56,549 nucleotides of DNA from Limisphaerales bacterium (GTDB taxonomy: Bacteria; Verrucomicrobiota; Verrucomicrobiia; Limisphaerales; BOG-1460). How positions within the stretch are numbered: position 1 is the first letter of the stretch; every line of letters begins with the position of its first letter. Positions 1 through 56,549 of the stretch are shown piece by piece. The notes below the pieces were generated by a model. That model was not told the DNA's origin. It made no database searches and worked only from the letters and a program-made list of their open reading frames with translations. Location of the stretch: positions 1 through 56,549 of the forward strand of contig PLQC01000054.1 in the NCBI GenBank assembly GCA_003159675.1, read 5' to 3'. The translations under genes and the position numbers were made by a program.

Positions 1-31
1 TTTTCTGCGAAAGTCGGGCTAATCTTAAGGG

Positions 32-1510
32 ATGAATGTACTGTTGCTGTACCCGGAATTCCCGGACACATTCTGGAGTTTCAAACACGCCCTGAAGTTC
101 ATCCGGAAGCGAGCTTCATTGCCGCCGCTGGGTCTGTTGACCGTGGCCGCGATGCTCCCGCCGGAATGGACGAAGCGGCTGGTGGATGTGAACGTGCGGA
201 AGCTGCGGGAAAAGGACCTGGCGTGGGCGGAGGTGGTGTTCGTCAGCGGGATGATCGCCCAACGGGACTCGGCGCGCGAGTTGATCGCGCGCTGCCGCGC
301 GGCGGGCAAAACGATCGTGGCGGGTGGGCCGCTGTTCACCCTTGAGCACGAGCAGTTCCCTGAACCTGATTATTTTGTGCTGAACGAGGCCGAGTTGACG
401 CTGCCGGATTTTCTGCGCGACTTCAAACGGGGTGACGCACGGCGCGTGTACGCCTCGTCGGAATTCCCCGACATCCACCGGACGCCGGCGCCGTTGTGGG
501 AGCTGGCGGATTTGCGGCGGTACGCCTCGATGAGCGTGCAGTTCTCTCGCGGCTGCCCGTTCGACTGCGAGTTCTGTAACGTCACCGCGATGTTCGGACA
601 TCGGCCCCGCACCAAGACGACGGCACAGGTGATCGCGGAGTTGGACGGTCTCTTCCGGCTCGGCTGGCGCGGAGCGGTCTTTTTCGTGGACGACAATTTC
701 ATCGGCAACAAACATTTCCTCAGGGAGGAGTTGTTGCCCGCGTTGATCCAGTGGCAGAAAGGGAGGCGCCGCATCCCGTTTTACACCGAGGCGTCCATCA
801 ATCTCGCCGACGATGAGGGCTTGATGCGGTTGATGGTCGAGGCGGGGTTCGACCAGGTATTCGTCGGCATCGAGACGCCCGAGGAGGCGAGTCTGGCCGA
901 GTGCAACAAGCGCCAGAACCGGGGCCGGGACATGATCGCCGACGTGAAGCGCATCCAGCGCGCGGGCTTGCAGGTGCAGGGCGGGTTCATCGTCGGGTTC
1001 GACAGCGACACGCCGGCAATTTTCCAGCGGCAGATCGACTTCATCCAAAAAAGCGGGATTGTCACGGCGATGGTCGGCCTGCTGCAGGCCGTGCCCGGGA
1101 CGAAGCTTTACCAGCGGCTGAAGCGCCAAGGCCGGCTGACCAGCCACACGACCGGCAACAACGTGGATGGGACGACCAACTTCATGCCACGGATGCCTCG
1201 GGCAACGTTGCGGGAGGGGTACAAGAGCCTCATGGGCTACCTGTATGCGCCGGGGCCGTACTACCGGCGGATTCGCACATTCCTGCGCGAGTACCAGCCG
1301 GCGAAGGCCTCCGGTTCATTGAACTGGCGCTATCTCATGGCCTTCGCCCATGCCAACCTTCGCCTGGGTGTTTTCGGTCGCGAACGCTTCCATTATTGGG
1401 GTTTGCTTTTCTGGACGGCGTTCCGGCGCCCCTCCCTCGTCCCGTTGGCGGTCACCCTCTCGATTTACGGCCACCACTTCCGCAAAACCTGCGCGGCGCT
1501 GGAATTGTGA
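32..1510 (+). CDS. B12-binding radical SAM protein (DUF4070 type)
   Basis: The 492-aa protein has an N-terminal cobalamin-binding-like Rossmann region (about residues 1-150, beginning MNVLLLYPEFP) followed by a radical SAM core. The SAM [4Fe-4S] cluster motif is visible as RGCPFDCEFC (CX3CX2C) near residue 175. The C-terminal 150 residues resemble the DUF4070 tail that follows such cores. These enzymes use a 5'-deoxyadenosyl radical, often for methyl transfer or ring chemistry in lipid or secondary metabolism. The substrate cannot be read here. The start is ATG directly after a TTAAGGG purine run, and the gene begins 31 bases into the window, so upstream context is missing. The family is confident; the specific function is unknown. 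Confidence 0.85.
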   Translation: MNVLLLYPEFPDTFWSFKHALKFIRKRASLPPLGLLTVAAMLPPEWTKRLVDVNVRKLREKDLAWAEVVFVSGMIAQRDSARELIARCRAAGKTIVAGGPLFTLEHEQFPEPDYFVLNEAELTLPDFLRDFKRGDARRVYASSEFPDIHRTPAPLWELADLRRYASMSVQFSRGCPFDCEFCNVTAMFGHRPRTKTTAQVIAELDGLFRLGWRGAVFFVDDNFIGNKHFLREELLPALIQWQKGRRRIPFYTEASINLADDEGLMRLMVEAGFDQVFVGIETPEEASLAECNKRQNRGRDMIADVKRIQRAGLQVQGGFIVGFDSDTPAIFQRQIDFIQKSGIVTAMVGLLQAVPGTKLYQRLKRQGRLTSHTTGNNVDGTTNFMPRMPRATLREGYKSLMGYLYAPGPYYRRIRTFLREYQPAKASGSLNWRYLMAFAHANLRLGVFGRERFHYWGLLFWTAFRRPSLVPLAVTLSIYGHHFRKTCAALEL

Positions 1511-1658
1511 CGGGGACCCGCGTTGGGGTTCCGGTTCGCTCTGGGTTTCCCGCGGACAGTGTCAAGGCCGCGTCCAAAGGCTGCCTGGATTCGGGAAAGG
1601 TGCCACATGGGGTGAACACCCCATGGCGGCTGCGGGTTTTCCTGCCCATCATCATGCC

Positions 1659-1907
1659 ATGCAAGACACAAACCTTTTCCCAATTGCCAGGCCGGCCGCC
1701 GCACGACAGCCCTTCACGGCGACGAACTCGCGTCCAGCCCGGATGGATGTCGGGCCGTCGCGAGATGAGGTGGCCAGGAAGGCGTACTTCATCTATTTGA
1801 GCCAGGGTTGTCCGCAGGGACAGGACATGCAACATTGGTTTGATGCCGAGGCCCAGGTGGTTGCGGCGCGCAATCCCAGCCGTCCGAACATGTCAGTGCA
1901 AATGTGA
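1659..1907 (+). CDS. small DUF2934-domain protein
   Basis: This 82-aa ORF carries a DUF2934-like segment in its second half: EVARKAYFIYLSQG, then QDMQHWFDAEAQV. That is the usual alpha-helical pattern of an A-x-x-Y-x-x-Y/W helix, a Gly turn and a D-W/HWF-x-A-E helix. The family is small, soluble and of unknown function, and is common in Verrucomicrobia and Proteobacteria. The start is uncertain: an in-frame ATG at 1623 would add 12 residues, and neither start has a clear ribosome site. A perfect 9-bp inverted repeat (1606-1625) lies just upstream and overlaps the alternative start. It is a stand-alone gene between the radical SAM gene and rpmI. Confidence 0.6.
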   Translation: MQDTNLFPIARPAAARQPFTATNSRPARMDVGPSRDEVARKAYFIYLSQGCPQGQDMQHWFDAEAQVVAARNPSRPNMSVQM

Positions 1908-2056
1908 ATGTGCCAAGATGGATTCCGCAGCGGTTGAGTTTAGAGAGCCATTGAGCCAACTGGCCGGAGAGAGGCTCGAGAATGTGACGGATATTTCCCG
2001 TAACCCAAACTGAGCGAGGGTACAGTTCCCGGACTCTGTAAAGAAAGTGAATCTGC

Positions 2057-2266
2057 ATGCGACGTCCCAAAGGCATCAAGACCAGGAAGGCAGTGGCCAA
2101 GCGTTTCAAGATAACCGGTACGGGCAAAGTCTTGTTCCGTGGCGCCGGCAGACGACATTTGCTTCAGGGCAAGAGTCCCAAGCGTCGGCGGTCATTAAGA
2201 AAGGCGGCGATCCTCGGACCAACGGACGCTTACCGCATCACACAGAATCTGCCTTTCAGCCACTGA
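2057..2266 (+). CDS. rpmI: 50S ribosomal protein L35
   Basis: The 69-aa basic protein matches bL35 along its length: MRRPKGIKTRKAVAKRFKIT, then the conserved GKVLFRGAGRRHLL and KSPKRRRSLRKAA blocks. L35 is a small protein of the large ribosomal subunit. In most bacteria rpmI sits in infC-rpmI-rplT. Here neither IF3 nor L20 is next to it: upstream is about 150 bases of non-coding sequence, and downstream is an unrelated short ORF. Length and composition are normal for the family, so it appears functional. Confidence 0.93.
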   Translation: MRRPKGIKTRKAVAKRFKITGTGKVLFRGAGRRHLLQGKSPKRRRSLRKAAILGPTDAYRITQNLPFSH

Positions 2267-2282
2267 ATCTTGAGGTGGAGGG

Positions 2283-2486
2283 TTGAACGAACGATTGCAT
2301 CCGCACATGCAAAAACTGAAACACTTGAGCCAGTCAATCATTCATCGGGTCAAACAGGCATGGCTGTTTCCGCGGTCTATGGTGACTGCCGTCAAGCAAT
2401 GGCGGCGGCAGACCGTTGTGAACGAACGTGAAGCCGAACGGATCGACCGGATTCGTAACCCGTCGAAATATCTTGGAAAGGGATAA
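2283..2486 (+). CDS. small basic hypothetical protein downstream of rpmI
   Basis: A 67-aa ORF with a TTG start, supported by GAGG seven bases upstream (2272-2275). An in-frame ATG at 2307 is the alternative. The product is basic and helical, ending in NEREAERIDRIRNPSKYLGKG. It starts only 16 bases after the rpmI stop, so the two are probably co-transcribed, occupying the place where rplT would normally be. It is not similar to L20. No known domain is recognised and no function is proposed. The reading could be spurious, but the ribosome site and position favour a real gene. Confidence 0.5.
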   Translation: MNERLHPHMQKLKHLSQSIIHRVKQAWLFPRSMVTAVKQWRRQTVVNEREAERIDRIRNPSKYLGKG

Positions 2487-2666
2487 AGCCCGATTCTCGG
2501 GACCGGTGCCAAGGAAACATCCTCCGAAAAAGCAAATCGCTTTGAATTCCAAACGCGTGGCCTTCGACCCAGCCGCGGTCCGGTCTGCGTGGTGACCCCC
2601 ATTTCATTCGCACCCGCATTGGAGTCCCTGTTTGACGGGTTGATTCCGGATCGCTATCATTTCAGC

Positions 2667-3050
2667 ATGAACTCCAAATCCTATCGACTCCATCGAATTG
2701 TCACTCTCGTGATGCTGGCGCTGCTTTTTGGGCTGAAAAGCTTCGCCGCTCCGCCTTCGGAACTGCTGCGGGATGCTTACGTCAACCTCGCCCTTGCCAA
2801 GCACGATTATGAAGGTCATCGGGTGAAGGCCATGAAGCGGGTCGAGGAAGCGGGCAAGATCCTGGGGTTTGCCTTTCGTGGAAGCGAAAAAGGCCGCGAA
2901 CATCAGGGCGAATCGGACGCGCAACTCCACGAGGCCAGACATTTACTCGAGCAGGCGCGCACGCAGATGGAAGAAAAGGACCGACTGCGGATCGCGACGA
3001 AGCTCGACGATGCCATCAAGGAAATCGATGTGGCCTTGAAAACGAAGTAA
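2667..3050 (+). CDS. exported hypothetical protein with charged helical C-terminus
   Basis: The 127-aa protein starts with a Sec-type signal peptide: basic residues MNSKSYRLHR, a hydrophobic stretch IVTLVMLALLFGL, then an A-A-like site near KSFAAPP. The mature part is rich in Lys, Glu and Arg with heptad-like spacing (EARHLLEQARTQMEEKDRL), suggesting a helical or coiled-coil periplasmic protein. The start at 2667 was chosen because it places the signal peptide at the N-terminus; the frame stays open upstream to 2589. No family is recognised. Confidence 0.65.
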   Translation: MNSKSYRLHRIVTLVMLALLFGLKSFAAPPSELLRDAYVNLALAKHDYEGHRVKAMKRVEEAGKILGFAFRGSEKGREHQGESDAQLHEARHLLEQARTQMEEKDRLRIATKLDDAIKEIDVALKTK

Positions 3051-3403
3051 GTTTTTGGGGACCGGAGTTGAATCCGGCTCAATTGTGAAAGCGGGTAGGC
3101 CGGCGGGGACAGTTCGCGTTCCCGGGGGGGCACCGGATGAGTGCTGCGCGCCGGCGCATCTGAACACTGCCACCGATTGCAAACAGACTGGAGCGCGGTT
3201 ACGCCGCTTCATCGTTCGGAAGCCCACGGGTCAATCGTCTCGTCTCTGCCCGCTCTGACCCTGAAGCGGCCTGAAGGCCGCGCGCCGGTGGCAGTGCGCG
3301 GATGTGCCCGCGCGCCGGACGGGCGCATTTTCTTTCTGGCATTCACCCGGCCCGGCGCTTATTTGTGTCCGACCGTCGATGGGGATGGATCCGTTTACAC
3401 AAC
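3051..3403. other. intergenic region, no gene seen
   Basis: About 350 bases between the exported protein and the nucleotidyltransferase. It is GC-rich with short open frames on both strands, but nothing with recognisable protein similarity, no tRNA and no clear terminator. It presumably holds the promoter of the downstream gene, though no convincing -35/-10 pair is visible. Confidence 0.5.
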
Positions 3404-4150
3404 ATGAAAGTCATCATTTTAGCCGCCGGTTACGCCACCCGACTGTATCCGCTGACGCTGACCCAGCCCAAGCCGTTGCTGGCCGTGGCGGGCCAGCCGA
3501 TGATCGAATACGTGCTGGACAACTTCGCTCCGATTGGCGGGATCGACCGCATTTACGTCGTCACTAACGCGAAATTCGCCGGGCATTTCCAGAAATGGTC
3601 GGACCACTACCGCGCCACGAAAGCCAAGCTGAATTTCACCATCGTCAATGACGGTTCGACGGACGATACCAACAAGCTCGGCGCAATCGGAGACATAGAT
3701 TTCGTGCTCAGGACACAGAAGGTGGATGACGACGTCATTGTCGTGGCGGGAGACAATTTGTTCAGTGAAAAGCTGGAGGGGTTTGGAGAATTCTGCCGTC
3801 AGAAGAAGGCGCCCGTGCTGGCGTTATATGACGTGGGCAACCTGGAGGAGATCAAAAAGTACAACTCGATTTCCCTGGACGGGGAGGGCCGGATCCAATT
3901 CTTCGAGGAGAAGCCGAAGAATCCGACGAGCACGCTGACCGGCATCGCGCTTTATTACTATCCGAAGTCCAGCCTGCCGCTCATCCGGCAATACATGGCG
4001 GAAAAGAGCAACCCGGACCAGCCGGGCCGGCTGGTGCAATGGATGTATCCGCGCACGCCGTTTTACACGTGGAAAGTGCCGGGGATCTGGTATGACATCG
4101 GGTCGAAGGAGACGCTAGAGGAAGCGAACAGGATTTTCGCGAGGCGATAG
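3404..4150 (+). CDS. sugar-1-phosphate nucleotidyltransferase
   Basis: The 248-aa protein is a single-domain NTP_transferase family enzyme. The nucleotide-binding signature is at the very N-terminus: MKVIILAAGYATRLYPLT followed by PKPLL. The metal-binding Asp is in VVAGDN, and EEKPKNP follows in the sugar-binding region. Such enzymes join a sugar 1-phosphate to an NTP, releasing PPi and giving the activated sugar for polysaccharide synthesis. It is shorter than two-domain GlmU or GlgC and resembles RmlA-type or RfbF-type enzymes. The actual sugar and nucleotide are not determined. The ATG at 3404 places the signature at residue 2 onwards; longer in-frame starts lack it. Confidence 0.85.
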   Translation: MKVIILAAGYATRLYPLTLTQPKPLLAVAGQPMIEYVLDNFAPIGGIDRIYVVTNAKFAGHFQKWSDHYRATKAKLNFTIVNDGSTDDTNKLGAIGDIDFVLRTQKVDDDVIVVAGDNLFSEKLEGFGEFCRQKKAPVLALYDVGNLEEIKKYNSISLDGEGRIQFFEEKPKNPTSTLTGIALYYYPKSSLPLIRQYMAEKSNPDQPGRLVQWMYPRTPFYTWKVPGIWYDIGSKETLEEANRIFARR

Positions 4151-4172
4151 ACTGGGGGGCACGGCCTGGTTT

Positions 4173-4301
4173 CAGCACCCGCGTCTCTACTCCGTGGAGC
4201 ATGGCCAAATCGCGGTCCAGCATCACCCGCTGGCGGCGAACCGCGTAAATCAACTGGTCGATCCGTCCGACCGACACAAGAGCTTGCTTCGTTGGCGTCA
4301 T
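4173..4301 (-). pseudogene. ORF6N-domain protein fragment
   Basis: On the minus strand from an ATG at 4301, the first 43 or so codons read like the start of an ORF6N-domain protein: IDQLIYAVRRQRVMLDRDLA, then LHGVETRVL. This is the family pattern of an R-x-Q-x-V-M-L-D-x-D-L-A helix and a Y/H-G-V-E-T-x-x-L turn. Similarity then stops abruptly, and the frame runs into the 3' end of the nucleotidyltransferase gene. The expected continuation (Q-A-V-K-R-N) is absent. ORF6N proteins are phage- or mobile-element-associated DNA-binding proteins. I read this as a 5' remnant of a deleted gene. Confidence 0.6.
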
Positions 4302-4382
4302 CCATTCCTCATCTGTTCCTGGCGGGTGCAGGCGAGAGCGTTTCCAGACCCAGTACCCTGTTCCATTCGCTGGCGTCGCGGT

Positions 4383-4790
4383 TTAACCGATTCTAAACGA
4401 AATCCGTGCAATCAGGTCCCGGCCGAAGCTGTGCTGGAGGCGGTCGAGGATTTCCTTGCGGCGGTAGCGGACGATTTCCGCCAGCCACACGCTGCTGTCC
4501 ACGTTCACGAAGAGCGTTCCCTTGCGCAAACCAACCGGTTGCGCGTGGGCGACAATTGCCGGGTCCAGCAGGTTGTTCCAGACTTTGACGATTTCCGCCT
4601 CGGCGCGGCGGGTGTCGATCCGCAGGTCCGACAGCACGCGCGACAGGACGTCGCCGGCGGGTTTGGCGCGTATTTGGCGCGCAATTTCAGACGCGGAAAG
4701 GTCGATTCCACGCCAGGACGCGAGCGCGCGGCCGCGCGGCGAGAGTTTGGCCGGGCCGAGGGGCGGGATGCGTTTGTGGGGCGGAAACAT
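4383..4790 (-). CDS. DUF721 / DciA-like protein
   Basis: The 135-aa protein has the DUF721 core in its C-terminal two thirds: VWNNLLDPAIVAHAQPVGLR, then GTLFVNVDSSVWLAEIVRYR and a KEILDRLQ helix. DUF721 proteins include DciA, the ancestral loader of the replicative helicase DnaB in bacteria lacking DnaC or DnaI. By that precedent this is a candidate helicase loader, although not all DUF721 proteins have been tested. It follows the GH42 gene on the same strand with a 21-base gap. A GGGAGG sequence lies about 12 bases before its ATG. Confidence 0.75.
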   Translation of the reverse strand: MFPPHKRIPPLGPAKLSPRGRALASWRGIDLSASEIARQIRAKPAGDVLSRVLSDLRIDTRRAEAEIVKVWNNLLDPAIVAHAQPVGLRKGTLFVNVDSSVWLAEIVRYRRKEILDRLQHSFGRDLIARISFRIG

Positions 4791-4811
4791 CTCGCAGGAA
4801 TTCCTCCCGGC

Positions 4812-6878
4812 TCAACCCGCGGTCTTGTCGTCCGAATGTTCGTCGAGCACGAGCACGCCGTGGGGCGGCAGGTCGTAATTTCCGGAGAAATTATTCCCGG
4901 TGAGGAAATCATGCATCGGCTTGTAGAACTGGATGCGCACCGGCGAGTTCTGATGGTTGAGCAGGAAATAAATCTTCGTGCCTTCCTTTTGGCGCATGCT
5001 GACCTGGACGGTATCCGGCACCTTCAGCAGGGGATGCAGGTTGCACATCTGCCGCAGCCAGTCCACGAGATCATAGTAGAACTGTTGGTGGCTTTGCGTG
5101 CCAATGTAAACCGCCTTCCCCAGTCCAAAGGCGTGCATCGTCATCGCCGGGCGGCCGGCGTAGAAATCCTTGGCATAGGTCGCGAGGACCTGGCATTCCT
5201 TCGGCTCGATGATATCGCACCAGAGCCGCGCGGGATGCATGTGGCTGGTCGGAAAGGCGCCTTTGAAGGTGAGATGGTTTTCCTCTCCGGGCGGCAACGG
5301 GTCGAATTCGAGGACTTCGAGGCCGAACAGATCGGTCAGGTCGTGGGGATAACCGTTCACGGGCGCCATGGCGTGTTCGTCCACGAGGCCCGTGTTGAAG
5401 GTGCCCACGACGGTGCCGCCGTTCTGGGCGTAGAGCTTGATCTGGTCGGCCTCGCCGCCCGACAGCAGGTGAAGGGAAGGAGCGAAAACGAGTTTGTATT
5501 TGGACAGGTCTTCGGACGGGCGCGCAAAGTCCACCGAAATGTTACGGTCGTGGAGGGCGGTGTAGAAAAGCTGGATGTGGTCGCGCAGGTTGAAGAACTT
5601 GTTCGGCTGCATGGGCTGCTGCAGCGCCCAATGATTGTCGTGGGTGTAGAGAATGCAGGCCTCGGCGACGACGCGGGTGTCCTTGAGCGCGGGGGCCAGG
5701 AGCTTGATTTCCTCGCCGATCTGGCTGATTTCGCGGAACACGCGGTTATTGGTCTGCAGATGGTGCGGGAGCACGGCGCCAAAGAATTTTTCAAAACCGA
5801 TGCGCGACTGTCGCCAGTGGTAATAGAGGACTCCGGAAGCGCCGCGCGACAGGAGTTGATACGTGAACAGCCGGATCACGCCGGGCCGGACCAGCGAGTT
5901 GACGTCCTGCCAGTTGACCTGCCCGGCCTTTTGTTCGATCACCCAGAAGCCGTAGTCGCCGTCCGGCGTGCGGACGTCGTCCTTCTTCAACGAGCGGAGG
6001 ATGTCGATGTCGCAAGCCAGTTCGGCGGCTTTGCTTTTGATCACGGCGTTGCTTTCGATGGAAACGAAATCGACGATTTTGGCGACATCGAAATGGTCGA
6101 AGCGGCGCAGGAGGGCGCGGAGGTTGGTGGTGAGGGGGATCCCGGGCGTCAACTCGCGCAGCACGTCGGCCTGCATCCGGAGGAAGGCCACGATGGTGTC
6201 GCTGCTGAACCGCGCCCAATCCAGCAGCAGCGCGGGGTTGTGGGCGGTCGGCGCATACATGGGCATGGGGATCTGGTCGAACGCGGAAACCACTTGGCCC
6301 CAGTAGCGCAATCCCAGCTCCTGGTTGAGGCGCTCAACGGTCTCATACTTGAGCTTCAGCCAGTTCTGCCATTCGAGACGCGTATCCTCGTTGAAGGACC
6401 ACTCGGTCTGGTGGCCGCCGATGCCGCTGTCGATCTGCCAGGCGACCAGTTGCTTGTGTTTTCCCAGCGCCTTGGCCATGGCCTGCACGATGCGCTTGGA
6501 ATAATTCCAGTACGTGTCGTTGTTGAAGCAAACGGCATGGCGTGTGCCCTCGCGCCGCGGAATGCCCTTTTCATCGAGCGGGAGGATTTCCGGGTGCTTC
6601 TGGGCAAGCCAGACCGGCGGGGCGGCGGTGGGGGTGGCGAGGACGACTTCGATCCCGGCCTTGCCCATGATATCCATCACGCGTTTCAACCAGTCGAACT
6701 CGAACTTGCCGTCCCTGGGTTCGCAGAGGCCCCAAGAAAGATCGCCGACGCGGACGACATTGATGCCGGCTTTGACCATGAGTTCGGCATCCTGTTGCCA
6801 CTGCGCTTCGGGATTTTCGGAGGTTCCACCATGCGGAAAGACCCAGTGCTCAGGATAGTAATCGACGCCAAAATACAT
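4812..6878 (-). CDS. GH42 beta-galactosidase-family protein with altered acid/base site
   Basis: The 688-aa protein has the three-domain GH42 layout: an N-terminal TIM barrel starting YFGVDYYPEHW, a trimerisation domain with KLVFAPSLHLL, and a small C-terminal beta domain. GH42 enzymes cleave terminal beta-galactosides. The expected nucleophile Glu is present at residue 315 in FWVIEQKAGQVNW. The usual acid/base motif W-Q-x-D/S-N-E is changed: residues 147-156 read AWQIDSGIGG, so Asn-Glu is replaced by Ser151-Gly152 (bases 6423-6428). The protein may be inactive on ordinary galactosides, use another residue, or belong to a divergent subgroup. No signal peptide is seen. The gene leads a probable two-gene unit with the DUF721 gene. 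Confidence 0.85.
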   Translation of the reverse strand: MYFGVDYYPEHWVFPHGGTSENPEAQWQQDAELMVKAGINVVRVGDLSWGLCEPRDGKFEFDWLKRVMDIMGKAGIEVVLATPTAAPPVWLAQKHPEILPLDEKGIPRREGTRHAVCFNNDTYWNYSKRIVQAMAKALGKHKQLVAWQIDSGIGGHQTEWSFNEDTRLEWQNWLKLKYETVERLNQELGLRYWGQVVSAFDQIPMPMYAPTAHNPALLLDWARFSSDTIVAFLRMQADVLRELTPGIPLTTNLRALLRRFDHFDVAKIVDFVSIESNAVIKSKAAELACDIDILRSLKKDDVRTPDGDYGFWVIEQKAGQVNWQDVNSLVRPGVIRLFTYQLLSRGASGVLYYHWRQSRIGFEKFFGAVLPHHLQTNNRVFREISQIGEEIKLLAPALKDTRVVAEACILYTHDNHWALQQPMQPNKFFNLRDHIQLFYTALHDRNISVDFARPSEDLSKYKLVFAPSLHLLSGGEADQIKLYAQNGGTVVGTFNTGLVDEHAMAPVNGYPHDLTDLFGLEVLEFDPLPPGEENHLTFKGAFPTSHMHPARLWCDIIEPKECQVLATYAKDFYAGRPAMTMHAFGLGKAVYIGTQSHQQFYYDLVDWLRQMCNLHPLLKVPDTVQVSMRQKEGTKIYFLLNHQNSPVRIQFYKPMHDFLTGNNFSGNYDLPPHGVLVLDEHSDDKTAG

Positions 6879-7109
6879 AAGCTTATCGCGCGTGGCGCTC
6901 TTTGCTCCACTCTATGAACATGTTCAGATCACTGCAATGGAAAAGTGGAACTCGAATGGACTCGGTGCCCGTCCCGAAGATGTTGCCGACAACGTGGAGG
7001 ATGATCCTGGAAAGGTTGAGCAAAGCCGATCCCCACATGCCTGTGATCGTTTGCAAAGTCATGCCCAGCGACCCGTCCAAATTTTACTCCGATGGTTTCG
7101 GCCGGGGAT

Positions 7110-7487
7110 TCAATCCGCCAGGACGGATTCCACCAGGCTGATCAATTGCTTTGCCTGATAGGGCTTGGCCAGGAACCGATCGGGTTTCGCCCGGGCATTT
7201 TGGTAGATCTCGGCATCGACCGTTCCGCTGACGAGAATGATCTTTTGCAGAGGGTTGATTTGCCTGCACTTCCGGATCAGATCGAGTCCGTTCATCCTGT
7301 GCATGGCGTAATCGGTGAGGATCACGGCGGGGCGGGAGTTTGCGGAGGTGAAGGCCTGCAGCGCGGCATCCGCGTCCCGGAATGCTTCCACCGCATAACC
7401 CGCCGGCTCCAAAAACGCCCTCGCCAACTCAATCAGCAGCGGCTCGTCGTCCACGACGAAAACAAGAGGTTTTGCAGGCGCCTTCAT
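7110..7487 (-). CDS. single-domain response regulator (CheY-like receiver)
   Basis: The 125-aa protein is a lone receiver domain: acidic pocket VVDDEP near residue 11, phospho-acceptor Asp in ILTDYAM, the switch Ser/Thr in LVSGT, and the invariant Lys in FLAKPY. There is no output domain, so it should act through protein contacts after phosphorylation by an unidentified histidine kinase; no kinase is encoded nearby. The ATG at 7487 sits just before the first beta strand. The frame is open further upstream, but those residues are not receiver-like. The gene is read leftward, away from the adjacent tRNA. Confidence 0.85.
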   Translation of the reverse strand: MKAPAKPLVFVVDDEPLLIELARAFLEPAGYAVEAFRDADAALQAFTSANSRPAVILTDYAMHRMNGLDLIRKCRQINPLQKIILVSGTVDAEIYQNARAKPDRFLAKPYQAKQLISLVESVLAD

Positions 7488-7711
7488 TCCTGTATCCGTC
7501 GAGACTAACCACCCGTGCGGCTGCTGGCAAGCCCGCCTGCAAATTGGCATGCCATACCCGGTCCGGTGCGGCCGGCGGGAAAACTGGCGGGAAAAGCCTT
7601 GCACGGGCCGGAGGGGTTGTTTAGTGTGCGGGCCGCTTTTAATTTTGCCCTGCCGCTGCAGCACGGTTTCAGTTTCCCGACGGAACGAACCTGTGGTAAC
7701 GTTTTCGGGGC

Positions 7712-7787
7712 GGGTTGGTAGCTCAGTCGGTAGAGCAGCGGCCTTTTAAGCCGTTGGTCGCGGGTTCGAGTCCCGCCCAACCCACCA
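7712..7787 (+). tRNA. tRNA-Lys (anticodon TTT)
   Basis: A full cloverleaf can be drawn. The acceptor stem is GGGTTGG (7712-7718) with CCAACCC (7777-7783). The D arm is GCTC/GAGC. The anticodon stem is GCGGC/GCCGT with loop CTTTTAA, giving anticodon TTT at 7745-7747. The T arm is GCGGG-TTCGAGT-CCCGC. The discriminator is A and CCA is encoded (7785-7787). It reads AAA/AAG lysine codons. It borders the accessory region to its right. Confidence 0.97.
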
Positions 7788-7892
7788 GCTTAATTCTCTG
7801 GCAATTACGCCAATATCACTGTAAATAAAGGTGTTCTTGCACCTCACCACCATCCCACCTTCAACGCATCGCGATGCAGTCATAAGCAACTA

Positions 7893-7921
7893 TTTGCCAA
7901 GAAAAGCAGCCTCTTGGCAAA
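7893..7921. repeat. 10-bp inverted repeat TTTGCCAAGA/TCTTGGCAAA near tRNA
   Basis: TTTGCCAAGA (7893-7902) and its exact complement TCTTGGCAAA (7912-7921) are separated by nine bases. A further CTGGCAAAT follows at about 7926. It lies about 105 bases past the tRNA 3' end and just beyond the 3' end of the leftward gene at 7951. It could be a terminator-type hairpin for that gene, although it lacks a good T run on that side, or leftover recombinase binding sites. No integrase is encoded in the neighbouring island. Confidence 0.5.
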
Positions 7922-7950
7922 TCTCCTGGCAAATCCAGACCCACTGACTT

Positions 7951-8688
7951 TCAGGACTGAATCTGCGGAGCCGCACCCACCCTATCAATCGGGACCCCTT
8001 GTTCCCTCAACAAAACACGGTACTCGGGTATCTCGCTCCCGGCAGGCAAGGCCCCAAAGAGGTAGTTGCAGAGCCAGTCATCAAAAACCTTCAAGCAGTC
8101 ATTGCTTAGGCGGGTCTTGTCTGGCTTCAGAAACGGCTTCGCTATTGCCTGGATTCGGTCAAATCGGACGCACGATTCGCGCGCGGCACCTTCCTCCTTC
8201 AGATGAAACGCCATCGGGAAACTGTACGCCTTCAGCATCTCAATGAAGGATGCCGGATACTTGGCCGGTTCTTCTTCGCTCCGCAGAGTATAGATTGGAG
8301 CGCAAAGAAAACAGTCTGGGAACCGGGCCGAGATCTTCCTGGTGGCGCGATCACCCAACCCCGCCAACTCAGTGCCGACCGACACGATGACCACTTTCCG
8401 CATTTTGAACTTGAGAGCACCCCAAAGCTCATTCGCCCTCAACTGAATCGCATGAATCGGCAAGTGGCTGAAAAGTGCAGCCTTTGGATTGTGGCAGTCC
8501 GCAGCCGTTCGTTTGTGCAGCGTGATGAACCCCTTTCCGAAATCCACCGCCGGATTCGGGTTTGAGAACTGGATTTCCTGAAACTCCTCCAGCAAGAACG
8601 CGCTGGGCGCCCAGGCGATAGTCCCACGCGAGAACAGAGGCTCATCAGGCCCAAGTGTTTCGAAGTACTTGGAAAGAATCCCTTCCAC
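7951..8688 (-). CDS. unknown 245-aa protein paired with a Panacea-like gene
   Basis: I do not recognise this 245-aa protein. It has no signal peptide or membrane helix. It contains a hydrophobic strand KVVIVSVGTELAG and a Cys-containing segment FPDCFLCAPIY. The start is GTG at 8688, eight bases after the stop of the SocA/Panacea-like gene, so the pair is almost certainly co-transcribed. Base composition looks lower in GC than the flanking chromosome. In Panacea-type toxin-antitoxin pairs the second gene is usually the toxin and is highly variable, so this is a candidate effector by position only. Confidence 0.7.
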   Translation of the reverse strand: MEGILSKYFETLGPDEPLFSRGTIAWAPSAFLLEEFQEIQFSNPNPAVDFGKGFITLHKRTAADCHNPKAALFSHLPIHAIQLRANELWGALKFKMRKVVIVSVGTELAGLGDRATRKISARFPDCFLCAPIYTLRSEEEPAKYPASFIEMLKAYSFPMAFHLKEEGAARESCVRFDRIQAIAKPFLKPDKTRLSNDCLKVFDDWLCNYLFGALPAGSEIPEYRVLLREQGVPIDRVGAAPQIQS

Positions 8689-8696
8689 AGGCAGGC

Positions 8697-9341
8697 CTAG
8701 TCTTCCTCACCCATAGCCAGCAACGCGGACTCGCTGGCAGCGTCAAGACTCACTCGCACCGGCTGGCTTGGACGATAGCCGCCCTTGCGAGCCTGCAACC
8801 GCCGGCGCAGTGCCTCCCCCTTGTCCTTGGAGATAACCGCGGAGAAATCCCGGACCGCATCCACAGGCTGCTTTGGATCCGGAATCACGCTGAAATCCAG
8901 TGGCTGAAATCTCGTCGCACTCAACATAGGTTGAGTTTCGAAATAGACATGGTCCAAGAGCAAAGGAAGCGTTGCCGGTGCCCATCGCTGGTAAACAGAT
9001 TCGACGATTCCCCGGATCGGCGCCGGCCAGCGGCCTGACGCATCAAGGAATCCCTTCGTAACACGATATCCTCGATAGAACTTTCCTTCACTAAATTCGA
9101 ATACCGGCTCCGGTTCAATGCCGTCTGCAGCCTGCGCTGTCTGGACCAAGTCCTCGCAGTAAGGCCCGTAATGATAGAACACCCACGTTGCATCTGTCAG
9201 CGTGCGACGATGCCACCGATAGAACTCATGATCGATGAGGTAAAAAAGTTTGACGAGCTTGGTGGTACCTAAACCCACACGATCCCGAGAGGCGCGACTC
9301 AGCAGGTAATACGCGATTTCCTGGACGAGCGGGGCGTTCAT
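8697..9341 (-). CDS. SocA/Panacea-like (DUF4065-type) protein
   Basis: The 214-aa protein begins with a helical domain resembling the SocA/Panacea (DUF4065) fold: VQEIAYYLLSRA, then TTKLVKLFYLIDHEFY and WVFYHYGPYCEDL. This is the family's T-K-L-x-K-L-x-Y-L-x-D helix and its Y-G-P turn before the next helix. Panacea domains are antitoxin modules that neutralise varied toxins, and SocA is an adaptor that delivers SocB to ClpXP. The C-terminal half (about residues 110-214) is unassigned. It lies between a small ribbon-helix-helix-like ORF and the unknown 245-aa gene on the same strand. The domain call is by eye; the role is inferred. Confidence 0.65.
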   Translation of the reverse strand: MNAPLVQEIAYYLLSRASRDRVGLGTTKLVKLFYLIDHEFYRWHRRTLTDATWVFYHYGPYCEDLVQTAQAADGIEPEPVFEFSEGKFYRGYRVTKGFLDASGRWPAPIRGIVESVYQRWAPATLPLLLDHVYFETQPMLSATRFQPLDFSVIPDPKQPVDAVRDFSAVISKDKGEALRRRLQARKGGYRPSQPVRVSLDAASESALLAMGEED

Positions 9342-9362
9342 TTTAGAGATGCAGCATTCATC

Positions 9363-9533
9363 TTACTGTTCACGGCCATCAAAACCAGCCAAATCGAACC
9401 TAATGCGGGAGCAGACCCGATGCCAGCACTCACGCACCCAAAGGACGACAAACCCGCGCTTTTTTGCTGCACCGCGGTGCATCTTCGCGTAAAGAGTATC
9501 CCCGAGGTCCATGGTAATGCGGCGCGCTTCCAT
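9363..9533 (-). CDS. possible ribbon-helix-helix-like small protein
   Basis: A 56-aa ORF read leftward, ending 21 bases before the Panacea-like gene. Its start, MEARRITMDLGDTLYAKMHR, looks like an RHH beta strand (R-R-I-T-M-D-L) followed by helix A (D-x-L-Y-A-K-M), and a second amphipathic helix VVLWVRECWHRV follows. RHH proteins are common transcriptional autoregulators of toxin-antitoxin operons, which would fit the position at the head of this operon. The alternative start is TTG at 9572. It is short and seen only by pattern, so it is tentative. Confidence 0.4.
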   Translation of the reverse strand: MEARRITMDLGDTLYAKMHRGAAKKRGFVVLWVRECWHRVCSRIRFDLAGFDGREQ

Positions 9534-9652
9534 CCCGAGCGATCCCGGCACCGTCGTCGGTGCCGCGCCCAACCTAAACTCCAGACCTGCACGAAACCAT
9601 CAATCCTTGCGAACTATCCCGACGCGCCGCTGCCCACGATGGCCTCGATAAA

Positions 9653-9934
9653 ATGCGCGGCCACCTGACCACGCCGGCCTATTTGGCAGACATTCAAGCC
9701 CGCCGGAAGCTGGCGGCCAAGGCTGCAGTTTTGGCGGCATACTTGCGCGCAGGCGTGCCGTTTGATTTTGCCTCCGCGCGTTACATCCGCAGCGCCGAAC
9801 AACTGGACTCGTTGCGTGCCGCCACGCTCAACGGCACACCGCTCGCGTGGATCGACGGCGTGAGAGCGGCCAACGACGAGGCCTACTATTATTGGTATCG
9901 CGCCATTCAACTTGGCCAAATCAGACCCACATGA
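9653..9934 (+). CDS. small unknown protein, first gene of overlapping trio
   Basis: The 93-aa ORF is soluble and Ala-rich in its first half (LADIQARRKLAAKAAVLAAY) with a C-terminal aromatic patch (EAYYYWYRAIQLGQ). No family is recognised. Its stop overlaps the next start as ATGA at 9931-9934, which supports expression as part of an operon with the following two ORFs. The 120 bases between it and the leftward operon starting at 9533 would hold divergent promoters. Confidence 0.5.
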   Translation: MRGHLTTPAYLADIQARRKLAAKAAVLAAYLRAGVPFDFASARYIRSAEQLDSLRAATLNGTPLAWIDGVRAANDEAYYYWYRAIQLGQIRPT

Positions 9935-10119
9935 TGATGCTGCCCGTGCCAACAATGCTGATGGTGCTGCTGGTGATGACGATCATCGTGCTGACGCTGT
10001 CGCAGGTCGAGTTCCCGTCCGCGCCAGCCACCGCCACGCCCACCGCCGGCACCGCCGCCCTTGGCCCTTGCTTGGGAGAAAACGAAACTCGTGAAGGGGA
10101 GGCGCGAAACGTGAAATGA
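9931..10119 (+). CDS. tiny single-helix membrane protein
   Basis: The 62-aa ORF starts with MMMLPVPTMLMVLLVMTIIV, one strongly hydrophobic helix, and continues with a low-complexity Ala/Thr/Pro segment and a charged tail. It overlaps the previous gene by ATGA (9931-9934) and the following DUF4209-type gene by ATGA (10116-10119). Such double coupling argues for translation despite the short length and the repetitive ATG/CTG-rich DNA. If real, it would be a small inner-membrane partner of the HEPN-like protein. It could still be a chance frame in low-complexity sequence. Confidence 0.4.
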   Translation: MMMLPVPTMLMVLLVMTIIVLTLSQVEFPSAPATATPTAGTAALGPCLGENETREGEARNVK

Positions 10120-11972
10120 GTGTCCTCGCTCCCAATCCCTTCGACGGTCTGAGCAAGGCGATGCTCGATGAACTTGCGTGGCCGTCACTCATCGCAAGAT
10201 CCGCGAGGAAGACCTGCGGCGCATACCAGGACCTGTTCCGCGACAAGGCCAAGGAATTGGAGGAAGGAGGCCGCTCGGAACTTGCTCGCGCTGCGCGCGC
10301 GCTCCAATGGCTCGCGGCGCTTCAGTTGCGGCTCGACAATCCGCGTCAGCCGTTCCACGGCCTCCATCCGATGCCCGGATTTCCTCTTCCTGGGCCAGAG
10401 GACTTCGGCGAGCCACTTTTGGCCATCTTCGCGGAACTCGCACTGGAAGCGGCCAACCCTGAATTCAAAGCCCGTCTGGCCGACCTTTGCTGGAGCACCC
10501 AGCAAAGACGTCATTTCGCGCTCGTTGCCCCAGCCATCGAAGCCTATCTGGCTTCCGCCGCCACCCTCTACCAGGCTGTTCCCGGCGAGACCCAGATGCA
10601 GTTCTGTCAGCGCTGGGATGCTGCCGCTCTCCGTCTGACGCGTGCACTCCAGCTAGCCAAAATGACGAGCCACAGGCTGGTCGATACGGTGAAAGCAGCC
10701 CTTGACCAGGTCTTCGCCCTCCACATGACCGACGCACCGCACCTGGAACTTGGTTCCCTCCTGGCCAGCTACCAAAATGAGATCGAGGGTGATGCCGCAA
10801 CGCTCATCCAGATTGCCGCAAGGTGCGCCAATCGCGCTGAAGCAGAGAAGGAATGGAACCACTTGCGCCACTATCTCCTCCTCAAGGCAAACTGGGAAAA
10901 GAAGGCCGGTCGGCCAGATCAAGCTGTTAAGACCGAGGAAACTCGCGCTGAAACTTATTTGCACGACGCAAACGCCAGCCCGACGTTCATGGGAAAGGCC
11001 CACTGGGTGGCTAAGGCAATCACCGCGTATCGTGAGGTCTCTCCCAAGTCGCCTCGAATCGAAGCTCTCAAGCGTCTCATGGGCGAGTATCAACGTCAGG
11101 GCATGGCGGAGATGCAAACCATCACCTACCCAATAGGCAATGGGATTGACCCAACCCAGGCCGCAAAGCATGTCTCCGGCAAGGCATTCGCGGAGGCGAT
11201 CCGGCGCCTGGCAGGAGTGCTCCCGCCAATGGAAGAGAAGAGCCTCCACGAGGCCGTCCTCATGCGGTGTAAAGACCCGTTTTTCGCCCTCGTTAGCCAG
11301 AACCTGATTGACTGGGATGGCCGCCTCATCGCCAAGCGCGGCAGTCCCGTCGACGACGACCCAAAAGTGCGCGAGCACGCCATCCGCGCCGAAATGTTCC
11401 GCATGGCCGTCGAGGCGGAAAAGGTTGTCGTCAGCGGTTACATCGAGCCGGCCCGGTTACAACTTCTGTCCGAGCATAACCCAAGCCTCCACGACTTCTA
11501 TCGTATGCTTGTTGACAGTCCTTTCATCCCGCCTGGCCGGGAGTACTTCTTCGCTCGTGGACTTTACGAAGGCTTGAACGGGGACTTCCTGGTCGCCGCC
11601 CACCTGTTGATCCCCCAGTTTGAGCATGCCCTCCGCTTCCATCTGGAAGAGCGCGGTGTTGACGTTACTACTTTCGACGAGGGCGTCCAGGAACTGATGG
11701 ACCTCAACAAGCTGTTTGGCATCCGCCGCGAAAACCTCCTGCAATTGCTCGGGCAGGACCAGGTCTTCGAGCTGGAAGGCCTGCTCATTCGTCGTTACGG
11801 ATCCAACCTCAGGAATTCCCTGGCTCACGGTCTGCTCTGGCGGCCCCAGTTTTTCGACCCGAGCGTCATCTATCTCTGGTGGGTCACCCTGCGCCTCGCC
11901 GTCTACCACTTGTTCCCACACCCGAATTCCGAGCCAGCCATACCCTCAGGCGCGCCGGCCCATCCATCATGA
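10116..11972 (+). CDS. DUF4209-like protein with C-terminal HEPN motif
   Basis: The 618-aa soluble protein is mostly alpha-helical. Its C-terminal part (about residues 480-600) resembles DUF4209: helices around GDFLVAAHLLIPQFEHALRF, then EGLLIRRYGSNLRNSLAHGL. The R-N-x3-H pattern at residues 566-571 (Arg566, His571) is the signature of HEPN ribonuclease domains, found in many toxins and antiviral effectors. The N-terminal 470 residues look like helical repeat or scaffold sequence and may be a sensor or binding part. It is the third gene of an ATGA-coupled trio in an island beside a tRNA. A defence or abortive-infection role is inferred, not shown. Confidence 0.7.
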   Translation: MSVLAPNPFDGLSKAMLDELAWPSLIARSARKTCGAYQDLFRDKAKELEEGGRSELARAARALQWLAALQLRLDNPRQPFHGLHPMPGFPLPGPEDFGEPLLAIFAELALEAANPEFKARLADLCWSTQQRRHFALVAPAIEAYLASAATLYQAVPGETQMQFCQRWDAAALRLTRALQLAKMTSHRLVDTVKAALDQVFALHMTDAPHLELGSLLASYQNEIEGDAATLIQIAARCANRAEAEKEWNHLRHYLLLKANWEKKAGRPDQAVKTEETRAETYLHDANASPTFMGKAHWVAKAITAYREVSPKSPRIEALKRLMGEYQRQGMAEMQTITYPIGNGIDPTQAAKHVSGKAFAEAIRRLAGVLPPMEEKSLHEAVLMRCKDPFFALVSQNLIDWDGRLIAKRGSPVDDDPKVREHAIRAEMFRMAVEAEKVVVSGYIEPARLQLLSEHNPSLHDFYRMLVDSPFIPPGREYFFARGLYEGLNGDFLVAAHLLIPQFEHALRFHLEERGVDVTTFDEGVQELMDLNKLFGIRRENLLQLLGQDQVFELEGLLIRRYGSNLRNSLAHGLLWRPQFFDPSVIYLWWVTLRLAVYHLFPHPNSEPAIPSGAPAHPS

Positions 11973-12339
11973 TGCCGACGGCCGTGATGTTTTCGTTCTC
12001 GTCGTCGTTTCTGTCGATATTGTTGCGCGGGACTCTGGCAAATGCGCAATCCGTGCGCTCCACTAAATGGAGCCAACCGCAGGGCGGCTCACACTGCAGT
12101 AAAATCCCAGTAGTCTTGTTCAATAAATGAACCGCACTAAAACGCTCTTACTGGTTTGGGCCTGTAAAGATGTGCGGCTCACGCAGCTCGCCAACCGCAC
12201 CGCCACGTTTGCGGTGACGCCACACTTTGCTATTCTCACGAAAGCCTAAAATCGAAAATAAGCACCTTTCTTATTTGCGCGGACGCAAACACGGAATTGA
12301 GAGCCAGGGTGGCGTCGAACCACGTATTTTGGAACGGGT
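11973..12339. other. intergenic region at island edge, no gene seen
   Basis: About 370 bases of lower-GC sequence between the DUF4209-like gene and the leftward 55-aa ORF. Frames are frequently interrupted and no recognisable protein fragment, tRNA end or attachment-site duplication was found. It probably marks the right edge of the accessory region. Confidence 0.4.
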
Positions 12340-12507
12340 TCATCCGTTGGACTCACTTTTCAAGAACACCTTGGTGCGGTGGAATTCAAGGAATTCTCGT
12401 TGCGGCTCAGCAAAGCCGCCAACGTTTACGATGCGGTCCGTGATGATTCCCATTTTCTTCAATGAGTCTTCGTGCGCCACAGGTGAGATAAGCAGTTCAC
12501 CGTCCAT
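12340..12507 (-). CDS. small ORF overlapping the 3' end of the HEAT lipoprotein gene
   Basis: A 55-aa frame from ATG at 12507 that overlaps the last 11 bases of the upstream HEAT-repeat lipoprotein gene in another frame. The peptide has protein-like composition: MDGELLISPVAHEDSLKKMG, then DRIVNVGGFAEPQREFLEFH. The overlapping start suggests translational coupling. Alternatively, it is a frameshifted or orphaned tail of an older gene. No family is recognised. Confidence 0.4.
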   Translation of the reverse strand: MDGELLISPVAHEDSLKKMGIITDRIVNVGGFAEPQREFLEFHRTKVFLKSESNG

Positions 12508-13561
12508 CCAGAGTTTTCGGCGCAGGCCTTAAGAAGGGGTGCTCATCTATTTTCATCCGCGGCACGTTTGTTTCCGCAAAGGGCCGCAGATAATTGAATG
12601 CCTCGATGGCTGCCGCACGGATCGTCGCGTCGGCACTATTGGTATATCGCCCCGCCGTCTGCGCTGCCGCAACATAATCGCCAACCGAATGGCACCGCCA
12701 TGCTGCAGTCATAACTTTTAGATTAAAGATGCAACGCAAGCGCCGGAACCGTACTGGATCGACATCTTGTTTGTCGGTGGAATATTTCTGAAAATCAGGA
12801 TCCAAGGCCCCGCCAGCGAAACAGCGAATGTTCCGCGGTTCGTTCGTCAGCGACAGGAGTAGCATTGGCACCCCGGCGTTCCCCAATCGCCCCAGTGCGT
12901 AGGCAGCTCCTGCTGCATTATTGGTGTCCGCCACATGCTGGCCAAACAACGGGAGAAGGACCGCCGCATTTGTTTCGATCTCCACCAACGTTTGCATGGC
13001 TGGCCACGCCCACATTGGCTCGTTCTTGATGATCTGAATCAGAACTGGAGCGGCTGATCCGGCAGCCGGACCAAACTCCCCCAGAATTGAAATCGCATCC
13101 GACCGGCCGCGATTCGTCATTGTCGCAGCAGCCTCGGTCAGGGCGGGGATTGCTGCCGGTCCCGTGGCCAGCAGACACTCTGCGGCAATGGGGGCTGTTT
13201 GATCATTCCTCAGGAGGCCTGCCAGGGCCGGTATGGCCGGCTGGGCGGCAGGCCCGAGAATCTCGATAGCCAATTCCGACCCGTACCTGCGCGGAATGTC
13301 GGTTGAATTCTGGATCCATCCCACATAAAGAGGCAGACCGTTTGTCCCGACAGCTTGCACCACGTTTGTCCACATGGCGTTCTGAGCCGCCAACTGGCTG
13401 AGTGATCCATTATCCTTTAGCGGCTGATTCAGTTCGACCAACCAGACGCCCAGCCGTTTGCCCTCGAAGACAGGTTCGCGTGTTCGGGATGTTGAGCAGC
13501 CCGGAACGAAAAGGAGCGCAGCCACGACGCCGAACACGAGTGAAACATATACGTTTCTCAT
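12497..13561 (-). CDS. HEAT-repeat lipoprotein
   Basis: The 354-aa protein begins with a lipoprotein signal: MRNVYVSLVFGVVAALLFVP then Gly-Cys. At least four HEAT-like repeats follow, for example AIEILGPAAQPAIPALAGLL and AISILGEFGPAAGSAAPVLI. Each has the L-G-x-x-G-P-A-A-x-x-A-x-P-x-L pattern common in Verrucomicrobia and Planctomycetes HEAT proteins. These are protein-interaction scaffolds; the partner is unknown. The start at 13561 has GAGGT about six bases upstream and places the signal peptide first. The frame is open to 13618, but the extra residues are not signal-like. Confidence 0.8.
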   Translation of the reverse strand: MRNVYVSLVFGVVAALLFVPGCSTSRTREPVFEGKRLGVWLVELNQPLKDNGSLSQLAAQNAMWTNVVQAVGTNGLPLYVGWIQNSTDIPRRYGSELAIEILGPAAQPAIPALAGLLRNDQTAPIAAECLLATGPAAIPALTEAAATMTNRGRSDAISILGEFGPAAGSAAPVLIQIIKNEPMWAWPAMQTLVEIETNAAVLLPLFGQHVADTNNAAGAAYALGRLGNAGVPMLLLSLTNEPRNIRCFAGGALDPDFQKYSTDKQDVDPVRFRRLRCIFNLKVMTAAWRCHSVGDYVAAAQTAGRYTNSADATIRAAAIEAFNYLRPFAETNVPRMKIDEHPFLRPAPKTLDGR

Positions 13562-13743
13562 AAGGACCTCACCTTCTCCAGACAGGAATGTTGTGTCGCT
13601 TCCCAGCCACGTTGGCAATTGAAAAGTGAACGGTTTCCCGCTTGCCGCGCCGGACCGGGAACTGCAGATTGCGAGTGGGAAGGTTTAAATCTAACATCGA
13701 AGACGGCGACCTTATTCGCGTGTCTTCCTGCGCGACGGAGCCG

Positions 13744-13832
13744 CTCTAAACCAACCAGAGAGACGCGGAGACGCGGAGACCAACTTGCATTGGGCAGTCT
13801 TCCTCTGTGCCTCCGTGCCTCTGTGGTTTAGA
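13744..13832. repeat. imperfect inverted repeat (CTAAACC...CAGAGG...CGGAG type) in a 465-base intergenic region
   Basis: The left arm (13744-13780) reads CTAAACCAACCAGAGAGACG and onwards with repeated CGGAGA. The right arm (13801-13832), read on the other strand, gives CTAAACCACAGAGGCACGGA and onwards. Such AACCACAGAGGCACGGAGG words are dispersed intergenic repeats in several phyla. The rest of the gap (13562-14026) between the HEAT lipoprotein and pfp shows no gene. Confidence 0.6.
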
Positions 13833-14026
13833 TGAATTGAATCCGCTTTTCTCCCGCGCGACCGGCAACGGACGGCTCGGCAAGCAGGGATTGCCAAAAC
13901 GCGTGGCAAAAAACGTGCATTAATGCTCTTTGACGGCTTTGGATCTCCACGCCAGACTGTGATCGCACGTGAACCGCGGACTGCGCAATAATGGGCTCGG
14001 ACACTCAATTTTAACCGAAAAACGAT

Positions 14027-15337
14027 ATGGCAAACCGAAGCAAGAGAGGAAAACTCGCAATTCTGGTGGGCGGCGGACCCGCCCCGGGCATCAACGGCGT
14101 CATCAGCGCCGCCACCATCGAAGGCATCAACCAGGGATTCCAGGTGGTCGGCTTCCGCGACGGATTCAAGTGGCTCGCCCAGGGCAATACGGATCACGTC
14201 ATGAACCTGACCATCGACGAAGTCACCGGAATCCACCTTCGCGGCGGCTCGATTCTGGGGACGTCGCGGACGAACCCCACCAAATCCGAGTCGAGCATGC
14301 AGAACGTGCTGGAGGGGTTGAAGAAGCTGGGCGTCACCGCGCTCGTGACCATCGGCGGCGACGACACCGGGTTTTCGGCGAGCCAGGTGTATCGCAAAGC
14401 CGCCGGCGCCATTCGCGTGGCGCATGTGCCCAAGACGATCGACAACGACCTGCCATTGCCGGGGTCCACGCCGACGTTCGGTTTTGAGACCGCGCGGCAT
14501 TATGGTGTTTACACGGCGCGCAATCTTGCCGCCGACGCCCGGACGACCTCGCGCTGGTATCTCATCATCAGCATGGGCCGCACCGCGGGGCATCTGGCGC
14601 TGGGCATTGCCAAGGCGGCAGCGGTCACGCTCGCCATCATTCCGGAGGAATTTCGCGGACGACCGGTGACGGTGGAGGAGATTTGCGACATGATCGTCGG
14701 CTCCATCATCAAGCGGCGCGCCAGCGGATCCGAATACGGCGTGGCCGTCCTGGCGGAAGGATTGATCGAGGCCATGGGCGAGAAAGGATTGGCCAGCGCC
14801 ATTCAGGGCGGCCAACTCGAGCGCTATGGAAACATCAAGCGCGACGATCACGGCCATCTGCACCTCGCCGAAATCGAATTCGGCCGCATGATGAAGGATC
14901 TGGTGTCCGCCCGTCTCGAAAAGCTCGGCTTGAAAGTGACGCTGATTGACAAGGACCTGGGCTACGAACTGCGCTGTGCCGACCCCATTCCGTTCGACGC
15001 CGAGTACACGCGCGATCTCGGGTATGCCGCCGTCAAATTCCTGCTTTCCGCGGAGGCCGCCAAATTCGGCGCGATCATCAGTTTCGTGGACGGCAAAATG
15101 GTCCCGTTGGAGTTCGAGAAAATGATTGACCCGCAAACCAACCGGATGCAGGTGCGCCGGGTGAACGTGGATGGGGAAGCCTATGAATGCGCGTGCCATT
15201 ATATGATCCGCCTGGAGCGTTCGGACTTTGAAGACGCACGGCAGCTTGCCGAGCTGGCGAAGGTGGTCTCAATGACGCCGGGGCAGTTCAGCGAGCGCTT
15301 TGGCTATTTGGTTGGCTTGAAGCCGGCGCGCCAATGA
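14027..15337 (+). CDS. pfp: PPi-type 6-phosphofructokinase
   Basis: The 436-aa enzyme interconverts fructose 6-phosphate and fructose 1,6-bisphosphate. The N-terminal LVGGGPAPGINGVI loop, GGDDT at residues 110-114 and PKTIDND at 135-141 are clear. The second Asp of GGDD, where ATP enzymes have Gly, is the classic marker for pyrophosphate as phosphoryl donor. The MGRTAGHLA block completes the active site. PPi use makes the step reversible in glycolysis and gluconeogenesis. The gene stands alone with its own upstream region. Substrate specificity is inferred from the motif. Confidence 0.9.
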   Translation: MANRSKRGKLAILVGGGPAPGINGVISAATIEGINQGFQVVGFRDGFKWLAQGNTDHVMNLTIDEVTGIHLRGGSILGTSRTNPTKSESSMQNVLEGLKKLGVTALVTIGGDDTGFSASQVYRKAAGAIRVAHVPKTIDNDLPLPGSTPTFGFETARHYGVYTARNLAADARTTSRWYLIISMGRTAGHLALGIAKAAAVTLAIIPEEFRGRPVTVEEICDMIVGSIIKRRASGSEYGVAVLAEGLIEAMGEKGLASAIQGGQLERYGNIKRDDHGHLHLAEIEFGRMMKDLVSARLEKLGLKVTLIDKDLGYELRCADPIPFDAEYTRDLGYAAVKFLLSAEAAKFGAIISFVDGKMVPLEFEKMIDPQTNRMQVRRVNVDGEAYECACHYMIRLERSDFEDARQLAELAKVVSMTPGQFSERFGYLVGLKPARQ

Positions 15338-15495
15338 GGAGCCCCCAGAGCACGCGAAGCACGTTGAGGGGCGGGAGCGCGGCTGGGCTTCGCCACCGCC
15401 GCGGTCCGGTGTGGGGGTTGGCCTTCACATCCAATGGCGCCTGGTGAACGGGCCGCGTTGCGCAACTTGAAAGTTGCGGCTACAACTTGCGGCGA

Positions 15496-16134
15496 ATGAA
15501 ACCGCTCTCGGAATGCCGCCTGTATGCATTCGTGGACACGGCCTATCTCCATGGCCGCCCGCCCGAATTGGTTGCGCGGCAGCTTTGCGATGGGGGGGCG
15601 GACCTGATTCAATTGCGCGCGAAGACGTCCTCACCCGATGAAATCCGGCGCATGGCCGAAGCCATTCTGCCCGTTACGCGCCCGGCCGGTGCCGGCCTGG
15701 TCGTCAACGATCAATTCGCGATCGCGTGCGAGGTCGGTGCGGACTTCTGTCATCTTGGCCAGGAGGATTTTTTTGATGCCGGATTCGCGCGTGTCTCCCA
15801 ACTCCCAGCCTTCGAGTCTCGACCCGGAATCGGCCTGAGCACTCATGCGCCGGATCAGGCCCGGCTCGCGATGGCCGCGGGTGCGGATTATATCGCCATC
15901 GGTCCGGTCCACGCCACCCCCACCAAGCCGGGTGTGAAACCTGTGACGCTCGACTATGTACGGTGGGCGGCCGCCAACGTTGGCATTCCGTGGTTCGCAA
16001 TCGGAGGCATCACTCTCTTGAATCTCGACGAGCTGCTCGCCGCGGGGGCCCGGCGGATTTGCGTTGTGTCGGCCATTTTGGACGCGCCGGACGTGGCGAA
16101 GGCATGCGCGGAATTCCGGAAGTGGCTTGTGTGA
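15496..16134 (+). CDS. thiE: thiamine-phosphate synthase
   Basis: The 212-aa TIM-barrel protein joins HMP-PP and the thiazole phosphate to give thiamine phosphate. Motifs seen are LIQLRAK, the pyrophosphate/Mg-binding VVNDQFAIA and GADFCHLGQED, AIGPVHATPTKPG, and WFAIGGIT near the end. Length is normal for the family. The start is ATG at 15496, with TTG at 15487 as a less likely alternative; the ribosome site is weak. No other thiamine gene is nearby and no TPP riboswitch was recognised upstream. Confidence 0.88.
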   Translation: MKPLSECRLYAFVDTAYLHGRPPELVARQLCDGGADLIQLRAKTSSPDEIRRMAEAILPVTRPAGAGLVVNDQFAIACEVGADFCHLGQEDFFDAGFARVSQLPAFESRPGIGLSTHAPDQARLAMAAGADYIAIGPVHATPTKPGVKPVTLDYVRWAAANVGIPWFAIGGITLLNLDELLAAGARRICVVSAILDAPDVAKACAEFRKWLV

Positions 16135-16213
16135 AACGTCGCGGCTTGCCTGGCCACGAATCTTTCCATACTCTGCACGCCGATTCAACTCAAAACCCGA
16201 AACTCGCAATCAC

Positions 16214-17113
16214 ATGGGCGTTTTAATTGTCGGCTCGACGGCGCTGGATTCCATCAAGATACCGAAGGCGGAGAACCCGCGCCTGCTCGGAGGTTCGGCC
16301 AGTCACGCGGCGGTCGCCGCGAGTTTCTTCGGCCCGGTGGAACTGGTCGGCGTAGTGGGGGACGACTTTCCGAGGCGCTATGTGGCGCTTTACCGCCGGC
16401 ACGGGATCGATCTGGAAGGACTGCAGATCCTGCCCGGGAAAACGTTTCATTGGTCGGGCGAATACGAGATCAACATGAACAACCGCCGGACGCTGCTGAC
16501 CGAGCTCGGCGTTTTCGAGACGTTCACCCCCACGCTGCCGGAAGCCTATCGGAACTCGCCGTTCGTGCTCCTGGCAAACATCGCTCCCGCGTTGCAGCTT
16601 CACGTTCTGAATCAGATGCAACGGCCCCGGTTCGTGGTGGCCGACACGATGGATTTGTGGCTGAACATCGCGCTGCCGGATTTGCTGAAGCTGCTCGGAC
16701 GGATCGACGGTTTCGTGCTGAACGACAGCGAGGCGCAGCAGTTGACGAAGGAAGACAACGTCTTCGCCGCCATCCGGAAAATTCACCGGCTCGGACCGAA
16801 ATATGTCATCGTCAAAAAGGGGTCGCACGGATCGATCCTGTCCGGCCCGCGCGGCTTCTTTCTCTGCCCGGCCTATCCGCTGGCTAAAGTCGTGGACCCG
16901 ACCGGCGCAGGCGATTCATTCGTGGGCGGGATGATGGGGTATCTGTCAACGGCGAAGGGATCGATTGACGGCAACCTCCGCCGCGCGATGGTTTTCGGGA
17001 GCGTGGTGGCGTCGTTCTGCTGCGAGGGATTCGGGCTGACGCGGACCACGCGAGTCAACCGCAGGCAGATCGATCGGCGCGTGAAGGAATTGGAGAAATT
17101 GACCCGGTTCTGA
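16214..17113 (+). CDS. PfkB-family sugar/nucleoside kinase
   Basis: The 299-aa protein has the PfkB (ribokinase) fold. The N-terminus is GVLIVGSTALDSI, the substrate-side Gly motif is GGSASHAAVAAS, and the C-terminal ATP-binding catalytic motif is DPTGAGDSFVGG with the base Asp. These kinases phosphorylate sugars or nucleosides. The substrate is not evident, although members of this length with an aromatic-rich centre are often annotated as sugar kinases. It starts 79 bases after thiE on the same strand. The ATG at 16214 places the first beta strand at the N-terminus. Confidence 0.85.
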   Translation: MGVLIVGSTALDSIKIPKAENPRLLGGSASHAAVAASFFGPVELVGVVGDDFPRRYVALYRRHGIDLEGLQILPGKTFHWSGEYEINMNNRRTLLTELGVFETFTPTLPEAYRNSPFVLLANIAPALQLHVLNQMQRPRFVVADTMDLWLNIALPDLLKLLGRIDGFVLNDSEAQQLTKEDNVFAAIRKIHRLGPKYVIVKKGSHGSILSGPRGFFLCPAYPLAKVVDPTGAGDSFVGGMMGYLSTAKGSIDGNLRRAMVFGSVVASFCCEGFGLTRTTRVNRRQIDRRVKELEKLTRF

Positions 17114-17178
17114 GGAGTTTAAGAGTTTAAGAGTTATCGTGGGAGTTAATGAGTTGCGGAGTTTCAGAAGTGAGGTGG

Positions 17179-18105
17179 TCAAATCTGGAATTCCGCGCCG
17201 CCCTTTTGCGTCCGGTCCTTCTTTTTCATCACCTTCACGTTCGCGTCCTCCTGAACGACGAGCGAGTTCGCCGGAACGCTGTTCGTCAGAAAGACGTTCG
17301 CCCCGATCGTGCTGCCTTCGCCCACCACGGTGTCGCCGCCCATGATGGTGGCCCCGGCGTAGATCGTCACGCGGTCCTCGATTCTGGGATGGCGCTTGAG
17401 TCCCCTCAATGCCTGCCCGGCCGCGAGCGATTTCGCCACGAGACCGACGCCTTGGTACATTTTGACGTGATTGCCGATAATGCTCGTTTCACCGATCACT
17501 GTGCCGGTGCAATGGTCCACGAAAAAGTGGGTGCCGATTTGCGCACCCGGATGCAGATCCATGCCGGTACGGGCGTGGGCCCACTCGGTCATGATGCGCG
17601 GGATGAGAGGAACATGGTCGAGGTAAAGCTGATGCGCGAGACGTTGGACCGCGATGGCTTCGATGCAGGGATAGGCGACGATGACCTCCTCCTTGCTCAG
17701 GGCCGCCGGGTCGCCGGTGTAGGCCGCTTCGACGTCCGTCTGGAGCAACTCGCGGACGCGCGGCAGGCTGTCCAGGAACCCCAACGTCAGCGTGTGCGCG
17801 ACATGACGCAAATCCGCCTTTTTCGAATATTCCTCGGGCGGCCGGTATTCGAGGCTCTTGTAAACTTCATCTTCCAGGCTGCCGAGCACGGTGTCGATCA
17901 GCGCGGCCGTTTCGACCTTGATCTCCGAGGAGTGGATCAGCTTCTCGTCGAAGAACCCGGGAAAGAGGAGGCGCAGCAGATCCACCGTGATGTCTGCAAT
18001 GGCCTGTTTGGACGGCAGGTTTTTGCCGTCCAGATGATTGATCCCTCCCGAACGGGCGTAGGAGGCGATGAGGCGATCGGTCAACTGGGTAACGGTCAGC
18101 GGCAC
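17179..18105 (-). CDS. cysE: serine O-acetyltransferase
   Basis: The 308-aa protein carries the SAT helical N-terminal domain and a C-terminal left-handed beta-helix with hexapeptide repeats. Catalytic-region motifs are LAHQLYLDHVPLIPRIMTEW, DLHPGAQIGTHFFVDH and TGTVIGETSIIG, ending with VTIYAGATIMGG. It transfers acetyl from acetyl-CoA to serine, giving O-acetylserine for cysteine synthesis. It is longer at the N-terminus than E. coli CysE and resembles the EpsC-type enzymes. It is monocistronic, separated from waaF by a repeat hairpin. The C-terminus ends in a Lys-rich tail. Confidence 0.88.
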   Translation of the reverse strand: MPLTVTQLTDRLIASYARSGGINHLDGKNLPSKQAIADITVDLLRLLFPGFFDEKLIHSSEIKVETAALIDTVLGSLEDEVYKSLEYRPPEEYSKKADLRHVAHTLTLGFLDSLPRVRELLQTDVEAAYTGDPAALSKEEVIVAYPCIEAIAVQRLAHQLYLDHVPLIPRIMTEWAHARTGMDLHPGAQIGTHFFVDHCTGTVIGETSIIGNHVKMYQGVGLVAKSLAAGQALRGLKRHPRIEDRVTIYAGATIMGGDTVVGEGSTIGANVFLTNSVPANSLVVQEDANVKVMKKKDRTQKGGAEFQI

Positions 18106-18186
18106 GCCGTGAGTATTCCGCAGTCACGGACGAAACGCAAGCCGAGGTGGAATTCGGCACTGTGATTGGACGTGAGGGTCGGGAGC

Positions 18187-18211
18187 GCGGCTGTATGCGA
18201 AGCACAGCCGC
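18187..18211. repeat. GCGGCTGT/ACAGCCGC hairpin, family copy
   Basis: A perfect 8-bp stem, GCGGCTGT (18187-18194) with ACAGCCGC (18204-18211), has the loop ATGCGAAGC. It lies in the gap between cysE and waaF. Related hairpins or the same TGCGAAGCA core occur near 21605, 21715, 31419 and 31510. It is a dispersed intergenic palindromic repeat. Confidence 0.6.
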
Positions 18212-18216
18212 TACGG

Positions 18217-19374
18217 TTAAGGATGTAGTATTTCGAGGACCGCCTCGACCACCCGCCCGACGCCGATGCCGTTCATGCAGCGGAAATCGATCGGGCACTT
18301 GCGCAAAAAGCAGGGCGAACACGGCGCATCCGATTCGAGCAGGCGATGCCGGGAATCGCCCGGCAGGCCGGGGCCGGTGAGTCGGGGGTCAGTGCTGCCG
18401 AAAGCGGCGACCACGGGCGTGCCGAGCGCGGCGGCAGCGTGCATGGGGCCGGTGTCGTTGGTGAGCATCACCCGGCAGATTTTGAGAAGGGCGCAAAGCT
18501 CGCGCAGCGAGGTGCGCCCGGCAAGGTTCTTGAGGCCGGAAGCCCGGGGCCGGAAGTCCGACTCGATTCGGCCTGCAACTTCGGCATCGCCCTTTCCGCC
18601 GAGGATCAGCCAGACACAATGCGTCCGCTTGTGGATTTCCTGCGCGGCGGCGATGAATCTTTCGACCGGCCAGCGCTTGGCCGGCCCAAATTCGGCGCCC
18701 GGGTTAAGGCCAAACACCGGGTTCGTGATCCCGGCAATGCCGAACTTGTTTCTGGCCGCTTCTAATTCGTCGGGCGTGATGAACAGTCGCGGCGGCACCG
18801 GCTCGGGGTTTGCCCCGAGTGCGGCCGCAAGGTGCAGGTATTCGTGGATCTGGTGAGACCCTTGATCGGACGACGTCATCGTTGCGTCCGCGGGAACGCG
18901 GCCGGGTGAAGTCGCCGGCTCGTGCGTGTCGCCGGCCGCCAGCCTGCGGATTTCATTCACGGACCGTTTCCGCATCCGCGTGTGTCCCGGTCGTGTGGGA
19001 ATGGGTCCTGTCAGGAACCAGTTTCGCCAGGGGCGGGCGTAGCCGATGCGCCGCGGAATCCGGGCCAGCCAGGCTTCGATGGCCGAGCGCGGCGAATTCG
19101 GGAAGACCAGGGCGAGGTCGAAATCGCCGGCGCGGAGCCTGCGGCCGGTTGAAAGAGGGCCTTCGCCGGCTTTGAGGGTGATGATTTCATCGACGGCCGC
19201 ATGGTGCAGCCAAAGGCCTTCGAGATTTTCGGGTGTGAGCAGCGTGATGTGCGTCCCGGGAAAGCGCTCGCGCAACCGCATCATTGCCGGCGTCGTCATC
19301 ACCGCATCGCCGAGCCAATTGACGCCGCGGACGAGGATGCGGCGGGGAGGATTTGATACGGCGATCGGCTGCAT
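18217..19374 (-). CDS. waaF: lipopolysaccharide heptosyltransferase II-like (GT9)
   Basis: The 385-aa glycosyltransferase family 9 protein starts with ILVRGVNWLGDAVMTTPAM, the WaaF/RfaF signature, and contains LNPGAEFGPAKRWPVERF and NDTGPMHAAAALGTPVVAAF in the nucleotide-sugar domain. WaaF adds the second heptose to the LPS inner core on the cytoplasmic face. It is the last gene of the lpxK-lpxL-waaF operon, four bases after the acyltransferase stop, so it probably works on the same lipid A. Acceptor and donor are inferred from family. Confidence 0.85.
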   Translation of the reverse strand: MQPIAVSNPPRRILVRGVNWLGDAVMTTPAMMRLRERFPGTHITLLTPENLEGLWLHHAAVDEIITLKAGEGPLSTGRRLRAGDFDLALVFPNSPRSAIEAWLARIPRRIGYARPWRNWFLTGPIPTRPGHTRMRKRSVNEIRRLAAGDTHEPATSPGRVPADATMTSSDQGSHQIHEYLHLAAALGANPEPVPPRLFITPDELEAARNKFGIAGITNPVFGLNPGAEFGPAKRWPVERFIAAAQEIHKRTHCVWLILGGKGDAEVAGRIESDFRPRASGLKNLAGRTSLRELCALLKICRVMLTNDTGPMHAAAALGTPVVAAFGSTDPRLTGPGLPGDSRHRLLESDAPCSPCFLRKCPIDFRCMNGIGVGRVVEAVLEILHP

Positions 19375-19377
19375 CGC

Positions 19378-20340
19378 TTATCCTCCGTCCTCGACGCCCG
19401 CCGATTCCTGCTGCTCGACGCCGGTGTTCGGAATGGGCGTTTCGGACTTCTGTTTTCTGGCTTTCCCGGGTTTCCACCGGTTGTGGACCCAGAACCAGTT
19501 CGCGGGATCGCGGCGGAGGGCGACTTCAAAGGCCTGGTTGACGTCGCGCATGATGGCGGCGACGGATCGCGGCCGGCCATTTTCGTGGGTGGGGATTTCA
19601 TCGCCCGCCTCGATTTGCCAGCGTCCAGGCGCCACCCGGTAACAGACTCCGGTATGGAGGGGGCAGTGGTAGCGCAGGGCGAAGACGGCCGGCGCGGCGG
19701 AGGTGGAACAGACATGGCCCAGAAACGGGATGGGCAAGCCGCGATCCCCGCCGTGCTGGTCCGCCAGCAGGCCCAGCAGCAAGCCGGTGTTGTTCATGGC
19801 GGCCTTGAGGGCGGCGCCATCGGTGCGGCGCTCGAAAAACAGGCAGCCCGATTTCGCCCGCAACGATTGCAGCAGACGATTGAGCGAAGGCTGCCGCAAT
19901 CCGCGGTAGGTGGTGGCACACTGGAACACCGGCACGTATTGTCCGAAACGGGCGTACAGCTCGAAGTTGCCAAAATGGCCGATCGCCACGATCCGGCTTT
20001 GGGGGCCGCTGCCCGTCTTGTGCGCCAGAATTTTTTCGGCTCCGACAAATGTAACGTGGGGACTCAGTTCGTCGGGGGTCATGCCGGCGGTTTTGGCCGC
20101 GCAGGCGAACGCCTCTCCGATGCGCCGGAAATTTTCCCTGGCCAGCGCGCGAATTTCAGCGGCCGATTTTTCATCGCCGAAGCACATGTCCAGGTTGCGG
20201 AGCGCCACGCGCCGGTGGCGCGCGTCGAGCGCATAGGCCAGCGCGCCGGCGCCGCGTCCCAATCGCGCGACCCACGACAGGGGCAACGCCTGCACGAAGG
20301 CGACCAGGGCCCGGGCGACGATGTAAAGGAGCGTGTCCAT
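19378..20340 (-). CDS. lipid A lysophospholipid acyltransferase (LpxL/HtrB family)
   Basis: The 320-aa protein has an N-terminal membrane segment (TLLYIVARALVAFVQALPLS) and the acyltransferase catalytic motif H-x4-E as HFGNFE, with His122 and Glu127. ADQHGGDRGLPIPFLG follows further on. The family adds a secondary acyl chain to Kdo-lipid IVA. The ATG at 20340 begins one base after the lpxK stop, which argues for this start over the in-frame one at 20382 and for translational coupling. The Lys/Glu-rich C-terminal tail is longer than usual. Confidence 0.85.
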   Translation of the reverse strand: MDTLLYIVARALVAFVQALPLSWVARLGRGAGALAYALDARHRRVALRNLDMCFGDEKSAAEIRALARENFRRIGEAFACAAKTAGMTPDELSPHVTFVGAEKILAHKTGSGPQSRIVAIGHFGNFELYARFGQYVPVFQCATTYRGLRQPSLNRLLQSLRAKSGCLFFERRTDGAALKAAMNNTGLLLGLLADQHGGDRGLPIPFLGHVCSTSAAPAVFALRYHCPLHTGVCYRVAPGRWQIEAGDEIPTHENGRPRSVAAIMRDVNQAFEVALRRDPANWFWVHNRWKPGKARKQKSETPIPNTGVEQQESAGVEDGG

Positions 20341-20341
20341 G

Positions 20342-21514
20342 TCACCGAAAACAGATCCGACGGACGCAATCCTGGAAGTCATTTGCGCCGCTCACGATTT
20401 TGATCTCGACGCGCATGAAGTAAATGGGCAGGTCGCGGCGGTCCAATTTCGGGAAGCGCACGGCGTCCTTTTGCGTGGTGATGATGGTCTCCGCCTGCCG
20501 TTTTTTGCTGCGGTTGATCGCGTTGAGGATTTCCTGCTGGGTGAAACGGTGGTGGTCGGCGAAGCGCTTGGTATAGACGAGCTCGGCTCCAAGCTTCACC
20601 AAGCCCTGCTCGAAACTCTCCGGCTGGGCGATGCCGCTCAGCGATGCGACCTTTCGTCCCTTGAGAAAATCCAGGTCCAGTCGTTGGGTGGTGAAGACGT
20701 CCTCGAGATAGAGCGGGTGATGGACGCATTCGATGATGCCGGCGGTGGGGTTGAATTGCGCGATGCGGCGGCGGAGTTCCTCGGTGTCTCCGTTGCTCTT
20801 GGTGATGAAGATGGTGGTGGCCCGGGCGAGATGGGAAGGCGGCTCACGCAGGGTGCCTCGCGGGAGCAGCCGCTCGTTGCCGAACGGCTGCTGGCGGTCG
20901 ATCAATACGATGTCCTGGCGGCGGCCGCGCAGTTTCCAGTATTGAAACCCGTCATCCAGCAACAGCGTATCGCAGCCGAATTTTTCGATGGCGTAACGCC
21001 CGCTCTTCACACGGTCCTTGTCCACCAGCACGACCACGTCCTTCAGGTTCGACGCCAGCATGTACGGCTCGTCCCCGGCAGTTTCGGAATCGAGCAGGAG
21101 CGATCGGCCGTCGGAGACAACGCGCGGGGGCGTCGTGTCCTCGCGAAACAGGATTTTGTTCAGCAACCACTCATGCACCGGCGGCGGTTTGGACCGGTAA
21201 CCGCGGGAAAGGATCGCGACATTCCGCCCCTGATCGCTCAATTCACGGGCGAATTTTTCCACCACCGGTGTTTTTCCGGTGCCACCGACGGTGAGATTGC
21301 CGATGGCGATGACCTGCACGCCGAGCGTCGAATCGCGAAGGATGCGGGCGTTGTAGAGGAACCGGCGCGCCTTGATGGCCACCTGGAAGATCCTGGAGCA
21401 GGTGTACAGGAAACCCCGCATCAACGCGGCTCTCGTTCCGCGTCGTTCTCCGAAAATAACCTCCAGGGCGAAGGTTTCGAGCGTTTCAGTCCAAACACGC
21501 CACTTCTCACGCAT
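20342..21514 (-). CDS. lpxK: tetraacyldisaccharide 4'-kinase
   Basis: The 390-aa LpxK phosphorylates the 4' position of the lipid A disaccharide precursor at the inner membrane. Visible features are the N-terminal membrane-associated helix, the Walker A GNLTVGGTGKTP, the SRGYRSK block, VDKDRVKSG and LLLDDGFQYWKL. The start at 21514 (MREKWRVWTETLE) was chosen because the extra residues from 21646 are not LpxK-like. It heads the operon lpxK, acyltransferase, waaF. Residue count is slightly above the usual 330 or so because of the N-terminal helix. Confidence 0.9.
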   Translation of the reverse strand: MREKWRVWTETLETFALEVIFGERRGTRAALMRGFLYTCSRIFQVAIKARRFLYNARILRDSTLGVQVIAIGNLTVGGTGKTPVVEKFARELSDQGRNVAILSRGYRSKPPPVHEWLLNKILFREDTTPPRVVSDGRSLLLDSETAGDEPYMLASNLKDVVVLVDKDRVKSGRYAIEKFGCDTLLLDDGFQYWKLRGRRQDIVLIDRQQPFGNERLLPRGTLREPPSHLARATTIFITKSNGDTEELRRRIAQFNPTAGIIECVHHPLYLEDVFTTQRLDLDFLKGRKVASLSGIAQPESFEQGLVKLGAELVYTKRFADHHRFTQQEILNAINRSKKRQAETIITTQKDAVRFPKLDRRDLPIYFMRVEIKIVSGANDFQDCVRRICFR

Positions 21515-21714
21515 GCAGCCGCAGTGTGCCAAGGCGCGCCGGTCGGAGCAAGCGGAAGCCCCGAGGCCGAGGCGATTGGAGGTGAGGGCCAGGAGCCCGG
21601 CTATATGCGAAGCATCAGCTGCAACGGGCAAGCGACTTGACACCATCCCCGGAACGGATTCATCCGGCGTTCCGACCGGGAACTTGTTCCGGGTGTGAAA
21701 TGGCCTGGCTCGCT

Positions 21715-21741
21715 GCGGCTGGGGTCTTCAACCACAGCCGC
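21715..21741. repeat. GCGGCTG/CAGCCGC hairpin, family copy
   Basis: A 7-bp stem, GCGGCTG (21715-21721) with CAGCCGC (21735-21741), lies in the 270-base gap upstream of lpxK. About 110 bases away, near 21603-21625, is a degenerate copy with the core TATGCGAAGCA shared with the 18187 repeat. Confidence 0.5.
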
Positions 21742-21784
21742 GGTCCGATGGGCGCAGGCGGGTGGCGGACTTCCGGCCCCCGGC

Positions 21785-22369
21785 TCAATCCGTCCGGGCG
21801 AGCAGGCAGTGCCAGGCGTTGAACAATCTCAAGGCGTAGTGCTCGTAGGCGGTGAGCACGCGGCCGTGGGCCAGCATCTCGTGAACGGCCCGCAGGCTCA
21901 TGCAGAAATCGAGGTCCTGCAGGGGCCTGTCGCGCACGATGCGTTGCTTCCAGCGTTGCGGGTCGGTGATTTCCTCCACCGGCTCCGCTCCGCCCGGCCG
22001 GAACGAAATGAGCCAGTCATCCCGCCGGTGGAATCCCTCGTTTTCACCCTTGGAGTGAAACCATTCGTCGCACAGCAACAGGCAGACGGACTTTCCCCTG
22101 CACGACCCGATCCGGTAAAAAACGATGGGCGCTTCAAATCCGGCGAAGTGATCGTAAGCGATGTGCTCCGCGTCCGGCGGGGGCGGAGCGAAGCGGGTTT
22201 GGAATCCGAGCTTAAGTTTTCCCCGGGCGGCGGGGTCCCCTTCATAGCACAGATTCTCGTCAAAAATCCAGATCAGATCCGCGGGCAGACCGCGTTGAGA
22301 CAGGGCGGCTTTCCACGCATTGTGCGCCTCGCCGAATGTGGGCCGTGTGAACTTCGGAATCTTTTGCAT
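21785..22369 (-). CDS. conserved-looking hypothetical protein
   Basis: The 194-aa soluble protein is rich in Trp and charged residues, with segments such as GLPADLIWIFDENLCYEG and DDWLISFRPGGAEPVEEIT. No domain is recognised. It starts five bases after the stop of the sugar epimerase and so shares its transcript. Regular codon use and tight packing support a real gene. No function is proposed. Confidence 0.7.
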   Translation of the reverse strand: MQKIPKFTRPTFGEAHNAWKAALSQRGLPADLIWIFDENLCYEGDPAARGKLKLGFQTRFAPPPPDAEHIAYDHFAGFEAPIVFYRIGSCRGKSVCLLLCDEWFHSKGENEGFHRRDDWLISFRPGGAEPVEEITDPQRWKQRIVRDRPLQDLDFCMSLRAVHEMLAHGRVLTAYEHYALRLFNAWHCLLARTD

Positions 22370-22374
22370 AAATG

Positions 22375-23328
22375 CTAGGCGGGATTCTTCTTGAGCCAGT
22401 CCACAAAGAGGGGAATCCCCTGCTCGATTTTGACCCGTGGATTGTAACCCAGCCGGGCGCGCGCCTTGGAGATGTCCGCGCAGGTGACCGGCACGTCTCC
22501 CGGCTGCATTGGCTGCCGGTCAATGACGGCATTGGCGCCAAGGGCTCGTTCGAGCAATTCAATCATGTGGTTCAGGGTGACGATCTGTGACTCGCCCAGG
22601 TTGAAGATTTCATAGCCGAATTCCATCCGAGTGCAAGCCATTATGCCGTCGAGAATGTCGCTGATGAACGTGTAGTCCCGCGACGATGTGCCATCCCCGA
22701 AAACCGGGATGGCCTTGCCCGCGCTGATGAGCCGGGCAAATTTGTAGATCCCGAGGTCGGGCCGTTGGCGCTGGCCGTAAACCGTGAAGAACCGCAGCAT
22801 CACGACGTCCATTCCGTAGAGATGATGATAAACATGGCCCAATGCTTCGCAGGCAAGCTTGCTGGCTGAGTAGGGAGAGATGGTCGAAGCAACGGGATCC
22901 GACTCGGAGAACGGCACTTTGGGGTTGATCCCGTAAACCGAGGAGGTGGAGGCCATGATTATTTTTTTGACACCCGCGAGCCGGGCGGCTTCGAGAACGT
23001 TTGCGGTGCCTTCCACGTTGACGCGCATATACAGCGCGGGTTGTTCCAGGCTTGGCCTGACTCCCGCCCGCGCCGCCAGGTGAATGACCTGGTCGAATTT
23101 CACTCTCCCCAACACCTCAGCCACTTCGGTGCGGTCGGTGATGTCGCCGTGGACGAATTCGAAGGGCCGGGCCAGCGCCTGGACCTCGCGAATATTGCGG
23201 CGTTTGAGTTCCGGGTCGTAAAAGGGATTCAGATCGTCAAAGGCCCAGACGGCGTGCCCCGAGCGAAGCAATTGCTCGCAAACGTGCGATCCAATAAACC
23301 CTGCGCCGCCGGTTACCAGGAAATTCAC
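22375..23328 (-). CDS. NAD-dependent sugar epimerase (UDP-glucuronate 4-epimerase-like)
   Basis: The 317-aa extended short-chain dehydrogenase has the NAD motif TGGAGFIG at residues 6-13, the catalytic Ser/Thr in MASTSSVYG and the Y-x3-K dyad in YSASK. The phrases DLNPFYDPELKRRNI and AARAGVRPSLE match UDP-glucuronate 4-epimerases better than GalE, so that substrate is preferred. It would supply a nucleotide sugar for polysaccharide or LPS. It is the first gene of a two-gene unit, divergent from purC. Confidence 0.85.
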   Translation of the reverse strand: MNFLVTGGAGFIGSHVCEQLLRSGHAVWAFDDLNPFYDPELKRRNIREVQALARPFEFVHGDITDRTEVAEVLGRVKFDQVIHLAARAGVRPSLEQPALYMRVNVEGTANVLEAARLAGVKKIIMASTSSVYGINPKVPFSESDPVASTISPYSASKLACEALGHVYHHLYGMDVVMLRFFTVYGQRQRPDLGIYKFARLISAGKAIPVFGDGTSSRDYTFISDILDGIMACTRMEFGYEIFNLGESQIVTLNHMIELLERALGANAVIDRQPMQPGDVPVTCADISKARARLGYNPRVKIEQGIPLFVDWLKKNPA

Positions 23329-23437
23329 CCGCGCAACCTAACAAAACACGGTCGCGCCTGTCGAGGGTCGAGGTTGGAAAGGGTGGCCCGGCAGTTGGCG
23401 CTTGGCACGTCGCCGCCGGCGCGCCATATTCATCGCC

Positions 23438-24328
23438 ATGCCTGACGAGACCGTTCTCCAACTTGACCTGCCCGGCATCCGGAAGCTCAAGAGCGGAAAA
23501 GTGCGCGAAATGTTCGACCTGGGGGACCGTCTGCTGCTCGTCGCCAGCGATCGCATCTCCGCCTTCGATGTCATCATGCCCAACGGCATTCCGCGCAAGG
23601 GCGAGGTGCTCACGCAAATTTCCTTTTTCTGGTTCGACCGATTCGCGTCGCTGGTGGAGAATCATCTGCTGGCGGGTGCGAACGATCCGCTGCCGAAATA
23701 CCTCCAGTCCTTTGCCGGCAAGCTTTCCCGCCGCTACATGATCGTGAAAAAGGCGAAACCGCTCGCCATCGAGTGCATTGTGCGCGGTTACCTGTCCGGT
23801 TCCGGGTGGAAGGAATACAGGAAATCCCGGACGGTCTGCGGCATCCCATTGCCCTCCGGGTTGACGGAATCCGCGGAATTGCCCGAACCGATCTTCACGC
23901 CGTCCACCAAGGCCGAAGCCGGGCATGACGAAAACATTTCGTTCGAGCAGGCGGCCGGAATCGTCGGCGCGGATCTCGCGTTGCAGGCGAGGGACCTGAG
24001 CCTGAAGATTTACAAGGCGGGGCGCGATTACGCCCGCCAGCGCGGTATCCTCATCGCCGACACCAAGTTTGAGTTTGGGGAGAGCGACGGGAAACTGATC
24101 CTGATCGACGAGGTGCTGACGCCGGATTCCTCGCGTTTCTGGCTCGCGGACCAGTATCGACCCGGGCAAGGCCAGCCGAGTTTCGACAAGCAGTTCGTCC
24201 GGGATTACCTCGAAACGCTGAATTGGAACAAGACTCCGCCGGGGCCGATGTTGCCGGCTGACGTGGTTGCCAAGACGAGCGCGAAGTATCTGGAGGCTTA
24301 CGAGCGGCTGACCGGCAGAAAACTTTGA
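23438..24328 (+). CDS. purC: SAICAR synthetase
   Basis: The 296-aa enzyme joins aspartate to CAIR in purine synthesis, using ATP. Motifs seen are KSGKVREMFDLGDRLLLVA, SDRISAFDVIMPNGIP, ECIVRGYLSGSGW, FTPSTKAEAGHDEN and IDEVLTPDSSRFW. It is of the longer fungal/bacterial type (about 300 aa) rather than the 240-aa E. coli type. The start at 23438 has the normal N-terminus; an upstream in-frame ATG adds only a basic stretch. It stands alone, divergent from the epimerase. Confidence 0.93.
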   Translation: MPDETVLQLDLPGIRKLKSGKVREMFDLGDRLLLVASDRISAFDVIMPNGIPRKGEVLTQISFFWFDRFASLVENHLLAGANDPLPKYLQSFAGKLSRRYMIVKKAKPLAIECIVRGYLSGSGWKEYRKSRTVCGIPLPSGLTESAELPEPIFTPSTKAEAGHDENISFEQAAGIVGADLALQARDLSLKIYKAGRDYARQRGILIADTKFEFGESDGKLILIDEVLTPDSSRFWLADQYRPGQGQPSFDKQFVRDYLETLNWNKTPPGPMLPADVVAKTSAKYLEAYERLTGRKL

Positions 24329-24371
24329 CATTGCCGCAACGGGATGAAAAGCCAGGCAACGAAGGTCGTGG

Positions 24372-25292
24372 ATGCAAACTCTCGTTGAAGAGTTCCTGCA
24401 ATACCTTCGCCACGAGCGCGGGCAGTCCGAGCACACGCAAAAAACCTACGCCGCGTTGTTGAACAAATTCGTCGTTTGGGCGGCGGAGCGGAAGTTGACG
24501 GACTGGAGGGCGGTCGAGCTCCGGCATCTCATGTCCTTCCTGCAGGACGAACGGGAGCGGGTGCCGGCCAATCAACCGGAGGAATCGCGGCGCCGGCTCA
24601 GCAGCGAGAGTGTTTATCTGGAGATCGCCGCGCTGCGCGCGTTTTATCGCTTTGCCGAAAGCGAGAAGCTGCTGCCGGTGAACGTCGCGGAGAACCTGTC
24701 GTTGCCGCGGCGCTGGAAACGCCTGCCCAAGGCGCTGACGGATCGGGAAATCGGGATGCTGCTCGAGCCGGAGAGGCCGGAGACGCCGCAAAACCTTTGC
24801 GATCAAGCCGTTCTCGAACTGGCCTACGCCTGCGGCTTGCGCCTGGCCGAACTGCGCAACGCGCGCCTGGAGCAACTCCACCTGGACGCCGGGTTCATCA
24901 ACGTGGTCGGAAAAGGCAACAAGGAGCGTGTGGTGCCGGTCGGCAGGAAGGCCGTGCAGGCGCTGAACCGGTACATCGAGGTCGGACGGCCGAAGCTGGT
25001 GACGCCGCGTTCGACCGCGAATGTTTTTCTCACGAATCGCGGCACCCTGTTCGCGGCGGTGACGCTCTGGTTGCGGATCAAGCAGCGGGCCCGCCGGGCC
25101 GGGGTGGCGCGCAACATCACACCGCACATGCTGCGGCACAGTTTCGCCACCCACCTGCTGGAACATGGCGCCGACCTGCGCGTGATCCAGGAATTGCTCG
25201 GGCACGCGAGCATCGGCACGACGGAAATTTACACCCACGTCACCGGTAACCGGCTGAGGGACGTGCACCGGAAATTCCATCCCAGGGCGTGA
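24372..25292 (+). CDS. xerD: tyrosine recombinase XerC/XerD type
   Basis: The 306-aa protein has an N-terminal SAM-like core-binding domain (FLQYLRHERGQSEHTQKTYA) and a C-terminal catalytic domain. The catalytic residues are all seen: Arg in ACGLRLAEL, Lys in GKGNKERVV, His-x-x-Arg in HMLRHSFATH, His in LLGHASIGTT and the Tyr nucleophile in EIYTHV. Xer recombinases resolve chromosome dimers at dif. There is no neighbouring mobile element, which favours the housekeeping role. The choice between XerC and XerD is uncertain. It lies 43 bases after purC. Confidence 0.85.
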   Translation: MQTLVEEFLQYLRHERGQSEHTQKTYAALLNKFVVWAAERKLTDWRAVELRHLMSFLQDERERVPANQPEESRRRLSSESVYLEIAALRAFYRFAESEKLLPVNVAENLSLPRRWKRLPKALTDREIGMLLEPERPETPQNLCDQAVLELAYACGLRLAELRNARLEQLHLDAGFINVVGKGNKERVVPVGRKAVQALNRYIEVGRPKLVTPRSTANVFLTNRGTLFAAVTLWLRIKQRARRAGVARNITPHMLRHSFATHLLEHGADLRVIQELLGHASIGTTEIYTHVTGNRLRDVHRKFHPRA

Positions 25293-25475
25293 GCGGGGCG
25301 CAGACAGCCTGTCCGCGCGAACCCCGGATCAACAAGCATGCGAGGGTGCTTCGAGATTTCCGACTCGCGGGCTCGGCGGCCAAACCCTGCTGCGGGTCTG
25401 GGGCAGCCAGTGTGGAAAACCCGGACGCCTTGGAACCTTCCAGCGCGCCATGCGTTAGAAGCGGGCGCAGCCGAG

Positions 25476-25775
25476 TCATTCGAAGTCGTACACCACCACC
25501 TTCCGGCAGACGCGCTTGAAGACTTTTTCCACAAATTCCACGTGCCGGGGATGGACCTGATAATCGTCCTGCATTTGTTTGTCGGGGAAAGCAAGATTCA
25601 GCGCCACCTGATAACTTTGCTCCACCGCGGGGCGATGGCTGGGCGCCATTTTGCCGACGTGAAAATGGAGCACGCCGGGAATGGATTTCAGATAATGATC
25701 CGCGCCTGCGATCAATTCATCGGCGGCCTGCGGGTTGGCCGGGTCGGTCCAGAAAATGACGATGTGTGAAAACAT
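25476..25775 (-). CDS. Dabb (stress-responsive A/B barrel) family protein
   Basis: The 99-aa protein has the Dabb dimeric ferredoxin-like fold pattern: MFSHIVIFWTDPAN as first strand, IPGVLHFHVGKM, and the C-terminal VEKVFKRVCRKVVVYDFE. The H-x-V/I-x-F/W start and the H-P-x-H motif in VHPRHVEFV are typical. Family members range from plant stress proteins to bacterial enzymes, so no activity is assigned. It is monocistronic, read leftward between xerD and fabD. Confidence 0.85.
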   Translation of the reverse strand: MFSHIVIFWTDPANPQAADELIAGADHYLKSIPGVLHFHVGKMAPSHRPAVEQSYQVALNLAFPDKQMQDDYQVHPRHVEFVEKVFKRVCRKVVVYDFE

Positions 25776-25877
25776 GCGCGCGATTGTGTCCGCGGCGCGC
25801 CCGCTGGCAAGGGGAAAGATGAATGGAGAATTCTGTTCTTTCTCTGCGGCCCGGATTGGTGTTTAGTTTGCGGCCTC

Positions 25878-26807
25878 ATGAGCAAAACCGCATTGCTGTT
25901 CGCCGGACAGGGCGCGCAAGGCGTCGGCATGGGAAAAGATCTGGCGGAGCAATTTCCAACCGCCAGGACCTGGTTCGACCGGTCCAATGCCGCGGTTGGC
26001 TATCCGCTGGCGTCGATTTGTTTCAACGGCCCGGAACCGGAACTGACCCGGACTGAAAACGCGCAGCCGGGCATTTTTCTGGTGAGCTGGGTCTGCTTCC
26101 AACTGCTGAAGGAACGTGTTCCGTCATTGCAGTTCGAGTCCGCAGCCGGCCTGTCGCTGGGTGAATTCACCGCGTTGACCGCGGCGGGCGCGATCGGTTT
26201 CGAGGATGGCCTGCGCATGGTGCGGCAGCGGGGCCGGTTCATGCAGGAAGCCTGCGATGCGACGCGCGGCGGCATGGCGGCGATCCTCGGTCTTGGGGAG
26301 GATCTCACGCGCGAGGTTTGTGCCCGGGCGGGGGTGGCGCTTGCGAACCTGAATTGCCCGGGGCAGATCGTGATTTCAGGCGAAGCCGGCAAGATCGCGA
26401 ACGCCGTCGAAATGGCCAAGGCCAAAGGAGCGAAGCGGGCGGTGCCCCTGCCGGTCGCCGGCGCGTATCATTCTCCGCTGATGGCCGGCGCCGGGCCGAA
26501 GCTGGCGGCCGAACTGGCCGGGGTGAAGATTTCTTCGCCGGCGATTCCGGTCATTTCCAACGTCACCGCCCGCCCCCACGGCGCGGCGGCCGGGATCCCT
26601 TCGAGGCTGGTGGAGCAGGTCACCTCGCCGGTCCGCTGGGAGGAATCGATGCGATACCTGCTGGCGCAGGGGTTTACGCGATTCATCGAGTTGGGCCCCG
26701 GGACCGCGCTCAGCGGTTTCCTAAAGCGGATCGACAGGGGCGCGCAGACGCTGAATGTGGCGGATGCGGCAAGTCTGGCGGACACGGCCGCGGCATTGGA
26801 GACTTGA
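25878..26807 (+). CDS. fabD: malonyl-CoA:ACP transacylase
   Basis: The 309-aa enzyme moves malonyl from CoA to ACP. The N-terminal FAGQGAQGVGMGK oxyanion loop, the active Ser93 in GLSLGEFTAL, the malonyl-binding Arg in VRQRGRFMQEA, and the catalytic His in AGAYHSPLM are present. The nucleophile elbow has Leu where many enzymes have His (GHSLG), a variant I believe occurs in related phyla. It heads the order fabD-fabG-acpP-fabF, with fabG starting 34 bases later. Confidence 0.92.
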   Translation: MSKTALLFAGQGAQGVGMGKDLAEQFPTARTWFDRSNAAVGYPLASICFNGPEPELTRTENAQPGIFLVSWVCFQLLKERVPSLQFESAAGLSLGEFTALTAAGAIGFEDGLRMVRQRGRFMQEACDATRGGMAAILGLGEDLTREVCARAGVALANLNCPGQIVISGEAGKIANAVEMAKAKGAKRAVPLPVAGAYHSPLMAGAGPKLAAELAGVKISSPAIPVISNVTARPHGAAAGIPSRLVEQVTSPVRWEESMRYLLAQGFTRFIELGPGTALSGFLKRIDRGAQTLNVADAASLADTAAALET

Positions 26808-26841
26808 TCGGGCATCCCGCATCCCGTATCACGGAGCACGC

Positions 26842-27585
26842 ATGAATCAACTTGCCAGCCAGATCGCCGTGGTCACCGGCGCGGGCCGGGGAATCGGACG
26901 CGCCATCGCCTTGAAATTCGCCGCCGAAGGCGCGGACGTGGTTTGCGTCTCGCGAACGGCTGCTAATTCCGAGAAAGTGGCCGCCGAGGTTCGCGCGCTG
27001 GGGCGAAAGTCGTGGATGCACGCCCTGGATGTGGCGGACGCCGTCGCCGTCGCCGCCGCCGCGGAAAAGATCCTGGCGGAGTGCGGCAAGGTGGACATTT
27101 TGGTGAACAACGCCGGCGTGACCCGGGACGGCCTGCTCATGCGGATGAGCGACGGGGATTGGGACGCGGTGCTGGACACGAATCTGAAGGGGGCGTTCCT
27201 GGTCACCAAGGCATTCTGCCGCGCCATGATCAAGCAGCGGTCCGGACGGATCATCAATATATCATCCGTCATCGGCCTGATCGGCAACGCCGGCCAATGC
27301 AACTATGCGGCGAGCAAGGCGGGCCTGATCGGGTTTACGCAATCTGTGGCGCGGGAGGTGGCATCGCGCGGGATCACCGTCAATGCCGTCGCGCCGGGAT
27401 TCATCGAAACGGACATGACCTCTGCCTTGGGGGAAGACCTGCGGAAGGAGCTGCTGGGGAGAATTCCGTTGAACAGCTTCGGCCAACCGGAGGACATCGC
27501 GAATGCCGTCCTGTTTCTGGCCGGCCCGGGGTCGCGGTACATCACCGGACAGGTGCTCACGGTGGATGGCGGGATGGTGATGTGA
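26842..27585 (+). CDS. fabG: 3-oxoacyl-ACP reductase
   Basis: The 247-aa short-chain dehydrogenase reduces beta-ketoacyl-ACP with NADPH. It shows TGAGRGIG, NNAG (VNNAGVTRDGLL), the catalytic Ser in INISSVIG, Y-x3-K in YAASK, and the FabG-typical ends VAPGFIETDMT and ITGQVLTVDGGMVM. The ATG at 26842 was chosen because the dinucleotide-binding strand follows directly; the frame is open upstream within fabD. It sits between fabD and acpP. Confidence 0.93.
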   Translation: MNQLASQIAVVTGAGRGIGRAIALKFAAEGADVVCVSRTAANSEKVAAEVRALGRKSWMHALDVADAVAVAAAAEKILAECGKVDILVNNAGVTRDGLLMRMSDGDWDAVLDTNLKGAFLVTKAFCRAMIKQRSGRIINISSVIGLIGNAGQCNYAASKAGLIGFTQSVAREVASRGITVNAVAPGFIETDMTSALGEDLRKELLGRIPLNSFGQPEDIANAVLFLAGPGSRYITGQVLTVDGGMVM

Positions 27586-27690
27586 CGGCGCTGTCGGGTC
27601 CGGATCAGGAATTTGCGGAGCCAGGGGGCAGGCGGCGGCGATCCGGGCGGCGGCGCTGCGGACGAAACGAAAAAAAACGCGATTCGGGAC

Positions 27691-27719
27691 TTGACGCCCT
27701 CTTGAGGGTGGCTTAGACA
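27691..27719 (+). promoter_or_regulatory. candidate sigma70-type promoter for acpP
   Basis: TTGACG (27691-27696) is a near-consensus -35. A 17-base spacer leads to TAGACA (27714-27719), a weak -10. It lies 35 bases before the acpP start, whose ribosome site GGAG precedes ATG by about seven bases. A separate acpP promoter fits the need for abundant ACP. Confidence 0.35.
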
Positions 27720-27753
27720 CACTGCAAAACGAATCGAAGAACCGGAGAAAATC

Positions 27754-27999
27754 ATGGCTGAAAAAACAATTGAACAACGAGTCAAAGACATCATCGTCGA
27801 GCAGTTGGGCGTCAATGCGGATCAGGTCACACCGGACGCCAAGTTCATCGAGGATCTCGGGGCTGATTCGCTCGACACAGTTGAATTGGTCATGGCGCTC
27901 GAGGAAGAATTCGGAAATGAAATCCCGGACGAACAGGCCGAGAAACTTCAGAGCGTGGGCGACGTCATCAAGTACATCGAAGACCTCCAGCAAAAGTAA
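27754..27999 (+). CDS. acpP: acyl carrier protein
   Basis: The 81-aa acidic protein carries the growing acyl chain in fatty-acid synthesis. The phosphopantetheine site is Ser39 in [20 protein letters not shown], and the helix [19 protein letters not shown] is typical. Length and charge are normal. A GGAG ribosome site precedes the ATG. It is followed by a terminator-like hairpin before fabF. Confidence 0.97.
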
Positions 28000-28019
28000 T
28001 GGTTCGTTGAACGCTTGCG

Positions 28020-28057
28020 AGGCAGCCAGGACTGGCGTCGGGTTGGGCTGCCTTTTT
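28020..28057 (+). terminator. rho-independent terminator-like hairpin after acpP
   Basis: AGGCAGCC (28020-28027) pairs exactly with GGCTGCCT (28046-28053) across an 18-base loop and is followed by a T-rich run (TTTTAATTT). It sits 21 bases after the acpP stop and ends just before the fabF ATG at 28063. It should reduce read-through and so set ACP above FabF expression. Confidence 0.75.
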
Positions 28058-28062
28058 AATTT

Positions 28063-29322
28063 ATGCCCACCAACTGGACAGACCGCCGGGTGGTTATCAC
28101 CGGGCTCGGGGTGGTGACCCCGCTCGGCAACGAGGTCGAGGTCTTTTGGAAAAACCTTCTCGAAGGCCAGTGCGGCGTGGGAACCATCACCGCGTTTGAC
28201 CCCTCCGCCTTCGATACCCGCATCGCCGCCGAGGTCAAGAACTTCGATCCCAGCCCCGCATTCCCGTCGCCCAAGGAAGCCCGCCGCACGGACCGTTACT
28301 CGCAGTTCGGGATTGTGGCGGGCTGGCAGGCGCTGAAGGACTCGGGCATCGACCTCGAGAAGGCGGATCGGGACGAAATTGGCGTGTTCCTCGGATCGGG
28401 CATCGGCGGACTCCGCACCACGACCGACCAGCTCAAGATATTGATCGAGCGCGGCCCCAGCCGGTTGTCTCCGTTCATGATCCCGATGCTCATCTCGAAC
28501 ATGGCGTCGGGAATGGTTTCGATGTATTACGGCCTGCGCGGCCCGAATTTCGCCACCTGCTCCGCCTGCGCCACGGCCAACCACGCCATCGGCGAAGCCT
28601 GGCGGACGATCAAGATGGGCGATGCCCAGGCCATGCTGGCCGGCGGCGCCGAGGCCACGATCGTCCCGATCGGCATCGGCGGCTTTTGCGCGATGAAAGC
28701 GATGAGCACACGCAATGACGACCCGCAGCGGGCCTCGCGGCCATTCGACAGGGAGCGCGACGGTTTTGTGATGGGCGAAGGGGCGGGTGTGCTGGTGCTC
28801 GAGGAACTCGGATACGCCAAAGCCCGCGGCGCGCGGATTTACGCGGAACTGGTCGGTTACGGCAACACAGCGGACGCCCATCACCTGACCGCGCCGTCAC
28901 CCGGCGGCGAAGGCGCCGCGCGGTGCATGAAAATGGCCTTGCGCAACGCCTCGCTGAATCCGGGGGACATCTCCTACATCAACGCCCACGGCACCTCCAC
29001 TCAGCAGGGCGACATCGCCGAGACCGAGGCGATCAAGACCGTGTTTGGCGGGAGCGCCCGCACGCTCGCCGTCAGTTCCACCAAGGGCGCGACCGGCCAC
29101 ATGCTCGGCGCGGCGGGCGCGGTGGAGATGGTCATTTGCACCAAAGCCATCCAGGCCGACGTCGTGCCGCCGACGATCAATTACGAATTTCCCGATCCGG
29201 CATGCGATTTGGATTATGTGCCGAACACGGCGCGGCCGCTGAAGGTCAACGCGATCGTGAACAACTCGTTCGGCTTCGGCGGCCACAACGCCACCCTGGT
29301 GGCGAAGAAATTCGTCTCCTGA
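28063..29322 (+). CDS. fabF: 3-oxoacyl-ACP synthase II
   Basis: The 419-aa condensing enzyme extends acyl-ACP with malonyl-ACP. The start VVITGLGVVTPLGN, the catalytic Cys169 in TCSACATANHAIGEAW, the first His in INAHGTSTQQGD, the Lys in SSTKGATGHMLGAAG with the second His, and the C-terminal NNSFGFGGHNATLV are all present. It directly follows the acpP terminator; the T-tract overlaps its leader. The frame starts at the ATG six bases after the run of T. Confidence 0.95.
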   Translation: MPTNWTDRRVVITGLGVVTPLGNEVEVFWKNLLEGQCGVGTITAFDPSAFDTRIAAEVKNFDPSPAFPSPKEARRTDRYSQFGIVAGWQALKDSGIDLEKADRDEIGVFLGSGIGGLRTTTDQLKILIERGPSRLSPFMIPMLISNMASGMVSMYYGLRGPNFATCSACATANHAIGEAWRTIKMGDAQAMLAGGAEATIVPIGIGGFCAMKAMSTRNDDPQRASRPFDRERDGFVMGEGAGVLVLEELGYAKARGARIYAELVGYGNTADAHHLTAPSPGGEGAARCMKMALRNASLNPGDISYINAHGTSTQQGDIAETEAIKTVFGGSARTLAVSSTKGATGHMLGAAGAVEMVICTKAIQADVVPPTINYEFPDPACDLDYVPNTARPLKVNAIVNNSFGFGGHNATLVAKKFVS

Positions 29323-29358
29323 TTCCGGCTCGCCTCTCCCGTTTCGAGCTTCCGCCCG

Positions 29359-30675
29359 TTACAGAATATTCGCCGCCAGCTCCGCGAGTTCCGAACGTTC
29401 GCCTTTTTGCAGTTCGATGTGCGCCGCGATGGCTTCCGCGCGAAACCGGCTGACGACGTAATTGAACCCGTTGGACGAGGAATCCACGTAGGGATTGTCG
29501 ATCTGGTAGGGGTCGCCGGTGAACACGACCTTCGTGCCGCTGCCGACGCGAGTGATGATGGTCTTGGCTTCGAGCGGCGTGAGATTTTGGGTCTCGTCGA
29601 TGATCATGAACTGGTTGGCGATACTGCGTCCGCGGATGTAGCTCAAGGCCTCGACCACGATGCTGCCGGACCGCATCAGGTCGCCGCAGCGACGGTGTTC
29701 CTGGCCCATGTTGAGGTCGCTCAACAACTCGAGCGCGTCATGGATGGGCTGCATCCACGGCGCCAGTTTCTCTTCGAGCGAGCCGGGCAGGAAGCCGAGT
29801 TCCTTGCCCATGGAGATGGTCGGGCGGGCGACGACGAGCCGGCGGAATTCGCGGTCATGCACGGTGCGTTTCAGCCCCGCGGCCATGGCCAGCAGGGTCT
29901 TGCCCGTGCCCGCCTTGCCCATGAGGGTGACCAGCTTCACCCGATCGTCAAGCAGCGCGTCGAAGGCGAAGTGCTGCTCGCGGTTGCGCGGTTTGATCCC
30001 CCACACGCCTTCGCGGCTGTCCATGATCGGCACGAGTTTCGTGCCCTTCGGATCCACCTTGGCCAGCGCGGTGCGCTTGGGGTTGGTCTCATCGATCAGC
30101 GTGCAGTATTCGTTGGGAAAATATTTCCGTCCGGCGTCCAGCTCCCATTCGCCGTTCGCCCGGAACGACGCCAGTTGCTGCGGGCTGACCGGCCTCTCGA
30201 TCATGCCGGTGTAGAGGTCCTTGATGAACACCCGGTCGGTCTCGTAATCCTCGGCCTGCAAACCGAGGGCGTCGGCCTTGATTCGCAAATTGATGTCTTT
30301 GCTCACCAGGATGGTCGGGTTCCTCGGCTGGGCCTTCTGGATGCCCGCCGCCAGCGAAAGAATCCGGTTGTCCACCGTGTTGGCGTTGAAGCCGCCATCG
30401 CCATGGGCCTGGCCGTTTCCGTTTTTTTGAAACACGATTTTGAGCCTGCCGCCCGTGGGCAGCTTCACGCCTTCACTCAGGCGCCCCTCGCCGCGAAACG
30501 AGTCCAGCATGCGAGAAACCCCGCGCGCGTTCTGGCCCAGCTCGGAGGATTCCCGTTTGAAACGGTCGATTTCCTCGATGACCTCAATGGGAATCAGCAC
30601 GTTGTTCTCCTCGAAACTGAGCAAGGAATTCGGGTCGTGGAGGAGGACGTTGGTGTCGAGAATGTAGTTCTTCAC
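29359..30675 (-). CDS. PhoH-family ATPase with N-terminal PIN domain
   Basis: The 438-aa protein fuses a PIN-type ribonuclease domain (MKNYILDTNVLLHDPNSLL, with the first catalytic Asp; then VIEEIDRFK) to a PhoH ATPase. The Walker A is GKAGTGKTLLA and the Walker B is FMIIDETQNLTP. PhoH2 proteins of this layout unwind and cut RNA in studied cases. The start overlaps the upstream GST-like gene by ATGA (30672-30675), so the two are co-translated. It converges with fabF. Confidence 0.9.
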   Translation of the reverse strand: MKNYILDTNVLLHDPNSLLSFEENNVLIPIEVIEEIDRFKRESSELGQNARGVSRMLDSFRGEGRLSEGVKLPTGGRLKIVFQKNGNGQAHGDGGFNANTVDNRILSLAAGIQKAQPRNPTILVSKDINLRIKADALGLQAEDYETDRVFIKDLYTGMIERPVSPQQLASFRANGEWELDAGRKYFPNEYCTLIDETNPKRTALAKVDPKGTKLVPIMDSREGVWGIKPRNREQHFAFDALLDDRVKLVTLMGKAGTGKTLLAMAAGLKRTVHDREFRRLVVARPTISMGKELGFLPGSLEEKLAPWMQPIHDALELLSDLNMGQEHRRCGDLMRSGSIVVEALSYIRGRSIANQFMIIDETQNLTPLEAKTIITRVGSGTKVVFTGDPYQIDNPYVDSSSNGFNYVVSRFRAEAIAAHIELQKGERSELAELAANIL

Positions 30676-31337
30676 GAGGCAGTCTCCGCTTTCAATCGGG
30701 TCATCCGATCCTGCCAGGCCTTGAGATGATTGTGCGCCGGCGGGAGCCGGTAATGGCCGGAGTAAAGGAAATTTCCGAGCATGCCGTACAGGTCGAAGTC
30801 CACAAAGCGGGGCTCGTTCCCGAGGAGAAACGGGTGATACATGACCATCTCCTCAAACGGGATCAGCCGGCCGGCCAGTTGTTTGAGCAGGCCCTTTTGC
30901 CCCGCCCTCCACTGGTCGATGCAGCCGCGCCCGAACTTGCGTTCTTTGTGCCGCAGAAACCCCACCTGCTCCGATTTCGGCACCACTTCCTTCCAGTAAA
31001 TATCATTCAGCCTGAAACCATCCCCTTCGATCTCATTCTCGATGTGGCGCCAGAGGACGGATTGGACTCCTTCGAGTTCGCGCGGAAACAGCCCCAGCCG
31101 GAGCTTCGCGTCGAGGTATTTGGCGATGACCTGGGATTCCTCGCCGACCTCGAACACCACCGTTTTGCCGTCCCTGAGGATCGGCACGCCGTAGTAACGC
31201 TGCCGGGTCCATTGCCAGACCCGCGACCGGTCGGTGCTGGAAACGTCGATGATTTTGAATGGGCGACCGGAGAACTCGAGAATGCGGCGTTGAACAATAC
31301 AGAAGGGACTCCATGGGAACTGGACCAATTCGATCAT
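30672..31337 (-). CDS. glutathione S-transferase-like protein
   Basis: The 221-aa protein starts with a thioredoxin-fold GST N-domain: MIELVQFPWSPFCIVQRRIL, the cis-Pro loop GVPILRDGKTVVF, then EESQVIAKYL. The C-terminal part is helical, with VDFDLYGML near the end. The motif S-P-F-C with a downstream Val resembles GSTs with Ser/Cys catalysis. Substrates are unknown. It is the first gene of a pair with the PIN-PhoH gene, sharing an ATGA overlap. Confidence 0.8.
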   Translation of the reverse strand: MIELVQFPWSPFCIVQRRILEFSGRPFKIIDVSSTDRSRVWQWTRQRYYGVPILRDGKTVVFEVGEESQVIAKYLDAKLRLGLFPRELEGVQSVLWRHIENEIEGDGFRLNDIYWKEVVPKSEQVGFLRHKERKFGRGCIDQWRAGQKGLLKQLAGRLIPFEEMVMYHPFLLGNEPRFVDFDLYGMLGNFLYSGHYRLPPAHNHLKAWQDRMTRLKAETAS

Positions 31338-31418
31338 GTCAGGTTCTCGCTTTCAGGACGGGCACTTTAGGTCTGCCGCACGGACGTGACAAGATCAAAT
31401 CCGGATCAAACCCGGACC

Positions 31419-31444
31419 GCGACTGTGTGCGAAGCACCAGTCGC
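31419..31444. repeat. GCGACTG/CAGTCGC hairpin, family copy
   Basis: GCGACTG (31419-31425) pairs with CAGTCGC (31438-31444); the loop TGTGCGAAGCAC shares the TGCGAAGCA core of the 18187 copy. It lies in the 258-base gap between the GST-like gene and the divergent coiled-coil gene. Confidence 0.5.
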
Positions 31445-31509
31445 TGCGCCCCAGACATTGTCACTGCGCCGTGGAACTATCCCCTGGCCTCCCGCTTTTC
31501 CACGGTGCT

Positions 31510-31537
31510 GCGGCTGGTCCTCGGCGGACACAGCCGC
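31510..31537. repeat. GCGGCTG/CAGCCGC hairpin, family copy
   Basis: GCGGCTG (31510-31516) with CAGCCGC (31531-31537), in the same gap as the 31419 copy and 58 bases before the next start codon. The stem matches the 21715 copy exactly. Confidence 0.5.
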
Positions 31538-31595
31538 GCTCCCTCGCGCGAATACACCGCTTTACAGCGTTTGCAGCCGGGACTAAGCTGGTGAC

Positions 31596-32270
31596 ATGTC
31601 CGATTACGACCCGACGGATTTTGTGGACAACGACTTTCAGGAGCGCAAGATGCCTGCGACGGTGGCCGCGGGCGGTGGATTTTCCCAGCGCGCGCCCACG
31701 CGCGAGGAGGTCGATTCGAGGGTGGTGGAAGCCCAGCAGAAGCTGGTGGAACTGAAGCGCGCCCAGGAGGATTTGGAGCGGGAGCGGGCCACGCTGGAGG
31801 AAACGCGCCGCCGCCAGATGGAATTCCAGAACGGCCGGCAGGAGTTGATCGAGAGCCTGACGCGCGGCCTGGGGCTGCTGGAGGAAGCCGAGTTCAACGC
31901 GCGCCGCGATGCCGAACAGATGGCCAAGGCGCTCGCGGACTTGCGGGACGCGCTCTCGAAAATGCAGGCCATCCACGAAACCACCTGGACGAAGGACAAT
32001 TTCAACGTCGAATTGACCCGCGCGCTGACCACCATCGAGAACGCGCGGATGGAGTGGAACTCGGCGCGGTTGAAATTTCCCCTGCTCGCCGGCGGAAGGA
32101 CACCCGGCGACGAGGGCGGCGGGCTGGAGACTGCATCCGCGCAGGCGGCGCCGTTTGGCAGCCGCAGTTTCGGCCAGTGGTGCAAACTCGGCCTGGCATT
32201 GACCTGGCCGGTGGCCCTGGCGGTGTTGTTGGCGGTGGGCGCGGTGCTGGCCCTGTTCGTCCGCCGTTAG
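31596..32270 (+). CDS. coiled-coil protein with C-terminal membrane anchor
   Basis: The 224-aa protein has a charged N-terminus, a long coiled coil (about residues 35-110; VVEAQQKLVELKRAQEDLER then EETRRRQMEFQNGRQELI), and one C-terminal membrane helix (LALTWPVALAVLLAVGAVLA) ending FVRR. The topology suggests an inner-membrane protein with a cytoplasmic helical body. No family is recognised. It is followed by a second protein of similar plan and then argH. Confidence 0.75.
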   Translation: MSDYDPTDFVDNDFQERKMPATVAAGGGFSQRAPTREEVDSRVVEAQQKLVELKRAQEDLERERATLEETRRRQMEFQNGRQELIESLTRGLGLLEEAEFNARRDAEQMAKALADLRDALSKMQAIHETTWTKDNFNVELTRALTTIENARMEWNSARLKFPLLAGGRTPGDEGGGLETASAQAAPFGSRSFGQWCKLGLALTWPVALAVLLAVGAVLALFVRR

Positions 32271-32385
32271 GCCGCAAGGGTGTATGAACCGAGACGGGTT
32301 TGCCGCACGCGTCCAATGGACCGGTTCATTCGAGGCACACTCCGCCGCCGGTGAAAGCGGGATTTGACAAACGTTCGCAATTGGC

Positions 32386-32916
32386 ATGGCGTGGTTTTCA
32401 AAAAAGGCCGATCCGATTTCCGACCGCTCCCGTGAGCTCAGCGCCGAGATCGCGGCGCTCGAGGCCCAGATCCGCGAGCTGGATTCGCAGACGCAGCGGA
32501 GCCAGGAAAGCCAGGAGAATCCACGCCTGCGTTCCACCGCGTTACCCCATGGCGCGGCTCCCCATCGCATTCCGGAGCCATCCGCGCCGCCGTCCACCGA
32601 GGAGCCGATCTTTGAAGACGTAGACCAGGACCGGCTGAAGGCCCGTGGGGAGGCGGCCGTGGCGCCGGAACATTTCAACGAGCTGGGGGTGCGGAAGTAC
32701 GATCTGCCCGCGCTCCTGCACCGCCTCCGCAACCATTTTCGCGGACCGTCCACGACCAATCCGAAGCTGGTCAATTACCTCGCCGCCGGCGGCATTCAGG
32801 GATTGCGGCCGCTGCGCTACGAAAAGCGCGTTGCCCGCAACCGATTCGTTGCGCTCGTCCTGTTCCTTTTCGTGATCCTGCTGGGGATCATCCTGGCGTT
32901 CGTCCGGCATCATTGA
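32386..32916 (+). CDS. second coiled-coil, tail-anchored hypothetical protein
   Basis: The 176-aa protein starts with a short coiled coil (SRELSAEIAALEAQIRELDS), then a Pro-rich linker, a conserved-looking middle (GVRKYDLPALLHRLRNHF, then NPKLVNYLAAGGIQGLRPL), and a C-terminal membrane helix (FVALVLFLFVILLGIILAFV). No known domain is recognised. The repeated plan with the preceding gene suggests the two may work together at the inner membrane. The gap to the preceding gene is 115 bases. Confidence 0.7.
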   Translation: MAWFSKKADPISDRSRELSAEIAALEAQIRELDSQTQRSQESQENPRLRSTALPHGAAPHRIPEPSAPPSTEEPIFEDVDQDRLKARGEAAVAPEHFNELGVRKYDLPALLHRLRNHFRGPSTTNPKLVNYLAAGGIQGLRPLRYEKRVARNRFVALVLFLFVILLGIILAFVRHH

Positions 32917-33080
32917 CTCGTTTGGGAGTGACATTTTCCCGCGCGGATCGCACATTCGGCGCGTTGGGAGTTCCGCCTTCAGGCGACAGGGCCGGACACG
33001 GCCGTCCCTGGGAATCGCATGAAGACGGAGCCTGCGGGGGCGGATACGAGCAAGTGCCCGGATCAGCAGATTGGCTTTGC

Positions 33081-34496
33081 ATGAAGAAGAATTCCCCGGT
33101 TTCCCGGAGCGGACGGTTTGCCGGCGGCCCGGCGGCGGATGTGGCGCGGTTCACCCAATCCGTCTCCTTCGATTGGCGGCTTTGGCGGCAGGACATCCTC
33201 GGCTCGATGGCGCATGCCACGATGCTGCGCAAAATCGGAGTGCTGTCGCGCGCGGAACTGAGCGCCGTGCTGAGGGGGCTGGACTCGATTGCGCTGGAAA
33301 TCAGAACTGGCAAATTCCGGTGGAACCCCGGCCTGGAGGACGTCCACATGAACATCGAGGCCGAGCTGACGCGCCGCGTCCCGGCCGGCGCCAAGCTCCA
33401 CACCGGGCGCTCGCGCAACGACCAGGTGGCTCTCGACCTGCGGCTCTGGCTCCGGGACGAGATCCTGGAACTGGGAAGGGAAGTGCGGTTGCTGCAGGCC
33501 GCGCTGGCCGGCTTGGGACAAAAAAACAGCTCGGTGCTCATCCCGGGCTACACGCACCTCCAGCGCGCGCAGCCCGTGTACTTCGCCCACCACCTGCTGG
33601 CGTATGTCGAAATGTTCGACCGCGATCACCAGCGGCTGGAGGATTGCTTCCTGCGAGTCAACGTGTGCCCGCTCGGCAGCGGCGCCATCGCCGGCTCCAC
33701 GCTGCCGCTCAACCGGGGGCTGGTCGCGGAACTGCTCGCGTTTGTGGATGCCAAAGGTTCGCCGAAACTCTCGCAGAACTCGATGGACGCCGTGAGCGAC
33801 CGCGATTTCGCGGTGGAATTCTGCGCCGCGGCCGCGCTGCTGGCGGTGCATCTGTCGCGACTGTCCGAAGACCTGATCCTCTGGGCCAGCAGCGAGTTCC
33901 GATTCATTAAGATCGCCGACGCCTACACGACGGGCTCGTCGCTGATGCCGCAAAAGAAGAATCCGGACATTGCCGAGCTGGCGCGGGGCAAGAGCGGCCG
34001 GGTGATTGGCAATCTGGTATCGTTGTTGGTCTTGTTGAAGGGGTTGCCGATGACGTACAACCGGGATTTGCAGGAGGACAAAGAGCGCCTGTTCGACACG
34101 GCGGACACCGTGCGGGCCACCGTGCGGATCATCACGGCGATGCTGCCGCACATCCATGTCCAATACGCCGCCTGCGAAGCCGCGGCGAGCGATCCCGCGC
34201 TGCTGGCGACGGATCTTGCGGATTATCTGGTGCGCAAGGGCATGCCATTCCGGAAGGCGCATCACGTGGTGGGCCTGGTGGTGGCGGTGGCCGAGAAAAA
34301 GGGTCGGCTGCTGAATCAACTGACCCTTGCGGAATTGCAGTCGGTGGACAGGAGTTTTGGCCGGGACGCGCCCGACATCTTCGATCTGGGGCGGGCGATG
34401 GCGAAGCGGACCCTTGTCGGCGCGCCGGGGACGAAAGAGGTGCGGGAGCAGTTGGCGCGTTGGCGAAGGCAACTGGCGTTAAGCGGTGTGCCTTGA
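33081..34496 (+). CDS. argH: argininosuccinate lyase
   Basis: The 471-aa enzyme splits argininosuccinate to arginine and fumarate, the last step of arginine synthesis. Motifs: LEDVHMNIEAELTRR, KLHTGRSRNDQVALDLRLW, and the family signature GSSLMPQKKNPDIAEL with the flexible loop Ser. Length is normal. The ATG at 33081 was chosen because the region upstream in the same frame is not ArgH-like. It converges with hpnJ, 15 bases apart. Confidence 0.93.
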   Translation: MKKNSPVSRSGRFAGGPAADVARFTQSVSFDWRLWRQDILGSMAHATMLRKIGVLSRAELSAVLRGLDSIALEIRTGKFRWNPGLEDVHMNIEAELTRRVPAGAKLHTGRSRNDQVALDLRLWLRDEILELGREVRLLQAALAGLGQKNSSVLIPGYTHLQRAQPVYFAHHLLAYVEMFDRDHQRLEDCFLRVNVCPLGSGAIAGSTLPLNRGLVAELLAFVDAKGSPKLSQNSMDAVSDRDFAVEFCAAAALLAVHLSRLSEDLILWASSEFRFIKIADAYTTGSSLMPQKKNPDIAELARGKSGRVIGNLVSLLVLLKGLPMTYNRDLQEDKERLFDTADTVRATVRIITAMLPHIHVQYAACEAAASDPALLATDLADYLVRKGMPFRKAHHVVGLVVAVAEKKGRLLNQLTLAELQSVDRSFGRDAPDIFDLGRAMAKRTLVGAPGTKEVREQLARWRRQLALSGVP

Positions 34497-34511
34497 GCGC
34501 GCACTGCCTTT

Positions 34512-35969
34512 TCACGCCGTTGCCGCGCTTTTCGCCGCGGCCAGGTCGCTGCGGCGCTGGGCCATGCTCTTGAAGAATTCATAGCCTTCGCGCAGGCGGC
34601 GCACGCAGACGTCCTTGTCCTCGAGCATCGTTTTGATGATGCGGAGAATCGGTTTCGGACGCAGGTAGTAGCGATGGTAGAAGCGCTCGACGCTTTCGAA
34701 GATCTCTTCCTTGCTCAGGCCCGGGTATTCAAGCGAGCTCTGCTGGAAGCCGTCGGTTTCCACCAGGTCGGCCTTGTCTTTCTTGGCGAACCAGCCGTTG
34801 AGCCTGGCCTGCTCGTACAGTTCCGTGCCCGGATACGGCGCGGCCAGGGAGACTTGCATACTGAACACGTCCAACTCCTGCGCAAAACGGATCGTCTGCT
34901 CGATGGTTTCCCGGGTTTCGACGGGCAGGCCGAGGATGAACGTGCCGTGAATGATGACACCCGCCTTGTGGCAATCCTTGGTGAAGCGGCGCATTTCGTC
35001 GGTGGTGACGCCCTTCTTGATGCGCGTCAGCGTCTCGTCGTTGCCGCTCTCATAGCCGACCAGGAACAGGCGGAGGCCGTTGTCCTTGAAACTTTTGATG
35101 GTGTCGTAATCGAGGTTCGCGCGGCTGTTGCAGCTCCAGGTCAAACCGAGCGGGCCGAGCTTTTTCGCGATCTCACGGGCGCGCGGCAGGTTCGCTGTGA
35201 ACGTGTCGTCATCGAAGAAGAACTCCCTCACCTGCGGGAAGAGCTTCTTCATGTAGGCCATTTCGTCGGCGACGTTTTGCGGCGAGCGAACGCGGTATTT
35301 GTGTCCGCCGATGGTCTGCGGCCAGAGGCAGAAGCTGCATTGGGCCGGGCACCCGCGACCCGTGTACAGGCTCACATACGGGTGCATGAGGTAGCCGATG
35401 AAATACTTTTCGATCTGGAGATCCCGCTTGTAAACGTCGGCCACCCACGGGAGCGAATCCATGTTCTGGATCATCTCGCGCTCGGGGTTGTGTCTGATCC
35501 TGCCGTCCTTGTCCTTGTAGGAAAGTCCGGCGATGGTTTCGAGCGGACGATCCTCGGCGACTTCCTTGCACGTGAAGTCAAATTCCTTCCGGCCCACCCA
35601 GTCGATTGCGGGCGAGGCTTTGAGCGTTTCGGTCGGCAACACCATCGTGTGCGCTCCGATGAAGCCGATTTTCGTGTCGGGCTTCTGCGCTTTGATCGCT
35701 TCGGCCACCTTGCAGTCGTTTTTCAACGACGGCGTGGAAGTGTTGATGATGACGTGATCGAAATCCTTTGCGATGCGGAGGCATTCCTCGACCCCGACGT
35801 CGTGCGGCGGGCAATCGAGCAGGCGCGAGTTCGGCACGAGCGCGGCGGGTTGCGCAAGCCAGGTGGGATACCAATAGCTGGTGACTTCGCGCCGGGCCTG
35901 GTAGCGCGCGCCGGCCCCGCCGTCGAAGCCGTCGAATGAAGGAGGACTGAGGAACAGTGTTTTGCTCAT
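34512..35969 (-). CDS. hpnJ: hopanoid-type B12-binding radical SAM protein HpnJ
   Basis: The 485-aa protein has a B12-binding-like N-domain (LFLSPPSFDGFDGGAGARYQ at the start) and a radical SAM core with the cluster motif GRGCPAQCSFCLWPQ (CX3CX2C). This pattern matches HpnJ, which acts on the side chain of bacteriohopanepolyols, in known cases forming the cyclitol ether ring. It follows hpnH by 13 bases on the same strand, supporting the call. The ATG at 35969 has AGGGG about five bases upstream; the longer frame from 36008 overlaps hpnH. Confidence 0.85.
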   Translation of the reverse strand: MSKTLFLSPPSFDGFDGGAGARYQARREVTSYWYPTWLAQPAALVPNSRLLDCPPHDVGVEECLRIAKDFDHVIINTSTPSLKNDCKVAEAIKAQKPDTKIGFIGAHTMVLPTETLKASPAIDWVGRKEFDFTCKEVAEDRPLETIAGLSYKDKDGRIRHNPEREMIQNMDSLPWVADVYKRDLQIEKYFIGYLMHPYVSLYTGRGCPAQCSFCLWPQTIGGHKYRVRSPQNVADEMAYMKKLFPQVREFFFDDDTFTANLPRAREIAKKLGPLGLTWSCNSRANLDYDTIKSFKDNGLRLFLVGYESGNDETLTRIKKGVTTDEMRRFTKDCHKAGVIIHGTFILGLPVETRETIEQTIRFAQELDVFSMQVSLAAPYPGTELYEQARLNGWFAKKDKADLVETDGFQQSSLEYPGLSKEEIFESVERFYHRYYLRPKPILRIIKTMLEDKDVCVRRLREGYEFFKSMAQRRSDLAAAKSAATA

Positions 35970-35982
35970 AAGCCCCTGAGAT

Positions 35983-37401
35983 TTACTCCACCCGCTTCGC
36001 CTCGGCAATTTTCGCCAGCAATGCCTCCCGCTGGCCGGTGTCGCCGGTGCCGCAGCCGCCGCCGTTGTGTTCGTGCGGCTCTTCGCGGCGCTGGAACGCC
36101 GATTGCGCGCCGTTCATGGCGGCCCGCGGGCTGTTGATGGCGGCGTTCGCCTCGGCCAGATGGCCTTTGCCGATGGAAACACCGTTGAACGCCCGAACCT
36201 TCGCGCCTGCGTAGTAGGGCTTGGGCTTGGGCCGGAAGTTATAACTGAAATTCTTCCAGTTGTCGCCGCGCTGATAGTTGGTGCCCAGCGCGCCGCTGGG
36301 ATCGTAGCCGCAATGGACCATGCAGTTTTCGCATCGTGGATCGCGCGCGACGCCGTTGATGACGCCGTATTTGTCCCACTGCACCTTGGCGAGCATTTCG
36401 TGGTAGCCGTCGTAATGGCCGTCGGTCATCAGATAGCACGGCGCCTTCCAGCCTTTGATGTTGTAGGTCGGAATCGCCCAGGCGGTGCACGTCAGCTCGC
36501 GTTTGCCGGCGAGAAACTCCTGGTAAACCGGGGTGCCGAAAATGGTGAACTTCTCGCCCCACTCCTGAATGTTTGCGAATTTCTCCCGCGTCATCTTGCG
36601 CGTGAGGAAGAAATCTTCGGGCTGTTTGCCGAGTCGCTTGACCATGTCCTTCTTGGCGGCGTCGTACTCGTAGCCGGGGGAAATGGTGTGGCCATCCACT
36701 TCGAGCGAGGAAAAGAACTCGAACATCTGCTCGATTTCCTTCACGTCGGATTCCTTATAGACGGTCGTGTTCGTGGCGACCTGGAAGCCGAGGATCTTGG
36801 CCATCTTGATCGCCTCGACGCACTCCTTGAAGACGCCCTCGCGCTCGACGATGAGGTCATGCGTGTATTCGAGGCCGTCGATATGGACATTCCAATACAT
36901 CCACCTCGTCGGGCGAATGACCGCCTTGGCGCGGGCTTTGTCGTCGGCCTTGCGGATGGTTTGGGCGTCCTTGTCGGAAATCAGTTTCTCCTGCAGCAAC
37001 CGCTTCAGCGCGGGTTCCAATTCCGGGGAGTAGATCGCCGCAAGGTAATCCTTCATTTTCTTGCGCATGAACACGCCGTTCGTGCAGACATAGACGATGC
37101 GGCCCTGGGCCAGAATCCCGTTCACCAGTTCCTCGATCTTCGGATAAATCAGCGGTTCGCCGCCGCAGATGCTGACCATCGGGGCCTCGCATTCCTCGGC
37201 AACCGCGAGGCATTTCTCGATGGGCACCATGTCCTTGAGATTGGTGGAGTACTCGCGGATGCGCCCGCAGCCGGTGCAGGTGAGATTGCACGTGTGAAGA
37301 GGCTCCAATTGCAGCACCATTGCGAATTTGGGCGTGCGCTTCAGCTTGTGTTTAATAATATGACCGGCGATTTTCGCCGTTAGAGCGAAGGGAAATCGCA
37401 T
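35983..37401 (-). CDS. hpnH: adenosyl-hopene transferase HpnH
   Basis: The 472-aa radical SAM enzyme adds the 5'-deoxyadenosyl group to diploptene, the first step to extended hopanoids. The cluster motif is HTCNLTCTGCGRI (CX3CX2C), followed by the SAM-binding GGE in SICGGEPLIYP and C-terminal Cys residues in CENCMVHCGYDPSGAL. It is longer than typical HpnH (about 340-380 aa), with an insert near residues 110-150 and a His/Gly/Cys-rich tail (EEPHEHNGGGCGTGDTG). The gene lies between a small lipoprotein gene and hpnJ. Confidence 0.88.
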   Translation of the reverse strand: MRFPFALTAKIAGHIIKHKLKRTPKFAMVLQLEPLHTCNLTCTGCGRIREYSTNLKDMVPIEKCLAVAEECEAPMVSICGGEPLIYPKIEELVNGILAQGRIVYVCTNGVFMRKKMKDYLAAIYSPELEPALKRLLQEKLISDKDAQTIRKADDKARAKAVIRPTRWMYWNVHIDGLEYTHDLIVEREGVFKECVEAIKMAKILGFQVATNTTVYKESDVKEIEQMFEFFSSLEVDGHTISPGYEYDAAKKDMVKRLGKQPEDFFLTRKMTREKFANIQEWGEKFTIFGTPVYQEFLAGKRELTCTAWAIPTYNIKGWKAPCYLMTDGHYDGYHEMLAKVQWDKYGVINGVARDPRCENCMVHCGYDPSGALGTNYQRGDNWKNFSYNFRPKPKPYYAGAKVRAFNGVSIGKGHLAEANAAINSPRAAMNGAQSAFQRREEPHEHNGGGCGTGDTGQREALLAKIAEAKRVE

Positions 37402-37408
37402 AAGCGGA

Positions 37409-37621
37409 TCAGTTTTTGGCTAATTGTGTCGAAGGCTCCGCAGGCGGCAGGACTGGGTCGTGCTGCGCGGGCGGGGGGGTGGCTTGGAGCAAACCGGGAA
37501 GGAAAAAGTCGAGCGGAGAAACGGTCTTGGACGCACTGATGCCGCCGCAACCTGCAGCCAGGAGCAGAAAGGCCGGACAGAACGCCAACCGCAGCAATTT
37601 GCCGTTTGATCTCACTCTCAT
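37409..37621 (-). CDS. small lipoprotein leading the hpnH-hpnJ operon
   Basis: The 70-aa protein has a lipoprotein signal (basic MRVRSNGKLLRL, hydrophobic core, lipobox LLAAGC at about residues 20-25). The short mature part contains SPLDFFLPGLL and a Pro-rich tail. It ends seven bases before the hpnH ATG, so it is co-transcribed with the hopanoid genes. No family is known to me. It starts 21 bases from the divergent TPR gene, so promoters of both genes must overlap. Confidence 0.65.
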   Translation of the reverse strand: MRVRSNGKLLRLAFCPAFLLLAAGCGGISASKTVSPLDFFLPGLLQATPPPAQHDPVLPPAEPSTQLAKN

Positions 37622-37642
37622 GTCAGTATATGACCAGTCGTG

Positions 37643-38515
37643 ATGTTCGCAACCCCTAATTCCGCCGGCATGGCATACGTCGCCAAGGTGCTGTGGCGAC
37701 GGCAATTGAGGTGGTTCGCTCCGCTCCGCCGCCTTTTCCGACCCGCGCCCCTCGCCGGATTTATAGGGATCGCTACCGGCTCTTTCATAGCGGTCTCGGG
37801 CCAACAAATGGCTGGTGACAAATCCTCGTCGGACACGGCTGCGGCGCGGACCGCGCGCGAGTTCAGGGAGGCCTCGAACCGGTACGTGGCCCATACCAAC
37901 GACGCCGAAGCCGCCTGGCAATTCGGCCGGGCCTGTTTCGATCTTGCGGAATTGACGACCAACAACCCCGCGCGGGCCGAAATTGCGGAAAAGGGCATCG
38001 CCGCATGCCGGGAAGCGATGGCGCTCCAGCCGGGGTCGGCGCCGGCGCATTACTATTTGGGAATGGATCTCGGTCAACTCGCGGATACGAAGCGCAATCT
38101 GGCGGCCCTGATGATGGTCAAGGAAATGGAGCGGGAATTCCTGGCGACGGCTGCATTGGACGAACAGTTTGATTATGCCGGGGCGGACCGGAACCTGGGA
38201 TTGCTTTATATGAAGGCGCCGGTCATCGCCAGCATCGGCAGCCGGAGCAAGGCGCGCCAGCATCTCCGGCGCTCGGTCGAACTGGCGCCCATGTATCCCG
38301 AGAATCGCCTGAACCTGATCGAGGCCCTTTTGAAGTGGGGCGACCTGGAGGCCGCCCGCCGCGAAGCAACCTACCTGGAGGAACTCTGGCCGGAAGCGCG
38401 GCGGCGGTTTTCCGACGCGAGCTGGGCGAAGAGTTGGCTGGATTGGGAAAAGCGGTTCCAAGCCGCGAAGCGCAGGATCGGGCAAGGGTCAAAGCCGGCA
38501 AAGCATTCCGGCTAG
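37643..38515 (+). CDS. TPR-type repeat protein, membrane-anchored or exported
   Basis: The 290-aa protein has a basic N-terminus and one hydrophobic segment (LAGFIGIATGSFIAVSG), then helical repeats of TPR type: AAWQFGRACFDLAEL, GIAACREAMALQPGSAPAHY and ARQHLRRSVELAPMYPENRL, where L-x-P-x-Y/S-A-x-A ends are visible. The family is a protein-interaction scaffold. ATG at 37643 is used; ATG at 37670 is possible. It overlaps ispE tail to tail by four bases. Confidence 0.7.
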   Translation: MFATPNSAGMAYVAKVLWRRQLRWFAPLRRLFRPAPLAGFIGIATGSFIAVSGQQMAGDKSSSDTAAARTAREFREASNRYVAHTNDAEAAWQFGRACFDLAELTTNNPARAEIAEKGIAACREAMALQPGSAPAHYYLGMDLGQLADTKRNLAALMMVKEMEREFLATAALDEQFDYAGADRNLGLLYMKAPVIASIGSRSKARQHLRRSVELAPMYPENRLNLIEALLKWGDLEAARREATYLEELWPEARRRFSDASWAKSWLDWEKRFQAAKRRIGQGSKPAKHSG

Positions 38516-39393
38516 GAAGACTGAACCGGAACCACGGCCGTCCAACAGGTCGCGCCGAATTTCCCCTTGAATTGCTCGGCCAACGTTTCTGCCGACGCCG
38601 GGTCGCCGGCCACGGCAAAGGTTGTCGAACCGCTCCCGGACAGGAGTGTCGCCGCCGCTCCTTTCTCGCGCAGGAATTCCTGGAAGAGGGCGACCAAGGG
38701 GTATTTCCCGAGGACGGGCGCTTCCAGCGAATTATAGAACTCCGGGGCGGCGAGCTTCAAATCGGCGGTTTGCAGGAGTGAAATCAGTTTTTGCGCGCGG
38801 CCCGGGCTGCCGTTCAAGGCGGCCGGAAATCGGGTAAGATTCTGATAAGCCCAGGGGGTTGAAACCCCGAACCCGGGATGGATCAGCAGGAACGCGGCCC
38901 CCTGCAGCGCCGGCAAGCTGTCCAGGGACTGGATTTTCTCACCGCGACCGGTGGCCAGCGCCGGCTTTGTTTGCAGGAAAAAGGGCACGTCAGAGCCGAG
39001 TTCCGCGGCGATTTCCCGGAGTTGCAGGGGCGAAAGAGGATGACCGAACAGTTCATTCAAGCCGGAGAGGGTTGCCGCGGCGTCACTGCTGCCGCCGCCG
39101 AGGCCCGCCGCCAGCGGGATGTTCTTCTCCAGGTGAATTCGCGCGCCCTCCCGGATGCCGGCTTTCTGGAGGAATGCGGTCGCGGCCCGGTGAACCAGGT
39201 TTCTGGAGTCCGTCGGGAGGCAGGGCAGGTTGCAGGTCAGTTCAATGCGGTTGGGGTGGCGGGCGAAGTCCAGGATGTCGAACACCCCGACGGGATGCAT
39301 CACGGTTTCGAGTTCGTGGAATCCGTCGGGGCGTTTGCCCAGGATGTTGAGCAACAGGTTGACCTTGCAGCCGGACTTTTTTTCAAGCGTCAT
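38512..39393 (-). CDS. ispE: 4-diphosphocytidyl-2-C-methyl-D-erythritol kinase
   Basis: The 293-aa GHMP kinase phosphorylates CDP-ME in the MEP isoprenoid pathway. The N-terminus KVNLLLNILGKRPDGFHELE and the ATP-binding PLAAGLGGGSSDAA are diagnostic, and the third GHMP motif SGSGSTTFAVAG is present. The pathway supplies hopanoid precursors, which fits the nearby hpn genes, but the gene is not in their operon. Length is normal. Confidence 0.92.
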   Translation of the reverse strand: MTLEKKSGCKVNLLLNILGKRPDGFHELETVMHPVGVFDILDFARHPNRIELTCNLPCLPTDSRNLVHRAATAFLQKAGIREGARIHLEKNIPLAAGLGGGSSDAAATLSGLNELFGHPLSPLQLREIAAELGSDVPFFLQTKPALATGRGEKIQSLDSLPALQGAAFLLIHPGFGVSTPWAYQNLTRFPAALNGSPGRAQKLISLLQTADLKLAAPEFYNSLEAPVLGKYPLVALFQEFLREKGAAATLLSGSGSTTFAVAGDPASAETLAEQFKGKFGATCWTAVVPVQSS

Positions 39394-39456
39394 AACAGAA
39401 ACGCCAACCCGGAAAGCATTCGGGGTTGGCGCGCTGTGGATGATTCCAACGGCTGC

Positions 39457-39900
39457 TCAGGGGATACTGAAAACCTCGAAACGGCTGCCGGGCACAAAGG
39501 GCAGCACTTCGCCCCCGCTGAAACCAAGGTAAGTGTCCGTGGCAAACATTGAATCCGCCACGAGGCCGGGGGTAAAACTATCCGGATAGACCGGCCCGGG
39601 CGCAAAATGATCGGTGAAGATCGGTCCATAGGGCGGCAAGGGGGCCGTCACCATCTCGTAGATGCCAATGCCCGTCCGGGCGAGGGTGCGATTGATGCCG
39701 CGCACAACACCGATGGTGTAGCCGGCGTCCGGTCCCTGGAAGATGGCGGTCTGTTCGACGGTGCGGCGGAATTCGCCGCAGCGGACGATATCCATTGAAT
39801 TGTCGAGTCCGCGGCCGAACTTCCGTTCCGTGTTGGCGCAACCGGAAGCCAGCGCGCCCACTGCTACAATCAGGGCAAGGAGGGAAAGCGCTTTTCGCAT
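39457..39900 (-). CDS. TIGR04073-like exosortase-associated lipoprotein
   Basis: The 147-aa protein has a lipobox signal (LIVAVGALASGC) and a mature part starting KFGRGLDNSMDIVRCGEFRR, with GYTIGVVRGINRTLARTG and YEMVTAPLPPYGP. This pattern resembles the TIGR04073 family, which occurs with exosortase/PEP-CTERM systems in Verrucomicrobia and others. Its role is unknown. No exosortase is in the window. It is separated from ispE by 63 bases. Confidence 0.7.
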   Translation of the reverse strand: MRKALSLLALIVAVGALASGCANTERKFGRGLDNSMDIVRCGEFRRTVEQTAIFQGPDAGYTIGVVRGINRTLARTGIGIYEMVTAPLPPYGPIFTDHFAPGPVYPDSFTPGLVADSMFATDTYLGFSGGEVLPFVPGSRFEVFSIP

Positions 39901-40023
39901 AAATGTTCGTTTCGTTGGTTGGAGATTAACGCGAATTGCCGGCTTGTAAAGAGGTTTTCAAAACGGATGCCCGCTTACGCTGAATCGGTCTCCATTTGTT
40001 TGTATGCAGCGGAAAAGAATTTG

Positions 40024-40156
40024 AACCACGGATGAATACCGATGAACACGGATAAATGAGCGGAAGACAAACGGCTCGCAAGGCTTTCAATACCCACCGT
40101 CTGATGAGTGAATCGCTCTTTTAAAAGCATCCTTCCATCCGTGTTCATCTGTGGTT
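40024..40156. repeat. inverted repeat of AACCAC-GGATGAACACGGAT type
   Basis: The left arm (40024-40053) contains AACCACGGATGAATACC followed by GATGAACACGGAT. The right arm (40137-40156), on the other strand, is AACCACAGATGAACACGGAT. This is a dispersed intergenic repeat word also common in other Verrucomicrobia. It lies between the TIGR04073 gene and the 3' end of tatC. Confidence 0.65.
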
Positions 40157-40176
40157 TTAATTGAATGGAGAAGGCT

Positions 40177-41193
40177 TCATTCCTGGTCTTCCGCCGCCTG
40201 TCGTTTCCGCTCCTGCCGGTCCCAGTACCAGGCGATCCAGACGCTGATTTCAAACAGGATTTGCAGCACGATCGCCATGACCACCTGGGTGAATATCTCC
40301 GGCGTCGTCAGCAGCGCTCCGAAAACCAGGTTGATCACGATCATATAACGGCGCATGGAGGAGAGCTTCTGATAGTCCAGAATGCCGATCTTCACCAGGG
40401 CCAGCAGCACGACGGGCAGCTCGAAGCCGAGCCCCATCCCCAGCATGAATTTTGTCACGAAACTGAAATACGTTTCCGCACGCCATTCCGGCACTTTCAC
40501 GCCCATCCACAGGGAAAACAGCTCGGCGAACTTCAACGCCCGAGCCAGAATAAAGAAATAGCAGAAGCTGACACCGGCCAAAAACAGCCCGACACCCACG
40601 CCGCATGCGCGGAGGACGTATTTCTTTTCCCTGACTTTCAGTGCCGGGAGGACGAACTGGGCTATGAAATAGAAAAGGAACGGCGCGGCGAGCAACAGGC
40701 CGGCGTAAAACGCAAGATGCAATGACGAGAGAAAGGGCGAGGCGGGATCGAGGTAAACCAAGTCGGTCCCGCTCGCGACAAGGGCGTCCTCCGAAGGGTG
40801 CAGGTCGGCATGAACGGCCAGATACAGATTGGTTCCGGACTCCACCGGATCCAACTGAATGACGACGAACCGGTTTGATCCGAGATCGAGGGGGCCCATC
40901 TGGTGGGAGGCCGTTTCAAAGACGGCGAGAGTGTTGGTCCCGAACCGGACCATCGCCCTCTGACCATGGCCCATCTGGATCAACGCCGCGTGTTGAAGCG
41001 GTCGCTTGAGAACCGTCACGATCTGGCTGGTTCCGTACAGGCAGACGATCATCGCCACCAGCAGCGCAGTGCCGCTCTTGATCAGCATCCAACGGAGGTC
41101 TTCGAGGTGTTCGAGAAAGGACTTTACCGGGCCGCCGTCGCCGCCCGCCCCCTCCCAGTCGTCACGACGCGGCTCTTCATTGGGATCGGCCAT
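40177..41193 (-). CDS. tatC: Sec-independent translocase subunit TatC with enlarged first periplasmic loop
   Basis: The 338-aa TatC binds twin-arginine signal peptides in the inner membrane. It has the N-terminal FLEHLEDLRWMLIKS motif with the conserved Glu, and six membrane segments. The first periplasmic loop spans about residues 55-158, roughly 60 residues longer than in E. coli, and includes beta-like sequence (GSNRFVVIQLDPVESGTNLY). The conserved end of the loop, DPASPFLSSLHL, is intact. It follows tatA by 25 bases. Confidence 0.9.
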   Translation of the reverse strand: MADPNEEPRRDDWEGAGGDGGPVKSFLEHLEDLRWMLIKSGTALLVAMIVCLYGTSQIVTVLKRPLQHAALIQMGHGQRAMVRFGTNTLAVFETASHQMGPLDLGSNRFVVIQLDPVESGTNLYLAVHADLHPSEDALVASGTDLVYLDPASPFLSSLHLAFYAGLLLAAPFLFYFIAQFVLPALKVREKKYVLRACGVGVGLFLAGVSFCYFFILARALKFAELFSLWMGVKVPEWRAETYFSFVTKFMLGMGLGFELPVVLLALVKIGILDYQKLSSMRRYMIVINLVFGALLTTPEIFTQVVMAIVLQILFEISVWIAWYWDRQERKRQAAEDQE

Positions 41194-41218
41194 GACAAAG
41201 GCTGCGGCGCGGGACTAT

Positions 41219-41500
41219 TCAGACTTTAGGCGCTGCAGGAGTTTGTGGGGCGTTCGGGTTGGCGGGAGTCGGGGTTGTGGGCGCCGATTTCGGGGCTGAA
41301 GGCGGCGGTGCGGGTTCATCGACGGATCGCTCGATTTCATCGGTGACTTCGCGCGAGGCTTTCTTGAACTCGTTGATTCCCTTGCCCAAGCCCTTGGCAA
41401 ATTCCGGTATTCGCTTGGCGCCAAATAAAACCAGGATGACGACCAGCACCAGAACCAGTTCGCCGCCGCTCAATCCCAACACTGCCAGACAAGCATTCAT
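41219..41500 (-). CDS. tatA: Sec-independent translocase subunit TatA
   Basis: The 93-aa protein has a short N-terminal membrane helix (GELVLVLVVILVLFG), the hinge FGAKRIPEFAKGLGKGINEF and an amphipathic helix, then a Pro/Ala-rich tail. This is the pore-forming TatA/E type. It precedes tatC on the same strand and follows pal after 154 bases, so the Tat pair adjoins the tol-pal genes. Confidence 0.9.
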   Translation of the reverse strand: MNACLAVLGLSGGELVLVLVVILVLFGAKRIPEFAKGLGKGINEFKKASREVTDEIERSVDEPAPPPSAPKSAPTTPTPANPNAPQTPAAPKV

Positions 41501-41654
41501 AATGGTTACCTATCCTTGCAAACTAACCCCGCCGCCACTAATAGTAAAGTGGCAAAACAGGCCCCAAGACCGAGAGGCGCATCCGGAGGGCGTGTTTCCC
41601 AAAGATTCGCAGCGTGACTCTGTGAGCCGCAGCGGGTTGGCCAGCTCTCTGTTC

Positions 41655-42242
41655 TTACTTGGATGGTGTCAGGAGGACGAAATCGTCGCGGCGATTCCTC
41701 GCGTGGGCATCCTCGTTATGGCCGGTGTCCACCGGACGGTCCTTGCCGTAACTGATGGTGTCAACGCGGGAGGCATCGACGCCGAGGCCGACGAGTTCTT
41801 CGCGGGCGGCCAGGGCGCGGCGTTCGCCGAGCGAGCGGTTATATTCCGCCGTTCCGCGTTCGTCGCAGTTGCCTTCCACCCTCACCGCAACGGACGGATT
41901 GGCCTTCAGATAATCGGCGACGGCCTCGATCTTGGATTTCTCGCTGCTCTTCACCACCGAGCTGTCATAATCGAAATGCACCGAGTCGGCTTTGAGCGTC
42001 TCGGCGTCTTCCGGCCAGCCGGCGTGTGAGCCGGGCGCATTCGCGGCGATGCCGCCCGACGCGCCACGGTCGGTGTTGTCCGTTCCGTTGCCGATGGAAT
42101 TGCCCGCGCCGGCTTCGCCGACAGCGCCCGTTCTTGCGCCCGGGATCGGCGTGACGGCCACGGGCTTGTGTTTGCATCCGACGCCGGCAATGCCGAGCGC
42201 CAATCCGATCGCCAATAAATTTCCAAACTTCGTCAGCTTCAT
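41655..42242 (-). CDS. pal: peptidoglycan-associated lipoprotein Pal (OmpA family)
   Basis: The 195-aa outer-membrane lipoprotein begins with a signal and lipobox (ALGIAGVGC), then a Gly/Asn-rich linker. A C-terminal OmpA domain contains VHFDYDSSVV, RVEGNCDERGTAEYNRSLGE and the peptidoglycan-binding Asp/Arg in VDTISYGKDRPVD. Pal ties the outer membrane to peptidoglycan and works with TolB. It is the fifth standard tol gene here, 24 bases after tolB. Confidence 0.93.
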   Translation of the reverse strand: MKLTKFGNLLAIGLALGIAGVGCKHKPVAVTPIPGARTGAVGEAGAGNSIGNGTDNTDRGASGGIAANAPGSHAGWPEDAETLKADSVHFDYDSSVVKSSEKSKIEAVADYLKANPSVAVRVEGNCDERGTAEYNRSLGERRALAAREELVGLGVDASRVDTISYGKDRPVDTGHNEDAHARNRRDDFVLLTPSK

Positions 42243-42266
42243 TTTGTCGTCTTTCGAGAAAAGGGC

Positions 42267-43448
42267 TTATCGAGCCCAACTGGGTTGAGAGTTCACACCC
42301 GACGAAACTCGGGCGACATCCTTGACTTGTTTCGTGGGAACGTCAAGCACAGACAGGTGCCCGCCTCCGCTGCGCCGCGAAAACACCAGCGTCCGGGAAT
42401 TGGGCGCCCAGGACGGGTCCTCGCCCGCCACCAGTTCGGTCACTTCTCCGCCTTCCGCCTTCACGACACAAATTTCGAACCCGCCCCTCTGCGCGGTGAA
42501 CGCGATCCATTGGCCGTCCGGCGACCAGTCCGGTTCGGTGGGATTCGGGACTCCTGAGGTGGGAATGCGTTGAGCCGATCCGCCCGACGCGGATATTTTG
42601 CAGAGCGCTCTTCTTTCTTTGATCTTCGTTGCGTAACAAATCCATTCACTATCGGGGGACCAGCAGGGCGACGACTCGTCCTCCGGCGATTTCGTCAGGC
42701 GCTTGATGTTGCTGCCGTCCGCGTCGGCGACGTACAAATCCGTCCAACCGTCCTTGCTGAGGATCATCGCCACTTTGCGGCCGTTGGGCGAGACGGCGGG
42801 GCTGATGCTCGAACCGCCGTACCACGCCACCGTTCGGCGCGCGCCGGTCGAGAGGTCGTGGGAGAAGATGGCGGGGTTGCCGAGCTTGTAGGAATTATAG
42901 TAAACGGCGAACCGGCCCGGGACCCAGCACGGCGCGGCCGCCAGCGAGTTGTCCCGCGTCACAGGTTGCGGGCCGTGACCGTCGAAATCCGCCACGTACA
43001 CCTCGCTCTTCCCGTAGCCGCCCTCGACGACGAAGGCGATTTTCGTCTGCCCGATGCCTTTTCGTCCCAGCGCCTGGACGAAGTCGTCGGCGAACGCATG
43101 GGCCTGCCGCCGCAGCGTCGAGCCGGAGTAGGCTTTCGAAACCAGCGCGTTCTTGTTGAAGTGATCCATCACCCGGCCCTCGAGGTTGCCGTTGTTGCTG
43201 CCGCTGATCAGGTATTGGGCGCCATTCGCGTTGGTAAAGCCGAACCCTTGAACGTACAGGTCGAACTGCAACACCGCGGCCGCTTCGCCCGTGAATCCGC
43301 TCATCGACACCCAGATCGGCGGCGTGTTGCCGGGCTCGGTGTTGCGGCTGAGCCGGATCGCATCGTCGTTCTGAGCCTGAACCAGAGTGGTGAGTCCGAG
43401 CAGGCCTGCAGCGATAAAAAGCCGATTGAAACAATGGTATTTTTTCAT
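42267..43448 (-). CDS. tolB: Tol-Pal system beta-propeller protein TolB
   Basis: The 393-aa periplasmic protein has a signal peptide (LFIAAGLLGLTTLVQA), an N-terminal alpha/beta domain and a C-terminal six-bladed propeller with repeated PDWSPDGQWIAF and PCWSPDSEWICYA blades. It links Pal to the inner-membrane Tol complex. It overlaps the upstream TolA-like gene by ATGA (43445-43448). Confidence 0.9.
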   Translation of the reverse strand: MKKYHCFNRLFIAAGLLGLTTLVQAQNDDAIRLSRNTEPGNTPPIWVSMSGFTGEAAAVLQFDLYVQGFGFTNANGAQYLISGSNNGNLEGRVMDHFNKNALVSKAYSGSTLRRQAHAFADDFVQALGRKGIGQTKIAFVVEGGYGKSEVYVADFDGHGPQPVTRDNSLAAAPCWVPGRFAVYYNSYKLGNPAIFSHDLSTGARRTVAWYGGSSISPAVSPNGRKVAMILSKDGWTDLYVADADGSNIKRLTKSPEDESSPCWSPDSEWICYATKIKERRALCKISASGGSAQRIPTSGVPNPTEPDWSPDGQWIAFTAQRGGFEICVVKAEGGEVTELVAGEDPSWAPNSRTLVFSRRSGGGHLSVLDVPTKQVKDVARVSSGVNSQPSWAR

Positions 43449-44311
43449 CCGAGTAATTTTGCTTTGACGTCGAAATAAATGGTGATGGTGCGTTGATCTT
43501 CCTTGGCATCGTCCGGGAGCGGCGCGGCGTATCTCACCCGGTCCAGGGTGGCTTGAACCGACTGATCCACGACCGGGCTGCCGGAGCGATCGACAATGCG
43601 GGCGGAAATCACGGTGCCGTCCCGGGCAATCGTCACCGTCACCGACGTGGTCGCGGAATCGGCCGTGATGCCGGCCGGCAGGATCCAGGCCGCGTCATAA
43701 ACGCTTTTGACCGCCTGCTTCCAATTTGCATAGGGAAGGCCGCCGGCGCCCGGCCCCTTCAGCTCGATCGTGGTGCCGCCGGACAAGCCGCTCTGGATTC
43801 CCCGCACCGTCTGGCTGATCGCCGCCGCCGTTTGCCGCTTCGTCTCGGTCGCCCGTTCTTTGGCCTCGGCGGCTGCGCGCGCCTTGGACTCCGAGACTTC
43901 GTTCGGCTTGCGTTTAACCAGAGCGGTGCTGACGTCCACTTTGTGTTTGCGATCCTTGACGGGCTCGAGCGCATCGGGATCGACTTTGGTTTCTTTTGGC
44001 GTTTCCTTCACTGTCTCTTTGGGGGCAGGCTCGGGTTTAGTGACCTCCGGTGGCGGGACAGCCTTGGGCGCCGGTGGAGTCGCGGGTGCTGCCGGTTGCG
44101 GGAGCGGCGCCGGAGCCGGCGGTTTCGCGGCCGGATTGCCCCCGCCCCTGACCATGGCATCGACGGTCTTGAACGGAATGAAATCAATCACGGGCAGATT
44201 GTCCGGTTGGTCACGCGACGACAAAAACGCAGGGCCGACGAGCAAAACGAGGAGCAGCAGCAGGTGGAAGGCCGCCGCGGCGAGGACGCATTTTTTCTCG
44301 AGCCGGTTCAT
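43445..44311 (-). CDS. TolA/TonB-like energy transducer
   Basis: The 288-aa protein has one N-terminal membrane helix (AAAAFHLLLLLVLLVGPAFL), a long Pro/Lys/Glu-rich spacer, and a C-terminal TonB/TolA-type domain (SATTSVTVTIARDGTVISAR, then VRYAAPLPD). Position between tolR and tolB marks it as the TolA equivalent. It overlaps tolR (44308-44311) and tolB by ATGA, so all three are co-translated. Confidence 0.85.
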   Translation of the reverse strand: MNRLEKKCVLAAAAFHLLLLLVLLVGPAFLSSRDQPDNLPVIDFIPFKTVDAMVRGGGNPAAKPPAPAPLPQPAAPATPPAPKAVPPPEVTKPEPAPKETVKETPKETKVDPDALEPVKDRKHKVDVSTALVKRKPNEVSESKARAAAEAKERATETKRQTAAAISQTVRGIQSGLSGGTTIELKGPGAGGLPYANWKQAVKSVYDAAWILPAGITADSATTSVTVTIARDGTVISARIVDRSGSPVVDQSVQATLDRVRYAAPLPDDAKEDQRTITIYFDVKAKLLG

Positions 44312-44727
44312 CGCTGATTGGGCGGTTCGGTGCGCAACGAGAACCGCGTGATGCCGTTTCTCTGGCAGAGGTCCACCACCGCGTACAAATCCTTGTCCCG
44401 CCCGTTTTCATCGGCGCGGATGTAAATCACGAGATTGGGGTTGGACCGGAAATCGGCGACCAGCTCGCGTTCCATCTGGGGGATCGAGACGCGGCGCCGG
44501 TCGATCATATAAACGCCTTGCGGGCTGATTTCGACCGTGCGGATGTCGCGTTTCTCGATGGGTTTGTCCGGCCTGCCGCCGGTCGGCAGTTTGAGATTGA
44601 TGCTCTGCTCCAGCAGCGGGGTCGTGATGACGAAGATGATCAGCAACACGAACGCCAGGTCCAGCAGCGGCGTGATGTTGATGTCGCTCAGCGTCACCAG
44701 CGAGTTGCGTTGTGAGAAGCGGCGCAT
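44308..44727 (-). CDS. tolR: ExbD/TolR-type proton-channel subunit
   Basis: The 139-aa protein has one membrane helix with the conserved Asp (DINITPLLDLAFVLLIIFVI) and a periplasmic domain with VYMIDRRRVSIPQMERELVA. It forms the proton-driven motor with TolQ. The gene starts only seven bases after the left end of an inverted-repeat element that separates it from tolQ. Confidence 0.9.
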   Translation of the reverse strand: MRRFSQRNSLVTLSDINITPLLDLAFVLLIIFVITTPLLEQSINLKLPTGGRPDKPIEKRDIRTVEISPQGVYMIDRRRVSIPQMERELVADFRSNPNLVIYIRADENGRDKDLYAVVDLCQRNGITRFSLRTEPPNQR

Positions 44728-44733
44728 CAGTTA

Positions 44734-45257
44734 GTTGCAGGTTGCAAGTTGAACGTTGCAGGTTTTGCCGGTCAACGCTTCAGGGCCTTTCTTACACGGG
44801 AGGTGCAGGGATAGCTTTCGAGGTAGCGAATGAAGCAGGATAGCCGTCGGGAAAGTGAGGTTGCCGAATCCCGCATTGCACCAAAATCCTTCTCATTCAA
44901 ATACTCCTGGTCCATTGCGGCGTAAAGTTGCGATCGGACTTCACCGTTGGACCCTTTGGCGATGCTCAGGAACTGAAGGAATTCCTTCTTGCTTCCACGC
45001 TCAAAGCCTTCCGCGATGTTGGACATGGTTGAGGTCGCAGCGCGGCGAATCTGGTCTCTCAGTCCGCAATCGCGGTAGAAGGTGGGCTGCTTCGACACCG
45101 AATAAACTGCGCGGACAAGTTCTCGCGCGTCCTGCCAAACTCTCAGATCTTCGAATCGTTGTGCTGTTGCCATATTTGCCCTTTCTCCATGATAGTTGAT
45201 AATCCCTGTCAACATGTTTGCGCCAAACGCGCTCCACCCAACCTGCAACCTGCAACC
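44734..45257. mobile_element. inverted-repeat-bounded cassette with a four-helix-bundle gene, inside the tol operon
   Basis: The left end (44734-44750) reads GTTGCAGGTTGCAAGTT, and the right end (45240-45256) on the other strand reads GTTGCAGGTTGCAGGTT, a 17-base inverted repeat with one mismatch. GTTGCAGGTT is also repeated directly at 44755-44764. The cassette is 524 bases, holds one gene, and fills the tolQ-tolR gap almost exactly, four bases past the tolQ stop and six before the tolR ATG. No transposase is present, so any mobility would need outside help. Confidence 0.5.
44772..45173 (-). CDS. four-helix-bundle protein (S23/IVS family)
   Basis: The 133-aa protein matches the four-helix-bundle (S23, 23S-rRNA-intervening-sequence) family: FEDLRVWQDARELVRAVYSV, then GLRDQIRRAATSTMSNIAEG, then FLQFLSIAKGSNGEVRSQLY. 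Family relatives include the Avd accessory protein of diversity-generating retroelements; function here is unknown. It is on the same strand as the tol genes. The start at 45173 has a purine-rich GGAGAAAGGG upstream. It is absent from the standard tol operon. Confidence 0.85.
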   Translation of the reverse strand: MATAQRFEDLRVWQDARELVRAVYSVSKQPTFYRDCGLRDQIRRAATSTMSNIAEGFERGSKKEFLQFLSIAKGSNGEVRSQLYAAMDQEYLNEKDFGAMRDSATSLSRRLSCFIRYLESYPCTSRVRKALKR

Positions 45258-45261
45258 TTCT

Positions 45262-45987
45262 TCACTCTTCCAGATATTCCGTCTCCATCTTGGACACGAG
45301 TTCCTGCGCGAAATTGTCCAGATCGACCGTCAGGACACGCAGGTTGTGCACGAGCCAGTTGTAACCAAACATGGACGGGATCGCGACGAGCAATCCCGCG
45401 ACCGTGGTGATGAGCGCTGCGGAAACGCCGGGCGCCATGGCGGCCATCGTGGCGCTGCCTTGCTGGGCGATATGGCCGAACGTGCTCATCACGCCCCACA
45501 CCGTGCCCAGCAGCCCCAGGAACGGAGCCCCGCTCACCGCAATCGCCAGAAGGATCAGCCCGGATTCCAGTTTCAACGATTCCTGCGCGACGCAGTTTTC
45601 CAGGGTCCGCTTCACGTGCTCCATGCCTTTGAGCGAGACGAAGCGCTTGCGGCCGCCGTCGCCCGGAACCCTGAGCCGCGCATCCAGCTCGAGGCTGCCG
45701 GCCTGATACACCATGAACATCGGGCACCCTTCCGCCTGGATGCGCCGGTCAAAAACGTCCAGCACCGGCTTTTGAGTGCGGAACTCCGTGGTGAAGAAGT
45801 GATTGAGCCTCTTGGCGCGGCGCATCTGGATGGCCTTGGAGATCATGACCGACCAGGCGACGATGGAGAAGACGACGAGGCAACCGATGATGGCTTTGCC
45901 TTCCGGGGTGGCCTGCTCCCATATATAAACCATCTCGTACTCGCCGGATCTGGATCCGACAGCGGCAAAAAAAATAGGCACATTCAT
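45262..45987 (-). CDS. tolQ: MotA/TolQ/ExbB proton channel protein
   Basis: The 241-aa protein has three membrane segments (GKAIIGCLVVFSIVAWSVMI; LILLAIAVSGAPFLGLLGTV; ALITTVAGLLVAIPSMFGYN) with the family G-L-L-G-T-V-W-G-V and G-x-A-x-A-L-I-T-T-x-A-G-L motifs. It pairs with TolR to use proton motive force for outer-membrane constriction. It is the first gene of the cluster tolQ, tolR, tolA, tolB, pal, tatA, tatC. Start ATG at 45987; GTG at 45993 is the alternative. Confidence 0.9.
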   Translation of the reverse strand: MNVPIFFAAVGSRSGEYEMVYIWEQATPEGKAIIGCLVVFSIVAWSVMISKAIQMRRAKRLNHFFTTEFRTQKPVLDVFDRRIQAEGCPMFMVYQAGSLELDARLRVPGDGGRKRFVSLKGMEHVKRTLENCVAQESLKLESGLILLAIAVSGAPFLGLLGTVWGVMSTFGHIAQQGSATMAAMAPGVSAALITTVAGLLVAIPSMFGYNWLVHNLRVLTVDLDNFAQELVSKMETEYLEE

Positions 45988-46136
45988 TCCCACACGATCT
46001 TTCTGCGCAATTTAGGTCGTGAGGAACCGACGCGCCCACGCGGAAATCGTTTAATCGATATTAACTTCCTGCCGGCTCCGATAACCGGCTGAAATGTATC
46101 TAACAGTATCTTCAGGAAATGCAAAAACTTTTTCAG

Positions 46137-46156
46137 AAAATCTTACGGAAGATTTT
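46137..46156. other. 8-bp hairpin in the tolQ-ybjQ divergent gap
   Basis: AAAATCTT (46137-46144) and AAGATTTT (46149-46156) form a perfect stem with loop ACGG in the 322-base region (45988-46309) between divergent tolQ and the YbjQ-like gene. This gap is more AT-rich than its surroundings and should hold both promoters. The hairpin may be an operator or merely chance. Nothing else is seen in the gap. Confidence 0.35.
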
Positions 46157-46309
46157 GCCTGTTTGTCTAGGTTCGTTTTGGCGTGTGTCGTTCTTGTCGT
46201 GGCGCAATCGCACGGCGTATCTGCTTGCTGCCGGATGAATCCGGCGATCCGGCGGCCTCAAAAATAAGCTTCTTCCGCCCCTGCGGCTTGTGTTTAATAC
46301 CGTCTGCTT

Positions 46310-46648
46310 ATGAGCCAGACACATCCTCTGACGACAACAACATTTGAATTACCGGGCTATCGCATCGTCAAATCATTCGGTGTGGTGCGCGGGATCATCG
46401 TCCGCTCGCGATCGGTCATCGGCAATGTCGGCGCGAGCATCCAGGCGCTGTTCGGAGGGAATATTTCGCTCTACACCGATCTCTGCGAGCGGACCCGGGA
46501 AGACGCGTTCAACCTGATGCTCGAACACGCCGGCCGCCTGGGCGCCAATGCGGTCGTCGGCGTGCGTTACGACGCCACCGAGATTGCGGCGGGCATCACC
46601 GAGGTATTGTGCTATGGCACGGCCGTGTTTGTGGAAGCCGTGGGCTGA
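46310..46648 (+). CDS. YbjQ-family (UPF0145) protein
   Basis: The 112-aa protein is a compact beta-alpha fold with the YbjQ pattern: [55 protein letters not shown]. The family forms pentamers and is of uncertain function, at times annotated as heavy-metal binding. It starts 322 bases from divergent tolQ and is followed 35 bases later by yebC. Confidence 0.85.
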
Positions 46649-46683
46649 CATAGGATTTGGAACTCGAAATTTGAAATCCGATT

Positions 46684-47412
46684 ATGTCGGGACACAGCAA
46701 ATGGGCGAAGGTAAAGCATTTCAAAGGTGCCATTGACGCCAAGCGCGCCAGGATCTTTGCCAAGCTGAGCAAAGAAATCGCCATCGCCGCCAGGCTTGCG
46801 GGCGGCGATCCGGGCATGAATCCCCGGCTTCGCATGGTGCTGCTCAAATGCCGCGCGGCGAACATGCCCAACGACAACATCGAGCGCGCGATCAAGAAGG
46901 GCACCGGCGGCGGCGAGACCGTCCAATACGAGGATCTGACCTACGAGATTTACGGGCCGCACGGCGTCGCCCTGCTGGTGGAATTGAGCACCGACAACCG
47001 GAACCGGACCGCATCGGAAGTCCGCAGCATCGTCACCAAGAGCGGCGGAAGCATCGCCACTCCGGGTTCGGTCAGCCGGTTGTTTCATCGCAAAGGGCAA
47101 ATCATCATTCCCCGCGAGGGGGCGGACGAGGACCGGTTGATGGAAGTGGCGCTGGAGGCCGGCGCGGAGGATTTCAAGGCGGATGCGAACGGGTACGAGA
47201 TCCTGACCGAGCCGTCGAATTTTGAGGCGGTGCACAAGCAGATTGAAGCTCGCGGGATCAAACCGGCGGTTGCGGAGGTGACGTTCCTGCCGATGGTGAC
47301 GGTGCCGCTCAGCGGCGAACCGGCGGTGGCCGCGATGAACAAGCTCATCGACGCGTTGGAGGATGACGACGACGTGAAAGAAGTCTATTCGAATGCCGAT
47401 TTTCCGGAGTGA
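46684..47412 (+). CDS. yebC: YebC/TACO1-family translation or transcription factor
   Basis: The 242-aa protein matches YebC throughout: MSGHSKWAKVKHFKGAIDAK, then KLSKEIAIAARLAGGDPGMN, NDNIERAIKKGTGGG, YEIYGPHGVALLVE, and NRNRTASEVRS. The family was described as a DNA-binding regulator (PmpR), and some members relieve ribosome stalling on proline runs. It is the second gene after ybjQ on this strand. Confidence 0.93.
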   Translation: MSGHSKWAKVKHFKGAIDAKRARIFAKLSKEIAIAARLAGGDPGMNPRLRMVLLKCRAANMPNDNIERAIKKGTGGGETVQYEDLTYEIYGPHGVALLVELSTDNRNRTASEVRSIVTKSGGSIATPGSVSRLFHRKGQIIIPREGADEDRLMEVALEAGAEDFKADANGYEILTEPSNFEAVHKQIEARGIKPAVAEVTFLPMVTVPLSGEPAVAAMNKLIDALEDDDDVKEVYSNADFPE

Positions 47413-47615
47413 GAGAGTTCGCCGATGGACAGGACGCGCCGACGTGCTACCGACAGCCGCGAGATTCCGACCCGGGGTGCGCCACGACCCCGAGGAACGC
47501 GCTGGGGCAGACCGTCGCGAATTCCCGCGAATTCCCGCGCGCACTGCGTTGAAATGCGTTTGTTCCCCCGCGGCCGCGAGGATTGGCGACCCGACCGGCC
47601 CGCTCACCTGCTGAA

Positions 47616-50408
47616 ATGAAACGGTTGACAGACGATTCTTTGTTGGGCCGCGCGCTGACCTTGCTGGCGCGCGCAACCTTTCGTCATCGCCGTTTGATCA
47701 TCGGCTGCCAGGCGGTGTTGTTCGTCCTTAGCATCGCCTACACCTACAAATTCCTGGAGTTCGACGTCAACCGGGACAACCTGGTCGGGGCGAATCAGAA
47801 GTATCAGCACGCGTTTCTCGCGTACAAGACGGAGTTCCCGCAACAGGACGACCTGGCGGTCGTGGTCGAAAGCGACAAGCCGGAGAAGAACCGCCAGTTC
47901 ATCGAGCGACTCGGAGCGAGGCTGGAAGCCGAGACCGGCCTGTTCACGAACCTTCTGTTCAACAACGATCTGAAGATGCTGGGATCGAAGGCGCTGTTGC
48001 TGGTACCGGAGGAAGACTTGGGCGAACTGCGGAATCAACTCCGGGCTTACCAGCCTTTCATCGAAAAGTTTTCGCAAACCACCAACCTGGTTTCCTTCTT
48101 CGGGGAGGTCAATACACTGTTCCGCACTGCCCCGAGTGAAACCAACGCCCAAACCGAATCGCTCATCCAGGCGCTGCCCGCCCTCGAACGCATCGTGTCG
48201 CAGGCGGACACCGGGCTGCGATTGGCCGGCGCACCGCCATCCCCGGGCATCACGGCGTTGTTCGATCCCACCGGCCAGGCCCAAAACGACATTTATATCA
48301 CCTATGACAGCGGGCGCATTTTTGTGCTGACGGTCCAGCCGAGGGACATCGCGCCGCTGGCCACGGCGGGGGACACGGAAAAGGCGCAGGAGGATTTCAA
48401 CGGAAAATGCATCCGCCGACTGCGCGCGCTCGTGGCGGAAATCCAGGCCGAAGTGCCGGGGTTGAATGTGGGCGTGACCGGGCTCTCCGTGCTGGACTAC
48501 GACGAAATGGAGCAATCGCAGAAGGACACGATGCTGGCCAGCGTCGTGTCGCTGATCCTCTGCGCCCTCATTTTCATTTATGGCTATCAGGAGACGGGCC
48601 GGCCGGTGAAGGCCACGATCTGCCTGCTCGTGGGGCTGGCGTACACGCTGGCGTTTGCCACGCTCACCATTGGGCATCTGAATGTGCTGACGATTACGTT
48701 CGTGCCGATGCTGGTGGGATTGGCAATTGATTTTGGAGTGCATTTGATCACGCGCTACGAGGAGGAATTGCGGCGGGGCAGGACGGAGGAGGCCGCCTTG
48801 ACCAAGGCGATCGTCTTTACGGGACAGGGCATTTTTACGGGGGCATTCACCACCGCCGGCGCCTTCCTGGCCATGGGGTTCACGCATTTCAAAGGCATCC
48901 AGGAAATGGGCATCATCTGCGGCAGCGGCCTGTTGATCTGCCTGGTGCCCATGATGACCTTGCTGCCCGTGCTCCTGCTGCGCGGCCGGCAGAATGTCAT
49001 CGATACGGAGCACGTCGAGCTGGCCAAAGGCCGCGCGCGGATCGAACGCCTTTGGCTGGATCGTCCGGTGTTGGTGATGGCGCTGACCGTCGTCCTCTGC
49101 GCGCTGGCGGCGACGCAATTGCACAAGGTGTACTTCGACTACAACCTGCTCCAAATGCAAAGCAAGGGGCTGCCTTCGGTGGATACGGATGAAAAGCTGG
49201 TGCATTCCGCCGGCCAGTCGCTCCTGTCCGGAGCCGTCATCGCGGATTCCATCGACCAGGCCGTTAGCTTGGAACGGCAGATCACCAACCTGCCGTCGGT
49301 GGCGTCTGTCCGATCCATGGCGGGGTTCCTGAACGAAAACCAAACCCAAAAGCTGCGCATCATCGGCCAGATCAAGAACGACCTGTCCGCACTCCGATTC
49401 CCGCCGCCGGATCCGGCGCGTGCAAACCTCGCGGCGTTGAGCGGGACGCTTTACTCGCTCTACGGATATTGCGGCGCGGCGATCGATGAAATCGGGACCA
49501 ACGCGCCGTCGCTGACCGGACAGTTGCGGTCGCTACGCGCGGCGATCGAGCGCCTGCGGAAGGACATGCTGCAAGGCGATGCGGCCGAATGGGAGGTCCA
49601 TTCGAAGAAACTCGCGGAGTTTCAACAGGCCCTGTTCAACGACCTGCGCGAGACGTTTGAATCGTTGGAGAACCAGGACAACAGCTCGCCATTGCGGGCG
49701 CAGGATCTGCCACCCGCCATGCGCAACATGTTCATCGGCGTGACCGGCAAATTTCTGTTGATGGTCTTTCCCAAGCAAGACGCCTGGCAGCGTGACAACC
49801 AGGAGGAATTCATCCGGGAATTGAGGACAGTGGATCAGGACATCACCGGCATGCCGGTCCAACTGTACTATTACACCGAGCTGCTCAAGAACAGCTACGA
49901 ACAGGCGGCGTTGTATTCGCTCGGGGCCATCATTCTCCTCGTGCTCTTCCATTTTCGCAGCCTGTCCTCCCTGATCCTGGCCCTGTTGCCCGTGGCGATC
50001 GGTTCGGTGTGGCTCGGGGGATTGATGGGCGCATTCCATATCCCGTTCAACCCCGCCAACATCATGACACTGCCCTTGGTCATCGGCATTGGAGTCACCA
50101 ACGGCATCCATATTCTGAACCGCTTTGCCGAGGAACAGCATCCCAGTATCCTCGCCCGCAGCACAGGCAAAGCGGTCCTGGTTTCGGGACTGACGGCCAT
50201 CGCCGGGTTCGGCAGTTTGATGCTGGGCAGACATCGGGGTATCCAAAGCCTCGGCTTCGTCATGGCCATCGGTATCACCACCTGCATGATCGCCGCTCTG
50301 ACTCTGCTGCCCGCCCTCTTGAGCCTGATCCTCAGACTCCAGCACGGCAAAAATCAACCCAGTGCCGACAATGTAAGATCGACACTGGGTCGGGAGGAAC
50401 CGAGGTAA
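47616..50408 (+). CDS. MMPL/RND-family transporter, HpnN-like
   Basis: The 930-aa inner-membrane protein has two six-helix blocks, each preceded by a large periplasmic domain: a first helix near residue 30 (LIIGCQAVLFVLSIAYTYKF), the MMPL helix with FVPMLVGLAIDFGVHLITRY, and in the second half LPLVIGIGVTNGIHILNRFA. MMPL proteins export lipids using proton force. HpnN, the hopanoid exporter, has the same plan, and hpnH/hpnJ lie 10 kb away. That link is inference. The start ATG at 47616 drops an 11-residue extension. Confidence 0.8.
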   Translation: MKRLTDDSLLGRALTLLARATFRHRRLIIGCQAVLFVLSIAYTYKFLEFDVNRDNLVGANQKYQHAFLAYKTEFPQQDDLAVVVESDKPEKNRQFIERLGARLEAETGLFTNLLFNNDLKMLGSKALLLVPEEDLGELRNQLRAYQPFIEKFSQTTNLVSFFGEVNTLFRTAPSETNAQTESLIQALPALERIVSQADTGLRLAGAPPSPGITALFDPTGQAQNDIYITYDSGRIFVLTVQPRDIAPLATAGDTEKAQEDFNGKCIRRLRALVAEIQAEVPGLNVGVTGLSVLDYDEMEQSQKDTMLASVVSLILCALIFIYGYQETGRPVKATICLLVGLAYTLAFATLTIGHLNVLTITFVPMLVGLAIDFGVHLITRYEEELRRGRTEEAALTKAIVFTGQGIFTGAFTTAGAFLAMGFTHFKGIQEMGIICGSGLLICLVPMMTLLPVLLLRGRQNVIDTEHVELAKGRARIERLWLDRPVLVMALTVVLCALAATQLHKVYFDYNLLQMQSKGLPSVDTDEKLVHSAGQSLLSGAVIADSIDQAVSLERQITNLPSVASVRSMAGFLNENQTQKLRIIGQIKNDLSALRFPPPDPARANLAALSGTLYSLYGYCGAAIDEIGTNAPSLTGQLRSLRAAIERLRKDMLQGDAAEWEVHSKKLAEFQQALFNDLRETFESLENQDNSSPLRAQDLPPAMRNMFIGVTGKFLLMVFPKQDAWQRDNQEEFIRELRTVDQDITGMPVQLYYYTELLKNSYEQAALYSLGAIILLVLFHFRSLSSLILALLPVAIGSVWLGGLMGAFHIPFNPANIMTLPLVIGIGVTNGIHILNRFAEEQHPSILARSTGKAVLVSGLTAIAGFGSLMLGRHRGIQSLGFVMAIGITTCMIAALTLLPALLSLILRLQHGKNQPSADNVRSTLGREEPR

Positions 50409-50459
50409 TAACCTCAAGTATGTTTACAACCTTAAAACAACCCGCTTTAAAGTCAATCT

Positions 50460-50478
50460 TTATGCTAAACCAGCATAA
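50460..50478. promoter_or_regulatory. 7-bp palindrome in AT-rich leader of the Mla-type operon
   Basis: TTATGCT (50460-50466) and AGCATAA (50472-50478) flank AAACC in an AT-rich 160-base leader between the MMPL gene and the W-P-L repeat gene. CATAAT follows and could serve as a -10. It may be an operator; no regulator is identified. Confidence 0.3.
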
Positions 50479-50568
50479 TATGGCATAAATAGCAAAGCGA
50501 TAACGTTACCGGAAGCCAGGTTCAAGAAATTGACAAATGCGGATTCATCTCGTATTCCTCCCACTTTA

Positions 50569-52041
50569 ATGCGTTTGACTCAGACAATGCCGCTCCTGAG
50601 CCGCTTCGGGATCTTGTGGCCCGGTATCGTGACCGCTGCGCTCTTCTCCGGTTTTGCCGCCGAAGGGCCCGACCTGGGTCCGCTGTTCGACGCCTTTCCG
50701 CTGACGCTCGCGCCGGGACATCGGACCGAGGTATTGGGTCCAATCTTTTATACCGAGCAGAAGGAACTGCAGCGGACATGGGCGTTCCCGCCGCTGCTAT
50801 CGCGCACGTGGGATCCGGTCACGGATTTTGACGAAATCGATCTGGCCTATCCGCTGATCACCTACCGCCGATTCGGAATGGAATATCGGTGGCACGTGAT
50901 CCAGGTCTTCAGTTTCGCCGGCGGCAAGGATCAGCAGGAAAAGGACAGCCGCCGGTTCACGCTGTTTCCCGTTTATTTCCAGCAGCGTTCTTCCGTTCCC
51001 AGCAACAATTACACGGCGTTCTTTCCAGTGTATGGCCGTCTGGAGAACCGACTTTTCCGGGACGAAATCTTCTTCGTCCTGTTCCCGATCTATGGCCAAA
51101 GCCGGATCAAGGACAGGGTGACCGACAATTACCTGTATCCTTTCTTCCACTTGAGGCACGGTGATTCGCTGCGCGGTTGGCAATTCTGGCCGCTGGTGGG
51201 GCATGAGCACAAGGATCCGTTGACGCGCACCAACGGTTTTGGCGACGCCGAACGCGAGGGAGGTCACGACGACAAGTTCGCACTCTGGCCGTTTCTGTTC
51301 CTCAACCAATCCGGGATCGGCACGGAAAATCCCCAAACGGAGCGGGGGATTCTGCCGTTTTACTGTGATGTGCGATCGGCGCAACGTGACTCGACCACGG
51401 TCTTGTGGCCGCTCATCTCGCATGTCACCGATCGCGGCAAGAAGTACAGGGAATGGGATGTTCCCTGGCCGCTCATCGTTTTTGCCCGGGGTGAAGGCAA
51501 AACCATTTGGCGGGTCTGGCCTTTTTACAGTCGGGCGCGAAACTCGAGTCTCGAGAGCGATTTTTACCTGTGGCCGCTTTACAAATACGACCGGGTGCAT
51601 GGCGGTGCCCTGGACCGGGAACGCACGCGCATCCTGTTTTACCTGTATTCGGACACGATCCAGCGCAACACCGAATCCGGCGAAGCCCGGCGGCGGATCG
51701 ATTTCTGGCCCCTGTTCACCCATCAGCGCGATTACGATGGCGGCAGCCGGCTCCAGCTTTTCTCCCCGCTCGAACCGTTTCTGCCGAACAACCCGTCCGT
51801 CGAACGCGATTATTCCCCCGTGTGGTCGGTCTGGCGCGCGGAATGGAATCCCCGGACCGGCGCGGGCAGCCAGTCGTTGCTTTGGAACCTGTACCGTCGC
51901 GAGACAACCCCTCAATCGAAAAAATGCTCGCTTCTTTTGGGCCTTTTTCAGTATCAATCCGGTCCCGAAGGCAAACGGCTGAGTTTGCTTTATATTCCGG
52001 TGATCCGAACCCGGCCCGCGTCCGGCGCGCCTTCACAATGA
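50569..52041 (+). CDS. large exported protein with repeated aromatic W-P-L/F motif
   Basis: The 490-aa protein starts with a signal-like hydrophobic region (GILWPGIVTAALFSGFAAEG). It then carries about a dozen units centred on an aromatic-Trp/Phe-Pro-Leu/Phe/Val motif, such as TLFPVYF, FVLFPIYG, QFWPLVG, FALWPFLF, TVLWPLIS, RVWPFYS, FYLWPLYK and DFWPLFT. The units are spaced roughly 20-50 residues and joined by charged turns, a pattern of short beta strands. It may be an envelope beta-structure or barrel. No known family is recalled. It lies 64 bases before mlaE, so it is likely co-transcribed. ATG at 50569 was chosen; 50530 (TTG) and 50587 are possible. Confidence 0.7.
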   Translation: MRLTQTMPLLSRFGILWPGIVTAALFSGFAAEGPDLGPLFDAFPLTLAPGHRTEVLGPIFYTEQKELQRTWAFPPLLSRTWDPVTDFDEIDLAYPLITYRRFGMEYRWHVIQVFSFAGGKDQQEKDSRRFTLFPVYFQQRSSVPSNNYTAFFPVYGRLENRLFRDEIFFVLFPIYGQSRIKDRVTDNYLYPFFHLRHGDSLRGWQFWPLVGHEHKDPLTRTNGFGDAEREGGHDDKFALWPFLFLNQSGIGTENPQTERGILPFYCDVRSAQRDSTTVLWPLISHVTDRGKKYREWDVPWPLIVFARGEGKTIWRVWPFYSRARNSSLESDFYLWPLYKYDRVHGGALDRERTRILFYLYSDTIQRNTESGEARRRIDFWPLFTHQRDYDGGSRLQLFSPLEPFLPNNPSVERDYSPVWSVWRAEWNPRTGAGSQSLLWNLYRRETTPQSKKCSLLLGLFQYQSGPEGKRLSLLYIPVIRTRPASGAPSQ

Positions 52042-52105
52042 ACCACGGCACGGACCAATAACGCGCTTGAGTTTTGCCGTATCCGGGATGAAATAGAGGA
52101 ACTTT

Positions 52106-52843
52106 ATGTTCGAGAATGTCGGTGAAATGGTTGTGCTCTTCTGGCGCACGCTGCTGGCCCTGCCGGTGGCGTGGCGGAGGCGTCAGAAAGTGTTCGATCA
52201 ATTCTTCGAAATCGGCAACGCCAGCCTGTTGATGGTCTGCATCCTTTCCTTCTTCATCGGCGGTGTCATCGCCCTTCAAACCGGCCCGGTGCTCGTGGAG
52301 CGCGGATTGGCCAGCGCGGTGGGCGGTCTCGTCGGCATTTCCATGTGCAGAGAACTCGCGCCGGTGATGATGTCCATCCTGATCGCCGGCCGCATCGGCT
52401 CGGCCATGGCCGCGGAAATCGGCTCCATGCGCGTGTATCAGGAAATCGACGCGCTCCGGACGATGAACATCAATCCCATCTACTACCTGGTGTTGCCGCG
52501 CATGATCGCCATCGCCATCGCCCTCCCCTTGCTGGTGGTCTTCTCCATCCTCGTCGGCTGGCTGGGAGGAGCCGTCGTCGCGGCAAACAACAATCGCATC
52601 GACATCGGTTTTCAGGCCTTTTTTGTGAACCTGCGGGAGGTCGTGCAAATCAAGGACGTCGCCAATGGCGTGTTTAAAGGCTTCTGCTTCGCGCTCGTGA
52701 TCGGGGTGGTTTCCTGCCATCAGGGTCTCGTGACCATTGGCGGCCCGCGCGGCATCGGCCGGTCGGTCACCAAAGCCGTGGTGAACTCGATTGTCCTGAT
52801 CGTGATCCTCGACTACATCCTGACGCGCCTGCTCCTCAAATAA
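52106..52843 (+). CDS. mlaE: MlaE/YrbE-family lipid ABC permease
   Basis: The 245-aa permease has the MlaE pattern: LMVCILSFFIGGVIALQTGP, then CRELAPVMMSILIAGRIGSA and MAAEIGSMRVYQEIDALRTM, five membrane segments in all. With MlaF and MlaD it moves phospholipids between membranes. Its stop overlaps the mlaF start by one base (TAATG). The order mlaE-mlaF-mlaD is standard here without mlaB or mlaC. Confidence 0.92.
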   Translation: MFENVGEMVVLFWRTLLALPVAWRRRQKVFDQFFEIGNASLLMVCILSFFIGGVIALQTGPVLVERGLASAVGGLVGISMCRELAPVMMSILIAGRIGSAMAAEIGSMRVYQEIDALRTMNINPIYYLVLPRMIAIAIALPLLVVFSILVGWLGGAVVAANNNRIDIGFQAFFVNLREVVQIKDVANGVFKGFCFALVIGVVSCHQGLVTIGGPRGIGRSVTKAVVNSIVLIVILDYILTRLLLK

Positions 52844-53613
52844 TGAACGAACCCGCATCCAATCCTCCGGCGGTCGGCGTCGAAGTGCGCGGGTTGCGCA
52901 AGAGCTTCAACGGACAGGAGGTCCTCAAGGGCCTGGACTTTGAAGTGAAGCCCGGAGAGGTGTTCGTCATCATGGGCCCCAGCGGCAGCGGCAAGAGCGT
53001 CCTGCTTAAACACATCATCGGCCTCGAAAAGCCCGATGCCGGCGAAATCCTCATCGAAGGCGAATCGGTCGCTTCGCCCGACGTCATGAGCCGGTATCGC
53101 ATGGCCATGGTCTTTCAATCCGGCGCATTGTTCAACTCCCTCACCGTCGGCGAAAACGTCGGCCTTTACCTGACCGAACACCGCCTGAACCCGCCGGATG
53201 AGATCGCCCGCATCGTCTCCGAAAAACTCGACGAGGTGGGCCTGAAAGGGACCGAGGACAAAATGCCCGCCGAACTTTCCGGCGGCATGAAAAAACGGGT
53301 CGCCATCGCGCGCGCGCTGGTCATCGAACCGCAGTTGATCCTGTACGACGAGCCGACCAGCGAGCTCGACCCGCTCTCGGCCGTCGTCATCGGCGAGGAG
53401 ATCCTCAAGCTCAAACGGCGCATCCAGGCGACCTCGCTGGTGGTGTCCCACGACCGCGACCTGGCCTTCGGTGTCGCCGATCGCATTGCCGTCATCAACG
53501 AGGGGCGCATTCTCACGGTCGGCAGTCCCGACGAGGTGAGGCGGCATCCCGATCCCTTGATCCAGAAGTTTCTGCACGCAGATTTCAAAGCACACATCAA
53601 ATCCAACGTATGA
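52843..53613 (+). CDS. mlaF: MlaF-type ABC ATPase
   Basis: The 256-aa ATPase has Walker A MGPSGSGKSVLLKHI, Q-loop MVFQSGALFNSLTVGEN, signature LSGGMKKRVAIARAL, Walker B LILYDEPTSELDP and the switch His in LVVSHDRDL. The S-G-A-L-F block is typical of MlaF. It overlaps mlaD by four bases (53610-53613). Confidence 0.93.
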   Translation: MNEPASNPPAVGVEVRGLRKSFNGQEVLKGLDFEVKPGEVFVIMGPSGSGKSVLLKHIIGLEKPDAGEILIEGESVASPDVMSRYRMAMVFQSGALFNSLTVGENVGLYLTEHRLNPPDEIARIVSEKLDEVGLKGTEDKMPAELSGGMKKRVAIARALVIEPQLILYDEPTSELDPLSAVVIGEEILKLKRRIQATSLVVSHDRDLAFGVADRIAVINEGRILTVGSPDEVRRHPDPLIQKFLHADFKAHIKSNV

Positions 53614-54581
53614 AAAATTCACTTGAAACCCGAATCGGAATTTTCGTCGCCCTCGTCATGCTCGCCGCCGTGTTCATCCTGGACATCGTGGGCGGCGCGG
53701 AAAAGTTCACGCGCGGCCATCGCCTCCACGCGATCTTCACCAACGTGGAGGACCTCAAAGTCGGCGACCGCGTCAAAATGGCCGGCGTCGAAGTCGGCAA
53801 GGTCGAGAACATCCGGCTCGAGGGCAACCGGGTGAACGTCACGATGAAACTCCGGCGGGATGCCGAAGTGCGCACTGACAGCATCGCCACCATCACGTTT
53901 ACCGGGCTCATGGGACAGAACTATGTGGCCATCGACTTCGGTTCGGGCAGCGCGCCGATTCTCGAGAACAACCAGATCGTGGGCACCCGGGAGCTGCCCG
54001 ACCTCAGCGCCATCATGGCCAAACTCGACAGTGTGGCCACCGGCGTGGAAAACCTCACAAAAAGTTTCACTGGCGACAAAATCGACAACCTCCTCGGGCC
54101 GCTCACGGATTTCCTGAAGGCGAACCGCGAGCCGCTGACCGCCACCATCGCCAACGTGCGATCGATTTCCACCCAGATTTCACAGGGCCAGGGCTCGGTC
54201 GGCAGACTCATCTACGACGACGCGCTCTATAATTCCGCCCTCGCCACCGTCACGAACCTCCAGCGCGCCGGCGACGAGGCCAAACTCGCCATCGCGGACG
54301 CGCGCAAGGTGCTCGACCAGGTCAACGCGGGACAGGGGACCGTGGGCAAGCTGGTCAAGGACGACGCGCTCTACAACCAAACCACCGCCTCCATGACGAA
54401 TCTCAAGGAAATCCTGCAGAAAATTAATCAGGGCCAGGGCTCGGTCGGGAAGCTCGTCAACGACCAGGAGTTTTACCGGAACGCCAAGCTGAGCCTGCAG
54501 AAACTCGACAAGGCCACCGACGGACTGGAGGATGAAGGTCCCCTCAGCGTGCTCGGCATCGCCGTCCAGCATCTCTTCTGA
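53610..54581 (+). CDS. mlaD: MlaD-type MCE lipid-binding protein
   Basis: The 323-aa protein has one N-terminal membrane helix (IGIFVALVMLAAVFILDIVG) and an MCE domain (residues about 35-120; VEDLKVGDRVKMAGVEVGKV, ITFTGLMGQNYVAIDFG). A C-terminal helical part has three copies of G-Q-G-S/T-V-G-K/R-L-x-x-D-x-x-Y. MCE rings ferry lipids through the periplasm. The three-copy tail is longer than in E. coli MlaD but seen in other phyla. Confidence 0.9.
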   Translation: MKNSLETRIGIFVALVMLAAVFILDIVGGAEKFTRGHRLHAIFTNVEDLKVGDRVKMAGVEVGKVENIRLEGNRVNVTMKLRRDAEVRTDSIATITFTGLMGQNYVAIDFGSGSAPILENNQIVGTRELPDLSAIMAKLDSVATGVENLTKSFTGDKIDNLLGPLTDFLKANREPLTATIANVRSISTQISQGQGSVGRLIYDDALYNSALATVTNLQRAGDEAKLAIADARKVLDQVNAGQGTVGKLVKDDALYNQTTASMTNLKEILQKINQGQGSVGKLVNDQEFYRNAKLSLQKLDKATDGLEDEGPLSVLGIAVQHLF

Positions 54582-54588
54582 GCCTCCG

Positions 54589-55881
<1,293 letters not shown>

Positions 55882-55909
55882 TTTCTGCCGATTCACGGAG
55901 ATTGGTTCC

Positions 55910-56404
55910 ATGCCGGGAAACAGGACTTCGCACGTGGTAGTGTTGGGCGCCGGTTTTGGCGGGCTGACGTTCTGCAAACAGTTCCGTCATGCCGCCGCGC
56001 GCGTGACGGTGGTGGATTGCACCAATCATCACTTGTTCCACCCGCTGCTCTACCAGGTCGCCACCGCCGGACTTTCCGCGCCCGAAATCGCGCAGCCGAT
56101 CCGGTCCATCCTGTCCGACCGTTTCGATGTGACCGTATTGCTGGACAGGGTCGTCGATTTTGATCTGGCGAACAAGAAGGTGTTTCTCGAACACGACACC
56201 TTGTCCTGGGATTACCTCGTCCTGGCCATGGGCAGCCAGACCAGTTACTTCTCCGGTTTCGTCGCCTGGCTCGCATAGCTTTTCGTCCATCTGATTTTCC
56301 TCATTGGCTTCCGCAATCGCGTGGCCGTGCTGATCCAGTGGATTTACTCATACTTCACCTACAAGCGGGGTGCGCGCATCATCACGACGCGATCTGCTTC
56401 CTGA
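55910..56404 (+). pseudogene. ndh: type II NADH dehydrogenase, internally deleted and with a nonsense codon
   Basis: The first 119 or so codons match the FAD-domain start of NDH-2 ([18 protein letters not shown], then [30 protein letters not shown]). The frame then jumps to the C-terminal membrane-anchor sequence [11 protein letters not shown] stop, LFVHLIFLIGFRNRVAV, and IYSYFTYKRGARIITT. About 270 codons of the middle, including the NADH domain, are missing. The TAG stands where family members have Trp (TGG), and the frame stays open after it to TGA at 56402-56404. An assembly error near the window end cannot be excluded. Confidence 0.75.
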
Positions 56405-56472
56405 ACCGCAGGGCTGCTGTGTGGGCAGTGCCCTGATTTGAAGAAGACTATCCCTTTGTTTTGGTTCTCTCT

Positions 56473-56540
56473 CAATTCGCGTTCATTCGCGAAATTCGCG
56501 GATTACAGGAAGAAGAGTTTGTCCGCGAATTACGGGTATG
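56473..56540. repeat. ATTCGCGGATT-type intergenic repeat
   Basis: A run of related words (AATTCGCGTTCATTCGCG, AATTCGCGGATT, then TCCGCGAATTACG) follows the ndh remnant. The end of the first part and the last word are approximate inverse copies. It resembles the other imperfect intergenic inverted repeats in this window. Confidence 0.5.
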
Positions 56541-56549
56541 TGGTTTGTC

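Follow-up and report, generated by a model that had tools for sequence, protein, structure and literature searches.

What do two neighbouring minus-strand genes near the start of a 56,549-nucleotide contig from a Limisphaerales bacterium (PLQC01000054.1, here called the window) encode? A preliminary description, made from the sequence, proposed a three-part Panacea-type toxin-antitoxin (TA) operon consisting of a ribbon-helix-helix (RHH)-like ORF, a Panacea-like protein of 214 aa, and a 245-aa protein of no recognised family that might be the effector. We call the latter two PanA and PanT (Table 1). Both of these larger ORFs, described as lying 8 bases apart, are real and belong together. In published PanAT systems (PMC8832971), the partner gene is taken to lie no more than 100 nt away; PanA and PanT are 8 bases apart on the same strand. 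A hairpin between the PanT stop codon and a tRNA-Lys gene (ATTTGCCAAGA...TCTTGGCAAAT) possibly marks the transcript end, perhaps in both directions, its function being uncertain because the T tail is weak.

Table 1. Features of the PanA/PanT locus (positions in the window)
Feature	Position	Strand	Remarks
PanA, 214-aa Panacea-domain protein, putative antitoxin	8697..9341	-	First gene of the pair; ATG start
PanT, 245-aa putative toxin	7951..8688	-	GTG start, 8 bases past the PanA stop codon
MazF/PemK-like region, PanT residues about 87-212	8053..8430	-	Placed by hhalign, joint alignment and VIA-align of a relative's model
Hairpin between PanT stop codon and tRNA-Lys	7892..7922	-	13 pairs, 5-base loop; terminator-like site

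The third member of the proposed operon did not hold up. The RHH-like ORF (9363-9533, minus strand) encodes 56 aa from an ATG or 69 aa from an upstream TTG, and its first 40 residues recall an RHH protein by eye. Neither Pfam, searched up to E ≤ 10, nor the RHH proteins of the PDB gave a match, and no counterpart was seen among small ORFs upstream of the Panacea-like genes of the relatives described below. Weak matches elsewhere in the genome were set aside, being unlike RHH proteins. Codon usage is indecisive here, because PanA and PanT score equally poorly. As the RHH ORF is unsupported, we treat the locus as a two-gene module. This also alters its reported spacing from the genes on the other strand: the pair is indeed divergent from the plus-strand ORFs, but with the RHH ORF left out the gap runs 311 bases from PanA to the ORF at 9653, rather than about 120. 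Nothing specific speaks for the shared control suggested for the two sides.

PanA is a divergent Panacea protein. It matches PF13274 (SocA_Panacea) with 25.9 bits by hmmscan and 26.6 bits in the genome search, narrowly passing the gathering cut-off of 25.7 bits and bearing out the proposed family assignment. The match covers only profile positions 1-44 of 113, and the nearest plasmid relatives of PanA align across residues 24-142. The invariant Panacea residues are retained. PanA can be aligned with Panacea proteins from cyanobacterial plasmids, and also with the Panacea-like partners of homologous toxins, which themselves score under the cut-off (15.2–19.8 bits). It is the sole PF13274 match found by search of its own genome and the weakest of those passing the cut-off in the phylum, where 41 of 367 genomes have matches. 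SocA of the Caulobacter SocAB system also carries a Panacea domain, but PanA is not a SocA equivalog: it scores only 11.8 bits against NCBIfam NF047745, for which 190 are required. PanT, for its part, is not known to resemble SocB.

We searched 387 genomes of the phylum with PanT and found two weak homologues. The homologue in L003, 236 aa from its likely start, has a 272-aa Panacea-like ORF directly upstream. With this protein as the query, three further full-length members were recovered (L011, L012 and L013); another, L019, came from searching genome contigs with a profile. Two of these metagenome-assembled genomes (MAGs) bear the label Kiritimatiellae; the others are labelled Verrucomicrobia, PVC group and 'bacterium'. 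Each of the five has a Panacea-like gene immediately upstream of the toxin gene, and with translation beginning at the likely start codons the two genes overlap by 8–20 bp. Two other loci (L014 and L015) contain the 5' part of the toxin gene alone, adjoining the end of a Panacea-like gene, and one (L004) holds a truncated remnant without a visible Panacea gene. We found no full-length PanT homologue that lacks a Panacea-like neighbour, in line with the suggestion that the two proteins form a TA pair with the unrecognised partner as the likely effector. Because all five full-length homologues adjoin such a gene, though no more than 41 of the phylum's 367 genomes have a PF13274 match, the pairing exceeds chance. 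No further conserved gene was seen around the pair in the five full-length examples from five other MAGs.

The toxin family is rare. The window genome is its only carrier among 384 genomes of its class, and 5 of 346 genomes carry it in the class of L003. Direct searches with PanT gave no match in viral contigs, genome contigs, plasmids or phages, and whole-genome searches succeeded; with a relative or the family alignment, plasmids, phages and viral contigs again gave no match. PanT is only about 18–26% identical to its relatives. The relatives' Panacea-like proteins (L003, L011, L012, L013 and, most loosely, L019) share a C-terminal tail, roughly LDxLAGxxFPxxGATVHFSDEVWKSxxRxG, that is missing from PanA and from the plasmid Panacea proteins. 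For the Panacea domain a sensory role is favoured, with neutralisation often exerted through an additional segment (PMC10440598). It is only a guess that this tail may be a dedicated neutralising segment.

Several of these loci have defence-type genes in their neighbourhood. In L018 (4128-6692), the 3' end of the toxin gene overlaps the start of a gene for a DNA methylase (PF01555, 154 bits), and the pair may thus form part of a restriction-modification operon. An HNH endonuclease gene is present in the L003 neighbourhood. The interrupted toxin remnant of L004 (1305-3179; L021) lies directly before DarT and a NADAR-DarT1 antitoxin, on a contig with repeated upstream stretches. In the window itself, the plus-strand gene at 10116-11972, divergent from the PanAT pair, encodes a 618-aa protein with DUF7380 and DUF4209 that very strongly matches PDC-S39, a candidate defence gene in PADLOC (444 bits). 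A 93-aa ORF at 9653-9934 (plus strand) weakly matches the C-terminal end of AbiEii (E 0.0012) and is possibly a short defence-type gene or a remnant of one. On the other side, the pair begins about 160 bases past the tRNA-Lys gene (7712-7787), and the genes at 7951-11972 score less well for codon usage than those elsewhere in the window. Across 7712-11972, the tRNA adjacency and the codon scores are as would be expected of acquired DNA; a second tRNA-Lys 3' end, the mark of an integrated island, was not found within the window.

What kind of protein is PanT? No family matched it at E ≤ 1 in Pfam, NCBIfam, PADLOC or PHROGs, and no member of the toxin family matched PF02452, even at E ≤ 10, or any other Pfam entry. 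To that extent the preliminary description, which placed PanT in no recognised family, stands; its kind is nonetheless probably a familiar one, a MazF/PemK fold being likely. In an hhalign comparison, the family's C-terminal two thirds proved colinear with positions 19-108 of 111 in PemK, represented by 19 proteins from the same phylum. This piece, whose start was picked after the motif RRPCLVL had been noticed, gave E values of 2.8e-4 to 7.4e-4 and scores of 26–28 at an hhalign probability of only 26–41%. None of the 300 column shuffles per set, which do not preserve strand patterning, did as well (maximum 20.0), and the controls scored 12.6 (reversed columns) and 14.4 (Panacea family). In the joint alignment, the motifs of the PanT family and PemK come in the correct order. 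A PemK HMM gave PanT 9.9 bits, compared to 3.1 for the best shuffled sequence (1,800 made, 747 reported). When PDB sequences were searched with the family profile, mainly immunoglobulin light chains came up (E ≥ 0.05); these were rejected as chance matches.

The full-length family gave a short alignment with PemK that was placed differently, probably because of the N-terminal half. On its own, the N-terminal half of PanT scored 21.3 against the start of PemK (shuffle maximum 14.3), and direct comparison of the two halves (score 15.8) did not support a duplication. MazF toxins with long β1-β2 loops are known (PMC11394972), and the N-terminal half of PanT may supply the first barrel strand, followed by a long insertion, as the low-confidence AlphaFold model described below suggests. 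We also considered whether PanT might be a single-chain, two-lobed MazF, that is, a degenerate N-terminal MazF-like unit and a C-terminal one mimicking a homodimer, with an altered active site and under the control of Panacea instead of MazE; this seems to us rather improbable.

Structure prediction points in the same direction at low confidence. The AlphaFold model of PanT itself (pLDDT 39) is too poor to reveal the fold, and that of the L012 member has a pLDDT of 49 and a pTM of 0.50. With the latter model, Foldseek alone returned nothing at E ≤ 0.001, and among the Foldseek rows listed the highest target-normalised TM-score, 0.51, belonged to E. coli MazF. The best 50 VIA-align entries for this model were all MazF, Kid, CcdB or similarly titled toxins (Z 5.7–7.2, 83–108 residues aligned, rmsd 3.1–5.0), including CcdB 2vub at Z 5.9; Z values under 8 can reflect a shared arrangement only. 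To this extent, a MazF-like fold of PanT is indicated by a low-confidence model of a relative.

The genes next to other Panacea proteins supply a third line of evidence. Among the plasmid Panacea genes nearest to PanA, three in Nostocales (Nostoc pNLP1, Nostoc pNsp_b and Aphanizomenonaceae TIOX110) are followed directly, 1 base later, by a PemK/MazF toxin of PF02452. Unlike PanT, these toxins are detectable with Pfam (42–45 bits). The corresponding genes of Vibrio and Geminocystis are without a MazF partner. Direct alignment of the PanT family with the cyanobacterial PemK toxins gave nothing convincing, the cyanobacterial profile being poor because its three sequences are nearly identical. Profile, fold and partner context agree, each by itself indecisive, and PanT is most likely a very distant, enlarged protein of the MazF/PemK fold that database searches miss.

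The catalytic pair of MazF consists of Arg25 and Thr48 (PMC7354611, in which B. cereus is among the bacteria concerned). The relatives of PanT keep the Arg within an RRP or KRP motif. The window PanT has KMRK, placing R97 or K98 at the position of the Arg, depending on register, and lacks the RRP proline. At the position of the Thr, PanT has Tyr133 and the relatives have Phe or Tyr, so the catalytic pair is not retained; a true PemK protein of the phylum (L045) shows a similar CAPVYT pattern there. Elsewhere, S172, R175 and D177 do not vary across the seven aligned sequences. Kid uses an Arg and an Asp, spaced by two residues, on the equivalent strand. As PanT is neither matched by PF02452 nor in possession of the catalytic Thr, we do not class it among the canonical MazF toxins; at most, it would work like one.

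These active-site differences bear on the question of whether PanT cuts RNA at all. The module could be a PanAT pair whose toxin has a MazF/CcdB-type barrel and no ribonuclease activity, for example a CcdB-like gyrase poison or an inhibitor of another target. The presence of CcdB among the fold matches (2vub) and the family-wide replacement of the catalytic Thr by Tyr or Phe are in keeping with such a toxin, but the profile signal is with PemK proteins, the relatives keep the RRP motif, and S172, R175 and D177 are invariant. We consider it unlikely, and regard as somewhat less likely still a PanAT pair with a toxin of unrelated fold, in which the MazF resemblance would be the chance likeness of small β-barrel proteins. 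That Z scores under 8 may mean a common arrangement only, that the model has a pLDDT of 49, that PanT has no family match, and that the column shuffles ignore strand patterning all leave room for chance, yet it would have to explain the independent agreement of the sequence profile, the order of the motifs, the fold search and the partner context.

Two further readings concern the status of the pair and strike us as very improbable. One is that a once working module is degraded or inactive in the window genome: PanT lacks the RRP proline and is about 18–26% identical to its relatives, and PanA is without their common tail. Against this, both frames are open over their full length, and the invariant Panacea residues are kept, as are those of the SxxRxD motif. 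The other is that these are two co-transcribed genes with some function outside TA biology, a reading left room by the literature, in which we found no experimental evidence for the PanT family; it is hard to square with the strict conservation of the two-gene order across genera, the Panacea domain, the sparse distribution and the defence-like neighbours.

On balance, the locus is probably a two-gene type II PanAT module with a divergent MazF-like protein of enlarged size as its toxin, most likely an RNA-cutting one. The sequences show that the two-gene order is conserved, that PanA has a Panacea domain, and that PanT and PemK are remotely similar in profile. A complex of the two proteins, toxicity, cleavage of RNA and a role in defence are proposed by analogy with published PanAT systems, for which direct PanA–PanT complexes have been demonstrated (Kurata et al. 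2022, PMC8832971). In the same study, PanT proteins without CDD hits were predicted to be MazF-like and inhibit protein synthesis. By this analogy, PanA would be translated first and bind PanT directly, holding it inactive. Loss of PanA, or its sensing of a trigger, possibly phage infection, would release or activate PanT, and the free or activated toxin would halt growth, most likely through RNA cleavage that shuts down translation. Given the defence-type genes in several neighbourhoods, a putative role of the pair in phage defence is plausible.

Among known systems, the closest in kind are the PanAT pairs of Pseudomonas moraviensis and Bifidobacterium ruminantium (PMC8832971), where Panacea likewise lies beside a domain-less toxin predicted to be MazF-like. 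Set beside them by description, the PanT family differs in its altered catalytic motif and in the approximately 90 extra N-terminal residues that precede the PemK-like region of PanT. The order of PanA and PanT is the commoner, antitoxin-first order of published PanAT systems (PMC8832971). MazEF and Kis-Kid (PemIK) resemble the pair in toxin fold and profile, but their antitoxin is MazE/PemI where here it is a Panacea protein, and PanT is about twice as long and lies under PF02452 detection.

Published PanT toxins already form 88 clusters (Kurata et al. 2022, PMC8832971). Because Panacea genes paired with MazF-like toxins are among the published systems (PMC8832971), PanA/PanT represents a rare variant rather than a new type of system, and the gain for the wider field is modest. 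The pair illustrates that Panacea proteins at or just under the Pfam cut-off, together with their partners, can escape automatic annotation. With PanT, a family absent from the libraries searched joins the already long list of Panacea partners, and its proposed ancestry makes both its activity and its neutralisation directly testable.

Follow-up and report, generated by a model that had tools for sequence, protein, structure and literature searches.

The DUF4209 proteins, a group that overlaps with C6orf70, were placed among the HEPN proteins in 2013 by Anantharaman et al. (PMC3710099). As described in that source, C6orf70 is found in TPR fusions and in operons related to restriction-modification (R-M), and the DUF4209/C6orf70 family reaches the eukaryotes, where the authors predicted a role in RNA degradation at the endoplasmic reticulum (ER). 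The same source proposed an analogy with PrrC for the R-M-linked HEPN proteins in general. In PADLOC, the system PDC-S39 (PDLC05011 and PDLC05012) is listed among those of P. aeruginosa PAO1 (PMC11878078). PDC-S39 is a candidate by name and, in the open-licence literature, no functional test of a PDC-S39 or DUF4209 protein was found. The letter S in the name is taken to mean single-gene.

The window analysed here is the whole stretch of 56,549 nucleotides from a Limisphaerales bacterium. An earlier note had pointed out three frames on its plus strand, namely a 93-aa unknown (9653-9934), a 62-aa membrane peptide (9931-10119) and a 618-aa DUF4209-like protein (10116-11972), and had grouped them as a possible new defence module. 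The frames exist, as do the ATGA overlaps that link them at 9931-9934 and 10116-10119. The locus is an intact new member of PDC-S39 beside the relic of another defence system and holds no new module; the 618-aa gene is the only part of the trio that is likely functional.

Judged by its sequence, the 618-aa gene is an intact, ordinary member of the already listed candidate family PDC-S39. The protein matches the PADLOC profile PDLC05011 from residue 12 to residue 598 (profile positions 8-581 of 595, E=1.8e-133), the frame has the usual length for the family and the active-site residues are kept. The identity with aligned homologues is 17-32%. The N-terminus is a DUF7380 domain (10149-10676, plus strand, residues 12-187; PF24098, E=3.1e-29), in which R120 is invariant in 53/53 aligned proteins, the window protein included. 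The middle is TPR-like and the C-terminus corresponds to DUF4209, a HEPN domain (11622-11894, plus strand, residues 503-593; PF13910, E=6.3e-9). The DUF4209-like label given earlier was thus borne out by the Pfam profile search, with 36.2 bits against a cut-off of 22.3. No ATPase domain was found in the N-terminus in Pfam up to E 1, the place being taken by DUF7380. The protein also matches two phage families of unlabelled function. The defence candidate cannot be called new, since PDC-S39 is already in PADLOC and the DUF4209-HEPN group was described in 2013 (PMC3710099).

The predicted RNase active site is the R566-N567-x3-H571 motif (R-N-S-L-A-H, residues 566-571), encoded at 11811-11828 on the plus strand. 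It has the form of the HEPN Rx4-6H motif with a polar residue after the arginine, and the conservation check upheld it. The 84 distinct homologues, less four without letters at the motif, left 80 with an open frame that reaches the site; R566 and H571 are kept in all 80, and position 567 is N in 74 and H in six. The four comprise two sequences that stop short of the site (L075 and L094), one broken gene in which the match retains the motif past a stop (L081) and one broken gene in which the motif is lost (L078). These alignment counts supersede a plain string search, which found a motif-like string in 82/84 homologues. Across the 53 full-length proteins that were aligned, the window protein among them, E503, R507, R566 and H571 never vary, and position 567 holds N in 51 proteins and H in the other two. 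E503-x3-R507 corresponds to the conserved upstream acidic motif Ex3[KR] of the HEPN superfamily; among all 84 homologues, two have another residue in place of R507 and one has no letter there.

The AlphaFold2 model of the 618-aa protein has a mean pLDDT of 89.4. R566 belongs to helix 565-570, the motif standing at the end of this helix and H571 directly following it, and E503 and R507 lie in a long helix (491-512). The fold search with the whole model gave TPR-type and other helical-repeat proteins among the 50 matches listed, with no match at E 0.001 in the PDB or in the viral library. For this reason, the C-terminal domain was folded alone (pLDDT 96.4). The seven best Foldseek matches of this domain in the PDB are all Csm6, a HEPN RNase, at a weak level (lowest E 0.14, with no match reaching 0.001), and the best VIA-align match is Csm6' (Z 7.6, rmsd 3.1, 114 residues), where a Z below about 13 may reflect the common arrangement of helical proteins, a caution that covers the TPR matches as well. 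The aligned part of Csm6 is presumably its HEPN domain. In sequence searches of the PDB, the matches of the family profile were all weak (best E 0.023) and the C-terminal domain profile had none. The R-N-x3-H motif, its acidic partner, the 2013 assignment and the modelled fold all point the same way, to a putative HEPN RNase. From the former reading of the protein, the DUF4209 match, the conserved site and the place in a family of phage-defence candidates are retained, and its membership in a three-gene module is abandoned.

The 93-aa frame is, by homology, what remains of a lost AbiEii toxin gene, a C-terminal tail devoid of the nucleotidyltransferase part, and not an unknown gene. In PADLOC, this frame has a weak match (E 0.0012) to the C-terminus of AbiEii. 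Among 194 genomes of the phylum, its own included, two others hold matches to the frame, which lie within frames of 384 and 365 aa. One of the two, in L016, is a 369-aa protein that is a full-length AbiEii (PDLC02299, E 3.2e-84; PF08843, E 5.3e-23) preceded by an AbiEi-type gene, and its residues 271-356 are 61% identical to the window translated from 9635. A second scoring aligned residues 269-361 with 9629-9910 at 57% identity, and the C-termini of two further AbiEii proteins match the remnant at 55% and 57%. The assignment follows from the fact that only the AbiEii C-terminus is matched and that the homology begins upstream of the ATG of the frame, so that the remnant spans 9629-9934 (plus strand) and encloses the frame. 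Just upstream of it, in the three-frame translation, the similarity seems to run on for a few residues in another frame. No further AbiEii match occurs in the window, where only residues 269-361 of 369 are covered, and the DNA upstream of the remnant is occupied by a complete gene of the opposite strand (8697-9341). No other AbiEii match of the L016 type was found in the genome, and the search for AbiEi in the window gave nothing significant (best E 0.71).

The 62-aa frame lies in NTG-rich, low-complexity DNA, and a run of NTG codons gives it its hydrophobic start. It has no family in Pfam, PHROGs, PADLOC or NCBIfam and, among 145 genomes searched, no relative in the 144 others. None was found beside 14 AbiEii genes (best E 0.86). 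With a codon score of 0.276, where fragments of long frames have a median of 0.30, the 62-aa frame looks like coding DNA. The test is rough, as at least two of the long frames used for training are likely antisense shadows (4194-6917 and 13712-15199). The first of these, on the plus strand, is opposite a real-looking gene at 4812-6878 (minus strand) and the second, on the minus strand, is opposite a real-looking gene at 14027-15337 (plus strand); both are probable shadows in G+C-rich coding DNA. These long shadow frames show how little an open frame alone proves in this window. The 62-aa frame is most likely a chance frame or an orphan. Given the coding-like score, which counts against chance, it may be translated; nothing ties it to the 618-aa gene. 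The membrane peptide of the earlier note is therefore kept as a frame with one hydrophobic stretch and set aside as a partner gene, since it is unconserved.

The ATGA overlaps are at chance level and carry no weight by themselves. When every frame of 60 aa or longer on either strand is counted, there are 24 such couplings in the window and two double ones, the second at 42267-44727 on the minus strand. Among 100 first-order Markov sequences matched to the window in length, the means were 20.5 couplings and 0.97 doubles, with at least one double in 60 sequences; the doubles are thus expected by chance. The neighbourhood survey that the earlier note had itself proposed as a refuting test spoke against conserved small ORFs: in 88 loci with homologues of the 618-aa gene (84 distinct), relatives of neither the 93-aa frame (best E 0.79) nor the 62-aa frame (best E 0.30) were found. 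Conversely, within flanks of 1.5 kb at 14 AbiEii loci (two of the genes partial), nothing related to the 618-aa protein was found (best E 0.067). That the three frames form one defence system with a membrane sensor is hardly credible in view of these results, although the overlaps are real and the middle frame combines a coding-like score with a hydrophobic stretch. The small partners being an AbiEii leftover and an unconserved short frame, nothing points to a new three-gene system. As an operon, the trio is ruled out by the AbiEii homology, the lack of conservation and the chance-level ATGA doubles.

The surroundings of the locus include a tRNA-Lys (7712-7787). The note had placed the trio next to this tRNA, which is indeed present; it is 1.9 kb away from the 93-aa frame, with two opposite-strand genes in between. 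Among the 20 direct-repeat families listed between 7600 and 16000, not one overlaps the tRNA, and the idea of a tRNA-linked island is rejected. The two intervening genes are a SocA/Panacea-type gene (8697-9341, minus strand; PF13274, 25.9 bits against a cut-off of 25.7), which is outside the system of the 618-aa gene, and, 8 nt behind it, the gene of a 245-aa protein (7951-8688, minus strand) with no match in Pfam, PHROGs, PADLOC, NCBIfam or the PDB. The Panacea-type protein has a relative in one other of 194 genomes. The layout suggests that 7951-9341 is possibly a Panacea toxin-antitoxin pair with the 245-aa protein as an undescribed cognate toxin. At the start of the window, a 492-aa frame (32-1507, plus strand) has a partial match to the PADLOC candidate PDC-M51A (E 7.9e-11, residues 70-191).

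Panacea domains are described as neutralising many different toxins (PMC8832971). This fact, together with the position of the Panacea-type gene only 0.8 kb away on the other strand, bears on the idea that the 618-aa protein is a toxin kept in check, as one half of a toxin-antitoxin pair, by the Panacea-type antitoxin or by another partner. A further point in its favour comes from five cyanobacterial relatives of one clade, in which a PIN-type gene overlaps downstream. The idea is nonetheless very unlikely: the Panacea-type gene, which is divergent, is followed by a 245-aa neighbour of its own, and the neighbour scans of the homologues revealed no single partner gene common to all of them. The five cyanobacterial loci (L027, L030, L032, L033 and L077) have a PIN-type gene of 140-146 aa directly downstream with a 4-nt overlap, the PIN-type proteins are above the Pfam cut-off in three of the five, and the five linked HEPN proteins all fall to one side of a single supported branch of the tree. 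In these bacteria, a two-nuclease system of HEPN and PIN genes is possible.

PDC-S39 is patchily distributed, with members in 13/387 genomes of the phylum (own included). The relatives of the 618-aa protein comprise 28 plasmid records, two P2-like phage records and 69 loci from genome contigs; a scan of viral contigs with the 618-aa protein gave no relative. In phage 569R9, the copy sits between the replication gene and, past one small gene, the portal gene. The P2-like group of this phage is known for a defence hotspot (PMC9122126), with which the locus of the copy is not equated here. In the tree of 53 proteins, the window protein is on a long branch, its exact place being unsure, and the nearest proteins by path are cyanobacterial.

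Restriction genes were counted at 83 loci by means of local profiles in six frames. An HsdS-like gene lies immediately upstream in 10 loci and a gene for a large MmeI/DrmMI/type IIG-like methylase in eight, as raw counts taken apart from any background rate; 65 loci have no HsdS- or MmeI-like gene in this position, and 24 have a match to any of the four local profiles anywhere in the examined stretch. The loci linked to hsdS may be enriched, because the alignment of five proteins with which the 69 genome-contig loci were found held two hsdS-linked ones. Individual Pfam or PADLOC checks cover five of the 18 upstream genes (L072, L005, L059, L047 and L083), and the other 13 are assigned by the local profiles. 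In L072, the PDC-S39 gene is surrounded by hsdM, hsdS and hsdR, in a type I R-M operon; in L005, it is preceded by hsdS; and in L047 and L083, type IIG enzyme genes are directly upstream. In L059, the adjoining upstream gene matches type IIG and DrmMI models, the one before it has matches to models of both DrmA and DrmD, and DrmA is also matched by the third gene on the downstream side. Since genes of DrmA/DrmD type flank it, PDC-S39 appears to be inserted there in a DISARM-type operon. A position directly behind an MmeI/DrmMI-like methylase gene is seen in L052, L058, L059 and L074, of which L059 alone was checked against the libraries. On one plasmid, the downstream gene that the copy overlaps encodes a type III methylase. 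In a set of 101 neighbour proteins, Pfam identified HsdS (8), RecG-like HATPase_c_4 (7), N6-methylase (5) and Schlafen AlbA_2 (4), and in the PADLOC scan type I models dominate the best 25 of 454 families. In the tree, which held 8/10 HsdS-linked and 6/8 methylase-linked loci, the HsdS and methylase linkages need four changes each and the PIN linkage one.

Two alternatives are weighed by these neighbourhoods. It is unlikely, to begin with, that the 618-aa protein is a cellular RNA-processing or stress RNase with a role like that proposed for eukaryotic C6orf70. The eukaryotic members and their predicted function at the ER (PMC3710099), as well as the 65/83 loci with no restriction gene of the two types directly upstream, are in its favour, whereas the patchy distribution, the presence on phages and plasmids, the type I R-M operon around the L072 copy and the DISARM-type genes on both sides of the L059 copy speak against it. 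The other alternative is a stranded, non-functional piece of a former restriction cluster. The AbiEii gene next to it is itself a relic, no R-M gene was found with Pfam and PADLOC among 14 window frames scanned on both sides of the 618-aa gene, and HsdS-type domains occur on four other contigs of the genome. Against these observations, the frame is intact at the usual family length with its active-site residues and the same 65/83 relatives likewise stand without such an upstream gene, which makes a stranded piece quite improbable.

The preferred reading, regarded as probable, is that the solo PDC-S39 protein would be a HEPN endoribonuclease under the control of a DUF7380/TPR-like sensor, acting in abortive infection triggered by a phage. 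The C-terminus would be the metal-independent endoribonuclease, whereas the N-terminal DUF7380 and the TPR-like helices of the middle would act as sensor and brake. In the healthy cell, the protein would be kept inactive. Upon phage infection, the RNase would be released to cut host and/or phage RNA, perhaps tRNA, and the infected cell would stop growing before phage is made. The relatives placed behind hsdS or behind a DISARM/type IIG methylase gene probably provide, by analogy with PrrC, a second line for when restriction fails. For the window copy, such a PrrC-like scheme is unsupported because no restriction gene adjoins it. Since it stands alone, this copy would sense the infection either unaided or with the help of a protein whose gene lies elsewhere.

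A broader version of this proposal, put forward tentatively, is that PDC-S39 might be a general plug-in suicide RNase, repeatedly inserted behind type I R-M, DISARM, type IIG and type III genes and paired with PIN genes in cyanobacteria. It would be switched on when the host system is blocked, and the solo copies would sense the infection directly. If PDC-S39 is indeed a back-up RNase for several restriction systems, the PrrC principle would extend to a widespread family and to DISARM.

The comparison with known systems sets the two parts of the locus apart. The stretch 9629-9934 is homologous to the AbiEii C-terminus (PDLC02299) of the AbiE type IV toxin-antitoxin system; unlike AbiE, the window has the tail only, with neither the nucleotidyltransferase part nor an AbiEi found in it. 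The 618-aa protein resembles the PrrC/RloC anticodon nucleases (PMC3710099) in having a predicted C-terminal HEPN RNase under a sensor, and some of its relatives are likewise in type I R-M operons. It differs from them in that it lacks an ABC ATPase match, its putative sensor being formed by DUF7380 and TPR-like helices, and in that its gene lies outside any restriction operon in the 14 frames scanned. With the C6orf70/DUF4209 HEPN proteins, as described in PMC3710099, it shares the DUF4209 domain, the Rx4H and Ex3R motifs, the TPR-like repeats and, in its relatives, the R-M neighbourhoods, whereas the window copy is bacterial, solo and without adjoining R-M. The closest counterpart is PADLOC PDC-S39 (PDLC05011, PDLC05012), which the protein matches end to end with no difference of layout, despite an identity with aligned homologues of only 17-32%. 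With the removal of a false three-gene module, this conserved defence candidate gains a clear putative active site and a domain plan.
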